The notes below the pieces were generated by a model. It saw nothing but the letters and a program-made list of their open reading frames with translations, did no database searches and had not been told where the DNA came from. Position numbers and translations under genes: made by a program. Below are positions 1-64,000 of a DNA stretch of 64,000 bases, in pieces. Numbering within the stretch: position 1 is the stretch's first letter; every line of letters begins with the position of its first letter. The DNA is from Zoogloea sp. 1C4 (GTDB lineage Bacteria; Pseudomonadota; Gammaproteobacteria; Burkholderiales; Rhodocyclaceae), in contig NZ_SSXU01000010.1 in assembly GCF_009469605.1 (NCBI RefSeq), positions 62,001-126,000 of the forward strand, read 5' to 3'.

Positions 1-822
1 CTGGCGGCCGACCTCACCCGCGACCAGCACCGCACCAAGGTGATGGCGATGATCGGCTCGTCGATCGGGCTGGTGTTTGCGGTGTCGATGGTGGCCGCGC
101 CGCTCCTCTACGCGGTGATCGGCATGAGCGGGCTGTTCTGGCTCACCGCCGCGCTGGCCGTGGCGGCGATCTTCACCATCATCTTCATTGTGCCCGCCGC
201 GCCGCCGGTGCCGCGGGCCGTGGGGCGCTTCAGCGAAGTGCTCGCCAATGGCCAGCTGATGCGCCTCAACTTCGGCGTGTTCGCCCTGCACCTGATGCAG
301 ACCGCCATGTGGGTGCTGGTGCCGGCCGGGCTGGTGGCCGCCGGGCTGCCCATCGCCGAGCACTGGAAGGTCTACCTGCCGGCGGTGCTGCTGTCTTTCG
401 TGGTGATGGTGCCGGCGATCATCGTGGCCGAGAAGCGCGGCAAGATGAAACAGGTTTTCAACGCCGCGATCGGCCTGCTGCTGGTGGTCCAGATCGGGCT
501 TTACGTGGAAGGCAGCGCCGGGATGTGGCCGCTGGCGATCCTGCTGACGCTGTTCTTCGTGGCGTTCAACGTGCTGGAGGCCACCCAGCCGTCGTGGATT
601 TCCAAGATCGCCCCGGCCCACGCCAAGGGTACGGCGCTGGGTGTGTACAACACGCTGCAGTCCGTCGGGCTGTTCGTCGGCGGCGCCCTGGGCGGCTGGC
701 TGGCCCAGCACGTGGGCCCCGGCGCGGTGTCGCTGCTGGGCTGCGGGCTGGCCGTGGCGTGGCTGATCCTCGCCAGCGGCATGGCGCCGCCCCCGGCCCG
801 TCGCGTGGCCGCCGCGGCCTGA
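1..822 (+). CDS. MFS transporter, 3' part (5' end outside the window)
   Basis: The reading frame is open from the first base of the window to a TGA at 820-822, so the gene is cut by the window edge and about 273 C-terminal residues remain. The visible part holds six or seven hydrophobic segments typical of the C-terminal half of a major facilitator permease, separated by short basic loops such as EKRGK. It ends in a short Ala/Arg-rich cytoplasmic tail. The substrate cannot be read from the sequence. An MFS gene directly upstream of ssb, often with uvrA further upstream, is a common betaproteobacterial arrangement, and the 31-bp gap to ssb would allow co-transcription. The family call is secure; the transported compound is unknown. 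Confidence 0.85.
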
Positions 823-853
823 CCGCCCCAACCGAATTTTTCAGGAGAGACAT

Positions 854-1396
854 ATGGCTTCGGTCAACAAGGTGATTCTTATCGGCAACCTGGGCAAGGA
901 TCCCGAAACCCGCTACGCCCCGAGTGGCGACGCGATCTGCAACATCACGCTGGCCACCACCGACAACTGGCGCGACAAGGCCACCGGCGAGAAGCGCGAG
1001 GCCACCGAATGGCATCGCGTGGTGTTCTTCGGCAAGCTCGCCGAGATCGCCGGCCAGTACCTGCGCAAGGGGAGCCAGGTGTACGTGGAAGGCTCGCTGC
1101 GCACCCGCAAGTGGCAGGACAAGGACGGCCAGGATCGTTACACCACCGAGATCCGCGCCGACGAGATGAAGATGCTCGGCAGCCGTCAGGGCATGGGCGG
1201 CGGCGACGCACCGGCCCGCAATGAAGGCAGCTACGGCGGCGGTGGTGGTGGCAGCCGCGATGCGGGTGGTTATGGCGGTGGCGGCGGTGGTGGTGGTTAC
1301 GGTGGCGGGGCGCCCGCGCCGAGCGCACCCCCGGCCCCGAAGAAGCCGGCTGGCGGTGGTGGATTCGGCGATTTCGACGACGACATTCCGTTCTGA
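854..1396 (+). CDS. ssb: Single-stranded DNA-binding protein
   Basis: This 180-residue protein coats single-stranded DNA during replication, recombination and repair, and recruits partner enzymes through its C-terminal tip. The N-terminal OB fold covers about residues 1-110 and begins [18 protein letters not shown], a classic SSB start. A Gly-rich linker with many GGGG runs follows (about 120-165). The protein ends in the acidic tip DFDDDIPF, which binds SSB-interacting proteins. The ATG at 854 follows an AGGAGA ribosome binding site. A strong terminator sits about 30 bp after the stop. Length and domain order are normal for the family. Confidence 0.98.
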
Positions 1397-1424
1397 TCCG
1401 GCGCCTGCCGGGCCGGTTTTCCCG

Positions 1425-1461
1425 ACAGCGTGGCATCACCTGCCACGCTGTTCTGTTTTTT
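1425..1461 (+). terminator. Rho-independent terminator of ssb
   Basis: A perfect 11-bp stem (ACAGCGTGGCA at 1425-1435 with its complement at 1441-1451) encloses the loop TCACC and is followed by TCTGTTTTTT. It lies 28 bp after the ssb stop. Confidence 0.93.
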
Positions 1462-1691
1462 GGCGTCTGTGTTCACGCCCTGCCGGCGCCTAGCGGTCAT
1501 GCGGTTCTTGCCGTGTCGCCGGGCCAAGCTGCTACACTTTAGTTATAGATCAACCGCCGCCGGCCAGTTCCGCCTGTAGCGGGAGGCATTAGGTTTTATT
1601 GTTTTGTCCGGTGAACAATCTGGCTTGTAAAAGAGATTTTGTTTGCTATTGTTGTTCAATCCGGGGTGGTGATTTAGTGTAATTACTGATT

Positions 1692-1719
1692 TTGATAAAG
1701 AAGGGTGTTTGATTACACT
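1692..1719 (+). promoter_or_regulatory. Possible sigma70-type promoter for the HTH response regulator
   Basis: TTGATA at 1692-1697 and TACACT at 1714-1719 are separated by 16 bp, which resembles -35 and -10 elements and would give a leader of about 115 nt. The gene-free stretch 1462-1840 is AT-richer than its surroundings. Apart from this candidate I see no structured RNA or short gene in it. Confidence 0.35.
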
Positions 1720-1840
1720 CTTCGGGTCTCGTCAGCAGTCTGCCAGAATCGTTCCCCTGGGGTCGGATCCGGTAGCGAGCCCCGAATGACAAAACCGTTA
1801 CCATCCCTTGAATCGTTTGTTCTTTTCTCCCGATTGACTC

Positions 1841-2464
1841 ATGGCCGTCACGCCCGAAACGCCTGAAAAGGAATATTGCAGTACTTCCGAAGCCGCCCAG
1901 CGTCTTGGATTGTCTTTGGGTACCGTCCAGCAGATGGTCGAAAACGGCCAGCTGGAGGGTTGGAAGACGGCTGGCGGGCATCGGCGCATCCGTGTCAGCT
2001 CGATCGAGGAGTTCCGCGCCCGTTCGATGGCCGGCAGCCCTCAGAGCCAGCCACGCCCGGCGGCCAACAGCCTTCAGGTGCTGGTGGCCGAGGATGACCG
2101 CATCCTGCAGAAGCTCTACGAGCACACCCTGTCGTCATGGGGCCTGCCGCTGCAGATCCGCCTGGTGTCCAGCGGTATCGATGGTCTGCTGGAGATTGGC
2201 CGCGTGCCGCCCGATCTGCTCATCACCGACTTGCGCATGCCCGGCATCGACGGTTTTGAGATGATCCGCCGCCTGCGCGCCGACCCCCAGCTCCAGGAGC
2301 TCGACATCGTGGTGGTCAGCGGCCTCACCGAGGACGAGATCCTCGAGAACGGTGGCCTGCCTCCGGACGTCATCTTCTACAGCAAGCCGGTGCCTTTCCG
2401 CGAGCTGAAGGGCTATGTCCAGGCCAAGATAATGGCCATGCAGCGCCGCGGTCGAGCGGCCTGA
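1841..2464 (+). CDS. Response regulator with N-terminal excisionase/MerR-type HTH and C-terminal receiver domain
   Basis: This 207-residue protein has a helix-turn-helix of the excisionase/MerR kind at about residues 9-65 (EYCSTSEAAQRLGLSLGTVQ, ending in GGHRRI), followed by a CheY-like receiver at about 77-200. The receiver keeps the acidic pocket (AEDD), the phospho-acceptor aspartate in LLITDLRMPG and the conserved lysine in YSKP. It is therefore probably phosphorylated by a histidine kinase and binds DNA. The domain order is reversed relative to most response regulators, where the receiver comes first. No kinase gene is adjacent, so it is an orphan. A promoter candidate lies upstream and a terminator directly downstream, so it looks monocistronic. 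Domains are clear; the target genes are unknown. Confidence 0.88.
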   Translation: MAVTPETPEKEYCSTSEAAQRLGLSLGTVQQMVENGQLEGWKTAGGHRRIRVSSIEEFRARSMAGSPQSQPRPAANSLQVLVAEDDRILQKLYEHTLSSWGLPLQIRLVSSGIDGLLEIGRVPPDLLITDLRMPGIDGFEMIRRLRADPQLQELDIVVVSGLTEDEILENGGLPPDVIFYSKPVPFRELKGYVQAKIMAMQRRGRAA

Positions 2465-2480
2465 TCGTCCTGTCTTCCAG

Positions 2481-2510
2481 ACGGCCGGCTTTTGCCGGCC
2501 GTTTTCTTTT
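2481..2510 (+). terminator. Rho-independent terminator of the HTH response regulator gene
   Basis: A 9-bp stem (ACGGCCGGC at 2481-2489, GCCGGCCGT at 2494-2502) with a TTTT loop is followed by TTTCTTTT, 17 bp after the stop codon. Confidence 0.92.
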
Positions 2511-2580
2511 GGGCGCTTGTCATGGCCCGTCTGTCATTGCCCTCCACCCCTTCTCCGGCGCTCCGCGGATGCCGCTCGCT

Positions 2581-2610
2581 GAAAATGTCGACTCAGTCCG
2601 TGACATTTTC
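2581..2610. repeat. Perfect 9-bp inverted repeat
   Basis: GAAAATGTC (2581-2589) and GACATTTTC (2602-2610) are exact complements separated by 12 bp. No T-run follows, so it is not a typical terminator. An operator for a dimeric regulator is possible. Confidence 0.6.
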
Positions 2611-2763
2611 CCGATCCGTTAGCGTCAGGTGCGTAATAGCGCACGTCAAAATATTCATCTGATTTATAAAATTTCGTTAAATCGCACGTCGCCGTGGATA
2701 AGTTCTCCAGGCGCATATCGTGATCAATGTGAAATTTATCGACATATAACGATTGCGTGTGAA

Positions 2764-2792
2764 TTTATAAAAACTGCATTGGTTTTTATAAA
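2764..2792. repeat. Perfect 11-bp AT-rich inverted repeat
   Basis: TTTATAAAAAC (2764-2774) and GTTTTTATAAA (2782-2792) are exact complements around a 7-bp spacer. They lie about 90 bp upstream of the start at 2880, in the most AT-rich part of the leader. It could be an operator or a bidirectional -10-like element. Confidence 0.6.
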
Positions 2793-2879
2793 AATGAAGT
2801 TTTGTGAGCCGGGTGCGCGGCAGGCGGTTTCTGTCCGGATCGGCTCTTCATCCGATGTGCCTCAAAAGCAGGTGAGAGA

Positions 2880-3452
2880 ATGTTGCGCAGTGAACAGATC
2901 CGTTGGTCCATGCCAGACAGCCTGTGTTCCGTTCCGGATGAGGGCGGAAAATGGGGCGCGAGCGATCCGGTTACGGAGGCTGCGATCACCGGTGCCGCGT
3001 TGGTGCGGCATCTGGAGGATTTCCGTTTTGCCAGCCTGCGGGCGCTGCGTCAGCTGCACCGGGCGCTGGGCGCCGATCGGGTCGCCATCGGCCTCATTGC
3101 GGCGGATGGCCACAGCATCCACGAGGAGCTCGCGTGGGCGGGTGGCTTTGGCCGCTGTGGCGAGTCCGAGCGGGTGATCTCGTGCGAGGCCTTCGCGGCG
3201 GAGATGAGCGCCTGGCTGGCGACCCGCAGCTGCATGCTGGAGGTGGAGATCGATGCGCTGGCGCCGGTGTGGCACGAGCTGTCCTGTGACCACCTGATGC
3301 TGGTGCGTGGCGGGCGCGTGGTCGAAGGCCGCGGGCAGGTGGCGCTGGTGGTGCAGATGCGTAACCCGGCGCGGCTGGCGGACGGCGCCGATCACGCCAT
3401 GGCGCTGCTGCTGGACGAGTACGGCCGTCGCCGTCAGGCGGTCAGGGCGTAA
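2880..3452 (+). CDS. Protein of unknown function (190 aa), possibly GAF-like
   Basis: I do not recognise this family. The protein is soluble, with no signal peptide or membrane segment. It has helix-rich stretches around residues 45-60 (VRHLEDFRFASLRALRQLHR) followed by alternating hydrophobic strands (RVAIGLIAADG, then GQVALVVQMRNP), a pattern that could fit a GAF- or PAS-like sensor fold. There is no visible DNA-binding or catalytic motif. It has three cysteines in its middle part (FGRCGE, ISCEAF, RSCMLE) and a fourth in ELSCDH. The ATG at 2880 follows GGTGAGAG. The 3' end overlaps the convergent hoxW gene by 11 bp. It sits behind an unusual AT-rich leader and has no operon partner. Confidence 0.7.
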   Translation: MLRSEQIRWSMPDSLCSVPDEGGKWGASDPVTEAAITGAALVRHLEDFRFASLRALRQLHRALGADRVAIGLIAADGHSIHEELAWAGGFGRCGESERVISCEAFAAEMSAWLATRSCMLEVEIDALAPVWHELSCDHLMLVRGGRVVEGRGQVALVVQMRNPARLADGADHAMALLLDEYGRRRQAVRA

Positions 3453-3927
3453 GCGCCAGATCCCCGGCCAGCTGGCGCCAGTGCGCTGGCGTCGGGTTGG
3501 CAAGGCAGTTGGCGAGCCATTGCCGGGCTGCCTTCAGATTGTGTTCGGCCGCCTCGCTGAGGGGCGCGCCGAGTTCGAAGGATTCCCCTCTCACGCACAG
3601 CACGAAGGCCGGTGGTGGCGGCGTCTGCCGCACGTCCCGGAAGACCTGCAGCACGGCGGCAGGGTCGAGGGCGTGGCTGCTCACCGCGCGGCTGGCGCGG
3701 GGCTGGATCTCCGCAAAGGTGAAGGGCGCCGCTGTGCCGGTGCCCGCGTCGATGAAGAGCGCCAGCGCGGCGCCGTCGAGATCAAGGGCGTGCTCTACCT
3801 GCAGCTGAAAGTCCTCCACCAGCCGCACGCCGGGCCGGGCCGCGGCTTCGAGTTCCGCCATCAACCGCGGGCCGAGGGCGTCGTCACCCCGCGACGGGTT
3901 GCCGACCCCGAACACCACCACGTTCAT
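3442..3927 (-). CDS. hoxW: Hydrogenase maturation protease for the NAD-reducing hydrogenase
   Basis: This 161-residue endopeptidase should remove the C-terminal extension of HoxH after nickel insertion. It begins MNVVVFGVGNPSRGDDALGP, the nucleotide-like GxGNxxxxDD motif of HyaD/HoxW proteases. The acidic residues in SRGDDALGP and the following acidic and histidine positions (FIDAGTG, SSHALDP) match the nickel-sensing pocket of the family. The frame is open further upstream, but the ATG at 3927 is preferred because it has a GGAG site, matches the family N-terminus and lies 8 bp after hoxH. It is the last gene of the hox operon. The order hoxF-U-Y-H-W is that known from Ralstonia/Cupriavidus; no hoxI or hyp genes follow. 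Confidence 0.92.
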   Translation of the reverse strand: MNVVVFGVGNPSRGDDALGPRLMAELEAAARPGVRLVEDFQLQVEHALDLDGAALALFIDAGTGTAAPFTFAEIQPRASRAVSSHALDPAAVLQVFRDVRQTPPPPAFVLCVRGESFELGAPLSEAAEHNLKAARQWLANCLANPTPAHWRQLAGDLALTP

Positions 3928-3935
3928 CTCCAGCC

Positions 3936-5402
3936 TCAGCTGCCGCTCGAGGCGCGATCCACCAGCGCGCCGTCCGCACCCACCAGCTCGACCGCCAGGG
4001 GCATCTTGCCGAGCGCGTGGGTGGCGCACGACAGGCATGGATCGAAGGCGCGGATGGCGACTTCGATGTGGTTCAGCAACCCTTCGGTGAGCTGGCGGCC
4101 GTCGAGATAGCGGCGGGCCACCTGACGCACCGCTTCGTTCATCGCCTGGTTGTTGTGGGTGGTGGAGACGATGAGGTTGCAATAGCTCACCAGATCGTCG
4201 TCGTCCACCCGGTAGTGGTGGATCAGCGTGCCGCGGGGCGCCTCGATGATGCCGACGCCTTCGCGGCCGCGGGCGCCTTCGGCCATACGCTCGCCGGCGA
4301 GGATGTCCGGGTCGTCGAGCAGATCGCGGATCACCTCGGCGGCGTGGAGCATCTCGATCATCCGCGCCCAGTGGTAGGCCAGGGGGGCGTGGATGGGCTC
4401 GCCCTCGCCGTGGTCGACGAAGGCCTGGCGCTCGGCTTCGGCCAGCGGGCTGGGGATGAAGTCGCAGTTCTGCACCCGCGCCAGCGGGCCAACCTTGTAC
4501 CAGCCCTTGGCGGGGCCGAGGGCCTCGACGTACGGGAACTTCATGTAGCTCCAGCTCTTCACCTCTTCGCGCAGATGCACGTCGTAGTCAGCGCAGGGCA
4601 CGCCGTCGCGCACGATAAGGCCGCGGGCGTCGCGCAGGCGCAGCACGCCGTCGTAGAGGTCGAGGGCGCCATCGGCCCGCACGAGGCTCAGCATGTGGCT
4701 GCGGAACAGCCCGAACTCGTCGTACAGCGCGCCGTTGGTCTCGTGGAGCTTGCGGGCGAGATGCACTGCGTCGCGGCTCCAGGCGATCATCTGGTCGGCG
4801 TCGGCGCGCAGCAGGTCGCGGTCTTCACGGCTCACCAGCTTGTTCACTCCGCCGGGGATCGCGCCGGTGCCGTGCACCCGCTTGCCGGCGGTGATGCGGA
4901 TCACCTCCTGACCGAACTTGCGCAGCAGCACGCCCTGGCGTGCCACCTCGGGATACGCGGCCGCCACGCCGACGATGTTGCGCTGCTGCACCGGCGATTC
5001 GAACCCGAACAGCAGGTCTGGCGACGACAGGTGGAAGAAGTGCAGGGCGTGGGATTGCAGGATCTGGCCGTAGTGCATCAGGCGGCGGATCTTCTCGGCG
5101 CTGGCGGTGATCGCCGTTGCGCCCACCACCGGGTCGAGCGCCTTGGCGGCGGCCAGGTGGTGGCTCACCGGGCAGATGCCGCACAGGCGTTGCACCATCA
5201 CCGGGACTTCCCAGTACGGCCGGCCCTGGATGAATTTCTCGAAGCCGCGGAACTCCACGATGTGCAGCCGCGCTTCCTTCACGTGGCCGGCGTCGTCGAG
5301 GAGCAGGGTGACCTTGCCGTGCCCTTCGACCCGCGAGACGGGATCAATGGCAACCCGGCGGAGGTTTTCGCGGTTGGCGGCGGTTTCCAGTTCGAAGCTC
5401 AT
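3936..5402 (-). CDS. hoxH: NAD-reducing [NiFe] hydrogenase large subunit
   Basis: This 488-residue subunit carries the Ni-Fe active site where hydrogen is split. The N-terminal ligand motif [11 protein letters not shown] lies near residue 63. The C-terminal motif DPCLSCATH provides the second cysteine pair and the cleavage site, followed by a 26-residue extension starting ALGKM that HoxW must remove. Both cysteine pairs are intact, so the enzyme looks functional. The ATG at 5402 follows AAAGGAG. A 138-bp gap separates it from hoxY, unusual in an operon whose other genes overlap, and that gap holds a purine-rich short repeat. It works with HoxY as the hydrogenase module of the soluble HoxFUYH enzyme. 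Confidence 0.97.
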
Positions 5403-5420
5403 GGGGGCTCCTTTGGAGCA

Positions 5421-5450
5421 GTGAGGAGTAAGGCGTGAGGCGTGAGGAGG
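5421..5450 (+). repeat. Purine-rich GTGAGG short repeat in the hoxY-hoxH gap
   Basis: GTGAGGAGTAAGGCGTGAGG and the following CGTGAGGAGG contain three GTGAGG copies within 30 bp (starts 5421, 5435, 5442). The repeat lies in the 138-bp gap between hoxY and hoxH and is read here on the strand opposite to the genes. Confidence 0.6.
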
Positions 5451-5540
5451 ACTTCTTTGAGCCTTGTGCGCTGGCGATCGTCAGCGCAAAGCGTTCGGGC
5501 GCGGCCTCCTCACTTCTTGCTCATGTCTCCTCGCCGCCCC

Positions 5541-6092
5541 TCAATCGTAATGCAGCAACCCGCCCGTCAGCCGCGGGGTGCGGCCAGCGATCAGGTCGGT
5601 GAGGAATTTCCAGATCGCCGGGCCCGAGGGCGGGCAGCCGGGGATGAAGTAATCGACGCGCACCACCTCGTGGATCGGCCGCACCTTATCGAGGGGCAGC
5701 GGCAGTTCCGGGTCGTTGGGGATCTGGCCGTTCTCGACGCCGGGGCGGAACTGATAGACCTCGCGCAGGCATTCGGACAGCGACAGGTGGTTGCGCTGGG
5801 CCGGCAGGCCGCCGGTGACGGCACAGGCGCCCAGGGCGATCAGCGTCTTGCAGTTGCGGCGAAACTCGCGCAGCACGTGCACGTTCTCGGAATTGCACAC
5901 GCCGCCTTCGATCAGGCCGATGTCGCAGGGGCCCACGTCCTTGATGTCGGTGAGGGGCGAGCGGTCGAATTCGATGAGCTCCACCAGCTCGAACAGGTGC
6001 TCGTCGATGTCGAGGAAGGACATGTGGCAGCCGAAGCAGCCGGCGAGCGAGGTGGTGGCGACACGTAGCTTGCGGGGGACGGGCGTGGTCAT
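5541..6092 (-). CDS. hoxY: NAD-reducing [NiFe] hydrogenase small subunit
   Basis: This 183-residue protein is the electron-transfer small subunit that pairs with HoxH. It shows the [4Fe-4S] ligand pattern of the short bidirectional-hydrogenase type: AGCFGCHMSFLD near the N-terminus, EGGVCNSEN in the middle, LGACAVTGG, and FIPGCPPSGP towards the C-terminus. The length is normal for HoxY, which lacks the export signal and extra clusters of membrane-bound hydrogenases, so the enzyme is cytoplasmic. The ATG at 6092 overlaps the hoxU stop in an ATGA arrangement, which decides the start against a longer open frame upstream and implies translational coupling. Confidence 0.95.
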   Translation of the reverse strand: MTTPVPRKLRVATTSLAGCFGCHMSFLDIDEHLFELVELIEFDRSPLTDIKDVGPCDIGLIEGGVCNSENVHVLREFRRNCKTLIALGACAVTGGLPAQRNHLSLSECLREVYQFRPGVENGQIPNDPELPLPLDKVRPIHEVVRVDYFIPGCPPSGPAIWKFLTDLIAGRTPRLTGGLLHYD

Positions 6093-6790
6093 GACTCCTC
6101 CTTCAGCGTCTCGGTGCTGATCTGCGTGCCGTCGAAGCTGCGTTCGCCGATGGGCACCGCAAAGCCCGTGCGCTTGGGCAGGATCACGCCCACCGGGCAG
6201 ATGTTCGCGGCGCGGTCGTCCTTGGTGAAGTCGGTGTCGGCCAGGCGGCCGGATTCGGCATTGACCACCAGATGCTTGTCGATGCCGCGGCCGGTGAGGG
6301 CGAACACCGACTTGCCGTCGATGTCGCGGCTGGCGCGCACGCACAGCTCGCAGAAGATGCAGCGGTTGAAGTCCAGCAGCACGTCCGGGTGCGAGGCGTC
6401 CACCGGGCGGTCCGGGAAGAAGTGCCGGAAGCGCGGGGTGAGCATCTCGTACTCGTAGCCCAGCGCCTGCAGCTCGCAGTTGCCGCTCATCTCGCAGGAC
6501 GGGCAGAAGTGGTTGCCCTCGACGAACAGCATCTGCAGGATGCCGCGGCGCTCGCCGTTCATCTCGGGGGTGTTGCTCTCCACCTCGGCGCCGTCCTTGG
6601 CGGGCGTGGCGCAGGCCGAGACGTGCCGGCCGGCGCTCTTCACCACGCACAGCTTGCAGCTGCCGTGGGGCGGCAAATCCTTGTGCCAGCACAGGCTGGG
6701 GATGTAGTGGCCGGCGGCGCGGGCGGCTTCGAGGATGGTCTGGCCGTCTTCAAACGGGATGGGCTGGCCGTCGAGGAGAAACTGTTTCAT
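6089..6790 (-). CDS. hoxU: NAD-reducing hydrogenase diaphorase iron-sulfur subunit
   Basis: This 233-residue subunit passes electrons between the HoxF flavin and the HoxYH module and is related to the N-terminal part of NuoG. A ferredoxin-like [2Fe-2S] domain covers about residues 1-80 with SLCWHKDLPPHGSCKLCVV and SACATPA. A His/Cys cluster motif follows (GNHFCPSCEMSGNC, near 100). A cysteine motif of [4Fe-4S] type, RCIFCELCVRA with ANICPVG, lies at about 145-200. The start overlaps the end of hoxF and the stop overlaps the start of hoxY, both by 4 bp. All expected ligands appear present. Confidence 0.95.
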   Translation of the reverse strand: MKQFLLDGQPIPFEDGQTILEAARAAGHYIPSLCWHKDLPPHGSCKLCVVKSAGRHVSACATPAKDGAEVESNTPEMNGERRGILQMLFVEGNHFCPSCEMSGNCELQALGYEYEMLTPRFRHFFPDRPVDASHPDVLLDFNRCIFCELCVRASRDIDGKSVFALTGRGIDKHLVVNAESGRLADTDFTKDDRAANICPVGVILPKRTGFAVPIGERSFDGTQISTETLKEES

Positions 6791-8598
6791 TGCGCATCCT
6801 CCTCATGGGTCTTCAGGTGGGCGCCGGGGTCGTCCCGGGCGGTGAGCTGGCGGGCTTCGGCCAGTGCGGCGTCGAGATCGAAGGCCGGCTCGAAATCCAG
6901 CGACACCAGCCGCCGCTCGTAGGCCGGGCGGAACTTCTGCAGGGTGTCGATCACCGGATTCGGCGCCGCGCTGCCGAGGCCGCAGTGGCTGGCGTTCTTG
7001 AGCAGGCGGTCGAGCCACTCGATGTCGTTGAGATCGGCCCGGGCGCCGTGGCCGTCGGCCAGCTTGTCCATGAAGCCCTTGAGCAGCGAGGTGCCGACCC
7101 GGCACGGGGTGCAGAAGCCGCAGCTCTCGTGGGCGAAGAAATGGACGAAGGCGCGGGCCACGTCGAACAGGTCGCGGGTGCCGTCGAAGACCATGAAGGC
7201 GCCGGCGGTGGGCACGTCTTCGTAGGCGATGTGGCGGTGGAACTCGTAGTTGGCGAGGCAGATGCCCGCCGCGCCGCCCACCTGCACGGCCTGGGTGTCG
7301 CTGGCGCCGCAATCTTCGAGGATGCGGGTGATGGGCACGCCGAAGGGGTATTCGTAGATGCCCGGCGCGGCGCAGTCGCCTGAGATGGACAGCAGCTTGG
7401 TGCCGGTGGATTGGGCGGTGCCGGTGTCGGCGAAGGCTTCGCCGCCGTAAAGGGCGATGAGGCAGGTCTTGGCGTGGGTCTCGACGTTGTTCACCGCCGT
7501 CGGCCGGCCGAGGTAACCCTTGACCACCGGGAAGGGCGGGCGGATGCGCGGGGTGCCGCGCTTGCCCTCGAGGGATTCGATGAGCGCAGATTCCTCGCCG
7601 CACACGTAGGCGCCGGCGCCCAGGTGGATCTGGATGTCGAAGTCGAAGCCCGGCGTGCCGAGGATGGCGGTGCCGAGGAGCCCGGCCTCGCGCCGGCGGG
7701 CCAGCGCGGCTTCGAGCTGCGGGCGCAGGTAGCGGTACTCGCCGCGCAGGTACAGGAAGCCTTCGCTTGCGCCGATGGCCCAAGCGGCGAGGGTCATGCC
7801 CTCGAAGACCAAGTCGGCATAGCTGTTGAGGAGCACGCGATCCTTGAAGGTGCCGGGTTCGCCTTCGTCGGCGTTGCACACGATGACCTTGTCGGCGCCC
7901 GGCGCGTTGCGGGCGCTCTCCCACTTCACCGCGGTCGCAAACCCGGCGCCACCCCGACCGCGCAGGCGCGAGGCGCGCACCTCGTCGAGCCAGCCGTCGC
8001 GGCCGCGGGCGATGGCGGCGCGGAGGGCGTCGCCCGGCGGCATCTGGAGATCCAGCAGGGCGTCCTTGCGGCGGATGTTGTCGTCCACCCGGAAGTACTC
8101 CGCCGGCCACAGATCAAGCGGGCGCTGCTGGCGGATCAGTTCGGCGATCTCGTTGATGCGCCGGTGGCTCAGCTGCCCGATGGCGAGGCCATTGACGAGG
8201 ATCGCCGGCCCCTGGTCGCACAGGCCGGTGCAGGAGGTGGTGGCCACGCTCACCAGGCCGTCTTCCGACAGCTTGCCGGGCTCGACCCACAGCTTGCGGC
8301 ACAGGGCGTCCATCAGCCCGTCGTTGCCGAGCATGCGGTCGGTGATGTTGTCGGAGAACAGCACCCGGTAGCGACCGACGGGCCGGGTGTACAGGAAGCT
8401 GTAGAAGCCGGCGACACCTTCGACCCGGGCGCGGGGGATGCCGAGGGCGGCGGCGATGTGGGTGAGGGTCGGGGCCGGCAGCCAGCCGGCCAGATCCTGG
8501 GCGTCGATGAGGATCTGCAGCAGGCGGGTCGGGTTGTGCTGGTGTCGCTGCAGTACGCCGTCAAGGTCGACCGGCGCGGCGAGGGGAGTGGTGGGCAC
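6787..8598 (-). CDS. hoxF: NAD-reducing hydrogenase diaphorase flavoprotein subunit, with fused NuoE/HoxE-like domain
   Basis: This 603-residue subunit reduces NAD+ with electrons from hydrogen. Residues about 20-155 form a NuoE/HoxE-like thioredoxin-fold [2Fe-2S] domain with the cysteines in TTSCTGLCDQGP. The NuoF-like part follows, with the FMN/NAD-binding motifs GRGGAGFATAVKW and CNADEGEPGTFKDR, then CGEESALIESLEGKRG, and the [4Fe-4S] motif ESCGFCTPCRVG near residue 505. The 602-residue Ralstonia HoxF has the same fused layout, so no separate hoxE is expected. The start is GTG at 8598 behind AGGAGA. It is the first gene of the operon, and two candidate control elements lie 33-70 bp upstream. 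Confidence 0.96.
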   Translation of the reverse strand: MPTTPLAAPVDLDGVLQRHQHNPTRLLQILIDAQDLAGWLPAPTLTHIAAALGIPRARVEGVAGFYSFLYTRPVGRYRVLFSDNITDRMLGNDGLMDALCRKLWVEPGKLSEDGLVSVATTSCTGLCDQGPAILVNGLAIGQLSHRRINEIAELIRQQRPLDLWPAEYFRVDDNIRRKDALLDLQMPPGDALRAAIARGRDGWLDEVRASRLRGRGGAGFATAVKWESARNAPGADKVIVCNADEGEPGTFKDRVLLNSYADLVFEGMTLAAWAIGASEGFLYLRGEYRYLRPQLEAALARRREAGLLGTAILGTPGFDFDIQIHLGAGAYVCGEESALIESLEGKRGTPRIRPPFPVVKGYLGRPTAVNNVETHAKTCLIALYGGEAFADTGTAQSTGTKLLSISGDCAAPGIYEYPFGVPITRILEDCGASDTQAVQVGGAAGICLANYEFHRHIAYEDVPTAGAFMVFDGTRDLFDVARAFVHFFAHESCGFCTPCRVGTSLLKGFMDKLADGHGARADLNDIEWLDRLLKNASHCGLGSAAPNPVIDTLQKFRPAYERRLVSLDFEPAFDLDAALAEARQLTARDDPGAHLKTHEEDAQ

Positions 8599-8630
8599 GG
8601 ACGTCTCCTGCGGGAGTCACGTCACGAGTA

Positions 8631-8646
8631 TGCGCCCGGAAAGCCA
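8631..8646 (-). promoter_or_regulatory. Weak sigma54-like -24/-12 element upstream of hoxF
   Basis: On the minus strand TGGCTTTCCGGGCGCA has the invariant GG and GC of a sigma54 promoter at the correct 10-bp spacing, but several consensus positions are missing. The predicted transcript start would be near 8620, about 22 nt before the hoxF GTG. The hox operon of Cupriavidus necator is known to use sigma54, which is why this is noted. Confidence 0.3.
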
Positions 8647-8653
8647 CGCTGGT

Positions 8654-8667
8654 TTGAGCTAGATCAG
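8654..8667 (-). promoter_or_regulatory. Degenerate FNR/Anr-type box upstream of hoxF
   Basis: On the plus strand TTGAGCTAGATCAG matches TTGAT-N4-ATCAA at 8 of 10 fixed positions. Its centre lies about 41 bp before a transcript start that a CATACT -10 (8627-8632, minus strand) would set near 8620. This is the geometry of an FNR-activated class II promoter. It competes with the sigma54-like reading of the same region. Confidence 0.35.
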
Positions 8668-8681
8668 AAAATGCTGTTAGA

Positions 8682-9902
8682 TCAGGTGTTTACGCTGCGG
8701 CGCAGCAATTTGAGCTGGGGGAAGACGCGGGGGCTCGCCGCGGCCACCAGCAGGGTGACGAGGCCGCCGCCGACCACTGCCGCCACCGGCCCGGCGAGGG
8801 CCGCGAGGAGGCCGGATTCGAGGGCGCCCAGCTCGTTGGACGAGCTGATGAAGACGCGATTCACCGCGCCGACCCGGCCGCGCAGGGCATCCGGCGTGGC
8901 CTGCTGGATCACCGTCTGGCGGATCACCACGCTGATGCTGTCGAGCCCGCCCAGCAGCGCCAGCGCCACCAGCGACAGGGGGAAGGACGTGGAGAGCCCG
9001 AAGACGACGGTCATCAGCCCGAAGCCGCCCACTGCGCCGAGGAACAGCCGGGCGTCCAGCGCCACGCCGAAGCGGGCGATCAGCAGCCCGGCGGTGGCGG
9101 CGCCCACGGCGGGCGCGGTGCTGAGGATGCCCAGCCCGGCGGGGCCGACCTGCAGGATGTCCTTGGCGTAGATCGGCAGCAGGGCCACCGCGCCGCCAAA
9201 TAGCACGGCCACCAGATCGACGCTCATCACCGCCAGCAGCAGGCGGGTGCGCCAGACGTGGGTGAAGCCGGCCAGCACCTCGGCCAGCCGGCCGGCGCCA
9301 ACCGTGGCGGGCTGGCCCCGGGAGCGCTGCCGGATGGCAAGCGTGGCGCCGAGGGCGATGAGGGTGAGCGCGCAGTTGGCGGCGTGGATCGGCAGGGCCG
9401 AATGGAAGGCCGCGAGCACCATGCCGGCCACCGCCGGGGCGGCCATCGAGGCCACCTGATGCAGCGACGACGCCAGCGCGATGGCGGGCGCGAGCTGGCC
9501 CGGAGGGACCAGCGCGGGCATCAGCGCATCCCGCGCGGGGCGGTTGAGGATTTGGGCGCAGCCGGAGACGACGAGCGCGGCGTAGGTCCAGCCGACACTC
9601 AGGTGCAGCCCCGCAGCCAGCGCCAGCAGCAGGGTGGCGCTGGCAGTGAGGACGAGGCTGGCGACGATCACCCTGCGCCGCTCGAAGCGGTCGGCCACGT
9701 GCCCGGCGGGCAGGAAGAAGATCAGGATCGGCAGGAACTGGGCGACGCCGACGAGGCCCAGGGCCATCGGCGAGCCGGTCTGCTCATACACCGACCAGCC
9801 CACCGCCACGCCCTGCCCGAAATGGACAATGGCGCCGATGACGCTGATCAGCAGATAGAGCTTGAAATCCCGGGGCAGGCCCGGGCGTGGATGAGCGCTC
9901 AC
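8682..9902 (-). CDS. MFS transporter (EntS-like exporter family)
   Basis: This 406-residue protein has about twelve hydrophobic segments and starts with a short cytoplasmic tail and FKLYLLISVIGAIVHFGQG. The loop between helices 2 and 3 carries GHVADRFERRRV, the MFS signature region (D-R-x-x-R-R), and a related loop sits in the second half. The layout resembles the enterobactin-exporter-like MFS_3 group, but the substrate cannot be inferred. The start is GTG at 9902, only 6 bp after the stop of the PatB-type gene, so the two are probably co-transcribed. The following hoxF gene is on the same strand but has its own 83-bp upstream region. Confidence 0.88.
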   Translation of the reverse strand: MSAHPRPGLPRDFKLYLLISVIGAIVHFGQGVAVGWSVYEQTGSPMALGLVGVAQFLPILIFFLPAGHVADRFERRRVIVASLVLTASATLLLALAAGLHLSVGWTYAALVVSGCAQILNRPARDALMPALVPPGQLAPAIALASSLHQVASMAAPAVAGMVLAAFHSALPIHAANCALTLIALGATLAIRQRSRGQPATVGAGRLAEVLAGFTHVWRTRLLLAVMSVDLVAVLFGGAVALLPIYAKDILQVGPAGLGILSTAPAVGAATAGLLIARFGVALDARLFLGAVGGFGLMTVVFGLSTSFPLSLVALALLGGLDSISVVIRQTVIQQATPDALRGRVGAVNRVFISSSNELGALESGLLAALAGPVAAVVGGGLVTLLVAAASPRVFPQLKLLRRSVNT

Positions 9903-9908
9903 GGGGCG

Positions 9909-11060
9909 TCAGGCCACCGCGCGGGCGATGCGGGCGAGGCCTTCTTCAAGCCGATTCGGCGGGCAGCCGAAGTTGAGGCGCACGAAGCCCGGCAGGCCGA
10001 AATCCTTGCCGTCCGAGAGGCCGATGCCGTGGGCTTCGAAGTGGGCTGCGGCGTTGGCGATGCCGCGCGCCTGGAGGAAATCCCGGCAGTCGATCCACGC
10101 CAGGTAGGTGGCCTCGATGGGCGTGGTGGCGAGGCCGGGGAGGGCTTCGATCACCTCGACCACCCGCGCGGCGTTGACCCGCAGGGTGTCGATGAGGGCT
10201 TCGCGCCAGGGGCCGCAATCCCGGTAGGCGGCCTCGGTGGCGGTGAGGCCGAGCACATTCACGTGGGGCACGATGCCGGCCATCGCGCGCTTGTAGCGGG
10301 CGCGGAGCGCGGCGTCCGGGATGATCGCGAAGGCGCAGTAGAGGGCCGGGATGTTCCAGGTCTTGGAGGGCGCCATCAGGGTGATGGTGCGCCGGGCCAC
10401 GGATTCGTCCAGCGCGGCGATGGGAATGTGGGGCGTGGCCGGATCGAGCACCAGGCCGCAGTGGATCTCGTCGGAGCAGATGACCAGGTCGTGGCGTTCG
10501 GCAAGCTGGGCGATGCGGCCCAGTTCGTCCCGGTTGAACACCCGGCCGACCGGGTTGTGCGGGTTGCACAGCATGAAGAGGCGCACGCCGTCGGCCACGG
10601 CGGCTTCGGTGGCGGGCCAGTCCCATTCCCAGCGCGTGCCGTTCTGTACCAGCGGCGTGGTGACGAGGCGACGATCCGAATGAGCCGGAGCGTGGAGGAA
10701 GGGCGGATACACCGGCGTGGCGGTGAAGATGCCGTCGCCGGGCTGGCCGACGGCCCGCGCGGCAATGTTGAAGCCGGTGACGACACCCGGCAGCCACACC
10801 AGCCAGTCTGGCTCGATGCGCCAGCCGTGGTCGCGGGCGATGCCTTCGATCACCGCCTCAAGCACCGACGGCCACGGGTCGGCGTAGCCGAATACGCCAT
10901 GGTCGAGGCGGGCGCGCAGGGCGTCCAGGGCCGGCGGCGGGGCGGCGAAATCCATGTCGGCGACCCACATGGGGATCACGTCGCGGCCGGCGTAGCGGCG
11001 CCATTTGATGCTGTCGGAGCCGGCGCGGTCGGGGCCGGTGGAGAAGTCGAAGGGGCTCAC
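9909..11060 (-). CDS. PatB/MalY-type PLP-dependent C-S lyase (cystathionine beta-lyase-like)
   Basis: This 383-residue enzyme belongs to the fold-type I aminotransferases. The MalY/PatB group has cystathionine or cysteine-S-conjugate beta-lyase activity, releasing thiols, pyruvate and ammonia. Diagnostic motifs are PMWVADMDF near residue 30, NPHNPVGRVF, the PLP-binding aspartate in CSDEIHCGL, and the Schiff-base lysine in APSKTWNIPAL. The GTG at 11060 is the likely start. The gene lies between cysK upstream and an MFS exporter 6 bp downstream, which suggests a role in sulfur amino-acid metabolism with export of a product. The exact substrate is not visible. Confidence 0.88.
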   Translation of the reverse strand: MSPFDFSTGPDRAGSDSIKWRRYAGRDVIPMWVADMDFAAPPPALDALRARLDHGVFGYADPWPSVLEAVIEGIARDHGWRIEPDWLVWLPGVVTGFNIAARAVGQPGDGIFTATPVYPPFLHAPAHSDRRLVTTPLVQNGTRWEWDWPATEAAVADGVRLFMLCNPHNPVGRVFNRDELGRIAQLAERHDLVICSDEIHCGLVLDPATPHIPIAALDESVARRTITLMAPSKTWNIPALYCAFAIIPDAALRARYKRAMAGIVPHVNVLGLTATEAAYRDCGPWREALIDTLRVNAARVVEVIEALPGLATTPIEATYLAWIDCRDFLQARGIANAAAHFEAHGIGLSDGKDFGLPGFVRLNFGCPPNRLEEGLARIARAVA

Positions 11061-11094
11061 GCGGGGTTCTGCCGGAGGATGAAAGGAGGCCAGT

Positions 11095-11138
11095 GTAAAC
11101 GGCCCGCGGGGGCGGACGCGAACGTCGGCCCCCGCGGG
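11095..11138 (-). terminator. Probable terminator of cysK
   Basis: A perfect 11-bp GC stem (CCCGCGGGGGC at 11103-11113, its complement at 11128-11138) lies 16 bp after the cysK stop. The T-tract on the minus strand is weak (CCGTTTAC), so efficiency is uncertain. Confidence 0.6.
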
Positions 11139-11154
11139 TGGATGCGAGCGGCGC

Positions 11155-12087
11155 TCAGCCTTCCAGGTGCTGGAACAGCACGGTGGAGAGATAGCGCTCG
11201 CCGAAGGACGGGATGATGACCACGATCAGCTTGCCGGCGTTCTCGGGGCGCTCGGCCACCTGCAGCGCGGCCCACACGGCGGCGCCCGAGGAGATGCCGA
11301 CCAGCAGGCCTTCATCCTTGGCGAGGCGGCGGGCGGTGTCGAGGGCCGCGTCGTTGGGCACCTGCACCACTTCGTCGTAGACCGTGGTGTTGAGGATGCC
11401 CGGCACGAAGCCGGCGCCGATGCCCTGGATCGGGTGCGGGCCGCGCGCGCCGCCCGACAGCACCGGGCTGGCGGCGGGCTCGACGGCCACGACCTTGACG
11501 CCCGGCTTCTTCGCCTTGAGGGTTTCGCCGACACCGGTGACGGTGCCGCCCGTGCCCACGCCAGCCACGAAGATGTCCACCTGACCATCGGTGTCGGCCC
11601 AGATTTCCTCGGCGGTGGTGGCCCGGTGGATGGCCGGGTTGGCGGGGTTGTCGAACTGCTGCGGGATGAAGTAGCGGCTGTCAGCGGCGGCGAGCTCCTC
11701 GGCCTTCTTGATCGCGCCGGGCATGCCTTCAGGGCCCGGGGTGAGGATCAGGTCGGCCCCGTAGGCCTTGAGCAGCAGCTTGCGCTCGCGGCTCATGGTT
11801 TCGGGCATCACGAAGGCGCACTTGTAGCCGCGGGCGGCACAGACCATCGCCAGGCCGATGCCGGTGTTGCCGGAGGTGGGTTCGAGCACGATGGTGTCGG
11901 GCTTGATCTTGCCGGCGGCTTCGGCGGCGTCGAGCATCGCCACGGCGATGCGGTCCTTCACGCTGTGGGCCGGGTTGAAGAACTCCAGCTTGAGGGCGAC
12001 GGTGGCGCCGCTGGCGGGGGCCAGACGGTTCAGCTTGACCAGCGGGGTGTTGCCGACCAGCTCGGCGACGTTGTTGGCGATGCGCAT
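11155..12087 (-). CDS. cysK: Cysteine synthase A (O-acetylserine sulfhydrylase)
   Basis: This 310-residue PLP enzyme makes cysteine from O-acetylserine and sulfide. The start [17 protein letters not shown] is the family N-terminus. The PLP lysine is in NPAHSVKDR, the substrate loop is [12 protein letters not shown], and the phosphate-binding loop is [12 protein letters not shown]. The length is normal. The frame is open a few codons further upstream, but ATG 12087 has a GGAAGGA site and the conserved N-terminus. A perfect FNR-type palindrome lies 54 bp before the start and a hairpin terminator follows the stop, so cysK may be its own transcription unit. Confidence 0.97.
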
Positions 12088-12140
12088 TGTGGTTTTCCTT
12101 CCCGGTATGGCGTTCAATCACTAATTAATTCTAGTGTTAC

Positions 12141-12154
12141 TTGATCCGGATCAA
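12141..12154. promoter_or_regulatory. Perfect FNR/Anr-type box upstream of cysK
   Basis: TTGATCCGGATCAA is an exact match to TTGAT-N4-ATCAA and a perfect palindrome. On the minus strand a possible -10 TAGAAT lies at 12128-12133. The box would then cover the -35 region, which favours repression rather than class II activation, if that -10 is the real one. Confidence 0.65.
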
Positions 12155-12196
12155 TAGCTGAAATTGGAATAAGCAAAGCACGGGTTGCGGCGGCGA

Positions 12197-12682
12197 TCAA
12201 AGCCGGCGGATCTTTTCGAGCAGCGATGTGGTGGAGCGCTGGTGCTCGAAGGGGATGGAATGCACGCTGCCGCCCCGGGCGAGGGTTTCGGGCGCGCCGA
12301 CGATGCGATCGACCGGCCAGTCGCCGCCCTTGACCAGCACGTCGGGCTGACATTCGAGGATGCGGGCGATGGGCGTGTCCTCGTCGAACCAGGTGACCAG
12401 ATCGACGCAGCCCAGGGAGGCCATCACCGCCAGGCGGTCTTCGAGGGTGTTGATCGGGCGGTCATCGCCCTTGCCCTGGCGACGCACCGAGGCGTCGCTG
12501 TTCAGGGCCACCACCATCGCAGCGCCCAGCGCCCGGGCCTGGCCCAGGTAGGTGACGTGGCCCCGGTGCAGGATGTCGAAGCAGCCGTTGGTGAACACTA
12601 GCGGGCGCGGCAGGGTCGCGACGCGGGCGGCGAGCTGGTCGGGCGGGCAGATCTTGGATTCGAAGCTTGGTGCGGGATACAT
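12197..12682 (-). CDS. rfaE2: D-glycero-beta-D-manno-heptose 1-phosphate adenylyltransferase
   Basis: This 161-residue enzyme activates heptose-1-phosphate with ATP to ADP-heptose for the lipopolysaccharide inner core. It is the stand-alone adenylyltransferase half of what is a fused HldE in enterobacteria. The nucleotidyltransferase signature is FTNGCFDILHRGHVTYL near residue 30, with the HxGH motif as HRGH. The second conserved block is VKGGDWP, and the ending RSTTSLLEKI resembles the ISxT-like C-terminal motif. The ATG at 12682 gives the usual length, although the frame is open 16 codons further. It ends close to the cysK control region and has no obvious operon partner in LPS synthesis here. 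Confidence 0.94.
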   Translation of the reverse strand: MYPAPSFESKICPPDQLAARVATLPRPLVFTNGCFDILHRGHVTYLGQARALGAAMVVALNSDASVRRQGKGDDRPINTLEDRLAVMASLGCVDLVTWFDEDTPIARILECQPDVLVKGGDWPVDRIVGAPETLARGGSVHSIPFEHQRSTTSLLEKIRRL

Positions 12683-12703
12683 GGTCGGGCGTGGGAGGTC
12701 GGT

Positions 12704-12745
12704 AATGGGGAATGGGCAGGATTCTCCCACTTCCCACTCCCCATT
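12704..12745. repeat. Purine/pyrimidine-rich inverted repeat between rfaE2 and clsB
   Basis: AATGGGGAATGGG (12704-12716) faces CCCACTCCCCATT (12733-12745) with 12 of 13 pairs. The minus strand around it reads as short GGGGA(A/G)T-like direct repeats. It lies in the gap between the clsB stop and the rfaE2 start. Confidence 0.6.
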
Positions 12746-12761
12746 TCCTATTCCCCGCCGT

Positions 12762-13928
12762 TCAGTGCCGTCCGCCGTAGCCGGCGAGGCCGATCATCAG
12801 CCGCACCAGGCCGTAGGCCACCCAGTTGATGAGCCGCTGCAGACGCGGGCCGCGCTGCCAGTCGACGGCGGAGATCTCGCGGCTGCCGTCCTTCATCACC
12901 CGTCGGAGCCGATGGTGGAGATCGCCCGCAAAGGCGTCGTCGCGTACCACCACGTTGGCTTCCCGGGCCAGCAGCAGGCTGAAGGGATCGATGTTGGACG
13001 AGCCGACCGTGGCCCAGCGTTCGTCCACCACCGCCACCTTGGCGTGGAGGTGGCTCAGGTGGTATTCGAAGATGCGCACGCCGCCGGCGAGGAACTGCCC
13101 GTACAGCGCGCGGGTGGCCCGCTGCTGGAGCGGGTGGTCCGTCCAGCCCTGGGTGATGAGGGTGACGTTGACGCCGCGCCGGGCGGCGGCGAGCAAGGCC
13201 TGACGGAAGCGCCGGCCGGGCAGGAAGTAGGCGTTGGCGAGGATGATCTCCCGCCGGGCGGCGGCGATCGCCACCAGATAGGCGTCCTCGATGTCGTGAC
13301 GGTGGCGGATGTTGTCGCGGATCAGGAAGCCGGCTTCGACCCTGCCGCAAGGCAGCGGGCAGACCGGTGGGCTGTCGGCGATGCGCGCGCGGCGGCGGAA
13401 GGACGCCCACGCGACAATCTCCCATACGCGGGTGACGGTGCGGTGGATGGGCCCAAGGAGCGGCCCCTCGATGCGTACCGAGAAATCCTGGCGCGGGGTG
13501 ATGAGGCTCGGGTCGTCGTGGTTGTAGTCGCTGATGATGTTGATGCCGCCCACGAAGGCGATCCGCCCGTCGATGACCGCCAGCTTGCGGTGCAGCCGGC
13601 GCAGGCGATGGCGCTGGAGCGAAAAGGCGGCCATCTCCCGGCGGTAGATCAGCACGTTCACCCCGGCGGCGACCAGCTCGTCCATCAGCGTGGCGACGAA
13701 CTCGCGCCCGCCAAAGCCATCCACCAGCAGGCGCACGGCCACGCCCCGGGCGGCGGCCCGGCGCAGGGCGGCGGCGACCCGGTGGCCGGTCTCGTCGTCG
13801 GCGAAGATGTAGGTCTCGAGGAAGATCTCGTGCCCGGCGCCGTCGATGGCGGCTTCCAGGGCGGGGAAGAACTCGGCGCCGTTCTCCAGCAGCGTGAGGG
13901 CGTTGCCGGGTAGCCAGTCGACGTTCAT
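12762..13928 (-). CDS. clsB: Cardiolipin synthase B-type phospholipase D family protein
   Basis: This 388-residue protein has two HKD phosphodiesterase motifs, HRKLAVID in the first half and HAKVAVVD in the second, each followed by a Gly/Ser-rich segment (GGIN, GSSNID). There are no N-terminal membrane segments, which matches ClsB/YbhO rather than ClsA. It would join phosphatidylglycerol with another phospholipid to make cardiolipin. The ATG at 13928 overlaps the stop of the YbhP-like gene by 4 bp, and this pair (ybhP-clsB) is also seen in Escherichia coli, which supports the call. The much longer open frame upstream is only the other frame of the YbhP-like gene. Confidence 0.9.
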   Translation of the reverse strand: MNVDWLPGNALTLLENGAEFFPALEAAIDGAGHEIFLETYIFADDETGHRVAAALRRAAARGVAVRLLVDGFGGREFVATLMDELVAAGVNVLIYRREMAAFSLQRHRLRRLHRKLAVIDGRIAFVGGINIISDYNHDDPSLITPRQDFSVRIEGPLLGPIHRTVTRVWEIVAWASFRRRARIADSPPVCPLPCGRVEAGFLIRDNIRHRHDIEDAYLVAIAAARREIILANAYFLPGRRFRQALLAAARRGVNVTLITQGWTDHPLQQRATRALYGQFLAGGVRIFEYHLSHLHAKVAVVDERWATVGSSNIDPFSLLLAREANVVVRDDAFAGDLHHRLRRVMKDGSREISAVDWQRGPRLQRLINWVAYGLVRLMIGLAGYGGRH

Positions 13929-14674
13929 TGCGGCCGCAGCTGGGCGGTCAACGCCGCGTGATCCGAGATGCGGCTCCAGGGCTGGCCGTAGTGCACTTCG
14001 ACCTTGTCCACCGCAAAGCCGCGCACGTAGATGCGGTCGAGGCGCAGCACCGGCAGCGTGCTCGGAAAGCTGCGGGCCGGCCGGCCGCGGATCGACGCGA
14101 AGGCTTCGGTGACGCCGAGCTGGTCGGTGAGGCAGTCGTCGGCGTGGTTGCGCCAGTCGTTGAAATCGCCGGCGATGATGACAGGCGCACCGTTCGGGGC
14201 GAGTTCGTCGAGGCGCCTGACCAGCGCTGCCATCTGGCGCCGCCGGCTGCCGGCGGTGAGGCCCAGATGCACGCACACGCAGTGCACTGGGCTTGCCACG
14301 CCGTCCACCTGGATCTCGCAGTGGAGCAGGCCGCGGCTCTCGAAACGGTGGTCGGAGACATCCTGGTTGGCCTGGGAGAGGATCGGGTGGCGGCTCAGGA
14401 TGGCGTTGCCGTGGTGGCCGTGGTCGTAGATCGCGTTGCCGCCGTAGGCTGTTTGATGCCACATGTCGCGGGCGAGGAATTCGTGCTGCGGCAGGCCGGG
14501 CCAGTTGGCGTGCTGCTGGGCGTGGCGCAGGTGCATGCCCTGGACTTCCTGCAGGAAGACCACGTCGGCGCCCAGCAGGCGCAGCCGCTCACGCAGGTCG
14601 TGGATCGAGAGGCGCCGGTTGAACTGGGAAAAGCCCTTGTGGATGTTGTAGGTGCAGATGCGCAGGGTGCTCAT
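13925..14674 (-). CDS. Endonuclease/exonuclease/phosphatase family protein, YbhP-like
   Basis: This 249-residue protein has the DNase I-like fold. Visible motifs are CTYNIHKGF (metal-site Asn), FLQEVQG (catalytic Glu), HLGL, IAGDFNDW (Asp and Asn) and the final ISDHAAL (Asp-His pair). All catalytic positions are present. The substrate is unknown; the partner gene clsB overlaps by 4 bp, so a role in phospholipid or envelope phosphodiester metabolism is likely by context. The start ATG at 14674 follows GGGAGATTCG. Confidence 0.88.
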   Translation of the reverse strand: MSTLRICTYNIHKGFSQFNRRLSIHDLRERLRLLGADVVFLQEVQGMHLRHAQQHANWPGLPQHEFLARDMWHQTAYGGNAIYDHGHHGNAILSRHPILSQANQDVSDHRFESRGLLHCEIQVDGVASPVHCVCVHLGLTAGSRRRQMAALVRRLDELAPNGAPVIIAGDFNDWRNHADDCLTDQLGVTEAFASIRGRPARSFPSTLPVLRLDRIYVRGFAVDKVEVHYGQPWSRISDHAALTAQLRPQ

Positions 14675-14738
14675 CGAATCTCCCGTTTTTCTTCATTCTG
14701 CGCGTTCGGGGCGGCTTTGGCACGCCCGGCGTACCCGT

Positions 14739-14762
14739 GAAAACGGCGCCCGCAGGCGCCGT
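14739..14762 (-). terminator. Rho-independent terminator of nadA
   Basis: On the minus strand ACGGCGCC, loop TGCG and GGCGCCGT form an 8-bp GC stem followed by TTTC, 24 bp after the nadA stop. Confidence 0.85.
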
Positions 14763-14786
14763 CTTGAGGGCGGGGCAGGGCACGCG

Positions 14787-15887
14787 TCAGGAGACGGCGA
14801 GCATCCGCTCCAGGGCGACCTTGGCCAGCGCCGCTTCGTGTTCGGGCACGGTGATCCGGTTGACCACGTTGCCGTCGGCGAGGTTCTCGAGGGTCCAGGC
14901 CAGGTGCTGCGGGTCGATGCGCTGCATGGTCGAGCACATGCACACGGTGGGCGCCATGAACTGGACGATCTTGCCCTCGTGCTTCACCTCTTCGGCGAGA
15001 CGATTGACGAGGTTGAGCTCGGTGCCCACCAGCCAGCGGGTGCCGGGGGCGGATTCCTTGACGACCTTGATGATGTACTCGGTGGAGCCGACGAAGTCCG
15101 ACTGCCGGCACACTTCCAGCGCGCTCTCCGGGTGGGAGATGACCTTGCCTTCCGGGTACTGGTTGCGGAACTTGATGATGTGCGCCGGCTGGAACATCTG
15201 GTGCACCGAGCAGTGACCCTTCCAGAGCAGGATCCTGGCCTTCTTGATCTGCTCGACGGTGAGGCCGCCATATTCCTGGTCCGGATCCCACACCACCATC
15301 TCGTCGAGGGGGATGCCCTTGTTGAAGCCCGTCCAGCGGCCCAGGTGCTGATCCGGGAAGAACAACACCTTCTCGCGCTGCTTGAAGGCCCAGTCGAGGA
15401 TCACCGGGGCGTTGGTGGAGGTGCACACGATGCCGCCGTGCTCGCCGCAGAAGGCTTTGAGGTCGGCCGCGGAGTTGATGTAGGTGACCGGCGTGATCTG
15501 CGCGTCGGGCGTTTCGAGCACTTCGGTCAGCTCGCGCCAGCAGCGCTCGACCTTGGCGAGGTTGGCCATGTCGGCCATCGAACAGCCGGCGGCGAGGTCG
15601 GGCAGGATGGCCTGCTGATGGGGCTTGGACATGATGTCCGCCACCTCGGCCATGAAATGCACGCCGCAGAACACGATGAACTCGGCGTCGGTCTCGGCGG
15701 CGAGGCGCGACAGCTTGAGCGAATCGCCGGTGAGGTCGGCGTACTGGTAAACATCCGCGCGCTGGTAGTGGTGGCACAGCAGCACGGCCTTGTCGCCGAG
15801 GCGGGCGCGGGCGGCGCGGATGCGCTCGTGGGCGTCGGCGTCGGCCAGGGTGTTGAAGCGGTCGAAACTGATGGGGACGGCTTGCAT
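14787..15887 (-). CDS. nadA: Quinolinate synthase
   Basis: This 366-residue [4Fe-4S] enzyme condenses iminoaspartate with dihydroxyacetone phosphate to quinolinate in NAD synthesis. Conserved segments are LCHHYQRADVYQYADLTGDS near residue 50, the cluster cysteines in VFCGVHFMAEVADI, GHCSVHQ, SHPE, and the C-terminal APTVCMCSTMQRI. The ATG at 15887 gives the family length; the frame is open another 28 codons but without conserved residues. The rhodanese gene lies 16 bp upstream on the same strand, which may indicate sulfur supply or simple co-transcription. No nadB or nadC is adjacent. Confidence 0.96.
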   Translation of the reverse strand: MQAVPISFDRFNTLADADAHERIRAARARLGDKAVLLCHHYQRADVYQYADLTGDSLKLSRLAAETDAEFIVFCGVHFMAEVADIMSKPHQQAILPDLAAGCSMADMANLAKVERCWRELTEVLETPDAQITPVTYINSAADLKAFCGEHGGIVCTSTNAPVILDWAFKQREKVLFFPDQHLGRWTGFNKGIPLDEMVVWDPDQEYGGLTVEQIKKARILLWKGHCSVHQMFQPAHIIKFRNQYPEGKVISHPESALEVCRQSDFVGSTEYIIKVVKESAPGTRWLVGTELNLVNRLAEEVKHEGKIVQFMAPTVCMCSTMQRIDPQHLAWTLENLADGNVVNRITVPEHEAALAKVALERMLAVS

Positions 15888-15903
15888 CTGGGAATCCTGT
15901 CGT

Positions 15904-16356
15904 TCAGCCCTGGGTCCAGGGCAGGTTGGCATGGCGCCAGCCACCGACCTTGTTGCGGTGTCCGCTGGCATCCTTGTCGCCCTCGAAGCCTTCGAGGATG
16001 TTGTAGGCGTTGGTGAAGCCCGACGCGACCGCGAGATTGGCGGCCGCGTTGGAGCGGGCGCCGCTGCGGCACAGGAACATCACCAGCGCCTCGCGATCGA
16101 CCTGGCGCTGGAGCTGGGCCAGGAAGTGCGGGTTCGGTTCATTGCCCGGGTAGAGCATCCATTCGATCTCGACCGAGCCCGGTACGCGGCCGACCCAGTC
16201 CCATTCGGCACGGGTGCGCACATCGACCAGACGGGCGCCGGGCGCCAGCTGCAGCACGTCCCAGGCCTCCTGGGGGGTGAGGGCGCCGGCGTACGCGAGA
16301 TTCATGCTCCGCGCGCGTTCCTGGGCGAGGGAGAGGGTTTCGCTTAATTTTCCCAT
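15904..16356 (-). CDS. Rhodanese-like sulfurtransferase
   Basis: This 150-residue single-domain protein contains a rhodanese fold from about residue 25. The entry motif is ARLVDVRTRAEWDWVGRVPG, and the active-site loop is MFLCRSGARS, with the persulfide-carrying cysteine. The protein is cytoplasmic, with no signal peptide. The extra N-terminal part (MGKLSETLSLAQERARSMNL) is helical. It lies 16 bp upstream of nadA on the same strand and diverges from a cation efflux gene. A sulfur-transfer role is inferred from the family; the acceptor is unknown. Confidence 0.9.
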   Translation of the reverse strand: MGKLSETLSLAQERARSMNLAYAGALTPQEAWDVLQLAPGARLVDVRTRAEWDWVGRVPGSVEIEWMLYPGNEPNPHFLAQLQRQVDREALVMFLCRSGARSNAAANLAVASGFTNAYNILEGFEGDKDASGHRNKVGGWRHANLPWTQG

Positions 16357-16418
16357 GACGGCTGTCCGGCTAGAATGGCGGACTGCGAGTATACCGCCGG
16401 CCCCCCGGCCTGCAAGTC

Positions 16419-17600
16419 ATGTCTCACGATGCTCCCTCCGCCGGCCTTGCCGGCTCCTCTGGCGACGACGCCAGCCGTTCCCGCGAGGCGCAGCGTGCCA
16501 CCTGGGTGAGCGTGGCGATCAATGTCGTGCTCACCGTCTGCCAGATCGCGGTGGGCCTGTTCTCCCACGCCCAGAGCCTTGTCGCCGACGGCATGCACAC
16601 GCTGTCCGATCTGCTCGGCGATTTCATGGTGATGTACGCCAGCCGGCACGGCGCCAATCCCGCCGACGAGCGTCACCCCTACGGCCACGGTCGCTACGAG
16701 ACCGCCGCGTCAATGGTGCTCGGGCTGGTGCTGGCGGGCGTCGGCGCGGGCTTCCTGCTCACCGCCGCGGTCCGCCTGCAGAGCCTCGATGCGCTGCCGG
16801 AACTCCATCCGGCTGCCCTGTGGATGGCGCTGATCACCCTCGCCGGCAAGGAGGGTCTGTTCCGCTACATGCTCGCCGTGGCCCAGCGCCTGCGCTCGCC
16901 GATGCTGGTGGCGAACGCCTGGCACGCCCGGGCCGACGCCGCCTCGTCGCTGGTGGTGGCGGTGGGCATCGGCGGCAGCCTCGCCGGTTATCGCTTTCTC
17001 GAACCCCTTGCGGCGGCGTTGGTGGGCTTCATGATTCTGCGCATGGGCGCGCTGCTCGCCTACGAGGCGCTGCGCGAACTCATCGACACCGGGGTAGACC
17101 CGGACGAAGTCGCAAAGATGCACAAGACGCTCAGCGCCACCGGCGGCGTGATCGACGTGCACGAGCTGCGCACCCGTCGCATGGCGCATCGGGTGCTGGT
17201 CGACGCCCACGTGCGGGTCGATCCGCGGATCAGCGTGTCGGAAGGCCACCGGATCGCCGAGCTGGCCCGCGCCCGGGTGCGGTCGGGCTTTCCGGACGTG
17301 CTCGACGTGCTGGTGCACGTGGATAGCGAGGAAGACATGGCCGACACCGGCGGGCGCGGCCTGCCCGGGCGGCCGGCGCTGGTGGCCGAATTGGCCGAGA
17401 TCCTCGGCGCCGAGGTGCCCCAGGCGGCGCCCGCCGTGCTGCACTACCTGGGCAACCGGGTCGAGGCCGAGGTGTTCCTGCCCTTTGACTGGTGCGCCGA
17501 CCGGGCGCGGCTCGACGCCCTTCGCCGGCATGTTGCCCAGCGGGTGGCTACGTCGCCCCACTGGCGGCGCATCGAACTGCTGGGTCGGTTTGCACCATAG
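16419..17600 (+). CDS. Cation diffusion facilitator family metal efflux transporter
   Basis: This 393-residue membrane protein should exchange a divalent metal (Zn, Co, Cd, Fe or Mn) for protons. The CDF metal motif is SLVADGMHTLSDLLGDF in helix 2, and the matching site in helix 5 is HARADAASSLVV. The loop HPYGHGRYE follows helix 2. After six membrane segments comes the cytoplasmic dimerisation domain (about residues 215-305), then an extra C-terminal domain of about 85 residues with no motif I recognise. The start ATG at 16419 lacks a clear ribosome binding site. The stop codon overlaps the first NtrC site of the glnA promoter. Confidence 0.92.
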   Translation: MSHDAPSAGLAGSSGDDASRSREAQRATWVSVAINVVLTVCQIAVGLFSHAQSLVADGMHTLSDLLGDFMVMYASRHGANPADERHPYGHGRYETAASMVLGLVLAGVGAGFLLTAAVRLQSLDALPELHPAALWMALITLAGKEGLFRYMLAVAQRLRSPMLVANAWHARADAASSLVVAVGIGGSLAGYRFLEPLAAALVGFMILRMGALLAYEALRELIDTGVDPDEVAKMHKTLSATGGVIDVHELRTRRMAHRVLVDAHVRVDPRISVSEGHRIAELARARVRSGFPDVLDVLVHVDSEEDMADTGGRGLPGRPALVAELAEILGAEVPQAAPAVLHYLGNRVEAEVFLPFDWCADRARLDALRRHVAQRVATSPHWRRIELLGRFAP

Positions 17601-17607
17601 CGGTGCG
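17591..17607 (+). promoter_or_regulatory. NtrC-binding site 1 upstream of glnA
   Basis: TGCACC-ATAGC-GGTGCG matches the NtrC consensus TGCACC-N5-GGTGCA at 11 of 12 fixed positions. It overlaps the stop of the preceding gene. Its centre is about 128 bp upstream of the predicted glnA start point. Confidence 0.82.
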
Positions 17608-17620
17608 TGTGCCGGTGCAT

Positions 17621-17637
17621 GGCACCGCTTTGGTGCA
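17621..17637 (+). promoter_or_regulatory. NtrC-binding site 2 upstream of glnA
   Basis: GGCACC-GCTTT-GGTGCA matches the NtrC consensus at 11 of 12 fixed positions. Its centre is 30 bp from site 1, about three helical turns, and about 98 bp upstream of the predicted transcript start, a normal enhancer arrangement. Confidence 0.82.
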
Positions 17638-17700
17638 ATGCATTTTGCGAGCCGCCGCCGCAGAACCTTGTGGCACAATGAACTGTTTTCGTTTGCGTGC

Positions 17701-17716
17701 TGGCATGTTTTCTGCT
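17701..17716 (+). promoter_or_regulatory. Sigma54 promoter of glnA
   Basis: TGGCATGTTTTCTGCT has the -24 GG and -12 GC at the exact spacing and differs from TGGCAC-N5-TTGCW at two positions only. The transcript would start near 17727, leaving a leader of about 75 nt before the glnA ATG. Confidence 0.85.
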
Positions 17717-17800
17717 TGCTGGGTTCGCTGACTGAATTGTCGTTTCACTGAAAACCTTTTTCCACTGCGAAGCAGCTTCAACCCGTTAGGAGTGAGTTAT

Positions 17801-19210
17801 ATGACCCCGCAAGACGTCATGAAGATCGTCCAGGAAAACGAAGTCAAGTTTGTCGACTTCCGTTTTACCGACACCAAGGGTAAGGAACAGCACGTTGGCG
17901 TCCCGGTCAGCGCCTTTGACGAAGACAAGTTCGAAAGCGGCCACGCCTTCGACGGTTCCTCGATTGCCGGCTGGAAGGGTATCCAGGCCTCCGACATGCT
18001 GCTGATGCCGGATCCCAAGACCGCCTACATCGACCCGTTCTTCGACGAAACCACCCTGGTTCTGAGCTGTGACGTGATCGACCCCGCCGACGGCAAGGGC
18101 TACGACCGCGATCCGCGCTCCATCGCCAACCGCGCCGAGGCCTACCTGAAGTCCTCCGGCATCGGCGACACCGCCTACTTTGGCCCGGAACCCGAATTCT
18201 TCATCTTCGACTCCGTCGAGTGGAAGGTCGGCATGTCCGGCGCCTACCACAAGATCTTCTCCGAAGAAGCCGCCTGGGCGTCCGACCAGAAGTTCGAAGG
18301 TGGCAACACCGGCTACCGCCCCGCCGTGAAGGGTGGCTACTTCCCGGTTCCCCCGGTCGACTCCTTCAACGACATGCGTGCCGCCATGTGTCTGGCTCTC
18401 GAAGCCTGCGGCGTGCCGGTTGAAGTGCACCACCACGAAGTGGCGACTGCCGGTCAGAACGAAATCGGCACCAAGTTCGACACCCTGGTGCGTCGTGCCG
18501 ACCAGACCCAGATCACCAAGTACATCGTCCAGAACGTCGCCCACCAGTACGGCAAGACCGCGACCTTCATGCCGAAGCCCATCGTTGGCGACAACGGTTC
18601 CGGCATGCACGTTCACCAGTCCATCTGGAAGGACGGCAAGAACCTGTTCGCTGGCAACGGCTACGCCGGCCTGTCCGAAACCGCCCTGTACTACATCGGC
18701 GGCATCATCAAGCACGCCCGCGCCCTGAACGCGATCACCAACCCGCTGACCAACTCCTACAAGCGTCTGGTTCCGCACTACGAAGCCCCGGTCAAGCTGG
18801 CCTACTCTGCCAAGAACCGTTCCGCTTCCATCCGGATCCCGTTCGTGAACAGCGAAAAGGCCCGCCGCATCGAGACCCGTTTCCCGGATCCGGGCGCGAA
18901 CCCCTACCTGTGCTTCGCCGCGCTGATGATGGCCGGCCTCGACGGCATCCAGAACAAGATCCACCCGGGCGACCCCGCCGACAAGAACCTGTACGACCTG
19001 CCGCCGGAAGAAGACGCGCTCATCCCGACCGTCTGCTCCAGCCTTGAACAGGCTCTGGAAGCCCTGGACAAGGACCGCGAGTTCCTGACCCGCGGCGGTG
19101 TCTTCAGCAACGACTTCATCGATTCCTTCATCGCTCTGAAGCAGGAAGAAGTGAACCGTCTGCGCGTCGAAGTGCACCCGGTCGAGTTCGAGATGTACTA
19201 CGCCATCTAA
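17801..19210 (+). CDS. glnA: Glutamine synthetase type I
   Basis: This 469-residue enzyme makes glutamine from glutamate, ammonia and ATP. Visible family motifs are the latch FDGSSIAGW near residue 50, EPEFFIFD, the metal and ammonia site around [36 protein letters not shown], and the adenylylation loop [10 protein letters not shown] with the regulated tyrosine. The ATG at 17801 is chosen because AGGAG lies 8 bp before it; a GTG three codons upstream overlaps that site. The base composition at third positions is typical of a highly expressed gene. It is preceded by a sigma54 promoter with two NtrC sites and followed by a terminator, and ntrBC lie downstream. Confidence 0.98.
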
Positions 19211-19262
19211 CCTTTCGAGGTTGGAGGCCGGTCAGCTTGCTGGCCGGCCGCTGCGTTACCTG

Positions 19263-19294
19263 GGGACGGGCTTTGGCCCGTCCCTTTGTGTTTG
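19263..19294 (+). terminator. Rho-independent terminator of glnA
   Basis: GGGACGGGC (19263-19271), loop TTTG and GCCCGTCCC (19276-19284) are followed by TTTGTGTTTG. A second GC hairpin (about 19228-19252) lies between it and the stop codon. Confidence 0.88.
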
Positions 19295-19366
19295 TGGAGG
19301 ACGCCCTTTGAGTTCATCATGCACCGCCACTACACTTGTCGTGACCCGCGTCCAGGCATGCCGACC

Positions 19367-19864
19367 ATGAATTTACGAATTCCACTGTTGCTGGTTTCCC
19401 TGCTGTGCTCGCCACTGGCTGTGGCGGACATCTACAAGTGCGTCGACGAGGCTGGTCACGTCACGTACACCAACAACAAGCCGTCCGGAAAAGGGTGCAA
19501 TACCCTGGCTCGGGATCAGGCTGTTTCATCGGTACCCGGCAGCGCACCGGCGTCGCGCCCTGCGACAGTGCAATCGCCCCAAAGTGGTGCGTCGTCCGGG
19601 GGCGCCGGTTTTCCGAGAGTGGATTCGGGCACCCAGAAAGCGCGTGACACCGACCGCCGGCGCATCCTCGAAGAGGAACTCGCCACCGAGCAGAAGAGCC
19701 TCGAGGCGGCCCGCAAGGAACTCGAGGAGCAGGAATCTGTCCGCTATGGCAACGAGCGCAACTATCAGAAAGTGCTCGACCGCGTGCAGCCCTACAAAGA
19801 CAAGGTGCAGCTTCACGAGCGCAACATCGAGGCCCTCCGGCGCGAGATCAGCAACCTGCGCTGA
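19367..19864 (+). CDS. DUF4124 domain periplasmic protein
   Basis: This 165-residue protein begins with a signal peptide (MNLRIPLLLVSLLCSPLAVA) cleaved before the DUF4124 module DIYKCVDEAGHVTYTNN, a short N-terminal domain common in betaproteobacteria. A Ser/Pro/Ala-rich linker follows, and the last 70 residues are highly charged and predicted to be coiled coil (ILEEELATEQKSLEAARKEL). The function is not known. The ATG at 19367 is preferred because it begins the signal peptide; an upstream in-frame ATG at 19358 is possible. The position between glnA and ntrB recurs in related genomes, but nothing in the protein points to nitrogen control. Confidence 0.85.
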   Translation: MNLRIPLLLVSLLCSPLAVADIYKCVDEAGHVTYTNNKPSGKGCNTLARDQAVSSVPGSAPASRPATVQSPQSGASSGGAGFPRVDSGTQKARDTDRRRILEEELATEQKSLEAARKELEEQESVRYGNERNYQKVLDRVQPYKDKVQLHERNIEALRREISNLR

Positions 19865-19930
19865 CGCGGTTGACGGAGGCACTTCGGGTGGGTGCCTTCG
19901 ATGTGGTCTGCTTCTTGCATAGGTAGTCTT

Positions 19931-21004
19931 ATGCAAAACGACCAGCCCGACTCCTCGCCTTCCGCCTTCGCCGGCCTCGAACTGCTCTCATCCGCAGTCG
20001 TGCTGGTGGATGACCAGTTGGTCGTCCGGTACCTCAATCCCGGTGCCGAAAACCTCTTTGCGGTGAGCAGCCGCAAGATCATCGGTTACGCCCTGCACCG
20101 CCTGCTCGGCGAGCCTGCCGGCCTTGGCAGTGCACTCAACAACGTGCTCCGGGACAACTGGAGCTACACCGGCCACAACCTCACCGTCGCCCGCCCGGGG
20201 CTGGAGCCGCTGCACCTCGATTGCACCGTCACGCCTGTGGAATGTGCCGAGGCCCGCCTGCTGCTCGAGTTCCGCCCGATGGACGCGCACCTCAAGGTGG
20301 CGCGGGAAGAGCAGCTCGCCCACCAGCAGCAGGCCAACCGCGAGCTGATCCGCAACCTCGCCCACGAGATCAAGAACCCGCTGGGCGGCATCCGTGGCTC
20401 GGCCCAGCTCCTCGAGCGCGAGCTCGACGACCCGCAGCTGCGCGAATACACCCAGGTCATCATCGCCGAGGCCGACCGCCTGCAGGAGCTGATGAACCGC
20501 CTGCTCACCTCCCACCGGATGATGCAGCCCACCCAGCTCAACCTGCACGACGTGCTGGAGCGGGTGCGCCGGCTCACCCTGGCCGAGTTCCCGTCGATCG
20601 AGGTGCGGCGCGACTACGACACCAGCCTGCCCTACATCACCGGCGACCGCGAGCAGCTCATCCAGGCGATCCTCAACATCGTGCGTAACGCCGCCCAGGC
20701 GCTCCATGGCGTGGGCGAGATCGTGCTGCGCACCCGCGCCGCCCGCCAGGTCACGATGGCCAAGCGCCGCTTCAAGCTGGCGCTGCAACTGCAGGTCATC
20801 GACAACGGCCCCGGCATCCCCGACAAGATCCGCGACAAGATCTTCTACCCGTTGGTCTCGGGTCGCGAGAACGGCAGCGGCCTCGGCCTGTCGCTGGCCC
20901 AGAGCTTCATCGAGCAGCACCAGGGCGCCATCGACGTGGAGTCGCGCCCGGGTCGCACCTGCTTCACGGTTTATCTGCCGATCGCCCGGGACGGGGAGGG
21001 CTGA
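19931..21004 (+). CDS. ntrB: Nitrogen regulation sensor kinase/phosphatase NtrB
   Basis: This 357-residue cytoplasmic kinase controls NtrC phosphorylation in response to PII. A PAS domain covers about residues 12-120 (SAVVLVDDQLVVRYLNPGA). The H-box is RNLAHEIKNPLGGIRGSAQL, with the phospho-accepting histidine near residue 140. The N-box is NIVRNAAQAL, followed by DNGPGIP and GSGLGLSLAQ of the ATPase domain. There is no membrane segment, as expected. The ATG at 19931 gives the usual N-terminus; an upstream extension is open but unconserved. ntrC follows after 105 bp, and that gap contains an NtrC-type site. Confidence 0.96.
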   Translation: MQNDQPDSSPSAFAGLELLSSAVVLVDDQLVVRYLNPGAENLFAVSSRKIIGYALHRLLGEPAGLGSALNNVLRDNWSYTGHNLTVARPGLEPLHLDCTVTPVECAEARLLLEFRPMDAHLKVAREEQLAHQQQANRELIRNLAHEIKNPLGGIRGSAQLLERELDDPQLREYTQVIIAEADRLQELMNRLLTSHRMMQPTQLNLHDVLERVRRLTLAEFPSIEVRRDYDTSLPYITGDREQLIQAILNIVRNAAQALHGVGEIVLRTRAARQVTMAKRRFKLALQLQVIDNGPGIPDKIRDKIFYPLVSGRENGSGLGLSLAQSFIEQHQGAIDVESRPGRTCFTVYLPIARDGEG

Positions 21005-21019
21005 TGGATGCTTGTGTGA

Positions 21020-21036
21020 TGCACCAATGTGGTGCG
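21020..21036 (+). promoter_or_regulatory. NtrC-binding site between ntrB and ntrC
   Basis: TGCACC-AATGT-GGTGCG has the same half-sites as glnA site 1 and matches the NtrC consensus at 11 of 12 fixed positions. It lies 74 bp before the ntrC start, so NtrC may control an internal ntrC promoter. No clear -24/-12 element follows, which makes repression more likely than activation. Confidence 0.72.
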
Positions 21037-21109
21037 CCAGGCCCGATCCATTCCGGCCCTGTCCGCGATCGAAACCTTTGCCCGTTTCACTTTTGTGCGT
21101 GTGAATGAC

Positions 21110-22513
21110 ATGAATTCTGTCTGGATTGTTGATGACGACCGCTCGATCCGCTGGGTGCTCGAGAAAGCCCTGGCCCGGGAGGAGATTCCGTACAAGAGTT
21201 TCGGTACGGCGGCCGAAGTGCTGGCCGCGCTCGATAGCGCCACCCAGCCGCCCCAGGTGCTGGTGTCGGACATCCGCATGCCTGGCGAATCCGGGCTGGC
21301 GCTGCTCTCGAAGGTGAAGGCGCGCTTTCCCCAGATGCCGGTCATCATCATGACCGCCTACTCGGATCTCGAAAGCGCCGTCGCGGCCTTCCAGGGCGGC
21401 GCCTTCGAATACCTGCCCAAACCCTTCGACGTGGATCAGGCGGTCGAGCTGGTGCGTCGCGCCATCGACGAGAGCGCCCACCAGGCCGGTGCGGTCGAAG
21501 AGCTGTCGTCCATGCCCGAGATCCTCGGTCAGGCGCCGGCGATGCAGGAAGTCTTCCGCGCCATCGGCCGGCTCGCCCAGTCCCACGCCACGGTGCTGAT
21601 CAACGGCGAATCCGGTACCGGCAAGGAGCTCGTGGCCCGCGCGCTGCATCGCCACAGCCCGCGCAAGGACGCGCCCTTCATCGCCATCAACACCGCAGCG
21701 ATCCCCCGCGATCTGCTCGAATCGGAACTCTTCGGCCATGAACGCGGCGCCTTCACCGGCGCCCAGACCATGCGCCGCGGCCGCTTCGAGCAGGCCGAGG
21801 GCGGCACGCTGTTCCTCGACGAAATCGGCGACATGCCCGCCGAGCTGCAGACCCGCCTGCTGCGCGTGCTCTCCGACGGCAACTTCTATCGCGTCGGCGG
21901 CCATCAGCCGATCAAGGCCAACGTCCGCGTCATCGCCGCCACCCACCAGAACATGGAAGACCGGGTGCGCCAGGGGCTGTTCCGCGAGGACTTGTTCCAC
22001 CGCCTCAACGTGATCCGCCTGCGCCTGCCGCCGCTGCGCGAGCGTCGCGAGGACATCCCGTCGCTCGCCAAGCACTTCATCTCCCTGTCGGCCCAGGAAC
22101 TTGGCGTCGAGGCCAAGCGCCTCTCCGACGGAACCCTGAAGTACCTGCAGAGCCTGGATTTCCCCGGCAACGTGCGCCAACTCGAGAACCTCTGCCACTG
22201 GCTCACCGTGATGGCCCCGGGCCAGACGGTCGAAGTGGCCGACCTGCCGCCCGAACTCAAGGACCAGCCCACCCGTGAACAGCCTGCCAACTGGGGCGAC
22301 GCCCTGATGGCCGAGGCCGATCGGGCCATCGCCCAGCACCCGGGCGAGGTGTTCGACATGCTCTCCCGCGATTTCGAACGCATCCTCATCCGCCGCGCCC
22401 TGTCGGCCACCGGCGGGCGCCGGATCGAGGCCGCGCAACTGCTGGGCATCGGGCGCAACACCATCACCCGCAAGATCCAGGAGCTCGGCCTCGAAGAACC
22501 CGACCACGCCTGA
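21110..22513 (+). CDS. ntrC: Nitrogen regulation response regulator NtrC (sigma54 activator)
   Basis: This 467-residue protein activates sigma54 promoters such as that of glnA when phosphorylated by NtrB. The receiver domain (about 1-120) starts NSVWIVDDDRSIRWVLEKA, with the acceptor aspartate in VLVSDIRMPG and the lysine in LPKPFD. The AAA+ domain (about 140-370) has GESGTGKELVARALH (Walker A), GAFTGA in the sigma54 contact loop and FLDEIGDM (Walker B). A Fis-type HTH closes the protein (EAAQLLGIGRNTITRKIQEL). The ATG at 21110 fits the family; a GTG nine bases upstream is also possible. Its TGA forms the first bases of a 120-nt hairpin repeat. Confidence 0.97.
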   Translation: MNSVWIVDDDRSIRWVLEKALAREEIPYKSFGTAAEVLAALDSATQPPQVLVSDIRMPGESGLALLSKVKARFPQMPVIIMTAYSDLESAVAAFQGGAFEYLPKPFDVDQAVELVRRAIDESAHQAGAVEELSSMPEILGQAPAMQEVFRAIGRLAQSHATVLINGESGTGKELVARALHRHSPRKDAPFIAINTAAIPRDLLESELFGHERGAFTGAQTMRRGRFEQAEGGTLFLDEIGDMPAELQTRLLRVLSDGNFYRVGGHQPIKANVRVIAATHQNMEDRVRQGLFREDLFHRLNVIRLRLPPLRERREDIPSLAKHFISLSAQELGVEAKRLSDGTLKYLQSLDFPGNVRQLENLCHWLTVMAPGQTVEVADLPPELKDQPTREQPANWGDALMAEADRAIAQHPGEVFDMLSRDFERILIRRALSATGGRRIEAAQLLGIGRNTITRKIQELGLEEPDHA

Positions 22514-22632
22514 AAGGGGCGATAAACCTACTGCGCGGCCCGATCTCGCGATTCCGGTGCTCAACGTACGCTTGTACGTTTCCGCTCCTCGTCGCGACCT
22601 CGGGCCGCTCGCTACGGTTTCTCCACCCCTTT
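22513..22632 (+). repeat. 120-nt imperfect-hairpin interspersed repeat, copy A
   Basis: The element starts on the last base of the ntrC stop codon. Its outer arms are AAAGGGG (22513-22519) and CCCCTTT (22626-22632), and inner paired blocks include AAACC with GGTTT, GGCCCGA with TCGGGCC, and TCGCGA with TCGCGA. The tip is a perfect 7-bp stem, AACGTAC-GCTT-GTACGTT (22563-22580). Blocks such as GCGATAAACCTACTGCGCG and CCGCTCGCTACGGTTTCTC are identical in a second copy at 57285-57405 in the same orientation. The remaining gap to birA (22633-22734) holds nothing I can name. Confidence 0.85.
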
Positions 22633-22734
22633 CGGTCCGAAGGTTCTCTGGGGCGGCTTGAAGCCTCAGGCTCCCCAATTTCCGCCCCTGTCCGCCATAA
22701 TTACCGATTCGTTTCAACGATCAGGTAATCCTTC

Positions 22735-23538
22735 TTGAGCCATTCCGATTTCGAGGCCCTCGACGCGGGGGCGGTGGCGGCCGTGCTGGGCGAACTCGCG
22801 GGGCAGTTTTCGCTGGTGGTGGTGCCGGAGTGCGATTCCACCAACAGCCGGCTGATGGAAACGCCGGCCGACGACGACGGGCGGATCGCCGTGCTGGCCG
22901 CGGATCGTCAGACCGCGGGGCGCGGCCGACGTGGCCGCAGCTGGCTGTCGTGGCCGGGCGCCGGGCTGACCTTCTCGCTGCGCTGGCATTTCATGCCGGC
23001 GCCCCACATGCCGGCCGGGCTGTCGTTGGTGGTCGGCCTGGCGGTGGCGCGCACGCTCGAAGAGCTGGGCGTCGAGGGCGTGCAGCTCAAGTGGCCCAAC
23101 GACGTGCTCATTCACGGCAAGAAGCTCGCCGGCATCCTTGTCGAGCTGTCGTCGTCCCGCGGCCGTCCGCCGGCGGCGGTGATCGGCATCGGCCTCAACC
23201 TGCGCCTGCCTGCCGATGCCCAGGTGGAATCCGCCACCGGCGTCACCGATCTGGCGGCCTGTCTGGCTTCGCCGCCGGGTCCGAATCGCCTGCTCGGGCT
23301 GCTGCTCGGTCAGCTCCATCACTTCCTCGATCTCTACGCCGCGGCCGGCTTTCCGGCCCTGCGCGCCGCGTGGCAGCAGCGCAACGCCTTTGCCGACCTG
23401 CCGGTGCGCATCCTCGGCGAGGCGCAGGAAGTCGCCGGCACCTGTGCTGGGGTCGATGACGACGGCGCGCTGCTCCTCGATACGCCGGAGGGGCGTCGCC
23501 GGGTGCTGTCCGGCGAGGTCTCCCTGAGGCTGGCGTGA
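22735..23538 (+). CDS. birA: Biotin--[acetyl-CoA-carboxylase] ligase
   Basis: This 267-residue enzyme activates biotin to biotinyl-AMP and attaches it to the biotin carboxyl carrier protein. The biotin-binding loop appears as DRQTAGRGRRGRSWLS, the central segment as LKWPNDVLIHGKKLAGILVE, and the C-terminal domain as a small beta barrel. There is no N-terminal helix-turn-helix, so this is a monofunctional group I ligase that cannot repress biotin genes. The likely start is TTG at 22735, giving MSHSDFEALD; no better ATG is available upstream of the conserved part. It overlaps coaX by one base, so the two are translationally coupled. Confidence 0.94.
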   Translation: MSHSDFEALDAGAVAAVLGELAGQFSLVVVPECDSTNSRLMETPADDDGRIAVLAADRQTAGRGRRGRSWLSWPGAGLTFSLRWHFMPAPHMPAGLSLVVGLAVARTLEELGVEGVQLKWPNDVLIHGKKLAGILVELSSSRGRPPAAVIGIGLNLRLPADAQVESATGVTDLAACLASPPGPNRLLGLLLGQLHHFLDLYAAAGFPALRAAWQQRNAFADLPVRILGEAQEVAGTCAGVDDDGALLLDTPEGRRRVLSGEVSLRLA

Positions 23539-24257
23539 TGGATCTGCTTCTCGATGTGGGCAACACCCGCCTCAAATGGGGGCTGCGCGACGGCGATCGC
23601 TGGCTCGGTCAGGGCGCGGTGCTGCTGTCGGCACTGGATGGCTTTGCCGACGTGCTGGCGGGGCTTGGGCCGGTGCGGCGCATGCTCGGCGCCAACGTGG
23701 CCGGCGCCACTGTTGGCGGCCGGCTTGGCGCGATGCTGGCCGAGCGCGGGCTGGAGGCCGAATGGATCCGCCCGCAGGCCGAAGGCTTCGGCGTGTGCAA
23801 CGCCTATCTCGACCCCGCCCGGCTGGGGGCGGACCGCTGGGCGGCCCTCGTCGGCGCCCGGGCGCTCCACGGCAGGGCGGCGCTGGTGGTCACGTCCGGC
23901 ACCGCCACCACCGCCGATCTGCTCGACGGCGCCGGCGTGTTTCAGGGTGGGGTGATCCTGCCGGGGCTCGACCTGATGCGCATGTCCCTCGCCCGCGACA
24001 CCGCCCAGCTACCTTTTGCCGACGGGCGCTTCGAAACCACTCCGCGGCGCACCGCCGACGCCATCGTCACCGGCTGCCTGCACGCCCAGGTGGGTGCCAT
24101 CGAGCGGATGTTCCGGCTGGTGGCGGCGGAAGAAGGTGCGCTGTGCCTGCTCAACGGTGGGGCGGCGGGCAGCCTCGCGCCCCATCTCGAATGCCCGCTG
24201 CGCCTGGTCGAAAACCTGGTGCTCGAAGGGTTGGCGCATATGCGTCAAGAATTGTAA
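23538..24257 (+). CDS. coaX: Type III pantothenate kinase
   Basis: This 239-residue ATP-dependent kinase performs the first step of coenzyme A synthesis, phosphorylating pantothenate. It belongs to the acetate/sugar kinase fold: the N-terminal phosphate-binding motif is DVGNTRLKWG, the central region has GADRWAALVGAR, and the third motif is SGTATTADLLDG, followed by GGVILPGLDLM. The ATG at 23538 overlaps the birA stop; a GTG one codon upstream is also in frame. CoaX is insensitive to feedback by CoA in characterised members. coaE, the last step of the same pathway, lies 800 bp further downstream. Confidence 0.95.
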   Translation: MDLLLDVGNTRLKWGLRDGDRWLGQGAVLLSALDGFADVLAGLGPVRRMLGANVAGATVGGRLGAMLAERGLEAEWIRPQAEGFGVCNAYLDPARLGADRWAALVGARALHGRAALVVTSGTATTADLLDGAGVFQGGVILPGLDLMRMSLARDTAQLPFADGRFETTPRRTADAIVTGCLHAQVGAIERMFRLVAAEEGALCLLNGGAAGSLAPHLECPLRLVENLVLEGLAHMRQEL

Positions 24258-24330
24258 CGGCGCGCCTCTCCACGCCTGCAGGGCATTCGGTGCCTTTTCC
24301 CGTTGACCGTGATGGGTTAGTCTTGCGGCC

Positions 24331-25056
24331 ATGGTCACTTTACGTGTAGCAGTCCTCATCCTCGTTCTCGCCAACCTGCTGGCGCTGGCCGTCTGGAAAG
24401 GCGGGCTCGGTGCTGGCTCGTCCGGCGGCGAGCCCGAGCGACTGAGCAACCAGCTCAATCCGGAGCGGCTTCGCCTCGTCGTGGAGTCGTCGCAGCCGGC
24501 TCCGGCTCCGCCTCCTGCGCCTGTCGTCGCGGCACCCGCCGAATCGGCGCCGGCCCCCGAGCCCGTTCCGGCCCCACCCACCCAGGCGGCCGATGCCGCG
24601 CCGCCGGCCTGCGTGGCGTTCAGCGGCCTCACCGCGGATCAGGCCGCCGAGCTGTCGGCGCGGGTCGCCAAAACGGGCTCCGGCTTCAAGCTTTCTGAGA
24701 GTCGCGGTGTCGGCACCACGTCCTGGTGGGTGCATATCCCCAGCCAGGGCAACAAGGAAGGCGCCGACCGCAAGGCGGCCGAGCTTCGCCGGCTGGGCGT
24801 GGAGGATCTGTTCATCGTCCAGGATGCCGGCCCCAACCAGTTTGCGATTTCCCTCGGCCTCTTCAAGAACGAACAGGCCGCCGGCCGTCATCTCAACCTG
24901 CTGCGTGAAAAGGGCGTGCGCAGCGCGCAGATCGCCAGCCGCGGCGCCAATGTGCTGCGGGTCGAGGTGCGCGGCCCGTCCGACAGCCTGGCCACCCTGG
25001 CGAGCGATCTTTCCGAGCGGCTCCGGGGTGCCAATCGTCTCGAATGTGCTCCATGA
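24331..25056 (+). CDS. SPOR domain membrane protein
   Basis: This 241-residue protein has one N-terminal membrane segment ([19 protein letters not shown]), then a Pro/Ala-rich periplasmic linker (about 55-95) and a C-terminal SPOR-type domain (about 130-205, from SWWVHIPSQ to LLREKGV). SPOR domains bind denuded glycan strands of septal peptidoglycan, so the protein probably localises to the division site. It is not FtsN by overall layout, but a similar role is plausible. The stop overlaps the ATG of coaE by 4 bp. The birA-coaX-SPOR order recurs in related genomes. Confidence 0.82.
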
Positions 25057-25676
25057 CATTGCGGCCTTTTGTGGTGGGCCTGACCGGCGGAATCGGCAGC
25101 GGCAAGAGCGCTGCGGCGGATCTCTTTCGTGATTTCGGCGCAGCCATCGTCGATACCGATCTCATCGCCCACCAGCTCACCGCCCCCCAAGGCGCGGCGA
25201 TGCCGGCCATCGAGGCCGCCTTCGGCGCCGGCGTGGTGGCCGACAACGGCGCCCTCAACCGCCCGGCGATGCGCGCGCTGGCCTTCGAAGACCCCGACGC
25301 CCGCAAACGCCTCGAGGCCATCCTGCACCCGATGATCCGCGACGAGAGCGAGCGCCAGTGCCGCGCCGCCACCGCGCCCTACGTGATTCTGGCGGTACCG
25401 CTGCTGATCGAATCCGGCACTTACCGCGAACGCGTGGCACGCCTGTGCGTCGTCGATTGCCCCGAGGACGTTCAGGTGGCGCGGGTGATGAGCCGTAGCG
25501 GGCTCGACGAACATCAGGTGCGGGCGATCATGGCGGCCCAGGCGTCCCGCGCAGCCCGGCTGGCCGCTGCCGATGACGTGGTGGACAACGCCGGCAGCCT
25601 CGATGCCCTGCGCTCCCAGGTGGCACGTCTGCACGCCGACTACCTGGCCCGCGCGGCGCGGGCGCAGGGCCTGTGA
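25053..25676 (+). CDS. coaE: Dephospho-CoA kinase
   Basis: This 207-residue P-loop kinase performs the last step of coenzyme A synthesis, phosphorylating the 3'-hydroxyl of dephospho-CoA. The Walker A motif is [17 protein letters not shown] near residue 10, followed by DTDLIAHQL and the typical segment LHPMIRDE. The lid region carries [22 protein letters not shown]. The ATG at 25053 is preferred since it overlaps the preceding stop as ATGA; another in-frame ATG lies three codons upstream. Confidence 0.96.
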
Positions 25677-25730
25677 TATGATTCGCGCCGGTCTGACCGT
25701 CAATTTTCCATACCTTATCCAGGCGCGCGC

Positions 25731-26486
25731 GTGATCACTTACGAATATCCGCTCAACGAGAGGATCCGCACGCTGTTGAGGCTGGAAGACCTTTTCGAGA
25801 AGGTCATGCACTTTGTGCGCGCCGAAGGCTCGCTCGAACACCACGTGGCGCTCGTCACCCTGTTCGAGATCCTCGAAGTCGCGAGCCGTGCCGATCTCAA
25901 GGTCGACCTGGTGCAGGAACTCGAACGGCAGCGCCAGATCCTCCTGTCCTTCCGCAACAATCCCCAGATTTCCGAGGAAGCCCTCTCCGGTGCCCTCTAC
26001 GAGATCGAGCAGGCGTCGGCCTCGCTCCTCGCCATGGCCGGCAAGACCGGCCAGTATCTGCGCGAGAACGAATGGCTGATGAACATCCGCAGCCGCGCGG
26101 CGATTCCCGGCGGCGCCTGTGAATTCGATCTGCCGTCCTACCATCACTGGCTCAACCGCGAGGTCGAACTGCGCCGGCGCGATCTGATGTCATGGGTCCA
26201 GCCCCTGCTGCCGATCCGCGACGGCCTCGCCATCGTGCTGCGCCTCCTGCGCGCCAGCGGCCGGCCCGAATCCCAGGTGGCCCACCGCGGCGCCTTCCAG
26301 CAGACCATGGGTGGGCGCACGGTGCAGATGATCCGTATCCGTCTGCACGGCGGTGCCATGTGCGTGCCGGAAACCAGCGCCAACAAGTACGCCCTCAACA
26401 TCCGCCTGATGCACGCCGAAACCGTGACCCGACCGGGTCAGGTGGACGTGGATGTGCCCTTCGAGCTGACTTTCTGCAATCTCTGA
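25731..26486 (+). CDS. zapD: Cell division protein ZapD
   Basis: This 251-residue cytoplasmic protein binds the C-terminal tail of FtsZ and bundles its filaments. The start [20 protein letters not shown], then the helical region and the closing beta-rich part (MIRIRLHG to [11 protein letters not shown]) match the ZapD (DUF1342) family over the full length. The start codon is GTG at 25731. It overlaps yacG by one base. The coaE-zapD-yacG order is conserved in gammaproteobacteria and betaproteobacteria, which supports the assignment. Confidence 0.95.
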
Positions 26487-26689
26487 TGACGACGCCCAGC
26501 AAGCCCCGCGTGGTCAAGTGTCCGACCTGCGGCACCGCCGTCGAGTGGGTGCCGGAGAACAAATGGAGGCCGTTCTGTTCCGACCGTTGCCGGTTGATCG
26601 ACTTGGGTGCCTGGGCGACCGATCAGTATCGGGTGGCGGGTGAGACGCCCCTCGACAACGACACTGATCCCCTCAACCGGCCGCACTGA
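26486..26689 (+). CDS. yacG: DNA gyrase inhibitor YacG
   Basis: This 67-residue zinc-finger protein binds gyrase and prevents its DNA binding in characterised members. It shows the four zinc ligands as [10 protein letters not shown] and [14 protein letters not shown], the family signature. The ATG at 26486 overlaps the zapD stop. The stop codon lies inside the stem of the following terminator. Confidence 0.94.
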
Positions 26690-26705
26690 GCGGCCGGTTT
26701 TTCGT
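26675..26705. terminator. Terminator shared by yacG and the convergent Nudix gene
   Basis: AACCGGCCGC (26675-26684), loop ACTGA and GCGGCCGGTT (26690-26699) form a perfect 10-bp stem followed by TTTCG. The left arm begins with CAA, so termination of the convergent gene is less certain. Confidence 0.85.
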
Positions 26706-27653
26706 TTACCCCCAGATCGCCCGGATGCCGGCGATGCCGTGGGCGCCAGCCGCCTTGGCGTCGGACAGGTCGTTCGGCGTGAGCCCGCCCAGGGCGAGCA
26801 CCGGCAGGGGCAACCGCTCCACCAGCTTGCCGAATGCGTCCCAGCCCAGCCCGGCTTGCCCGGGATGGCTCTGGGTGGGCTTGACCGCGCCGAGGAGCGC
26901 GTAATCCAGGCCCAGGGCGGCAGCCTTTTCCAGCTCGGCTCGGTTGTGGCAGGACGCGCCGACCCATTCGAAATCCGGTCTTGCATCGATCTCCGCGAGC
27001 CGCCGGGCCGGCAGGTGCAGGCCGTCGGCGCCGATGGAGCGGGCGAGCTCAGCATCATCATTGACGACGACGAGGGCGCCCGCCCCGTGGCAGCGGCCCA
27101 CTACCGCGTGGGCGAAGGCTTCGCGCTCCGCGGTCGGCAGCGCCGCCTCGCGGAGCTGCACCAGCTTCAGGCCGCCGGCCAGGGCCTCGTCGAGCTGCGC
27201 CAGCTGGGCATTGACGCCCGCTTCCGCGGCGTGGGTGATGCCCATCGTGCGGGGCAGGCGCAGGGCTTTGAGGATCGGGCCGTTGGCGGGGAGCATCGGG
27301 CCCACGTCCATCGCGTCGGCGTGCTGCCAGGCGAGCGCCGAGTGCACCTTGTCGTGGATGTTGCCACGCCATGCCGGCACCTCGAAGAAGTGCAGGCTCA
27401 CGTGGGCGTGCTCATACACGTGCTCGCGGGTGATCCACGGCAAGGCCACCTCCACCTTCATGCCCAGCTCTTCGTCGAGTTCGCGGATCAGCGCGTCGCG
27501 GGGCGTCTCGCCTGGCTCGACCTTGCCGCCGGGGAATTCCCAGTAGCCCGGGTAGAAGGTGTCCGGCGCGCGCTGGCCGAGGAGGAAGCTGCCGTCCGGG
27601 CGGGTGATGATCGCCGCGGCCACATGGACGATCTTGCGAGGTGCCTGGCTCAT
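26706..27653 (-). CDS. Nudix hydrolase fused to a thiamine-phosphate-synthase-like domain
   Basis: This 315-residue protein has an N-terminal MutT-type Nudix domain (about 1-130) with a complete Nudix box, GGKVEPGETPRDALIRELDE followed by ELG, so it can hydrolyse oxidised nucleotides such as 8-oxo-dGTP. The C-terminal half (about 135-315) is a TIM barrel of the ThiE/TenI type, with VVVNDDAELARSIGADGLHLP, and ALGGLTPNDLSDAKAAGAHG. Such Nudix-ThiE fusions are known in proteobacteria; the role of the second domain is unclear. The start overlaps the stop of the DUF815 gene by 4 bp, so the two are coupled. Confidence 0.9.
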   Translation of the reverse strand: MSQAPRKIVHVAAAIITRPDGSFLLGQRAPDTFYPGYWEFPGGKVEPGETPRDALIRELDEELGMKVEVALPWITREHVYEHAHVSLHFFEVPAWRGNIHDKVHSALAWQHADAMDVGPMLPANGPILKALRLPRTMGITHAAEAGVNAQLAQLDEALAGGLKLVQLREAALPTAEREAFAHAVVGRCHGAGALVVVNDDAELARSIGADGLHLPARRLAEIDARPDFEWVGASCHNRAELEKAAALGLDYALLGAVKPTQSHPGQAGLGWDAFGKLVERLPLPVLALGGLTPNDLSDAKAAGAHGIAGIRAIWG

Positions 27654-28513
27654 GATTCAAAGCGCCCGGCGTAGTCGCGGGCGAACTGCCAGGCCACGCG
27701 ACCGCTGCGGGAGCCGCGCAGCAGCGCCCATTGCAGCGCGTCGCCGCGGGCAGCGGGGATCGCATCCGTCGGCACGCCAAACTCGCCCAGCCAGTGATTC
27801 ACCACCGCCAGGTATTCGTCCTGGCTGAAGGGGTAGAAGGAGATCCACAGCCCGAAGCGCTCGGAGAGGGATATCTTCTCTTCCACCGCCTCGGCCGGAT
27901 GCACTTCGCCGTCCACGTGCTTGGTGGCGGCGTTCTCCGAAAAGTATTCGGGCATCAGGTGGCGGCGGTTGGAGGTGGCGTAGATCAGCACGTTGTCGGG
28001 CACCGCGGCCAGGGAGCCGTCGAGCACGCTCTTCAGGGCCTTGTAGGCGGGCTCGCCGTCCTCGAAGGAGAGGTCGTCGGTGAACAGGATGAATCGCTCC
28101 GGGCGGTCCTGCACCAGCTCGACGATATCGGGCAGGTCGATCAGGTCGTCCTTGTCCACCTCGATGAGGCGCAGCCCGGCGCCGGCGAATTCGTTGAGCA
28201 GGGCCTTCACCAGCGACGATTTGCCGGTGCCCCGGGCGCCGGTGAGGAGCACGTTGTTGGCGCGCTTGCCGGCCAGGAACTGGCGGGTGTTGGCGACGAT
28301 GCGCTCCTTCTTCTCCTCGATGTCCTGCAGGTCGTCGAGGCGGATCTGGTGGGGGCGCGGCACCGGCAGCAGGGCCTTGGCGTTGTTGCGGTTGCGCCAG
28401 CGGAAGGCGGTGGAGGCGTTCCAGTCGGGCGGCGCGGCGTCGGCCGGGAGGAAGCGTTCGAGGCGTTCGAGCAGGCGCTCGGCGCGGGAGAGGAACTGGT
28501 TGAGGTCAGTCAT
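27650..28513 (-). CDS. DUF815 family AAA+ ATPase
   Basis: This 287-residue cytoplasmic P-loop protein has a Walker A motif GARGTGKSSLVKALL near residue 100, a Walker B-like FILFTDDLSFEDG, and a sensor segment NVLIYATSNRRHLMPE. These are features of the DUF815 ATPases, whose function is not established. The ATG at 28513 fits the family start MTDLNQFLSRAE. It overlaps the Nudix-ThiE gene downstream and a 36-codon gene upstream, so the three form one compact unit. Confidence 0.9.
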   Translation of the reverse strand: MTDLNQFLSRAERLLERLERFLPADAAPPDWNASTAFRWRNRNNAKALLPVPRPHQIRLDDLQDIEEKKERIVANTRQFLAGKRANNVLLTGARGTGKSSLVKALLNEFAGAGLRLIEVDKDDLIDLPDIVELVQDRPERFILFTDDLSFEDGEPAYKALKSVLDGSLAAVPDNVLIYATSNRRHLMPEYFSENAATKHVDGEVHPAEAVEEKISLSERFGLWISFYPFSQDEYLAVVNHWLGEFGVPTDAIPAARGDALQWALLRGSRSGRVAWQFARDYAGRFES

Positions 28514-28616
28514 CGGGGCGGTCTTCCGTGTCGTCCTTCTTCGGGCTGCGCAGGGCGAGGGCGACGATGAGAAGCAGCACGGCGACAAGGCCGAGTTCGA
28601 GGCCGACGAGCCACAT
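28506..28616 (-). CDS. Small single-pass membrane protein (36 aa)
   Basis: The ATG at 28616 follows AAAGGATGCGCC, a good ribosome binding site, and the frame runs 36 codons to a stop at 28506. The product starts with a hydrophobic helix (MWLVGLELGLVAVLLLIVAL) and ends in a charged cytoplasmic tail (RSPKKDDTEDRPDD). Its 3' end overlaps the DUF815 gene by 8 bp. The combination of ribosome binding site, clear membrane helix and coupling to the next gene supports a real small protein. Its function is unknown. Confidence 0.65.
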   Translation of the reverse strand: MWLVGLELGLVAVLLLIVALALRSPKKDDTEDRPDD

Positions 28617-28701
28617 GGCGCATCCTTTGCAGGCCCGGCCAGGCGGGCCGGTGGTTATACTCGGGCGGGTAATGATTGCCAGCCGCGAGTGTACCCCATC
28701 C

Positions 28702-29961
28702 ATGTTCCACCCCTTCCGCTCCGTCTCTGCTTCTCCTGCCCTGTCCCGTCTTTCCGTCACCTGCGCCGCGCTGCTGCTGGCGGCCTGCGCCGGCGCGCCG
28801 CGCCCGGTGAGCGGCCCGTCCGCGCCGGTCGTCCAGCCGGCGCACCCGACCCCGGCACCCGCGGTCACGCCGCCGGCCGCTACCGGCGGTGCACCGGCGC
28901 CCCAGCCCCTGGCGCGTCCGCTGCAGCCGGCGGCGTGGGCCGATCTGCCGGGCTGGAGCGGTGACGCCATCGACGAGGCCTGGCCGGCCTTCCTGGCGTC
29001 GTGCCGGGCCATCGGCCGGCAGGCGGTGTGGGCCGCCAGTTGCGAGGCGGCCCGCGGGCTGGGCGAGCGCCCGGGCGCGTCGGCGGTGCGCAATTTCTTC
29101 GAGTCGCGCTTCACCCCGTGGCGGGTGAGCAACCCGGACGGCACCAAGGAAGGCCTCATCACCGGCTATTACGAGCCCCTCATCAACGGCAGCCGCCACA
29201 AGGGCGGGGCCTACAATTGGCCGGTGCTGGGTGTGCCGGACGATCTGCTGTCCATCGACCTGAGCGAGGTGCTGCCGGATCTCAAGGGGCAGCGCCTGCG
29301 CGGCCGGCTGGTGGGCAAGAAGGTGGTGCCGTATTACTCCCGCGCCGAGGTGGCGCGGATGGCCGACAAGTTCGCGGCCAAGGCCATTCTCTACGCGGAC
29401 GACGCGGTGGATCTGTTCTTCCTGCAGGTGCAGGGCTCCGGCCGGGTGAAGCTGCCCGACGGCAGCATCGTGCGCATCGCCTACGCCGACACCAACGGCC
29501 ATCCCTACCAGTCCATCGGCCGCTGGCTGGCCGACAAGGGCGAACTGCGCATCGATCAAGCCTCGATGGACGGCATCAAGAACTGGGCGCGAGCCAACCC
29601 CGGCCGCCTGCAGGAGATGCTCAACGCCAACCCGAGCTATGTGTTCTTCCGGGAAGTGCCGAACACCAATGGCGGCCCGGTGGGCGCCCTGGGCCAGCCC
29701 CTCACCGACGGGCGCAGCCTGGCGGTGGACCCGCGCAGCATTCCGCTGGGGGCGCCGGTGTTCCTCTCCACCACCCAGCCCAATAGCAGCCAGCCCCTGC
29801 GCCGCCTGATGCTGGCCCAGGACACCGGCAGCGCCATCAAGGGCGGCGTGCGCGGCGACTTCTACTGGGGCTTCGGCGCCGAAGCCGGCGCCCAGGCCGG
29901 GCGGATGCGTCAGAAGGGCGAGATGTGGGTGCTCTATCCGCGCGATCAGGTGCCGCGCTGA
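28702..29961 (+). CDS. mltA: Membrane-bound lytic murein transglycosylase A
   Basis: This 419-residue outer-membrane lipoprotein cleaves peptidoglycan glycan strands with formation of 1,6-anhydromuramic acid. A lipobox signal (TCAALLLAAC) puts the lipidated cysteine near residue 28, followed by a long Pro/Ala-rich linker. The MltA domain begins around residue 130 (FTPWRV, GLITGYYEP) and includes FFLQVQGSGRV and YADTNGHPYQSIG. The C-terminal 3D domain ends in MLAQDTGSAIKGGVRGDFYW with the catalytic aspartates. The ATG at 28702 gives the best signal peptide; an in-frame ATG lies ten codons upstream. Confidence 0.94.
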   Translation: MFHPFRSVSASPALSRLSVTCAALLLAACAGAPRPVSGPSAPVVQPAHPTPAPAVTPPAATGGAPAPQPLARPLQPAAWADLPGWSGDAIDEAWPAFLASCRAIGRQAVWAASCEAARGLGERPGASAVRNFFESRFTPWRVSNPDGTKEGLITGYYEPLINGSRHKGGAYNWPVLGVPDDLLSIDLSEVLPDLKGQRLRGRLVGKKVVPYYSRAEVARMADKFAAKAILYADDAVDLFFLQVQGSGRVKLPDGSIVRIAYADTNGHPYQSIGRWLADKGELRIDQASMDGIKNWARANPGRLQEMLNANPSYVFFREVPNTNGGPVGALGQPLTDGRSLAVDPRSIPLGAPVFLSTTQPNSSQPLRRLMLAQDTGSAIKGGVRGDFYWGFGAEAGAQAGRMRQKGEMWVLYPRDQVPR

Positions 29962-29993
29962 GGTCGAAGCCCAGGGTCGGCGCGTCAGGCGCC

Positions 29994-30190
29994 GACTTGA
30001 AATCGCTTGGCAAACACTTGAACGGTTCCAAATCGGACTTGGGGCTTTGCAAGTTTTACCTGGGCGCGTGTAAGTCAGACTTGGGCCATCCGAAGTCTGA
30101 CTTTGAAAAACTGCAAGTCCGACTTGGGAGGCCGCAAGCTTTTCTTTGAAGATCGCAAGCGAGACTTGCGCGATTTGATCTCTGGCTTGC
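29994..30190. repeat. Degenerate tandem array with a 21-bp period and palindromic cores
   Basis: Ten copies of an ACTTG-like core start at 29995, 30016, 30037, 30058, 30079, 30100, 30122, 30143, 30164 and 30185, so every step is 21 bp except one of 22. The best units read AAGTCAGACTTGGG, AAGTCTGACTTTG and AAGTCCGACTTGGG, that is, the palindrome AAGTC-N-GACTT plus about eight variable bases. The array begins 33 bp after the mltA stop and fills half of the gap to the EAL gene. A GC hairpin (29976-29996) at its left edge may terminate mltA. From 30191 to 30389 I see nothing else. Confidence 0.85.
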
Positions 30191-30389
30191 GCGCGCAGCA
30201 CCCAGGCTTTGGTCGGCGGGCGCCAGCGAGCCCACGGCGGGCGTTTCTTTTGCGCGGGGCTGAGCGTAGATCGTAGATTTGTAATAAGTTTTTCGTAAAT
30301 TCATGGTTTGCCCGCACGGAGCCCCGCGCTACCGTGCGAAGCTGGCGCCTTACCCCAGTCGCCATCCAATCTGCATCCTGGAGACCATC

Positions 30390-31229
30390 GTGCCCCTTAC
30401 CGAACTCGTCCATTACTTCAACAAGCGCAACCGGCTCGTCCGCGGTGGCGAGGACGAGGGCTTCCGGTTCGTCGACGGGCAGGTGCGCATGCACTTTGGC
30501 GGGCGGGTCTTCGGGACGCGCTTCCAGCCCATCGTCGAGCGTGCTGGCAGCCAGCCGGCCGGGCACGAGGCGCATCTGCACGTGCTGGGCGCTTCTGCCA
30601 CGCCGGCCCAGACGGTGTTCCTGGAAGCCCGGGACGATGCCGAGCTGGTGCACCTGGATCGCATGGCGCGCACCCTGCATGCCCTCAACTTTTTGCTGGA
30701 GCGGGAGCAGCACGGGGGCTTCCTGGCCCTCAATGTGCATCCGCAGCTGATCCGCGCGGTGCGCGACCACCACGGTCATGTTTTCGAGACGGTGCTGGCC
30801 CGCTGCGGGCTGACCTCCGACCGGGTGATGCTGGAGCTCTCCGACGACGGCTTCGAGCCCGTCGCGCCGCTGGCCACGGCGATCGCCGAATACCGGGAGC
30901 GGGGCTATCGGGTGGCCATCGACAACTTCGGTCGGCATACGTCCGATCTGGAAAGGCTGGAGCAACTGGCCCCCGACGTGGTGAAGCTCGACCGCAGCCT
31001 GATCGGCCACGCCGGCCACCTGAGCCTCGCCAAGCGGGTGATGACCGAGCTCTCCGCCGAGGTCCGGCGCCTCGGCATGAGCGTGGTGTGCCAGTGCATC
31101 GAGAACCCGCTGCAGCTCGACGTGGCGCGGGAGGCTGGTGTGGATTGGCTGCAGGGCCATCTGCTGGGCCGGCCGGCGGCCCATTGCCTGCCGGTGCCGA
31201 GGCCCCGCCGGCCCCGGGCGGCGGCCTGA
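30390..31229 (+). CDS. Degenerate EAL domain protein, probably catalytically inactive
   Basis: This 279-residue protein has the fold of a cyclic-di-GMP phosphodiesterase: FQPIVE near residue 52, FLALNVHP, VAIDNFGRHTSDLERL, VVKLDRSLIG and WLQGHLLGRP. Key residues deviate: the EAL motif reads EAH, and the second aspartate of the DDFG metal motif is replaced (IDNFG). It therefore probably binds cyclic-di-GMP or a partner protein rather than hydrolysing the nucleotide. There is no GGDEF, PAS or membrane segment. The start is GTG at 30390 after CTGGAGA. It is a single gene ending in a bidirectional terminator. Confidence 0.85.
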   Translation: MPLTELVHYFNKRNRLVRGGEDEGFRFVDGQVRMHFGGRVFGTRFQPIVERAGSQPAGHEAHLHVLGASATPAQTVFLEARDDAELVHLDRMARTLHALNFLLEREQHGGFLALNVHPQLIRAVRDHHGHVFETVLARCGLTSDRVMLELSDDGFEPVAPLATAIAEYRERGYRVAIDNFGRHTSDLERLEQLAPDVVKLDRSLIGHAGHLSLAKRVMTELSAEVRRLGMSVVCQCIENPLQLDVAREAGVDWLQGHLLGRPAAHCLPVPRPRRPRAAA

Positions 31230-31251
31230 TCCGGCCGGGTCGGCACAAACA

Positions 31252-31279
31252 AAAGGGCTGCCCGTGGGCAGCCCTTGTT
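31252..31279. terminator. Bidirectional terminator between the EAL gene and dsbC
   Basis: AAGGGCTGCCC (31254-31264) and GGGCAGCCCTT (31267-31277) form a perfect stem flanked by CAAA on the left and GTTG on the right. It lies between two convergent genes. Confidence 0.88.
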
Positions 31280-31296
31280 GCGTGGGGCGTCCGAGC

Positions 31297-32025
31297 TTAC
31301 TTGCCGGCGGCCTGGTTCATGGCCTGGTCTAGCTGCGCCAGGGGCACGGCGCCGGGCAGGCGGTTGCCGTCGGCGGTGAAGATGGTGGGTGTGCCCGAGA
31401 CCTTCATCTTCTGGCCGAGGGCCACGTTCTTGTCGATGGCGCTGGTGTCGCAGCTGGCAGCGGCGGCGGCGGGCACCTTGCCGGCGGTCATCCAGTCGTT
31501 CCAGGCGGTGGCCCGGTCCCTGGCGCACCAGATGTTCTTCGACTTCTCGGTGGAGTCCGGGCTCAGGATGGGGTACAGAAAGGTGTAGATGGTGGCGTCC
31601 TTGAGGCCCTGCATGTCCTTGGCGAGGCGCTTGCAGTAGCCGCAGTTCGGGTCTTCAAAGCTGGCGATGACGCGCTTGCCGTTGCCGCGCACCTGCTTGA
31701 TGGCCTGATCGAGGGGCAGGGTGGCGAAGTCGATCTTGAGGAGCTGGGCCATCCGCGCCTGGGTGACGTTCTTGCGGGTCTTGGCGTCGATCAGGCTGCC
31801 GTCGATGATGAAGCTCACGGTGGCATCGGTGTAGATCAGTTCGCCAGACTTGAGCACCACTTCGTAGAGCCCGCCGTAGGGGGTCTTCTTGACGCTGTCG
31901 ACGGCCGGGCCGCCCACGAAGGTTTCGAGGTTCTTCTTGACCGAGGCTTCGTCGGTGGCTGCATGGGCGACGCCGGCTGCGAGGAAGAGGGTCGCGAGCA
32001 GCGAGCGTACGAAGGGGAATTTCAT
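31297..32025 (-). CDS. dsbC: Periplasmic disulfide isomerase DsbC
   Basis: This 242-residue periplasmic protein rearranges wrong disulfides. A signal peptide (FVRSLLATLFLAAGVAHA) is followed by the N-terminal dimerisation domain (about 25-85) and a thioredoxin-fold domain with active site DPNCGYCKRL near residue 125. The cis-proline loop is SGTPTIF. An additional cysteine pair (IWCARD and ASCDTS) matches the structural disulfide of DsbC. The gene follows the FAD hydroxylase gene after 33 bp on the same strand, so the two are probably co-transcribed. Confidence 0.96.
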   Translation of the reverse strand: MKFPFVRSLLATLFLAAGVAHAATDEASVKKNLETFVGGPAVDSVKKTPYGGLYEVVLKSGELIYTDATVSFIIDGSLIDAKTRKNVTQARMAQLLKIDFATLPLDQAIKQVRGNGKRVIASFEDPNCGYCKRLAKDMQGLKDATIYTFLYPILSPDSTEKSKNIWCARDRATAWNDWMTAGKVPAAAAASCDTSAIDKNVALGQKMKVSGTPTIFTADGNRLPGAVPLAQLDQAMNQAAGK

Positions 32026-32058
32026 CCGGGAATCTCCAGGGGCGGCGTGTAGTGGGGT

Positions 32059-33222
32059 TCAGAAGCGGCCGGCAATGGCGTAGCGGACCAGCGCGTTACG
32101 TAAGACAGGCACGCTGTTGGTGAGGTTCAGACCAATGTTGCGCAGGCCCGACAGGATCGGGTCGGCCGGCTTGAACAGGCGGTTGAGGCCGTGGGTGGTG
32201 TATTGCAGCAGGGCGGTTTCCTCGGCGCGGGCGCGGGCGTAGGCGCGCAGCACCGGCAACTCGCCCGGATCGCGCCAGGCGGGTAGATCCTTGATCTGCT
32301 CGGCCAGCACGCGGGCGTCCTGGTAGCCCAGGTTGATGCCGTGGCCCGACAGCGGATGGATCGCGTGGGCGGCGTCGCCGATGAGCGCGAGGCGCGGGCG
32401 CACCGCGGTCTCGACGCGCATCAGGCGCAGCGGAAAGGCCGCGGCGGGGGTGATGAGTTCGAGCTTGCCGAGCCGGTAACCGCCGGCCTCGGCCACCCGG
32501 GCGCACAGGGCTTCGGGGGGCAGGGCGACGAGTTCGTCGGCGAGAGCATCCGGGGCCGACCACACCATCGACATCTGCTGGTCGGGCAGCGGGAGATAGG
32601 CCAGCACGCCGTCCGGGCGGAACCACTGAAAGGCGGCGTTGCGGTGGGGCTTCTCGCAGCGGAAGTTGGCGACCACGCCTTTCTCGTCGTAAGGAGTGTT
32701 GCGGGCGCCGATGCCGGCAGCCTGGCGCACCCACGAGTCGCGGCCGTCGGCGGCCACCACCAGCTTCGCCTCGATCCGCCGACCGTCGGTGAGGGTGAGG
32801 CGCGCGGCGCTGTCGTCAATGGCCAGCGCCGCCGGCGAGGCCGGGCAGATCAGGGTGACGTTGTGCTGGCGCTTGACGGTTTCCCACAGCTCGAGCTGCA
32901 TCAGGCTGGATTCGAGGATCCAGGCGAGCTCGCGCAGGCCGCTGTCGTAGGCCGAGAAATCGAGCCGGCCACCGGCGTCGCCGTGGATCTCCATGTCGTA
33001 CACCGGCGCCATGCGGGCCGGGTCGAGGTGCTGCCAGATGCCGATCTCGGAGAGGAAATCCACGTTGGTCGGGCTGATCGCGTAGATGCGCGCATCCCAG
33101 CCCTCCGGGCGGGCCGGGGGGCGGGTTTCGACGATGCCGACCTTCAGGGTGCTGCCGCGAAGTGCGGCGGCGAGGGCGGCGCCGGCAAGTCCGGCGCCTA
33201 CGATGAGTACATCGAATTTCAT
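32059..33222 (-). CDS. UbiH/UbiF/VisC-family FAD-dependent hydroxylase
   Basis: This 387-residue flavoprotein belongs to the ubiquinone-ring hydroxylases. It starts with the Rossmann motif KFDVLIVGAGLAGAALAAAL, has the middle DG motif VVAADGRDSWVR near residue 165, and the FAD-ribityl motif GDAAHAIHPLSGHGINLGYQ near residue 285. Which ring position it hydroxylates (C1, C5 or C6) cannot be decided from the sequence, so no symbol is given. It lies directly upstream of dsbC. The ATG at 33222 fits the family N-terminus. Confidence 0.9.
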   Translation of the reverse strand: MKFDVLIVGAGLAGAALAAALRGSTLKVGIVETRPPARPEGWDARIYAISPTNVDFLSEIGIWQHLDPARMAPVYDMEIHGDAGGRLDFSAYDSGLRELAWILESSLMQLELWETVKRQHNVTLICPASPAALAIDDSAARLTLTDGRRIEAKLVVAADGRDSWVRQAAGIGARNTPYDEKGVVANFRCEKPHRNAAFQWFRPDGVLAYLPLPDQQMSMVWSAPDALADELVALPPEALCARVAEAGGYRLGKLELITPAAAFPLRLMRVETAVRPRLALIGDAAHAIHPLSGHGINLGYQDARVLAEQIKDLPAWRDPGELPVLRAYARARAEETALLQYTTHGLNRLFKPADPILSGLRNIGLNLTNSVPVLRNALVRYAIAGRF

Positions 33223-33303
33223 GGCTGATCTCCTGCGCCCCGGATTGTGCCGGACGGCGCAGGGGAAGTCACCCGCGACGGGATGCCGCCGGGCTGGAGC
33301 GGA

Positions 33304-33837
33304 TTACCGGGGCGGAAGGGCCGGGGCCGGCGGCGGGGGCGGGTAGTAGTGCGGCACGCCGCCGGCTGCGGCGGGCGCGGGGGCGCGATAGCCGTATCCC
33401 GGCAGCTGGTTGCCCTTGGCGTACATGCATTGCTGGTAGGCGATGTCGTAGCGGCGCTGGGCGTCGGCGCCGGCATAGGCGGCCTGGCTGGTGCCGCTGG
33501 CGGAGCCGGCCACCATGCCGACCGCCGCTCCGGTGGCCGCGCCGTGGTTGCCGCCGGCAAGGCCGCCCACCGCGGCACCGATGGCCGTGCCGACGATGGC
33601 GCTGCCGACCATGTTCTGGGCGGCGGAATCCCGTGGCGCGATGCCGATAGCCTGATCGGCGTAATTGCGGCACTGGCGGTCTTCCATCGAGAAAAGATCA
33701 AGGGGCTTGCCGGGAGCGGGCATCACCGCCACCCGCGGGCCGCTGGGCAGGCTGGCACAGCCGGCGAGCAGGGCGAGAGGAATCAACAGCAGCCGGGCGC
33801 TGCGGGGCAGACGGGACGGGCGTTCGGGTGTGCTCAT
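33304..33837 (-). CDS. Glycine-zipper outer-membrane lipoprotein
   Basis: This 177-residue protein has a lipoprotein signal (LLLIPLALLAGC) with the lipidated cysteine near residue 27. A glycine-zipper segment follows at about 78-115 (VGSAIVGTAIGAAVGGLAGG, then GAAVGMVAGSASG), of the kind found in Rick_17kDa/YMGG-like lipoproteins that insert in the outer membrane. Two cysteines (QCRNYA and QQCMYA) could form a disulfide. The C-terminus is Pro/Tyr-rich. The ATG at 33837 overlaps the stop of the upstream gene, so the pair is co-expressed. The molecular function is unknown. Confidence 0.8.
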   Translation of the reverse strand: MSTPERPSRLPRSARLLLIPLALLAGCASLPSGPRVAVMPAPGKPLDLFSMEDRQCRNYADQAIGIAPRDSAAQNMVGSAIVGTAIGAAVGGLAGGNHGAATGAAVGMVAGSASGTSQAAYAGADAQRRYDIAYQQCMYAKGNQLPGYGYRAPAPAAAGGVPHYYPPPPPAPALPPR

Positions 33838-34418
33838 GGCTTGGAAGCTCCTTCCGGGCCGGTTGCGGGGGCCGGCGGCGTGGTGCCCTGGGGCGGTGTC
33901 CGGGGCTGGGCGGCGACCGGGCGCCACTTTTCGGGGCAGCGCTGGACGTAGGGGTAATAGCCTTTGGCGCTCTCGCAGTAGTACCAGTTCTGGACGTCTG
34001 CGGGTGGCGCCGCCTGGCTTTCGCCGGCCGGCGTGGCCGGGACGCTGCGCCAGCCTTCGGGGCAGGTCTGGGTGTAGGGGTAGTAGGCGCGGGCGCTCTC
34101 GCAGAAGTACCAGCTCTGCGGCGCTGGAGGCAGATCCGGCAGCACGATGGGGGCTTCCTGCTGGACAACGACGGGCGGTGGGCTGTAATAGGGAGGGTAG
34201 AACACCCACGGGGCGCCGACGATCCACCACCCGTTGAAGCCGCCGTGATGGTGCGGGCTGACCCATACTCGTGGTGCCGGACCCCAGCCCGGGCCGCCAC
34301 GGAAGCGCCCGCCACGGTCGGCGTGAGCCGGAATGGCGACGGCCGTACCCGCCGTGAGGAGCGCCGCGAGCAGTGCCCGTCGGGCGAGCGGCGTCGATCG
34401 GCAAAACGGACTTTTCAT
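33834..34418 (-). CDS. Secreted protein with two WY(F/Y)CES...YYPY...CPE modules
   Basis: This 194-residue protein has a signal peptide of about 36 residues (up to AIPAHADRGG), an Arg/Gly/Tyr-rich stretch and then two copies of one module, WYFCESARAYYPYTQTCPEG and WYYCESAKGYYPYVQRCPEK, about 50 residues apart and joined by Pro-rich linkers. Each module has two cysteines that could pair. The module is seen in many uncharacterised proteobacterial secreted proteins; its role is not known. The ATG at 34418 begins the signal peptide. The glycine-zipper lipoprotein gene overlaps its end by 4 bp, so the two probably act together in the envelope. Confidence 0.8.
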   Translation of the reverse strand: MKSPFCRSTPLARRALLAALLTAGTAVAIPAHADRGGRFRGGPGWGPAPRVWVSPHHHGGFNGWWIVGAPWVFYPPYYSPPPVVVQQEAPIVLPDLPPAPQSWYFCESARAYYPYTQTCPEGWRSVPATPAGESQAAPPADVQNWYYCESAKGYYPYVQRCPEKWRPVAAQPRTPPQGTTPPAPATGPEGASKP

Positions 34419-34631
34419 CGCACGGAACTCCTGTTGTTTACATGCATCATTGCAGCACCGCCTTCGGTGCCGTGTAAGTACCTGTCTGCGCAACTCGTAA
34501 CGGGATGCGACGGAACCTGGCTGCAGCAAGAATTGCTTACAGGGCAGTTTTCGTCACGCAGCCTTTCCTTGCTCGGATGAATTGAGATGCAAAGTGCGAG
34601 ACAATATCGTTTTTGATGTTTTTGGTATTTT

Positions 34632-35057
34632 ATGGACGTCCGTAAACTCGTCATCGCCCTCGGGGCGTTGATCCTTCTTGCAGTGGGCATTGTGCTCTAC
34701 ATGCAGGTGGATCAGCCGGTCGATCGGCGTCGCAGCGACCCCGTCATGGCCGCGAAGGTCGAGGTTCAGCACGGCCCTGCGCTTCGTGCGATGGGCGTCC
34801 GCAGCCTGGGGGTCGATCCCAAGACCAGCGACGTGGTGGTGGTCTTCAAGGGGGGCGGGCGTCTTGGCCGGCGGGTCGCCGGCCGCCTGCCCGGGCTTGC
34901 CAGTGCGGACGGCTGCGGCGAGCTCGATGTTGGCATCTCGGTGGGCGATTCCCTTACTGCCTGGGGAGATTCCAGCGGCCCTTCGTTCTATTCGCGCCTC
35001 GACTGCGTGATCGACGAGGTGGTCTCCCGTGCCGCCGAGCTGCGCGACCCGGAGTGA
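34632..35057 (+). CDS. Membrane-anchored protein of unknown function (141 aa)
   Basis: The protein has one N-terminal membrane helix (KLVIALGALILLAVGIVLYM) and a periplasmic domain of about 115 residues with two cysteines (DGCGELD and RLDCVID). I do not recognise the family. The gene is divergent from the secreted-module gene and is followed after 30 bp by the rnpB promoter. Coding status is supported by the membrane helix, GC-rich third positions and the lack of a better frame. Confidence 0.65.
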   Translation: MDVRKLVIALGALILLAVGIVLYMQVDQPVDRRRSDPVMAAKVEVQHGPALRAMGVRSLGVDPKTSDVVVVFKGGGRLGRRVAGRLPGLASADGCGELDVGISVGDSLTAWGDSSGPSFYSRLDCVIDEVVSRAAELRDPE

Positions 35058-35086
35058 CGCGACGGGCTTTTGCCTGCTGAAGCGGC

Positions 35087-35092
35087 TATACT
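35087..35092 (+). promoter_or_regulatory. -10 element of the rnpB promoter
   Basis: TATACT lies seven bases before the predicted 5' end of RNase P RNA near 35100. No good -35 is visible at the usual spacing. Confidence 0.6.
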
Positions 35093-35099
35093 CCGCGCC

Positions 35100-35493
35100 G
35101 GGAAGTTCGCCAGGCAGTCGCGGTGCGTTCGCGCATCGAGGAAAGTCCGGGCCCCGCAGAGCAGGATGCCGGCTAACGGCCGGGCGCCATACGCCTTCGG
35201 GCCAAAGCGACGGAAAGTGCAACAGAGAGCAGACCGCCGATGGCCGCCTCCGGGCGGATCAGGCAAGGGTGAAACGGTGGGGTAAGAGCCCACCGCGGAC
35301 GTGGTGACACGGACGGCACGGTAAACCCCATCCGGGGCAAGGCCAAATAGGGGGACGTTGAGGCTGCTCGCTGAGTCCCCGGGTAGGCTGCTTGAGCGGC
35401 GCGGTAACGCGTCGACCAGAGGAATGATTGCCCGGCGGGCTGGTTTTCGGACCGGTCCGCTCGACAGAACCCGGCTTATCGGCGGACTTCCCC
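35100..35493 (+). ncRNA. rnpB: RNase P RNA, bacterial type A
   Basis: This RNA is the catalytic part of the enzyme that trims tRNA 5' ends. All universally conserved segments are present in order: GAGGAAAGTCCGGGC (35138-35152), CAACAGAGAGCAGACCGCC, GATCAGGCAAGGGTGAAA, GGCACGGTAAACCCCA, GCAAGGCCAAATAGGG, GGGTAGGCTGCTTGAG and ACAGAACCCGGCTTATC. The ends pair as helix P1: GGAAGTTCGCC (35101-35111) with GGCGGACTTCC (35481-35491). The length of about 394 nt is normal for type A. A run of seven T at 35507-35513 may mark the transcript end. Confidence 0.97.
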
Positions 35494-35520
35494 ACTTCGC
35501 CACACGTTTTTTTCGTTTCC

Positions 35521-35535
35521 TCCACTTTTCTCCAC
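35521..35535 (-). promoter_or_regulatory. Possible second MraZ box pair, opposite strand
   Basis: On the minus strand GTGGAGAAAAGTGGA contains two GTGGA boxes with a 5-nt spacer, the same period as the mraZ operator 260 bp further on. Two boxes alone are weak evidence. The rest of 35536-35756 shows no gene or clear structure. Confidence 0.3.
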
Positions 35536-35756
35536 GACTGAGACTTTTTTCGCGCCAGGCCTTGGTGCGAAACACTCTTTTGCGCTCTGGCGCCTGAAAG
35601 CCTTTCGGCTGCCTTTTGGCCGGCTGCGCGACCTGTGAATTCATCCTCAACTTTTGCAATCTCCGCTACTGACGTTGATTTGTAAGCGGATTTCCTACGC
35701 GGCCTTGTCCAATTCCTAAGTGCTTGTGGCGAAAAGAGATTTGCTCTGGACCCAAC

Positions 35757-35785
35757 TTGACCGGGTATTTTTTTTGCTCTAAAGT
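35757..35785 (+). promoter_or_regulatory. Promoter of mraZ and the dcw cluster
   Basis: TTGACC at 35757-35762 and TAAAGT at 35780-35785 are separated by 17 bp. The -10 overlaps the first MraZ box, which predicts autorepression. Confidence 0.65.
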
Positions 35786-35818
35786 GGGACGAAGTGGACG
35801 AAAGTGGGAAAAAGTGAG
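35784..35818 (+). promoter_or_regulatory. MraZ operator: four direct boxes with a 10-bp period
   Basis: GTGGG, GTGGA, GTGGG and GTGAG begin at 35784, 35794, 35804 and 35814, so each lies exactly one helical turn from the next. MraZ is known to bind GTGGG-type direct repeats separated by 5 nt. A further GTGGG lies at 35845, 12 bp before the start codon. Confidence 0.85.
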
Positions 35819-35856
35819 TTTTTCCGGTTCGTCAGGGTTGGAAAGTGGGGTCTTCA

Positions 35857-36303
35857 ATGTTTCAAGGCGCAGCGGCGCTCAGTCTCGATGCGAAGGGTCG
35901 CCTGGCGATTCCGGCGCGGCATCGGGACGCGCTCGCCGAGCTGGCCGGAAACGAGTTGATCCTCACCGCGCATCCCCACCGCTGCCTCCTGATCTATCCC
36001 GCTCCCGCCTGGGGGCCGATCCGCGACAAGGTGCTTGCCGGCTCGAGCCTCGATCAGCGTTCCGCCCTGCTCAAGCGTCTGCTCGTGGGTTTCGCCCGCG
36101 ATGAACAGATGGATTCGGCTGGCCGCGTGCTGATCGCGCCCGAGCTGCGCGGCTTTGCGCAGCTGGAAAAGCAGGTGCATCTGGTGGGGCAGGGCGATCA
36201 CTTCGAGTTGTGGTCGGATGCGGGCTGGCAGAAACAGCAGGAGGCGATCTTCGCCCTGGGCACGGATCTCATGCCCGCCGGTTGGGAAAACCTGCCGCTG
36301 TGA
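35857..36303 (+). CDS. mraZ: Transcriptional regulator MraZ
   Basis: This 148-residue protein forms a ring of AbrB-like folds and represses the dcw cluster. Both DxxxR repeat motifs are present, [14 protein letters not shown] and [14 protein letters not shown]. The ATG at 35857 gives the family start [15 protein letters not shown]. Its own operator of four GTGGG-type boxes lies 40-75 bp upstream. The stop overlaps the GTG start of rsmH. Confidence 0.96.
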
Positions 36304-37229
36304 GTACCGCACCGCACATCACGGTGCTGCTGAAAGAGGCGGTGGAAGCGCTGGCGATCAAGCCGGACGGCGTTTACGTGGACGGCACTTTTGGTCGCGG
36401 CGGGCATAGCCGGGCGATCCTGGCCCAGTTGGGGCCGGAGGGCCGGCTCATCGCCTTTGATCGCGATCCGCAGGCGATTGCCGCGGGCGAGGCGATCGGT
36501 GACGGGCGTTTTGAACTCGTCCATGCGCCGTTCTCGGATTTTGCCGAGGCGCTGGCCGAGCGGGGTGTGGAGAAGGTGGACGGCGTCCTGCTGGATCTGG
36601 GGGTGTCGTCTCCTCAACTGGATGAAGCCGGGCGGGGCATGAGTTTTCGCTTTGATGCGCCGCTCGACATGCGAATGGATACGACCCGCGGGATGACCGC
36701 GGCGGAGTGGCTGGCAGAAGCGCCGGTCGCCGACATAACCCGGGTACTGAGGGAATACGGTGAAGAACGGTTTGCTTATGAGATTGCAAAGGCGATTGTT
36801 GCTGCTCGGGCAGGGGGGCATGTCGCAACCACTGGACAGCTTGCCGCGATCGTGGAAGCGACGGTCTGGAAGCGCGAGCCGGGCCAGCACCCTGCGACGC
36901 GCACCTTCCAGGCTCTTCGGATTTTCGTCAATCAAGAGCTTGAGGAGCTGTCGCTAGTCCTGCCGCAGGTTGTGGCAGCACTGGCGGCCGGAGGCCGTCT
37001 GGTGGTGATCAGCTTTCACTCCCTTGAGGACCGCATCGTCAAGCGCTTCATGCGCGACGAGTCGCGGCCACCACAGCTTCCGGCGCGGCTGCCGGTGCGT
37101 GCCGCCGACATGCCCAAGCCCAAGCTCGGGCTGGTCGGCAAGCAGGTGCGCCCGTCCGACGAGGAGATAGCCGTCAACCCGCGTTCCCGCAGCGCCGTGA
37201 TGCGCATCGCCGAAAGGCAGGCGGACTGA
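36300..37229 (+). CDS. rsmH: 16S rRNA (cytosine(1402)-N4)-methyltransferase
   Basis: This 309-residue SAM-dependent enzyme methylates the amino group of C1402 in the ribosomal P site. Motifs include [13 protein letters not shown] at the start, the SAM-binding [49 protein letters not shown], and [15 protein letters not shown] near the C-terminus. The GTG at 36300 overlaps the mraZ stop and fits the family N-terminus. ftsL follows after one base. Confidence 0.96.
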
Positions 37230-37230
37230 C

Positions 37231-37497
37231 ATGGCGCGTCTGACCGGATTCCTCGTGATGCTGGTGGTGGCGAGCAGCCTCGGCGTGGTGGCATCCCAGC
37301 ACCAGGCACGCAAGCTCTATGCCGCCGTCGAGCGTGAGCAGCAGCGCTCCCAGCAGCTGGAGGTCGAGTGGGGCCAGCTGCAGCTGGAACAAAGCACCTG
37401 GGCGGCTCACGCCCGTATCGAAAAACTCGCTCGCGAAAAACTCGCGATGCGCCCGCCTCTGCCCGGGCAGATCATCGCCATCGAGGAGCGGCCATGA
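37231..37497 (+). CDS. ftsL: Cell division protein FtsL
   Basis: This 88-residue single-pass membrane protein forms a complex with FtsB and FtsQ that activates septal synthesis by FtsW-FtsI. The membrane helix spans about residues 4-22 (LTGFLVMLVVASSLGVVAS) and is followed by a periplasmic coiled coil (YAAVEREQQRSQQLEVEWGQ). Position between rsmH and ftsI and the layout make the call secure, even though FtsL sequences are poorly conserved. The stop overlaps the ftsI start. Confidence 0.92.
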   Translation: MARLTGFLVMLVVASSLGVVASQHQARKLYAAVEREQQRSQQLEVEWGQLQLEQSTWAAHARIEKLAREKLAMRPPLPGQIIAIEERP

Positions 37498-39245
37498 AAA
37501 AGGCCAAGAAGGGCGTCACCTTCAATCACAATCCGCTGCTGCGCTCGGAGCTTCCGGCGTGGCGGCCGCGTTTCGTTCTGCTGTGCCTGCTGGGCGGCTC
37601 GGTGGCGCTGGTGGGCCGCGCGGCTTACCTTCAGGGCGTGAACGAGCAGTTCCTGCAGGCCAAGGGTGAATCCCGCTACGCCCGCGTGCTTGAGGTGCCC
37701 GCCACCCGCGGCAAGATCACCGACCGCCAGGGCGACGTGCTCGCCGTGTCGTCGCCGGTCAAGTCGATCTGGGCGATCCCCGAAGACGCCCGCCTGAATC
37801 CGTCCCAGACCCGTCAGCTGGCTGCTCTGCTCGAGATGCCGGTGCAGGATCTGAACCAGAAGCTGGGTGTCGAGAAGGACTTCGTCTATCTCAAGCGGCA
37901 GGTCTCGCCCGAGCTTGCCGATCGCATCGCCGCCCTCAAGCTGCCGGGCGTCCACGACCAGCGCGAATACCGCCGCTTCTACCCGGGTGGCGAGGTGATG
38001 GCCCACGTGCTGGGCTTCACCGGCGTGGACGACAAGGGGCAGGAGGGCATCGAGCTCGCCTTCGAGCCTTCGCTGGCCGGCAAGCCGGGCTCCCGCCGGG
38101 TCGTCAAGGACCGCCGCGGCAACGTGGTCGAGGACGTCCAGTCGATCCGCATGCCCCAGGACGGCAGGGAGGTCGCCCTGTCCATCGACAACAAGATCCA
38201 GTACCTCGCCCACGCCGCCCTCAAGCAGGCGATGACCGACCACAAGGCCAAGGCCGGTGGCGTGGTGGTGATCGACGCCAAGACCGGCGAGATCCTCGCC
38301 CTGGCCAACGCGCCCACCTACAACCCGAACAACCGCGTCAAGCTCACCGGCGACCAGCTGCGCAACCGCGCCCTGACTGACACCTTTGAGCCGGGCTCGA
38401 CGATGAAGCCCTTCACCGCCGCGCTGGCGCTTGAAAAGGGCAAGGTCACCGCCAACACCATCATCAACTGCGCGCCGGGCCGGATGACCATCGGTTCCGC
38501 GACGATCTCCGACGCTCACCCCCACGGGGCCCTCACCGTTGCCCAGGTGATCCAGAAATCGTCCAACATCGGCGCGGCCAAGATGGCCCTGAGCTTCCCG
38601 CCGGAAACCATGTGGAAGATGTTCGACGATCTCGGCTTCGGCTCGCCGCTCAAGCTGGGCTTTCCTGGTGAAGTCGGCGGCCGCTTGCGTCCCGCCAAAA
38701 GCTGGCGCCCGATCGAGCAGGCCACCATGTCCTACGGCCACGGCATGTCGGTCAGCCTGATGCAGATCGCCAACGCCTATCAGGTGTTTGCCCGCGACGG
38801 TGACATCGTGCCCTTGTCCCTGTCGCGTCTGGATACGCCGCCGGTGCATGGCTCCCGCGTGTTCGCCCCGCAGACCGCCCGCGAGGTGCGCCAGATGCTC
38901 GAGATGGTCGTTCAGCCTGGTGGGACCGCCCGGCAGGCCAACGTGCCGGGCTACCGCGTCGGCGGCAAGACCGGCACCGCGATGAAGCTCGTCGGCGGCC
39001 GTTACGCCAACCGTTACGTGGCCTCCTTCGTGGGCATAGCCCCGATTTCCGATCCGCGCCTGATCGTCGCCGTGATGATCGACGAGCCCACCAACGGCAA
39101 GCACTACGGCGGCGACGTGGCCGCGCCGGTGTTCGCCCAGGTGACGGGCGGCGCACTGCGCACCCTCGGCGTAGTGCCGGATGCGCCGCTCAAGCCGCTG
39201 CAGGTTGCCCGTCAGGGCGTCACCCCCGTCCGGGAGGCCATGTGA
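37494..39245 (+). CDS. ftsI: Peptidoglycan transpeptidase FtsI (penicillin-binding protein 3)
   Basis: This 583-residue membrane protein crosslinks septal peptidoglycan. One membrane segment lies near residue 25-45 (RFVLLCLLGGSVALVGRAAY). The non-catalytic pedestal follows, then the transpeptidase domain with the active serine in GSTMKPFTAAL, the second motif SSN in QKSSNIGAAKM and the third KTGTAMKLV. The ATG at 37494 overlaps the ftsL stop. The frame is open farther upstream only as the other frame of ftsL. All catalytic motifs are intact. Confidence 0.97.
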   Translation: MKKAKKGVTFNHNPLLRSELPAWRPRFVLLCLLGGSVALVGRAAYLQGVNEQFLQAKGESRYARVLEVPATRGKITDRQGDVLAVSSPVKSIWAIPEDARLNPSQTRQLAALLEMPVQDLNQKLGVEKDFVYLKRQVSPELADRIAALKLPGVHDQREYRRFYPGGEVMAHVLGFTGVDDKGQEGIELAFEPSLAGKPGSRRVVKDRRGNVVEDVQSIRMPQDGREVALSIDNKIQYLAHAALKQAMTDHKAKAGGVVVIDAKTGEILALANAPTYNPNNRVKLTGDQLRNRALTDTFEPGSTMKPFTAALALEKGKVTANTIINCAPGRMTIGSATISDAHPHGALTVAQVIQKSSNIGAAKMALSFPPETMWKMFDDLGFGSPLKLGFPGEVGGRLRPAKSWRPIEQATMSYGHGMSVSLMQIANAYQVFARDGDIVPLSLSRLDTPPVHGSRVFAPQTAREVRQMLEMVVQPGGTARQANVPGYRVGGKTGTAMKLVGGRYANRYVASFVGIAPISDPRLIVAVMIDEPTNGKHYGGDVAAPVFAQVTGGALRTLGVVPDAPLKPLQVARQGVTPVREAM

Positions 39246-40759
39246 GCGTGAGTGCCCGCCAGCAGGCCCAGGACCTGCTCGCCCACCTGGCTGCCGCCGG
39301 GGTGGAAGTCACCCAGCTGTGCCTCGATTCCCGCAAGGTGTGCGCCGGCGATGTCTTCCTGGCCTGTCCGGGGCATCGGGTCGATGGTCGCCGCTTCATC
39401 GTCGATGCCGTCCATGCGGGCGCTGCCGCAGTGCTGTGGGAGCGCGACGGCCACGTGTGGGACGATGCCCTGCAGGTTCCCAATATCGCTGTCGATGGTC
39501 TCGCTTCGCTGGCCGGACATCTGGCCAACGAAGTCTGCGGCCGTCCGTCCGAAGCCCTGTGGCTTGTCGGTGTGACCGGCACCAACGGCAAGACGTCGGT
39601 CACCCAGTGGCTGTCCCGCGCTTTTGCCGCGCTGGGGCGCAAGTGTGGTGTGATCGGCACCCTCGGCATCGGTTTTCCGGGCGCGCTGAAGGCCAGCGTC
39701 AACACCACGCCGGACAGCCTGACCCTGCACCAGACCCTCGCCGAATTCCGCGCCGCAAAGGCCGATGTGGTGGCGATGGAAGTCTCGTCCATCGGGCTTG
39801 ACCAAGGGCGCCTCAACGGGCTGCACTTCGACGTGGCGGTGCACACCAACCTCACCCGCGACCACCTCGACTACCACGGTAACATGGAGAACTACGGCGC
39901 AGCCAAGGCCCGCCTGTTCGACATGCCGGGGCTCAAGGCCGCGGTGCTCAACCTTGACGACCGCTTCGGCATGGAACAGGCCCGGCGCCTGGCCGGCAGC
40001 GGCATCCAGGTGGTCGGCTACACCCTGATCGCCAGCAATGCCGACGCCGCCCCGGTCAATCGGCTGGTCCTCGCCGACCGTCTCACCACCACTGCGGCCG
40101 GCGTGCGCTTCACGGCCCGCAGCGGAAACGAGTCGGCCGACCTGAGCCCCAATCTGGTGGGGCAGTTCAACGTCTCCAACCTGCTGGCGGTGATCGGCAC
40201 CCTGATGGCCTCGGGCTTCAGCCTCGAGGAAGCCGCTACGGTGGCCGAAGACCTCACCCCGCCGGTGGGCCGGATGCAGACCCTCGGCGGCATCGGCGAT
40301 CCGCTGGTGGTGGTTGATTACGCCCATTCGCCCGACGCGCTCGAGCAGGTGCTCACCGCCATCCGCGCCACCGTCGAGGCCCGTGGCGGCAGCCTGACCT
40401 GCGTGTTCGGCTGCGGTGGCGACCGCGATCCCGGCAAGCGCCCGCTGATGGGCGAAGTGGCCAGCCGCCTGGCCGACAAGGTCGTGCTCACCAGCGACAA
40501 CCCCCGCGGCGAAGACCCGCTGGCAATCCTGCGTGAAGTCGCCGCTGGCGCCCGTGCCGACGTCGAGATCATCGCCGACCGCGCTGACGCGATCCGCGGC
40601 GCGATCCTCGCCGCCGCGCCCGACGACGTGATCGTCATCGCCGGCAAGGGCCACGAACCCTATCAGGAGATCAACGGCGTGCGTCACCCGTTTTCGGACG
40701 TGGATCAGACCCGCGACGCCCTCGAAGCCTGGAACGACGCCCAGGGAGAACTCTCATGA
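39242..40759 (+). CDS. murE: UDP-MurNAc-L-Ala-D-Glu:meso-diaminopimelate ligase
   Basis: This 505-residue ATP-dependent ligase adds the third residue to the peptidoglycan stem peptide. The P-loop is GVTGTNGKTSVTQWL, the carbamoylated-lysine region is near ETS-like EVSSIGLDQGRL, and the C-terminal domain has VVDYAHSPDALEQVL. The motif TSDNPRGEDP (family DNPR) specifies meso-diaminopimelate as the substrate, as expected for a Gram-negative. The start is GTG at 39242, overlapping the ftsI stop. murF overlaps the end by 4 bp. Confidence 0.97.
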   Translation: MSVSARQQAQDLLAHLAAAGVEVTQLCLDSRKVCAGDVFLACPGHRVDGRRFIVDAVHAGAAAVLWERDGHVWDDALQVPNIAVDGLASLAGHLANEVCGRPSEALWLVGVTGTNGKTSVTQWLSRAFAALGRKCGVIGTLGIGFPGALKASVNTTPDSLTLHQTLAEFRAAKADVVAMEVSSIGLDQGRLNGLHFDVAVHTNLTRDHLDYHGNMENYGAAKARLFDMPGLKAAVLNLDDRFGMEQARRLAGSGIQVVGYTLIASNADAAPVNRLVLADRLTTTAAGVRFTARSGNESADLSPNLVGQFNVSNLLAVIGTLMASGFSLEEAATVAEDLTPPVGRMQTLGGIGDPLVVVDYAHSPDALEQVLTAIRATVEARGGSLTCVFGCGGDRDPGKRPLMGEVASRLADKVVLTSDNPRGEDPLAILREVAAGARADVEIIADRADAIRGAILAAAPDDVIVIAGKGHEPYQEINGVRHPFSDVDQTRDALEAWNDAQGELS

Positions 40760-42132
40760 TGGATCTCCAGGAAGCCGCGCTGGCCACGGACGGCACCGCC
40801 GTTGGCGGCAACGTTGCGTTCATGTCGGTCAGCACCGATTCGCGGGCCATCCAGCCCGGTCAGCTGTTCATCGCCCTGCGCGGCGACCGCTTCGACGGCC
40901 ACGAATTCCTCTCCGCCGTGGCCGCCCAGGGCGCCGTGGCGGCGATGGTCGACCGGGCGTGGGCGGCGGCCAATCCGGTTCCGCTGCCGCTGCTGGTGGT
41001 GGACGACACCCGCCTCGGCCTCGGCCGTCTCGCCGCCAGCTGGCGTGCCGGCTTCAGCCTGCCGCTGATCGGCGTGACCGGCAGCAATGGCAAGACCTCG
41101 GTGAAGGAAATGTGCGCCGCCATCCTGCGCGCCCAGGCCCGCATCGACGGCTTCGATCCGGAGCTCGCAGTCCTCGCCACCAAGGGCAACCTGAACAACG
41201 ACATCGGCCTGCCGCTGATGCTGCTGCGTCTGTCCGGCAACCACCGCGCGGCGGTGATCGAGATGGGCATGAACCACCCCGGCGAGATCGGCTATCTCAC
41301 GCACCTGGCCCGGCCCACCGTGGCGCTGGTGAATAACGCCCAGCGCGCCCACCTGCAGGGCATGGGCAGCGTGAACGAAGTGGCCCGCGAGAAGGGCGCG
41401 ATCTACGAAGGTCTGTCGTCCGACGGCGTGGCGGTGGTCAATGCCGACGACGCCTTCGCCGGCTACTGGAAGGCCCTCAACGCCGGGCGCCGCACGCTCA
41501 CCTTCGGCCTCTCGGCCGATGCCGACGTGACGGCCCGCTGCACTGGTCACGGCTTTGCCAGCGACATCGTGCTGGCCTCGCCCCAGGGCGAAGCGAAGTT
41601 CCGCCTCAACGTGCCCGGCAAGCACAACGTCCGCAACGCTTTGGCGGCAGCGGCTGCCTGTCTGGCTGCGGGTGTCTCGCTGGCGGCGGTGGCCGAAGGC
41701 CTGGGCGGCTACACCGGCACGCCGGGTCGGCTGCACCTGCGCAAGGGCCTCGGCGGCGCGGTGGTGATCGACGACAGCTACAACGCCAACCCCGATTCGA
41801 TGCGCGCTGGCATCGCGGTGCTGGCCGCCACCCCCGGCCGCAAGATCCTGGTGATCGGCGACATGGGCGAGATTGGTGAACAGAGTTTCCAGTACCACGA
41901 CGAGATCGGCGGCTACGCGAAGAGCGAAGGCGTCGATTTCCTGTTCGGGCTGGGTGAGATGAGCGAGGTTGCGGCGCGCAACTTCGGAGAGGGTGGCCGC
42001 CATTTCAGCAAGCTCGACGATCTCGTCGCAGCGGTGAAGGCGGAACTGAACGAAGACACGGTGGTGCTCGTCAAGGGCTCGCGTTTCATGAAGATGGAAC
42101 GGGTCGTGGACGCCATCGCGGAAAAGGTTTGA
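40756..42132 (+). CDS. murF: UDP-MurNAc-tripeptide:D-Ala-D-Ala ligase
   Basis: This 458-residue enzyme adds the terminal D-Ala-D-Ala to the UDP-MurNAc-tripeptide. Motifs are the N-terminal uridine-binding STDSRAIQPGQLFIALRG, the P-loop GVTGSNGKTSVKEM, EMGMNHPGEIGYLT, and VVIDDSYNANPDSM in the C-terminal domain. The ATG at 40756 overlaps the murE stop. mraY follows after 62 bp, the largest gap within the first half of the cluster. Confidence 0.97.
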   Translation: MMDLQEAALATDGTAVGGNVAFMSVSTDSRAIQPGQLFIALRGDRFDGHEFLSAVAAQGAVAAMVDRAWAAANPVPLPLLVVDDTRLGLGRLAASWRAGFSLPLIGVTGSNGKTSVKEMCAAILRAQARIDGFDPELAVLATKGNLNNDIGLPLMLLRLSGNHRAAVIEMGMNHPGEIGYLTHLARPTVALVNNAQRAHLQGMGSVNEVAREKGAIYEGLSSDGVAVVNADDAFAGYWKALNAGRRTLTFGLSADADVTARCTGHGFASDIVLASPQGEAKFRLNVPGKHNVRNALAAAAACLAAGVSLAAVAEGLGGYTGTPGRLHLRKGLGGAVVIDDSYNANPDSMRAGIAVLAATPGRKILVIGDMGEIGEQSFQYHDEIGGYAKSEGVDFLFGLGEMSEVAARNFGEGGRHFSKLDDLVAAVKAELNEDTVVLVKGSRFMKMERVVDAIAEKV

Positions 42133-42194
42133 AATGAGTTTGTGTTGTACCGGCTTGGCTGCAGTTTCTTCCGCAATGAACTCGGGGGAACACC

Positions 42195-43283
42195 ATGCTG
42201 CTTGAACTGGCCCTGTGGCTCGGCAAGGATGCGCGTTTTTTCAATGTGTTCGGCTACATCACGCTGCGCACGGTGCTGGCTGCCGGCACCGCACTGGTGC
42301 TGTCGCTGGTCTTCGGCCCGCCGGTGATCCGCTGGCTGGCCGCCAAGAAGATCGGGCAGGCGGTCCGCGACGACGGCCCCAAGTCCCACCTCACCAAGGC
42401 CGGCACGCCCACCATGGGGGGCGCGTTGATCCTGATCTGCATCGTTCTCACCACGCTTCTGTGGGGCGATCTGCGCAACAAATACGTGTGGGTCGTGCTG
42501 TTCGTCACCCTCGGATTCGGTGCTGTCGGCTGGGTCGATGACTGGCGCAAGGTGGTCTATCGCGATCCGAAGGGGCTGGCGAGCCGCTGGAAGTACTTCT
42601 GGACCTCCGCCATCGCCCTGGCGGCAGCCAGTTTCCTTGGTCTCACCGCCACGCTGCCGGCCCAGCTCGAACTGATCGTGCCCTTCTTCAAGGCGGTGTC
42701 CTACCCGCTGGGCGTGTTCGGCTTCATCGTGCTGACCTACTTCGTGATCAACGGAACCAGCCACTCGGTCAACCTCACCGACGGTCTCGACGGCCTGGCG
42801 ATCATGCCGACGGTGATGGTCAGCGCAGCGCTGGCGATCTTCGCCTACGTGGCCGGCCACATGGGTTTCTCGAAGTACCTCGGCGTTCCCTATATCCCGG
42901 GGGCCGGCGAGCTGGCGGTGATCTGCGGCGCGATCGCGGGCGCGGGTCTGGGCTTCCTGTGGTTCAACGCCTACCCGGCGGAAGTCTTCATGGGCGACGT
43001 GGGCGCGCTGGCGCTGGGCGCGGCGATGGGCACCATCGCGGTGGTCGTGCGTCAGGAAATCGTGCTCTTCATCATGGGCGGCCTGTTCGTGGCCGAGGCC
43101 ATGTCGGTGATGGTCCAGGTGCTGTACTTCAAGTACACCGGCGGCAAGCGCATCTTCCGGATGGCGCCGCTGCACCACCACTACGAGCTCGGCGGCTGGA
43201 AGGAAACGCAGGTCGTGGTCCGCTTCTGGATCATCACGATCATGCTCGTGCTGTTCGGCCTGTCCACCCTCAAGCTGCGGTGA
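42195..43283 (+). CDS. mraY: Phospho-N-acetylmuramoyl-pentapeptide transferase
   Basis: This 362-residue polytopic membrane enzyme transfers phospho-MurNAc-pentapeptide to undecaprenyl phosphate to make lipid I. About ten membrane helices are visible. Family motifs are [13 protein letters not shown], the aspartate pair [22 protein letters not shown], and the HHH motif in [14 protein letters not shown]. The ATG at 42195 follows GGGGGAA. The length matches Escherichia coli MraY. Confidence 0.97.
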
Positions 43284-43289
43284 GCGACG

Positions 43290-44681
43290 ATGGCAAACGC
43301 TGATCTCACCCTCGTCCTCGGCCTCGGCGAATCCGGCCTGGCCATGGCCCGCTGGCTGGCCCGCCAGGGCGTGGCGCTGCGTGTAGCTGATTCCCGCGAG
43401 ACGCCGCCGGGCGTGGATCGCCTAAGCGCCGATGCGCCGGCGGCCGAGATCGTGACCGGCGCCTTCTCCGAGGCGTTGCTGGATGGGGTGAGCCGTGTGG
43501 CCATCAGCCCGGGGCTCGATCCGCGTCAGCCGCTCATCGACGCCGCCCACAAGCGCGGCATCCCGGTCATCGGCGAGATGACCCTGTTCGTCGAAGCCCT
43601 GCAGAGCCTTGGCGCGTGGGATCAGACCCGCGTCATCGCCATCACCGGCACCAACGGCAAGACCACCACCACCACCCTGGCCGGCGAGATGGTCAAGGCG
43701 GCGGGTGTCGATGGCGTGGTCGCCGGCAACATCAGCCCGGCTGCGCTGGACGTGCTGCTCGCCCGGCTCGACGCCGGCCAGGCGCTGCCGCAGATGTGGG
43801 TGCTCGAACTCTCCAGCTTCCAGCTCGAAACCCTGCCGCCGCTGGCTGCCGCGTCGGCCACGGTGCTCAATGTCACCGACGACCACCTCGACCGCTACGC
43901 CGGGCTCGATGAATACGCCGCCGCCAAGGCCGCCGTTTTTCACGGCGCGGGCGTGCAGGTGCTCAACCGCGAGGACGCCCGCGTCAAGGCCATGGCGCTG
44001 CCGGGCCGCCGGGTGTTTACTTTCGGCATCGATGCGCCGGCCGGCGCCGACGATTTCGGCACCGTTCATGCAGACGACGGCGAATGGCTCGTGCGCGGCC
44101 CTGAAAAGCTCCTGCGCCGCGCCGACATGCAACTCGCCGGCAGCCACAACGTCGCCAACGCGCTGGCTGCGCTGGCCCTGTGCGAAGCCGCGGGCCTGCC
44201 CCGCGCATCGCTGATCGCCGCCCTCAAGGCCTTCCGCGGCCTGCCGCACCGGGTCGAACCGGTGGCCGAGCGCGCCGACGGCGTCATCTACTACGACGAC
44301 TCCAAGGGCACCAACGTGGGCGCCACCGTGGCCGCCCTCGAAGGCCTGCGCCGCAAGGTGGTGCTGATCGCCGGCGGTGACGGCAAGGGCCAGGACTTCT
44401 CACCCCTCAAGGATGCCTTCGCCCGCTACGCCCGCGCCGTGGTGCTGATCGGCCGCGACGCCGCCGCCATCCAGGCCGCGGTGGATGGCTGTGGCGTGTC
44501 CCTGATCCACTCCGCCGACATGGACGCCGCCGTGCTCGAAGCCAATGCCCGCGCCCAGGCTGGCGACGTTGTGCTCCTCTCTCCGGCCTGCGCCAGCCTC
44601 GATATGTTCCGCAATTACGCCCACCGCGCCCAGGTCTTCATCGACGCGGTCAAGCGCCTGCCTGACGTCCGCCCCGTATGA
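43290..44681 (+). CDS. murD: UDP-MurNAc-L-alanine:D-glutamate ligase
   Basis: This 463-residue ligase adds D-glutamate to UDP-MurNAc-L-alanine. The N-terminal Rossmann motif is [15 protein letters not shown], the P-loop [15 protein letters not shown] is present with ITGTNGKTT, and the central [10 protein letters not shown] and C-terminal [17 protein letters not shown] are typical. The gene starts 6 bp after mraY and overlaps ftsW by 4 bp. Confidence 0.97.
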
Positions 44682-45913
44682 AGCTCGCCGCCGCCATCTC
44701 CGGTTTTCTCGCCCGCCACGCGGAAGACAGCGCCGCGCCGGTGACGAGCCGCGCCGTCGGCCGTCTGATGCAGCCCCTCGGCCAGCCCCGCGAGCTCGAT
44801 CCGTGGCTGATCTGGTCGGCGGCCGCGCTGCTCCTGCTGGGGCTGGTGATGGTCTTCTCCGCATCGATCGCCACCGCCGAAGGCAGCCGCATGTTCGGCC
44901 ACCAGCCGGCCTACTTTCTGGTGCGGCACGCGGTCTTCCTGGCCATCGGCGTGATCGCGGGGGTGGTGGCCTTCCAGATTCCCATGCGTGCGTGGCAGGA
45001 GATGGCGCCCTGGCTGTTCATCGCCGGCGTGGTGCTGCTGCTCATCGTGCTGATCCCCCACGTGGGCCGTGACGTGAACGGCGCCCGCCGCTGGCTGCCG
45101 CTGGGGGTGGTGAATCTCCAGCCGTCCGAGCTGATGAAGCTGTTCGCCGCCCTATACGCCGCCGACTACACCACCCGCAAGCTGCCGCTGATGGGCAGCT
45201 TCAAGCAGGGCTTCATGCCGATGGCCGGGGTGATCCTCTTCGTCGGCTTCCTGCTCCTCAAGGAGCCCGACTTCGGCGCCTTCGTGGTGATCACCGCCAT
45301 CGCTTTCGGTGTGCTGTTCCTGGGCGGCATCAACGTGCGCCTGTTCGTGCTGCTGGCGATCGTCGCGGCGATCGGCTTCGTGCTCCTGATCACCTTCTCC
45401 GAATACCGTCGCCAACGCATCCTGGGCTTCATGGACCCGTGGCAGGACGCCTACGGCAAGGGCTACCAGCTGTCCCACGCGCTCATCGCCTTCGGGCGGG
45501 GCGAGTGGTTCGGGGTGGGCCTGGGTGGCAGCATCGAAAAGCTGTTCTACCTGCCCGAAGCCCATACCGACTTCCTGCTGGCGGTGATCGCCGAGGAGCT
45601 CGGCTTTGCCGGCGTCGTGGCGGTGGTGGTGATGTTCGCGATCCTGATCCAGCGTGCCTTCGCCATCGGCAAGCAGGCCGTCACGCTGGAGCGCACCTAC
45701 GCCGCGCTGGTCGCCCAGGGCATCGGCATCTGGCTGGGCGTGCAGTCCTTCATCAACATGGGCGTGAACATGGGCCTGCTGCCCACCAAGGGCCTGACCC
45801 TGCCGCTGATGAGCTTTGGCGGTTCCGGCATCCTGGCCAACTGCGTCGCGCTGGCCATCCTGCTGCGGATCGATTGGGAGAACAGGCAAATCATGCGCGG
45901 AGGCAGCGCCTGA
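44678..45913 (+). CDS. ftsW: Septal peptidoglycan polymerase FtsW (SEDS family)
   Basis: This 411-residue membrane protein polymerises septal glycan strands together with FtsI. About ten membrane helices follow an N-terminal cytoplasmic stretch of about 40 residues. SEDS motifs include [20 protein letters not shown] and the C-terminal [20 protein letters not shown]. The loop AEAHTDF-like [19 protein letters not shown] is conserved. The ATG at 44678 overlaps murD, and the stop overlaps the murG start by one base. Confidence 0.96.
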
Positions 45914-46971
45914 TGCCCACGCTGATGGTCATGGCCGGCGGCACTGGCGGCCACATCTACCCTGGTCTGGCCGTAGCGGACGCCCTGCGCGATCGCGGCT
46001 GGAAGGTGGTGTGGATGGGCAATCCGGAAGGGATGGAAGCCCGCATCGTGCCGGCCAGCGGCTATGAAGTCGCCTGGGTGCGCTTTGCCGCCCTGCGCGG
46101 CAAGGGCCTGCTGCGCAAGCTGCTGCTGCCGCTCAACCTGCTGCGGGGCTTTGCCCAGGCCTTCGGCCAGATCCGCCGCGTGAAGCCCGATGTTGTGCTC
46201 GGGATGGGCGGCTACGTCACCTTTCCGGGCGGGATGATGGCGTCCCTGCTGGGTCGGCCGGTCGTGGTGCACGAACAGAATTCCGTCGCCGGCCTCGCCA
46301 ACAAGGTGCTCGCCGGCGTGGCCGATCGGGTCGTCACCGGCTTCCCCGATGTGCTCAAAAAAGGCGAGTGGCTGGGCAACCCGGTGCGCGCCGACATCAC
46401 CGCGGTGGCGCCGCCGGCCGAGCGCTTCGCCGGACGCAGCGGCCCGCTGCGGGTGCTGGTGGTGGGCGGCAGCCTCGGCGCCACGGCCCTCAACGAAACC
46501 GTGCCCCAGGCGCTGGCGCTGCTCGACCCGGCCGAGCGGCCGCAGGTCACCCACCAGGCTGGCACCAAACAGATCGACGCCCTGCGCGCGGGCTATCAGG
46601 CCGCCCATGTGGACGGCGAACTGCTGCCCTTCATCGACGATATGGCCGACCGCTACGCCGACGCCGATCTGGTGATCTGCCGGGCTGGCGCGCTCACGGT
46701 GGCCGAACTCGCCGCTGCCGGCGTGGCCAGCGTGCTGGTGCCCTATCCCCACGCAGTGGACGACCACCAGACCGGCAACGCCCGTTTCCTCGCCGAAGCC
46801 GGCGCGGCGGTGCTGATGCCGCAAACCGAACTCACGCCGCAGCGCCTCGCCGCGCTGCTGCAGAAAATGAATCGCGAGCGCCTGCTGGCCATGGCGGTCA
46901 AGGCCCGTGAATGCGCCAAGCCGGATGCCACGGCCCGCGTAGCGGATGTCTGCGCCGGGCTCGCTGCTTAA
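45913..46971 (+). CDS. murG: Undecaprenyl-PP-MurNAc-pentapeptide GlcNAc transferase
   Basis: This 352-residue membrane-associated glycosyltransferase adds GlcNAc to lipid I to form lipid II. The first G-loop is [17 protein letters not shown], the second conserved stretch is [13 protein letters not shown] and [16 protein letters not shown], and the UDP-GlcNAc site is around [16 protein letters not shown]. The ATG at 45913 overlaps the ftsW stop; a longer open frame upstream belongs to another frame of ftsW. Confidence 0.97.
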
Positions 46972-46981
46972 AGGAATCGAC

Positions 46982-48376
46982 GTGAAACACAAAGTCAAGA
47001 GCATCCACTTCGTCGGCATCGGTGGCGCCGGCATGAGCGGGATCGCCGAGGTGCTGGTCAACCTGGGCTACAAGGTCAGCGGGTCGGATCTGGGCGACAA
47101 CGCCGCCACCCGTCGCCTGAAGGCGCTCGGCGCCCGGGTGATCCAGGGCCACGCTGCCGAAAACGTGGACGACGCCGATGCGGTCGTGACCTCCACCGCC
47201 GTCAAGGGCGACAACCCGGAAGTGATCGCCGCCCGCGCGCGCCAGATCCCGGTGGTGCCCCGCGCCCAGATGCTGGCCGAGCTGATGCGCCTCAAGCAGG
47301 GCATCGCCATCGCCGGCACCCACGGCAAGACCACCACCACCTCGCTGGTCGCCAGCATCCTGGCCGAAGGCGGGCTCGACCCCACCTTCGTGATCGGCGG
47401 CAAGCTCAACGCCGCCGGTGCCAACGCGCGCCTGGGCAAGGGTGATTTCCTGGTGGCCGAGGCGGACGAATCCGACGCCTCCTTCCTGCTCCTCACGCCG
47501 GTGATCTCGGTTGTCACCAACATCGACGCCGACCACATGGAAACCTACGGGCACGATTTCGCCCGGCTCAAGCAGTCCTTCGTCGATTTCCTGCAGCACC
47601 TGCCTTTCTATGGCGTGGCCGTGCTGTGCGACGACGACAAGCACGTGCGCTCGATCATGCCGCTGGTGTCCAAGCAGATCGTCCGCTACGGCTTCTCCGA
47701 ATCCGCCAACGTGCGCGCCGAGAACATCCACGCCGAAGAAGGCCGGATGGTTTTCGACGTGGTGCGCGTCAATGGCACCACCAGCCGCCTGTCCGTCGTG
47801 CTCAACCTGCCCGGCCGCCACAACGTGCTGAACGCCCTCGCGGCGATCGCCGTGGCCACCGAGGTGGGCGTCTCCGACGAAGCCATCGTCAAGGCGCTGG
47901 CCGAATTCAAGGGCGTCGGGCGCCGCTTCCAGCGCTACGGCGAGGTGGCGCTGCCCGCTGGCGGCACCGCCACCATCATCGACGACTACGGTCATCACCC
48001 GGTCGAGATGGCGGCGACCATCGCCGCCGCCCGTGGCGCCTTCCCCGACAAGCGCCTGGTGCTGGCCTTTCAGCCGCACCGCTTCACCCGCACGCGGGAT
48101 TGCTTCGAGGACTTCGTGAAGGTGCTGTCCACCGTCGATGCGCTGCTGCTGGGCGAGGTCTATGCCGCCGGCGAAGCACCGATCGTGGCCGCCGACGGCC
48201 GTTCGCTGGCCCGGGCGCTGCGTGTGGCAGGCAAGATCGAGCCGGTCTTCGTCGAGCACATCGAGGAGATGCCGGCGGCGATCCTGGCCGCGGCAAAGGA
48301 TGGCGACGTGGTGATCACGATGGGAGCCGGCAGCATCGGTGCGGTGCCGGGCAAGCTGGTCAGTGGCGAGATTTGA
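46982..48376 (+). CDS. murC: UDP-N-acetylmuramate:L-alanine ligase
   Basis: This 464-residue ligase adds the first amino acid, L-alanine, to UDP-MurNAc. Motifs are [17 protein letters not shown], the P-loop [25 protein letters not shown] and [15 protein letters not shown]. The GTG at 46982 is preferred because AAAGGA lies 7 bp upstream; the frame is open for 12 further codons inside murG. ddl follows after 4 bp. Confidence 0.97.
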
Positions 48377-48380
48377 ATCA

Positions 48381-49319
48381 ATGAATGCGGATGTGGTGAC
48401 GGATGTGAAGAATCGATTTGGCAAGGTCGCGGTGTTGCTGGGCGGGACGTCCGCCGAGCGGGAGATTTCCCTGATGTCGGGCGGCGCCGTGCTGGCCGCG
48501 CTGCAGGCGGCGGGCGTCGATGCCCACGCCTTCGATCCGGCCGAGACCGATCTGCACATCCTCAAGGAACAAGGCTATGACCGCGCCTTCATCGCGCTGC
48601 ATGGCCGCGGTGGTGAGGACGGCACCGTCCAGGGCGCCCTCGAGCTGATGGGCATTCCCTACACCGGCAGCGGCGTGATGGCCTCGGCCATCGGCATGGA
48701 CAAATGGCGTACCAAGCTGGTGTGGCTGTCGTCCGGCCTGCCCACGCCGCGTTTCGCGATCCTCGACGCCAACACCGACTGGGACGCCGTCGTCGCCGAT
48801 CTGGGCCTGCCGATTTTCGTCAAGCCCGTGCATGAAGGCTCCAGCATGGGCGCCACCAAGGTCACCGAGGCCGGCCAGCTGAAGGCCGCCTGGGAGCTGG
48901 CCGCCAAGTTCGATTCGCTGGTGCTGGCCGAAGAGTTCGTCACTGGCCAGGAGCTCACCGCGCCCTTCCTGGGCGACCGGGCTCTTCCGCTGGTGCGCAT
49001 CGTCGCGCCGGGTGGCAACTACGATTACCAGAACAAGTACTTTACCGACGACACCCAGTATTTCTGCCCGAGCGGCCTGCCGGAAGCCCAGGAAAAAGAG
49101 ATCCAGGCGGCCATCGTGCGCTGCGCCAAGGTGCTGGGCTGCCGCGGCTGGGGCCGCGCGGATCTGATCCTGCGGGACGACGGCAGCTTCACTTTGCTCG
49201 AGATCAACACCGCGCCGGGCATGACCAACCACTCGCTGGTGCCCATGTCGGCACGGGTGGCTGGCTTGTCGTTCGAGGCCCTGTGCCTCGAGATCCTTTC
49301 CGGAGCCCGCCTTGGCTGA
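48381..49319 (+). CDS. ddlB: D-alanine--D-alanine ligase
   Basis: This 312-residue ATP-grasp enzyme makes the D-Ala-D-Ala dipeptide used by MurF. It starts [20 protein letters not shown], contains [20 protein letters not shown], the substrate loop around [11 protein letters not shown], and the metal and ATP site [17 protein letters not shown]. The ATG at 48381 gives the family N-terminus. Its end overlaps ftsQ by 8 bp. Position in the dcw cluster supports the DdlB name. Confidence 0.96.
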
Positions 49320-50190
49320 CGAGCGCACCACCTCCAACGTCCCGCCCGAGCCCGGCGCCAAGCCGACGGCCGGCAAGCGTGCGCGCGCGGCTGCGCGCCC
49401 GCAGCGGGAAGGCGGTGGCAACGGGCTGTGGGATCGTCCCCAGCTCCTCAACCTGATTTCGGACGTCCTGCTGGTGGTGGGCGCGGCCGGGCTCGGCTAC
49501 GCCGCCGTGGCGTCGGTGTCGCGCCTGCCGATCTACCCGCTGAAGGAAGTCGTCGTCACCACGCCGCTGGCCCAGGTGACCACCGCCCAGCTCGAATACG
49601 CAGCCCGGTCGTCCCTGCGCGGCAACTTCTTCACCGTCGATCTGGACGACGTGCGTGGCGCCTTCGAGAAGCTGCCGTGGGTGCGTCGCGCCGACGTGCG
49701 CCGCAAGTGGCCCGGCGGCATCGAGGTGCGCCTGGAAGAACACGTGGCCTCGGCCTACTGGCGTGTCGGCGAGACCGGCGACATGCGCCTCGTCAATCGC
49801 TACGGCGAGGTCTTCACCGCCGCCAGCAACGCCAGGATGCCGGTCTTCAGCGGGCCGGAAGGTTCGTCGGGCGTGCTCCTCGCCAAGTTCGACGAGTTCT
49901 CGAGCAAGCTCGGCCCCATCGGCAAGCAGCTGGTGGGCGTCTCGCTATCCGCCCGTGAGGCCTGGCAGCTGAAGATGGAAGACGGCCTCACCATCGAACT
50001 CGGTCACGACCAGGCCAAGGCGCCCATCGACGAACGTCTGGCGCGCTTCGTGGGTTATTACCCCCAGGCCAAGAGCCGACTGAACATGAATGTTGCGGTG
50101 GTGGATCTCCGCTACCCCAGTGGTTTTGCCCTCCGGCCGATCGCCTCCGCCGAGCCGACGGGCAAGCAAGACAGCAAAAAAGGGAAGTGA
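49312..50190 (+). CDS. ftsQ: Cell division protein FtsQ
   Basis: This 292-residue bitopic membrane protein forms the FtsQ-FtsB-FtsL complex. A basic cytoplasmic tail of about 45 residues ([17 protein letters not shown]) precedes a membrane helix ([20 protein letters not shown]), then the POTRA domain starting [19 protein letters not shown] and the FtsQ beta domain. The start is TTG at 49312 after CGGAG; no better start fits. The stop overlaps the ftsA start. Confidence 0.94.
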
Positions 50191-51419
50191 TGAGCAAAGA
50201 ATACAAGGAACTGATCGTCGGCCTCGACATCGGCACCTCGAAGATCACCTGCGTGGTGGCCGAGTTGAAGTCGGACGGCCGCATGGAGGTGATCGGGCTG
50301 GGCTCGCAGCCGTCGTCGGGCCTGAAGAAGGGCGTCGTGGTCAACATCGAGGCCACCGTGGACGCGATCTCCAAGGTCATCCAGGAAGTCGAGCTGATGG
50401 CCGAGTGCAAGATCCGCGACGTGTACACCGGCATCGCCGGCAGCCACATCCGCAGCTTCAACTCCAACGGCATGGTGGCGATCAAGGACAAGGAAGTCTC
50501 GCCGCTGGATGTGGAGCGAGTCATCGAGACCGCCCGCGCCATGCCGCTGCCGGCCGACCAGCAGATCCTGCACATCCTCACCCAGGAATTCGTGATCGAC
50601 GGCCAGGACGGCGTGCGCGAGCCCATCGGCATGAGCGGCGTACGCCTCGAGGTTAAGGTGCACATCGTCACCGGCGCCGTGTCGGCCGCCCAGAACATCG
50701 TCAAGTGCGTGCGTCGCTGTGGCCTCGAGGTGCTCGATCTGGTCCTCCAGCCGCTGGCCTCCAGCTACGCCACCCTCTCCGAGGACGAGAAGGAACTGGG
50801 CGTGTGCCTGGTGGATGTGGGCGGTGGCACCACCGACCTCGCCGTGTTCACCCAGGGCGCGATCCGTCACACCGCGGTGATCCCCATCGCCGGCGATCAG
50901 GTGACCAACGACATCGCCGTCGCCCTGCGTACCCCGACCGCCGACGCCGAAGAAATCAAGATCCGCCACGGCGTGGCCATGCACACCCTGGCCGACGCCT
51001 CCGAGATGATCGAAGTGCCCGGCGTGGGCGACCGTCCGCCGCGCAAGCTCTCCCGTCAGGCGCTGGCCGATGTGATCGAGCCGCGGGTGTGCGAGCTGTA
51101 CGAACTGGTTCAGGCCGAACTGCGCCGCAGCGGTTACGAAGAGCTGCTGTCGTCCGGCATCGTGCTGTCCGGCGGCGCCGCCGTGATGCAGGGGATGGTC
51201 GAGCTGGGTGAGGACGTCTTCCACATGCCGGTGCGCATCGGTTATCCGAAGTACGAGGGCCCCCTCGCCGATGTGGTCTGCGAGCCCCGCTACGCCAACG
51301 CGATGGGCCTCGTGATGGAAGGTGCAGCCCAGAAGCGGCGCGGCATCCAGGCCCGCCAGACGCGCAATGTGGGCCAGGTTTTTTCGAGGATGCGTTCGTG
51401 GTTCGAGCGTAATTTCTGA
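50190..51419 (+). CDS. ftsA: Cell division protein FtsA
   Basis: This 409-residue actin-like ATPase anchors FtsZ to the membrane. It starts ELIVGLDIGTSKITCVVAEL with the phosphate-1 loop, has the phosphate-2 motif LVDVGGGTTDLAVF near residue 205, and ends in an amphipathic membrane-targeting helix, VFSRMRSWFERNF. The ATG at 50190 overlaps the ftsQ stop; a GTG one codon upstream is also in frame. ftsZ follows after 151 bp. Confidence 0.97.
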   Translation: MSKEYKELIVGLDIGTSKITCVVAELKSDGRMEVIGLGSQPSSGLKKGVVVNIEATVDAISKVIQEVELMAECKIRDVYTGIAGSHIRSFNSNGMVAIKDKEVSPLDVERVIETARAMPLPADQQILHILTQEFVIDGQDGVREPIGMSGVRLEVKVHIVTGAVSAAQNIVKCVRRCGLEVLDLVLQPLASSYATLSEDEKELGVCLVDVGGGTTDLAVFTQGAIRHTAVIPIAGDQVTNDIAVALRTPTADAEEIKIRHGVAMHTLADASEMIEVPGVGDRPPRKLSRQALADVIEPRVCELYELVQAELRRSGYEELLSSGIVLSGGAAVMQGMVELGEDVFHMPVRIGYPKYEGPLADVVCEPRYANAMGLVMEGAAQKRRGIQARQTRNVGQVFSRMRSWFERNF

Positions 51420-51570
51420 TGGTGGAGACAGCCCCTTCGGTGGGCTGAATCTGAATGAACTTTGATGTGCAGCGCCCCCTTATTTAGTTGTAAAATTTAC
51501 GGTTAATACTAAATACGGATTGGTTGCACGTCGGCAATATCAAGTGCGGTTTCTCTTGGAGGCGAGTTAA
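51420..51570 (+). promoter_or_regulatory. ftsA-ftsZ gap with an AT-rich promoter-like stretch
   Basis: This gap holds a small hairpin right after ftsA (CAGCCC facing GGGCTG, near 51430-51450, no T-run) and an AT-rich stretch near 51480-51515 with TTGTAA and TACTAA. An extra ftsZ promoter is plausible, as ftsZ is often transcribed separately; the exact elements are uncertain. GGAGGCGAG before the ATG is a strong ribosome binding site. Confidence 0.4.
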
Positions 51571-52707
51571 ATGTTTGAAATTGTTGAAAAGGCATCCGGC
51601 GGCACCAATATCAAGGTGATCGGCGTCGGCGGCGCCGGCGGCAACGCCGTGGATCACATGATCCGCGAGGGCGTGCAAGGCGTCGACTTCATCACCGCCA
51701 ACACCGATGCGCAGGCGCTGTCCCGCTGCCTGTCGCCCACCAAGGTGCAGCTCGGCAAGACCGGCCTCGGCGCCGGCTCCAAGCCGGAAGCCGGCCGCGC
51801 AGCCGCCCAGGAATCCCGTGACGCCATCGCGGCCGCCCTCGACGGCGCCCACATGTGCTTCATCACCGCCGGCATGGGCGGTGGCACGGGCACCGGCGCT
51901 GCCCCCGTGGTGGCCGAGATCGCCAAGGAAATGGGCATCCTGACCGTCGCTGTGGTCACCAAGCCTTTCGACTTCGAGAACCGCATCCGCGTTGCCGAGA
52001 GCGGCGTCGAAGAGCTCTCCAAGCAGGTGGACTCCCTGATCGTCGTGCTCAACGACAAGCTGCTCGAAGTCTATGGCGACGACGCCGGCTTCGAAGACTG
52101 CTTCCGCTCTGCCGACAACGTGCTGACCAGCGCCGTTGGTGGCATCGCCGAAATCATCAACGTGCCGGGCCTCGTCAACGTCGACTTCCAGGACGTGCGC
52201 ACCGCGATGGCCGAGATGGGCCGCGCGATGATGGGCTCCGCCCAGGCTTCCGGTCTCGACCGCGCCCGGATCGCCGCCGAACAGGCCGCCGTGTCTCCGC
52301 TGCTCGAAGGCACCGAACTCTCCGGCGCCCGCTGCGTGCTGGTGAACATCACTGCCAGCCGTTCGCTGAAGATGGCCGAAGTCCGCGATGCCGTGCGCAC
52401 CGTCCAGGCCTTCGCCGCCAAGGAAGCCTTCGTCAAGTACGGCACCGTCTTCGACGAGAGCATGGAAGACCGCATCCGCGTGACCGTGGTCGCCACCGGC
52501 CTGGGCGCTGTCCGTGCAGCCGCCATGCCGCGCAAGATGGAAGTGATCCGTACCGGTACCGACAACATCGGTATGGAAGTGGATTACGGCAATCTGGAGC
52601 TGCCGGCGGTGATCCGTCGCACCTCCCGCACCACCGTTGAAGCCATGAGCGCCAACGGCATGTCGACCCTGGACATTCCGGCCTTCCTGCGCAAGCAGGC
52701 GGACTGA
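51571..52707 (+). CDS. ftsZ: Cell division GTPase FtsZ
   Basis: This 378-residue tubulin-like GTPase polymerises into the division ring. Motifs are IKVIGVGGAGGNAVDHMI at the start, the tubulin signature GMGGGTGTGAAP near residue 105, and the T7 loop region NVDFQDVRTAM. The C-terminal tail TLDIPAFLRKQAD is the conserved peptide that binds FtsA, ZipA and ZapD, the last encoded elsewhere in this window. The linker is short. A strong terminator follows. Confidence 0.98.
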   Translation: MFEIVEKASGGTNIKVIGVGGAGGNAVDHMIREGVQGVDFITANTDAQALSRCLSPTKVQLGKTGLGAGSKPEAGRAAAQESRDAIAAALDGAHMCFITAGMGGGTGTGAAPVVAEIAKEMGILTVAVVTKPFDFENRIRVAESGVEELSKQVDSLIVVLNDKLLEVYGDDAGFEDCFRSADNVLTSAVGGIAEIINVPGLVNVDFQDVRTAMAEMGRAMMGSAQASGLDRARIAAEQAAVSPLLEGTELSGARCVLVNITASRSLKMAEVRDAVRTVQAFAAKEAFVKYGTVFDESMEDRIRVTVVATGLGAVRAAAMPRKMEVIRTGTDNIGMEVDYGNLELPAVIRRTSRTTVEAMSANGMSTLDIPAFLRKQAD

Positions 52708-52735
52708 TCGCCCAGGGGCCGCTTCGGTGGCTCGA

Positions 52736-52785
52736 ACAAACGCGCAGCCGGACGTCGCCTCCGTTCGCTGCGCGTTTGTCGTTTG
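52736..52785 (+). terminator. Rho-independent terminator of ftsZ
   Basis: ACAAACGCGCAGC (52736-52748) pairs perfectly with GCTGCGCGTTTGT (52767-52779), a 13-bp stem with an 18-nt loop, followed by CGTTTG. Confidence 0.85.
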
Positions 52786-52865
52786 CAGGCAACACGGGAT
52801 ACGCCTTGCTGCGGTGCAGCAGGGACTTATGTTAAAATTCAATTACTTGAATCAGGATCCCGGCC

Positions 52866-53783
52866 ATGTTGAAGCAGCGCACCCTTAAAACAGTCGTCAC
52901 CGCCACCGGCGTCGGCCTGCACAGCGGCAACAAGGTCACGCTCACCCTGCGCCCCGCGGCGCCCGATACCGGCATCGTCTTTCATCGCGTCGATCTCGAT
53001 CCGGTGGTCGATCTGCCGGCCGATCCCTACGCCGTCTGCGACACCCGTATGTGCTCCGGCCTGCAGCGCGAGGGCGCCAAGGTCAATACCGTCGAGCACC
53101 TCATGTCGGCCCTTGCCGGGCTCGGCGTCGACAACGCCCACATCGACGTGGACGCGGCGGAGATTCCGATTCTCGACGGCAGCGCCGGCCCCTTCGTGTT
53201 CCTGATCCAGTCCGCCGGCATCGAGGAGCAAAAGGCGCCCAAGCGTTTCCTGCGCGTCAAAAAAGCCGTCGAGTACGTCGAGGGCGACAAGTGGGTTCGC
53301 CTTGAGCCCCACGACGGCTTCAAGCTGAGCTTCTCCATCGTCTTCAATCATCCGGCCATCGACAACACCGGCACCTCGGTCACCGTCGATTTCGCCGATC
53401 ACTCCTATGTGCGCGAAGTCTCGCGGGCGCGCACTTTCGGCTTCATGCAGGACGTGGAGTTCATGCGCGCCAACGGCCTTGGTCTGGGCGGCAGTCTGGA
53501 CAATGCCATCGTGATGGATGAATACCGGGTGCTCAACGCCGACGGCCTGCGCTATGCCGACGAGTTCGTGAAGCACAAGGTGCTCGACGCCATAGGCGAC
53601 CTCTACCTCGCCGGCCATCCGCTGCTGGCGTCCTACAGCGCCTACAAGGCCGGGCACGCCCTCAACAACCAGATCCTACGGGTGCTGCTGGAAGACAAGA
53701 CCGCCTGGGACATCGTCACCTTCGAAGAAGACGCGACCACCCCGCCGGCGGTCGCCCAGCTCTTCGATCTGGCCCTCGGCTGA
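52866..53783 (+). CDS. lpxC: UDP-3-O-acyl-N-acetylglucosamine deacetylase
   Basis: This 305-residue zinc enzyme performs the committed step of lipid A synthesis. It starts [20 protein letters not shown]. Zinc ligands are visible in [12 protein letters not shown] (His near residue 79) and in [16 protein letters not shown] (His and Asp near 237-241), and the catalytic histidine is in [10 protein letters not shown]. Length and motifs match the single-domain enzyme. It closes the dcw cluster, as in Escherichia coli, but lies behind the ftsZ terminator. Confidence 0.97.
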
Positions 53784-53792
53784 GGCCAGGCC

Positions 53793-53981
53793 GTGCTGCT
53801 CCTGCGCGTTCTCGCCGTGCTGGTCGGGATCGGCATCGGAGCCTCGGTCTTCGCCTATTTCTTCACTCGCGAACCGCGCTATCTGGCGCTGGCGTGGAAG
53901 CTCTTCCGCTGGGCGATCATCATGGCGCTGGTGTTCTTTGCGCTGCTGATCCTCGAGCGGGTTCTGGTGCCGCTCGTTTAG
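53793..53981 (+). CDS. Small two-helix membrane protein (62 aa)
   Basis: A GTG at 53793, 9 bp after lpxC, opens a 62-codon frame. The product has two hydrophobic helices (VLAVLVGIGIGASVFAYFF and WAIIMALVFFALLILERVL) separated by a short polar loop (TREPRYLALAWKLFR). Its 3' end overlaps the convergent dciA-like gene by 4 bp. The clear membrane topology and close spacing suggest a real gene co-transcribed with lpxC. The function is unknown. Confidence 0.65.
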   Translation: MLLLRVLAVLVGIGIGASVFAYFFTREPRYLALAWKLFRWAIIMALVFFALLILERVLVPLV

Positions 53982-54412
53982 CCGGCGCTCTTCACGAAGC
54001 GCCTGAGCGCCTTAGCCAGCGGAGAATCCGCGGGCAGCGTCGCGGCAAGATCGCCGAGCCCGCTGCGGGTCGATTCGCTCACGTGACGATCCGGCGGCGG
54101 CGGGGCGGGGGGGCGATATTCCGGCACCGACACCTTCACCTTGATGTCCCGAAGGATCACGCCCGAGCGTGCGAAGTCGGCCAGCAGGCTCGGCACTGCC
54201 TGGCGCAGCTTGACGGCCAGACCGGCGCTTTCCACGTGGATCACCAGATCCTCGCCCTTCAGGTTGGCGACCTTGCAGGCGGCGGCCATGTAGTCGGGGA
54301 GAAGGTCGGCCAGCTGGCGCTGCAGGCGCAACAGTCGGGCCGCGTGGGCCTGCAGGCGGGCAAGGCTGTCGCCGCTGCCGAGATAGGTGTCGATCGGGTT
54401 GGTCTTGGCCAT
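53978..54412 (-). CDS. dciA: DciA-like DUF721 protein
   Basis: This 144-residue protein belongs to DUF721, whose characterised member DciA loads the replicative helicase DnaB in bacteria that lack DnaC. The helical N-terminal part (about 15-45, LARLQAHAARLLRLQRQLAD) and the following strands (CKVANLKGEDLVIHVESAGLAVKL) match the family. The ATG at 54412 fits; the frame is open 47 codons upstream without conservation. It is divergent from secA, an arrangement common in betaproteobacteria. The DUF721 call is firm; the DciA function is by family. Confidence 0.8.
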   Translation of the reverse strand: MAKTNPIDTYLGSGDSLARLQAHAARLLRLQRQLADLLPDYMAAACKVANLKGEDLVIHVESAGLAVKLRQAVPSLLADFARSGVILRDIKVKVSVPEYRPPAPPPPDRHVSESTRSGLGDLAATLPADSPLAKALRRFVKSAG

Positions 54413-54558
54413 CGGGGCTTGGAATTCTGAGAAGCGCCCCCATCCTAGGGGGAACCCTTTCCGCGGACAAGAGTGAGCGGCGTCTTGTCCTGTGTCACGG
54501 TCGTGTCCGGACGACATGATAGAATCCGCCCTTTGCCGCGTTTTCCCTTCCAAATCAA

Positions 54559-57284
<2,726 letters not shown>

Positions 57285-57285
<1 letters not shown>

Positions 57286-57405
57286 AAAGGAGCGATAAAC
57301 CTACTGCGCGACCCGATCCTGCGACTGCGGTGCTCGCTGTACTCCAGTACAGCTGCGCGCCTCCCCGCAGCCTCGGGCCGCTCGCTACGGTTTCTCGCCC
57401 CTTTT
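57285..57405 (+). repeat. 121-nt imperfect-hairpin interspersed repeat, copy B
   Basis: The element begins on the last base of the secA stop codon. Outer arms AAAAGG (57285-57290) and CCTTTT (57400-57405) continue through GCGA and AAACC with GGTTT and TCGC. The inner blocks match copy A at 22513-22632 except around the tip, where this copy has GCTGTACT-CC-AGTACAGC (57336-57353), again perfectly paired although the bases differ from copy A. Another inner stem is CTGCGG with CCGCAG, where copy A has TCGCGA with TCGCGA. Confidence 0.85.
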
Positions 57406-57426
57406 CAACGGGGTAGTCGTTCGTTG

Positions 57427-57454
57427 ACAAGGCCCGCTTTCGAGCGGGCCTTGT
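57427..57454 (+). terminator. Hairpin terminator downstream of secA
   Basis: ACAAGGCCCGCT (57427-57438), tetraloop TTCG and AGCGGGCCTTGT (57443-57454) form a perfect 12-bp stem. The following GCGTTG has no T-run, so the T-rich end TTGT inside the stem must serve if it is a terminator. Confidence 0.7.
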
Positions 57455-57502
57455 GCGTTGACGGCGCCTCAAGCTGCAACGTCGCCTGCCGTTATCGGCG
57501 AC

Positions 57503-58939
57503 ATGGCTTTCACGAACCCTGGCCCTTCTGATCTGACCGAATGGATCGCCCGCATCCGGGGGCGCGACATGCCGGTGTTTGCCCGCACGGTGGATGCGCT
57601 GCGGCGGATCATCGTTGACGACCGGGCATCCGCGTCGGCGCTGGCGCAGGTCATCCTGAAGGACGCGCCGATGACCACCAAGGTGCTGCGGCTTGCCAAC
57701 AGTGCCTATTTCAATCACTCCAACCAGGGCATCAACACCGTCTCGCGGGCGATCGTTGTGCTCGGCTTCGACCCCGTGGCCCAGCTGGCCCTGTCGGTTG
57801 CGTTGATCGACGCGCTGCTGCGCGGGAGCGTGCGCAGCCGGGTCAATCTCGAGATGGCGCGCAGCTTTCACGCGGCGGTCCAGGCCCGCTGGGCGATCCA
57901 GCGCAAGGGCGAGCAGCAGGGCGAGGAAGTGTTCATCGCCGCGCTGCTGTCCCGGGTGGGCGAGATGGCCTTCTGGTGTTTTGGCGGCGATCAGGCCCAG
58001 GCGCTGGAGCGCTGCATGAGCCAGGGCGGCGTGCGCGAGGAAGAGGCCCAGCAGGTGGTGCTGGGCTTCTCGCTGCGACATCTCTCGGCCGGGTTGGTGC
58101 GTGAATGGAAGCTCGGTTCCCTTGCGGCTGCGGCCATCGAGGGTGACGCCCGGAGCCGCGGCCCCGAACGGGCCGTGGCGATCGGCGACCGTCTGGCCCG
58201 TGCGGCCGAGGATGGCTGGGATTCGGTCGCCGCGCGGCGGGCCATCCGCGAGGCGGCGGATTATCTCGGGCTGCCGGTTTCGGTGGTGAGCGCCGAGATC
58301 ATCGCCAACGCCGGCGAGGCGGCGCGGGTGGCCGCCTTCTTCGGCGCCCCCGAAGCCGGTCGCGCGATCCCGCGGGCCGAAGTACCCCTGCCTGAACCCG
58401 AGCCACCGGCACCGCCAGCCGCGCCGGACGCCAGCCTGCAGCTGCGCATCCTGCAGGATCTGGCGGCCATGAGCCTGGAGCGGGCCGCCATCGCCGACAT
58501 CCTGCAGTTGGTCGCTGAAGGCGTGCTGCGTGGCGTCGGCTGCGAACGGGTTGTCGTGGCGCTGCTCACGCCAGACCGCCTGCATCTTCAGGGCAAGATG
58601 GGGCTGGGTAGTGGTGGCGAAGCCCTGTGCGCGCGTTTCATCTTCCCGATGGATGGCGATCCGGACGACGTGGTCGACGATGCCATCGACAGCGGCAAGG
58701 CGTGCTGGGTCAATCCGGCCCGCGTCGAGCGCGGCGGCACTGAGCGGCTGCAGGCGGTCACGGCCAGCGAGTCCGGCTTCGTGGTGCCTTTTGGATCGGC
58801 GACACGGCGAATCGGCGTGCTCTATGCCGACCGCAATGGCCGTCCGCTGGATGAGGAGAGCTGGCGGGCCGTCCAGCATTTCGCTCTGCAGGCCAGCCTG
58901 GCGGTGGCCTTGAGTGCCGCCGACGGTGTGCCGAGCTGA
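57503..58939 (+). CDS. HDOD domain protein with C-terminal GAF-like domain
   Basis: This 478-residue protein has an HDOD domain at about residues 10-215 (LPVFARTVDALRRIIVDD-like start, then LKDAPMTTKVLRLANSAYFN and INTVSRAIVVLGFDPVAQLA) and a GAF-like domain at about 320-475 (LQLVAEGVLRGVGCERVVVA). A Pro-rich linker joins them. HDOD proteins lack the HD phosphohydrolase residues and act in signalling, often with cyclic-di-GMP or two-component systems; no enzyme activity is expected. The ATG at 57503 is preferred over a TTG at 57458 that lies right behind the secA hairpin. Single gene between secA and argJ. Confidence 0.85.
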   Translation: MAFTNPGPSDLTEWIARIRGRDMPVFARTVDALRRIIVDDRASASALAQVILKDAPMTTKVLRLANSAYFNHSNQGINTVSRAIVVLGFDPVAQLALSVALIDALLRGSVRSRVNLEMARSFHAAVQARWAIQRKGEQQGEEVFIAALLSRVGEMAFWCFGGDQAQALERCMSQGGVREEEAQQVVLGFSLRHLSAGLVREWKLGSLAAAAIEGDARSRGPERAVAIGDRLARAAEDGWDSVAARRAIREAADYLGLPVSVVSAEIIANAGEAARVAAFFGAPEAGRAIPRAEVPLPEPEPPAPPAAPDASLQLRILQDLAAMSLERAAIADILQLVAEGVLRGVGCERVVVALLTPDRLHLQGKMGLGSGGEALCARFIFPMDGDPDDVVDDAIDSGKACWVNPARVERGGTERLQAVTASESGFVVPFGSATRRIGVLYADRNGRPLDEESWRAVQHFALQASLAVALSAADGVPS

Positions 58940-59017
58940 CGTGCTGGTGTCCCGGTAACGACTCCCGGATTATCATGGCGTTCTTTTGCCAATTGGCGCC
59001 TGTTCCTGGAGTCTTTC

Positions 59018-60256
59018 ATGCCCGTCCTGCTTTCCCCCCCTGAAGCCGCTGCCCTGTTTCCCGTGCCCGGTGTCCGCCTTGGCGTCACCGAGGCGGGGGT
59101 GCGCAAGGTCAATCGCAAGGATCTCACGCTGATCGAACTGGCGCCGGGCGCCCGCGTGGCCGGGGTGTTCACCCAGAACCGCTTCTGCGCGGCGCCGGTG
59201 CAGATGTGCAAGGCCCATCTGCCGGCCGGCGAGATCCGCGCGCTGGTGATCAACACCGGTGTCGCCAACGCCGGCACCGGCGAGCCCGGTCTGGCTGCTG
59301 CCCGCGCCACCTGTGAGGCCGTCGCCGGCCAGCTGGGCATCGCCGCCAGCCAGGTGCTGCCGTTCTCCACCGGGGTGATCCTCGAACCGCTGCCGGTGGA
59401 GCGCATCGTCGCCGGCCTGCCGGCCGCCAAGGCCGCCCTCAAGGCCGACGGCTGGTTCGACGCCGCCCACGGCATCATGACCACCGACACCATTCCCAAG
59501 GCCGTGTCGCGCCAGGTGCAGATTGGCGGCAAGACCATCACCCTTACCGGCATCTCCAAGGGCGCCGGGATGATCAAGCCGAACATGGCGACCATGCTCG
59601 GCTTCCTCGCCACCGACGCCGACGTGGCCCAGCCGGTGCTCGACGCGCTGCTGAAGGAAGTGGCCGATCTGAGCTTCAACAGCATCACCGTCGATGGCGA
59701 CACCTCCACCAACGACAGCTACATCCTCATCGCTACCGGTCAGGCCGGCAACGCGACCATCGCCGATACGGCGTCGGCCGATTACGCCGCCTTCCGCCAG
59801 GCCGTGCTGGACGTGTCGATTCTGCTGGCCCAGGCCATCGTGCGCGACGGCGAGGGCGCGACCAAGTTCATCACCCTGCAGATCGAAGGCGGCAAGACCC
59901 GCGAGGAATGCCGCAAGGTTGGCTACGCCATCGGCCACTCGCCGCTGGTGAAGACCGCGTTCTTCGCCTCCGACCCCAACTTGGGCCGCATCCTGGCCGC
60001 CATCGGCTACGCCGGCATCGACGATCTGGATGTGTCGCAGCTGCGCGTGTGGCTCGGCAGCAACGGCGAGGAAGTGCTGGTGGCCGAGAAGGGTGGCCGC
60101 GCCGAGAGCTATCGCGAGGAAGCTGGCGCCCGGGTGATGGCAGCGGCGGAGATCACCGTGCGCGTGGATCTTGCCCGCGGTGACGCGGCGGCCACCCTGT
60201 GGAGCTGCGATTTCTCCTACGACTACGTGAAGATCAACGCCGACTATCGGTCGTAA
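59018..60256 (+). CDS. argJ: Bifunctional ornithine acetyltransferase / N-acetylglutamate synthase
   Basis: This 412-residue enzyme recycles the acetyl group in arginine synthesis, moving it from N-acetylornithine to glutamate. The precursor cleaves itself before the catalytic threonine in [14 protein letters not shown] (near residue 192), giving two subunits. Other motifs are [14 protein letters not shown]-like [21 protein letters not shown], and the C-terminal [16 protein letters not shown]. The ATG at 59018 follows TGGAGT. A bidirectional terminator follows. The secA-argJ neighbourhood is common in related betaproteobacteria. Confidence 0.96.
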
Positions 60257-60288
60257 GTCGGCACGGCGGCCTAGCTTGGGCTGCCAAT

Positions 60289-60327
60289 GAAAAACGGGGC
60301 GGATCGAAAGATCACGCCCCGTTTTTC
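60289..60327. terminator. Bidirectional terminator between argJ and the permease genes
   Basis: AAAAACGGGGCG (60290-60301) pairs perfectly with CGCCCCGTTTTT (60315-60326), with GATC-GAAA-GATC as an inner stem. A/T runs on both sides serve both convergent units. Confidence 0.95.
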
Positions 60328-60344
60328 ATGGCCAGGCCCGGTGT

Positions 60345-61556
60345 TCAGATGTTCTGGCGCAGCGCGTCGACCACCTGCATCCGCGTCACCTTGTAGGCCG
60401 GCACGATGGACGCCAGCACGGTGGCCACGAAACCCACCAGCGCCGAGGTGACGAGGGTGAGCGGCACGATCCGGATGTAGGCGGTGTAGCCCAGGTTGGC
60501 GTTGGGCGGCGGCGGCATCGGAATGCCGATGGCGGAGATCGTCAGCGCCGCGGTGATGCCCAGCAGCACGCCGAGCACCGCGCCGGTGAGACCGAGGAAG
60601 GCGCTCTCGAGGATCACCATCTTGACGATGTCGCGGGACTGGTTGCCCAGCGCCTGCATGGTGCCGAACTCGCCCTGGCGCTCGAAGACGCTCATGTTGA
60701 CGCTGTTGGCCACCGACAGCAGCACCATCAGCAGGATGATGAACTGCAGCACGCCAAACTGGCGGTCGTAGAGTTGCACGGCCTTGTCGTAGAAGTCGGA
60801 CAGGGAATTCCAGGTGCGCACGTCGAGCTGGCTGCCGAGCTCGCTCACCAGCCTGGCGTGGACGGCGTCGGTGTCTTCCGTCTTGTGGAGCGCGACTACC
60901 AGCAGGTTGGCGCCTTTGGTCTGGAGGAGCTCCTGGGCGGCGTCGAGGGGGATGCGTACCGCGCGGGCGTCGAAATCCTTCGAGAAGCTCTGGAACACGC
61001 CGACCACTTCGAAATCCATGGTGTTCATTGCGCCCTCGGCGGCGTTGAGCACCAGCGTCACCCGGTCGCCGGGCACGAGGCCAAGGGTCTTGGCCACGCC
61101 CTGGCCGAGGAGGATGCCGTCCCGATCGGCCTTGGCCAGCTGGCGGCCCGCGGCGATGGTGATGAAGCTGCCGAGCTTGGCTTCCTTGTCGGGTTCGACG
61201 CCCTCACCGATGATCGCCAGATCCCGCTTGCCGTTGTTGAGCAGGCCCGAGAAATACAGGCGGCTCATCACCGCGTCCACCTCGGGGTGCTTCGCGATAC
61301 CGGCGGCGAGTTTTTCGGGCTGGTCGATCAGGAAGCGCTCGGGCGAGCGGGTGCCCTTTTCGAGGAAATCCTTTTTGAAGACCTGCAGGTGGCCGGTCTG
61401 GGAGTGGATGATGGCCTCGCCGAGCTGGATGAAGATGTCCTGCACGAAGCCGCCGGCGAGGATGAGGCCGGTGACGCCGAAGATGATCGCGGCGAGGGTC
61501 ATGCCGCTGCGGACTTTCTGGCGGAGCGTGTTCCGGAGGGCGAGCTTCAGGAGCAT
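60345..61556 (-). CDS. FtsX/MacB-type ABC transporter permease (second of a pair)
   Basis: This 403-residue protein has an N-terminal membrane helix (GMTLAAIIFGVTGLILAGGF), a periplasmic MacB-like core domain of about 220 residues, and three C-terminal membrane helices, the layout of FtsX/LolC/MacB permeases. The segment AIGIPMPPPPNANLGYT between the last helices is nearly shared with the upstream gene (AVGIPMPPPPGMARGY), so the two are paralogues. It would work in a complex driven by a cytoplasmic ATPase, but none is encoded next to it. The gene lies 9 bp after its paralogue. Possible roles are lipoprotein or antimicrobial export; none is shown. Confidence 0.88.
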   Translation of the reverse strand: MLLKLALRNTLRQKVRSGMTLAAIIFGVTGLILAGGFVQDIFIQLGEAIIHSQTGHLQVFKKDFLEKGTRSPERFLIDQPEKLAAGIAKHPEVDAVMSRLYFSGLLNNGKRDLAIIGEGVEPDKEAKLGSFITIAAGRQLAKADRDGILLGQGVAKTLGLVPGDRVTLVLNAAEGAMNTMDFEVVGVFQSFSKDFDARAVRIPLDAAQELLQTKGANLLVVALHKTEDTDAVHARLVSELGSQLDVRTWNSLSDFYDKAVQLYDRQFGVLQFIILLMVLLSVANSVNMSVFERQGEFGTMQALGNQSRDIVKMVILESAFLGLTGAVLGVLLGITAALTISAIGIPMPPPPNANLGYTAYIRIVPLTLVTSALVGFVATVLASIVPAYKVTRMQVVDALRQNI

Positions 61557-61565
61557 GGGATTTTC

Positions 61566-62801
61566 TCAGCGCTGGTGACGCAGGGCGTCGACGATGTTCA
61601 TGCGGGAAGCCTTCCAGGCCGGCAGGATGCTGGCGACCAGGGTGGTCAGCAGGGCGAGGGCGAGGCCTTCGGCGACCAGCCCGGGGGTGATCAGGATCTG
61701 CCCGATGTAACCGCGGGCCATGCCGGGCGGCGGCGGCATCGGAATGCCGACGGCCGAGATCCCGCCCGCCACGATGACGCCCAGCAGCACCCCGAGCAGC
61801 CCGCCGATGAGGCCGAGCATCACGCCTTCGATGATGAACATGCGCAGCACGCCTGAGCGCCGGATGCCCAGCGCCATGATCGTGCCGATCTCGCCGGTGC
61901 GCTCGATGACTGCCATCGACAGGGTGTTTGAGATCGACAGCACGATGATCAGCGCGATCAGGATCTTGACCACGCCCACCTGGCGGGTGAAGAGCACGAC
62001 GGTCTTCTTGTAGAAATCGGCCAGCTCGTGCCAGGGAATGAATTCGAAATCCTTGGCGGATGTCTGGGCGCGGGCCTGGGCGACGAAGGCGTCGGTGTCG
62101 TCGGTCTTGTCGAGCAGGACGACCCAGCTCGTTGGCCCCTTGGCGCGGGACAAGGTTTGCGCGACCGGCAGCGGCACCCGCAGGAAGGTGTCGTCGTAGG
62201 CCTTGGTGATGGTGGCGAAGATCCCGCGAACCCGGCACTCGACGGCGTTGAGGGTGCCCTTGGAGGTGGTGGCGAGGAGCACTACCGTGTCGCCCACCTT
62301 CACGCCCATGTTGGCGGCGAGGCCTTCGCCGAGAATGATGCCGTTGGGCTCGGTTGAAGAGAGCGCCTCGCCGGAGATGATCTGCAGCGCCCGGCTGAGG
62401 TCGCCTTCCTTGTCCGGATCGACGCCTTCGCCGGAGAAGGAGATGGTGGAATCGTCGTGGCTGGCCAGCCCGGTGAATACCAGCCGCGGCGTGATCACGC
62501 GGACGCCGGGGGTCTTGGCGAGCTCGTTATAGACGGCGTCGGCGCCCGACAGCAGGTAGGCGTAGGGGTCGGCGAGCCCCTTGTCGAAGAACCCCGGGCG
62601 GACGATCTGCACATGCCCCAGCTGGGAGCGGATCGTCGCCTCGCGCATGTCTTTCAGGATCCACTGGATGAAACCGCCCGCCAGCAGAAAGGCCATCACC
62701 CCGCCGACGATGGTGACGAGGGCGAACAGCGCCCGACGCCGCTGGCGGACGATGTTTCGGAAGGCCTGGGTGACGTCGCGGAAATAGAGATCGATCGACA
62801 T
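61566..62801 (-). CDS. FtsX/MacB-type ABC transporter permease (first of a pair)
   Basis: This 411-residue permease has the same layout as the gene that follows: N-terminal helix (LFALVTIVGGVMAFLLAGGF), a periplasmic MacB-like domain (about 50-280), and three C-terminal helices including ILIALIIVLSISNTLSMAVI. ATG 62801 is preferred; a GTG three codons upstream is in frame. The two permeases could form a heterodimer like LolC-LolE. No ATP-binding partner lies on either side, since the neighbours are argJ (convergent) and a PEP-CTERM gene. Confidence 0.88.
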   Translation of the reverse strand: MSIDLYFRDVTQAFRNIVRQRRRALFALVTIVGGVMAFLLAGGFIQWILKDMREATIRSQLGHVQIVRPGFFDKGLADPYAYLLSGADAVYNELAKTPGVRVITPRLVFTGLASHDDSTISFSGEGVDPDKEGDLSRALQIISGEALSSTEPNGIILGEGLAANMGVKVGDTVVLLATTSKGTLNAVECRVRGIFATITKAYDDTFLRVPLPVAQTLSRAKGPTSWVVLLDKTDDTDAFVAQARAQTSAKDFEFIPWHELADFYKKTVVLFTRQVGVVKILIALIIVLSISNTLSMAVIERTGEIGTIMALGIRRSGVLRMFIIEGVMLGLIGGLLGVLLGVIVAGGISAVGIPMPPPPGMARGYIGQILITPGLVAEGLALALLTTLVASILPAWKASRMNIVDALRHQR

Positions 62802-62949
62802 GAGGCGCACGCGGGGAGTTGCTCGGAAATGCTTGCGGGAAGAAACGTATGGTCGCTTGGAAAGCCAGCAGGGGCAAGTGTTTGATTATTCCAGGTGACA
62901 GTTGGCGGGCTGCTGCGCCGGGTGTGCCGGAACAAGGGGAAAAGATGCA

Positions 62950-62984
62950 AAAGAAAAGCCCGCCACTCTGGGAGTGACGGGCTT
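62950..62984 (-). terminator. Rho-independent terminator of the PEP-CTERM gene
   Basis: On the minus strand AAGCCCGTCACTC and GAGTGGCGGGCTT form a 13-bp stem with one wobble pair and a 3-nt loop, followed by TTCTTTTGC. A smaller hairpin, GATCACC-CGAA-GGTGATC (63010-63027), lies between it and the stop codon. The remaining 62802-62949 shows no gene and no clear promoter for the permeases. Confidence 0.9.
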
Positions 62985-63041
62985 GAGTGCCGCAAGACTG
63001 CTTTCAGTCGATCACCCGAAGGTGATCAACCTGGGCGAGTC

Positions 63042-63827
63042 TTAGGCCGACTTGCGACGGCGCAGAGCGGCCAGGCCGGTCAGGCCGAGGCCAGCCAGAG
63101 CCATGGAGGTGGGCTCCGGAACTTCCAGGCCGAACTGGCCGCCGTTACGGATCACCAGGTCGGTGGAGCCGTTCATGGAGATGCCGGCGATGTCCGGGTT
63201 GAAGGCGGTGTTGTAGATGCCGGTCAGGGTCGCGTTTTCGGCGGCGGACCAGGTGTCGGTGACGCTGGCATTGGTGGTGGCGAAACCGAAGGTCAGACCA
63301 TCACCAACCTTCAGCGACAGATCGTTCATGGCGCCATCGAAGAAGTAGCCAGAGGCCATGCTGGTGGCCTGGAAAACCAAGCTGAAGAAACCATTAGGAA
63401 GAACGCCACCCGGAATCACCGCCCCCTCACCGGTGATCAGTTTAAATGAAGCAATGTTAGTTGCGCCACTGTAAACATTCAGCGAACCGGAGGTGAAACC
63501 CAGTACGCCAGTGGTGGTAGAGCCGCCACCAACGCCAACGAACTCGCTGCGCAGAGCGGTGGTCAGGATGGTGGAACCGCCGTCGGCGGCGGTAGTGTTA
63601 AAGTTGCCGGCTTCGTTGAAGGTGAAGGTGGTGCCGCTGATGGTGTTCTTGACGTAGGCCTTGCCCGCCAGGTCAAGGTATTCGGCAACCAGGGTGGCGT
63701 CAGCGGTGCCGCCGACGGCGCCGTTGGCATCCATGTACCAGTTGGTCAGGCCGGCGTTGGCGCTGCCAGCAGCGGACAGGGCGGCAACGGTGGCCAGGGC
63801 GGTGAGGGTCTGCTTGAAGGTTTTCAC
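63042..63827 (-). CDS. PEP-CTERM sorting domain surface protein
   Basis: This 261-residue protein has a signal peptide (TALATVAALSAAGSANA) and a C-terminal PEP-CTERM signal: the motif VPEPTSMALAGLGLTGLAAL is followed by the basic tail RRRKSA. Such proteins are cleaved and anchored or released by an exosortase (EpsH type) and are linked to exopolysaccharide and floc formation. The middle part is Gly/Thr/Ser/Asn-rich, low in cysteine and rich in beta strands. The start is GTG at 63827 behind CAGGAGA. A perfect sigma54 element lies 51-66 bp upstream. No exosortase gene is in the window. The base composition is slightly lower in GC than that of its neighbours. Confidence 0.93.
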   Translation of the reverse strand: MKTFKQTLTALATVAALSAAGSANAGLTNWYMDANGAVGGTADATLVAEYLDLAGKAYVKNTISGTTFTFNEAGNFNTTAADGGSTILTTALRSEFVGVGGGSTTTGVLGFTSGSLNVYSGATNIASFKLITGEGAVIPGGVLPNGFFSLVFQATSMASGYFFDGAMNDLSLKVGDGLTFGFATTNASVTDTWSAAENATLTGIYNTAFNPDIAGISMNGSTDLVIRNGGQFGLEVPEPTSMALAGLGLTGLAALRRRKSA

Positions 63828-63877
63828 TTATTTAATCTCCTGAGTAATCGGGGCCACTGTAGCCCTTTCTTTTCATA

Positions 63878-63893
63878 AGCAATCGGTGTGCCA
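63878..63893 (-). promoter_or_regulatory. Sigma54 promoter of the PEP-CTERM gene
   Basis: On the minus strand TGGCACACCGATTGCT matches the sigma54 consensus TGGCAC-R-N4-TTGCW at every fixed position. The transcript would start near 63867, leaving a 40-nt leader. The AT-rich upstream DNA to the window end contains a palindrome TGTCGACA (63985-63992) about 121 bp before the start point, a possible enhancer site. Confidence 0.88.
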
Positions 63894-64000
63894 GTTTTTT
63901 GCGATTTTTTAAAGTTATGATTTTGTGTAGGTTTTTTTCAGTTGGGGAACTTCGTCAGAGTCTCGCTGAAACAGGTGTAAAAATTGTCGACACATTTTCT

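Follow-up and report, generated by a model that had tools for sequence, protein, structure and literature searches.

The ParR-parC centromeres of plasmids and replication iterons consist of short sites, repeated in tandem and in helical register, to which proteins bind cooperatively; the repeats of pSK41 are reportedly 20 bp long. Minisatellites (VNTRs) also consist of tandem units, and they change by the gain and loss of whole units. The REP, BIME and REPIN sequences, which are associated with RAYT transposases, are dispersed, extragenic elements whose short palindromic units form clusters of alternating orientation and sometimes lie at gene ends. REPs usually occur in more than 100 copies per genome, according to PMC2817692. 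The betaproteobacterial repeat element (BRE), as characterized in PMC3110155, has a unit of ~90 bp and a GC content above the genome average, and is dispersed, mostly intergenic, partly tandem and variable in copy number.

The DNA analyzed here (the “window”) is a 64-kb stretch of a Zoogloea genome, referred to as G000, in which a first-pass annotation had pointed out a ten-unit array with a 21-bp period and palindromic cores after mltA. The array is real: a phase model derived from the consensus of the family assigns it 218 bp and 10.4 units, its neighbours are confirmed by Pfam (Table 1), and when 190-bp self-identities at lags of 10-119 are compared over the whole 64 kb, the highest value in the window, 0.526, is that of lag 21 at 30016. 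Cores matching AAGTC-N-GACTT with at most one mismatch occur five times in the window, four of them inside the array, while 100 dinucleotide shuffles yielded a mean of 0.77 such cores and never as many as five; the three exact cores follow one another at steps of 21 and 22 bp. The annotation's description of the units as degenerate, with a period of two helical turns, is also supported, and it is probably because of this degeneracy that the array is absent from the output of Tandem Repeats Finder at a minimum score of 30. The stem-loop listed in Table 1, a candidate terminator that is not among the hits of a terminator scan, has by eye an identical stem and a different loop in the sister genome. 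Part of the leader of the EAL gene (30269-30389) is recognizable in array-less relatives.

Table 1. Coordinates of the window array, its cores and its surroundings.
Feature	Position	Strand	Basis
mltA, PF03562 and 3D domain	28702..29961	+	Pfam
~300-bp stretch replacing ~15 bp of the nearest array-less relatives	29962..30268		20 mltA-EAL loci; limits by eye
GC-rich stem-loop between mltA stop and array, overlapping the first array bases	29976..29996	+	by eye
21-bp-period array, ~10.4 units; consensus of the window array.tcgcAAGTC.GACTTGgGcG	29992..30209		phase model, lag identity
Near-perfect core AAATCGGACTT, one mismatch	30030..30040		core search
Perfect core AAGTCAGACTT	30072..30082		core search
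Perfect core AAGTCTGACTT	30093..30103		core search
Perfect core AAGTCCGACTT, preceded by the 22-bp step	30115..30125		core search
EAL-domain gene, PF00563, downstream of the array	30390..31229	+	Pfam

The window array is one copy of a dispersed, mostly intergenic DNA family that is specific to Zoogloea. The range of the family was determined with two models, R1, which has paired columns, and R2, a sequence-only model made from more arrays. R1 matches 13 of 23 congeneric genomes (E <= 0.001) and R2 matches 14, counts which by construction include the genomes that supplied training arrays; four of the nine R2-negative genomes are less than 90% complete. Outside the genus, under a stricter filter, no match was obtained with R1 in 299 other genomes of the order (E <= 0.0001), nor with R2 in 39 other genomes of the taxonomic family. 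G000 carries six arrays (C9 at 49 kb, C9 at 92 kb, which is the window array, C58, C96, C118 and C129) and G008 likewise has six array loci, which corresponds to roughly 70 units per genome in each. Among the 46 arrays delimited with the phase model, some of which end at contig ends, the median length is 254.5 bp (range 95-478), 33 have 10-13.5 units, and sizes peak at 11-12 units. Their mean GC content is 0.518, compared to 0.61-0.74 in the flanks of 21 loci, and in 32 of 32 arrays lag 21 has the best identity among the listed lags below 42. Array positions are intergenic, the sole exception being L028, which is entered by the last codons of tilS. The motif TTCAAGTCNGACTTGAA, with at most one mismatch, has eight matches in G000, and all eight lie within arrays, the window's own array being too diverged to match. 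With one array as the query, 72,556 plasmid records and 50,697 phage records gave no match; a viral origin was considered and rejected, since an exact two-core match was not found. No description of these arrays was found in searches of an open-access library.

The Zoogloea arrays share with the REP, BIME and REPIN elements their dispersal, their extragenic position, the short palindromic units in clusters of alternating orientation and, in some cases, a place at gene ends, and are set apart by their strict 21-bp register. A GTAG or CGTC tag at one end of the palindrome, as in the REPs, does not emerge here: the 11871 bp of the 46 arrays (~565 units) contain only 4 GTAG, 4 CTAC, 19 CGTC and 20 GACG. 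The Y1 transposase family PF01797 is present in 8 of the 23 genomes, comprising 7 of the 14 array-bearing genomes (by R2) and 1 of the 9 array-less ones, and was not found in the array-rich G008, G019 and G020; half of the array-bearing genomes thus have no Y1 transposase match, and a weak link is possible in the other seven. The six loci and roughly 70 units of G000 and of G008 are also fewer than the copies usual for REPs, so that the tag, the transposase and the abundance together rule out an identity with the REP/RAYT system. The arrays resemble the BRE in all of the distributional traits listed for it and in occurring in betaproteobacteria, and differ from that description in their 21-bp period and in being richer in AT than their flanks. 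Tandem sites in helical register, as in the ParR-parC centromeres and iterons, are present, both in the dominance of lag 21 and in gaps that are often multiples of 21; however, the Zoogloea arrays are chromosomal and lie at several loci, and no par or rep gene that might encode a cognate DNA-binding protein is found among 30 flanking proteins examined. If they are bound by a protein, the arrays would by analogy work like a ParR-parC centromere. The gain and loss of whole tandem units is shared with the VNTRs, but the Zoogloea units are strongly diverged and yet in register, their arrays are narrow in size, related arrays occur at many loci, and the units show inverted similarity.

Array loci are clade-specific. 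The orthologous mltA-EAL spacers hold an array in 2 of 20 genomes, G000 and its sister genome G014, and none in the other 18, where 17 of the spacers measure 134-142 bp. The recurrence that the first-pass annotation had proposed as a check on its reading is thus found: one sister genome has an array at its orthologous mltA locus, and the family recurs at several further loci. Of the 14 rows compared for the NUDIX-phosphomannomutase locus, 5 have an array that begins at the NUDIX stop codon, 8 are orthologues without an array, and 1 is a distant paralogue. On a tree of MltA+EAL from 20 genomes, array presence as labelled by R1 requires at least four changes. TolC lies upstream of the ferric-reductase gene in 10 of the best 12 of 22 matches, and in G014 an array is situated between the two; in G000 the array separates the ferric reductase from a gene that by eye resembles moaA (left flank, L117 against L119). 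The presence of the moaA-like gene on the far side of the array implies that the gene order broke at the array, and arrays may act as recombination points. Several further pairs of arrays have only one flank in common.

Flanks that match one and the same gene of 158 residues adjoin an array in G008, G006, G018 and G020, representing three clades, and the opposite flank varies; the protein of this gene (L040:2559-3035, minus strand) has no Pfam match at E 1e-5. Of the 30 flanking proteins examined, from part of the loci, 25 have a Pfam match and 5 have none, and the families are diverse (EamA, VTT, TilS, TRAP transporter, methionine synthase, histidine kinases, MOFRL and others), with no recurrent DNA-binding regulator and one transposase. 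The latter, of the Mutator family (PF00872, L027:2801-3256), is encoded next to the C58 array, where the contig ends. Since the flanking proteins are diverse and sites outside the arrays of G000 are near chance (three at two mismatches, compared to two for a reversed-pattern control), a regulon of isolated sites is unlikely and was rejected. Two arrays lie between gene neighbours whose Pfam families, DctP with DctQM and FtsX with CrtC-lipocalin, suggest operons.

The evolution of the arrays was followed in 14 ortholog pairs, comprising 3130 sites and 579 substitutions. Of the 14 gap events, eight have lengths exactly divisible by 21, and the off-register gaps measure 1, 2, 4, 11, 17 and 41, the 17 and the 4 occurring in one pair and adding up to 21. 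There are ~96 substitutions per off-register gap in the arrays, compared to 31.6 per gap in the array-less mltA-EAL spacers (1232 sites, 158 substitutions, 5 gaps). The annotation's statement that the array is not a recent slippage product therefore stands for the array as a whole, but blocks of 21 and 42 bp have been gained or lost. Substitutions fall on the half-sites (positions 5-9 and 13-17) at 235/1488 = 0.158 and on the centre and linker (positions 1, 2, 10-12, 20 and 21, with 3, 4, 18 and 19 in neither class) at 260/1050 = 0.248, a difference equalled by none of 10000 rotations, and the rates at mirror positions correlate at 0.63 (349/10000). An earlier set of eight pairs gave 0.137 and 0.265 (4/5000), with a mirror correlation of 0.81 (30/5000). 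In 11 of the 14 pairs the flanks, which are mostly coding, have changed more slowly than the arrays.

When each array is compared with column-shuffled versions of itself, units are more alike than expected whether they are aligned directly (mean z 3.35) or as inverses (2.85, 26 arrays), while the self-palindromy of the units equals the column expectation (z -0.02). The simplest reading suggested by this result is that units have been copied into one another in both orientations, and such copying can by itself maintain a palindrome and also inflate the differences at variable positions; the palindromic consensus and the mirror symmetry could also have arisen by inverted unit copying, while the annotation had seen in the palindromic array a possible cooperative site for a dimeric protein, or a chromosome-organizing or decoy site. 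A conversion-aware count, which leaves out any state that also occurs in another unit or its mirror and has few counts and low power, gives 28/354 = 0.079 for half-sites and 5/116 = 0.043 for centre and linker (ratio 0.54, bootstrap 0.17-1.29). Since the half-sites are not slower in this count, clear support for purifying selection has to be withdrawn; purifying selection on the half-sites is suggestive, being significant in the rates and unconfirmed by the conversion-aware count. What is left in favour of constraint, subject to the bias of a motif search toward near-consensus arrays and hence toward uniform half-sites, is the small number of off-register indels, the uniform phases of five array groups, whose within-array diversity profiles agree at r of 0.19-0.63 and have a mean with a mirror correlation of 0.95, and covariation of mirror positions across the 46 arrays, non-independent orthologues included (8/14 r=0.45 and 4/18 r=0.71; controls -0.33 and -0.25). 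Copying of whole arrays was also considered for L043 and L131, which lie in one genome, are 75% identical over 267 bp without gaps, and have in common with L033 a GC-rich end unit, but it was rejected because unrelated arrays also reach 70-73%.

The best mechanism, which is put forward tentatively and at somewhat less than an even chance, is a cooperative platform on one face of the DNA for a putative dimeric protein. The element consists of about twelve 21-bp dyad-symmetric units with half-sites near GTTCAAGTC and GACTTGAAC, and copying from unit to unit would take place in either orientation. The protein would occupy one dyad per unit, so that neighbouring dimers, two helical turns apart on one helix face, would touch each other and bind cooperatively, and the resulting platform of ~250 bp may organize the chromosome, act in a partition-like way or titrate the protein, and would not serve as an operator for the gene next to it. 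Pressure from the protein would preserve the half-sites and the register, and unit exchange would hold the two half-sites alike. The spread of the family, the register, the half-site rates, the agreeing diversity profiles, the mirror covariation, the size of 10-13.5 units, the confinement of the TTCAAGTCNGACTTGAA matches of G000 to arrays and the array beside the same gene are consistent with this mechanism; against it stand the conversion-aware count, the lack of a recurrent DNA-binding regulator among the flanking proteins examined, the prediction of mirror symmetry by inverted copying, the faster change of arrays than of flanks, the nine genomes without an R2 match and the bias of the motif search, and the arrays within operon-like gene pairs make a poor fit with a strong roadblock. 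The main rival, which has a substantial though less than even probability, is a functionless satellite-like repeat, in which a tandem array now and then seeds new loci and is homogenized by bidirectional unit copying, whether through template switching or because self-complementary units recombine, with the dyad symmetry, the 21-bp indels and the common consensus as by-products. The direct and inverted similarity without excess self-palindromy, the at least four changes of presence, and the conversion-aware count, in which constraint does not appear and novel states fall below the random-mutation expectation calculated from the opportunities (28 compared to ~56 in half-sites, 5 compared to ~29 in centre and linker), all argue for such a repeat. 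The uniformity of similar phases in all five array groups and the scarcity of off-register indels argue against it, and the 11-12-unit size peak and the retention of an array next to one gene across three clades would need either constraint or a special copying route.

Three further explanations invoke RNA, bending or translation. An RNA or single-strand element, co-transcribed with the upstream gene and folding into long rods that would serve termination or the stability of the mRNA 3' end, is in keeping with the start of some arrays directly after stop codons and with the folding of the window array, which exceeds that of dinucleotide shuffles (z -4.29; 0.27 to -7.39 over ten array segments), and all 26 arrays also fold better than column-shuffled versions (mean z -3.14, 26/26 negative). 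When only the order of units is shuffled, however, the excess disappears on average (mean z -0.34, 12/26 negative), so that the extra stability looks mostly like a footprint of unit copying, with L043, L131, L120, L225, L035 and L037 as exceptions at z of about -1.9 to -3.2. Compensated hairpins within units were rejected, since pairing within units amounts to 64.6% compared to 65.3% in shuffles and pairing is kept in only 6 of 32 double changes (a second pairing register, at slide -2, has 51.5% paired), and 16 Rfam matches at E <= 1 from five loci include none above the curated gathering score; an RNA element is accordingly judged unlikely. Intrinsically bent or flexible DNA with phased AA/TT, acting as a bend or boundary, is less probable still: the half-site AA and TT recur at ~9 and 12 bp, the arrays are AT-rich relative to their flanks, and curvature predicted from wedge values reaches z of 2.2 to 2.8 in 4 of 20 arrays, but the mean of 0.72 is near chance and the window array has -0.03. 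A coding heptad repeat, decayed or live, would account for a 21-bp period as seven codons, and 14 of 21 arrays do have at least one stop-free frame, often F-K-S-D-L-N, which is open in the consensus. In the other 7 each of the six frames is interrupted by stops, the arrays at mltA and on the NUDIX side start at or after stop codons, and in the F-K-S-D-L-N frame third positions (0.176, 14 pairs) change no faster than the other two classes (0.201 and 0.178), so that a codon signature is absent; a coding repeat was rejected on the substitution rates and is left with a very small probability, and these rates give no sign of the decayed coding repeat that the annotation had named as a refutation.

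A fuller version of the platform mechanism, in which ~250-bp arrays of two-turn dyad units between genes form a dispersed chromosomal platform, homogenized in both directions and co-evolving with a putative dimer that coats one DNA face for chromosome organization or segregation, is rather improbable. If the arrays are read by a protein, a floc-forming genus of wastewater would have a new chromosome-organizing or partition-like system, with a site readable from sequence; if there is no such protein, the arrays would be a good bacterial case of satellite-like DNA, in which short dispersed arrays keep register and symmetry through direct and inverted copying of units. In either case the arrays mark changes of gene order, as at the ferric-reductase locus.

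Two observations concern larger and more distant repeats. L036:755-1232 is an array of 22.8 units with a higher-order repeat of 105 bp (5 x 21). An exact pair of AAGTCNGACTT spaced by 21 bp is found in 43 stretches, 41 of which lie outside Zoogloea (L060, L086, L047, L055, L067, L057, L079); among the matches listed, these are mostly two-copy hairpins, but some, which may reflect convergence or an effect of the scan, form tandem arrays with a 21-bp period in Bacteroidales, Lachnospiraceae and Spirochaetaceae.
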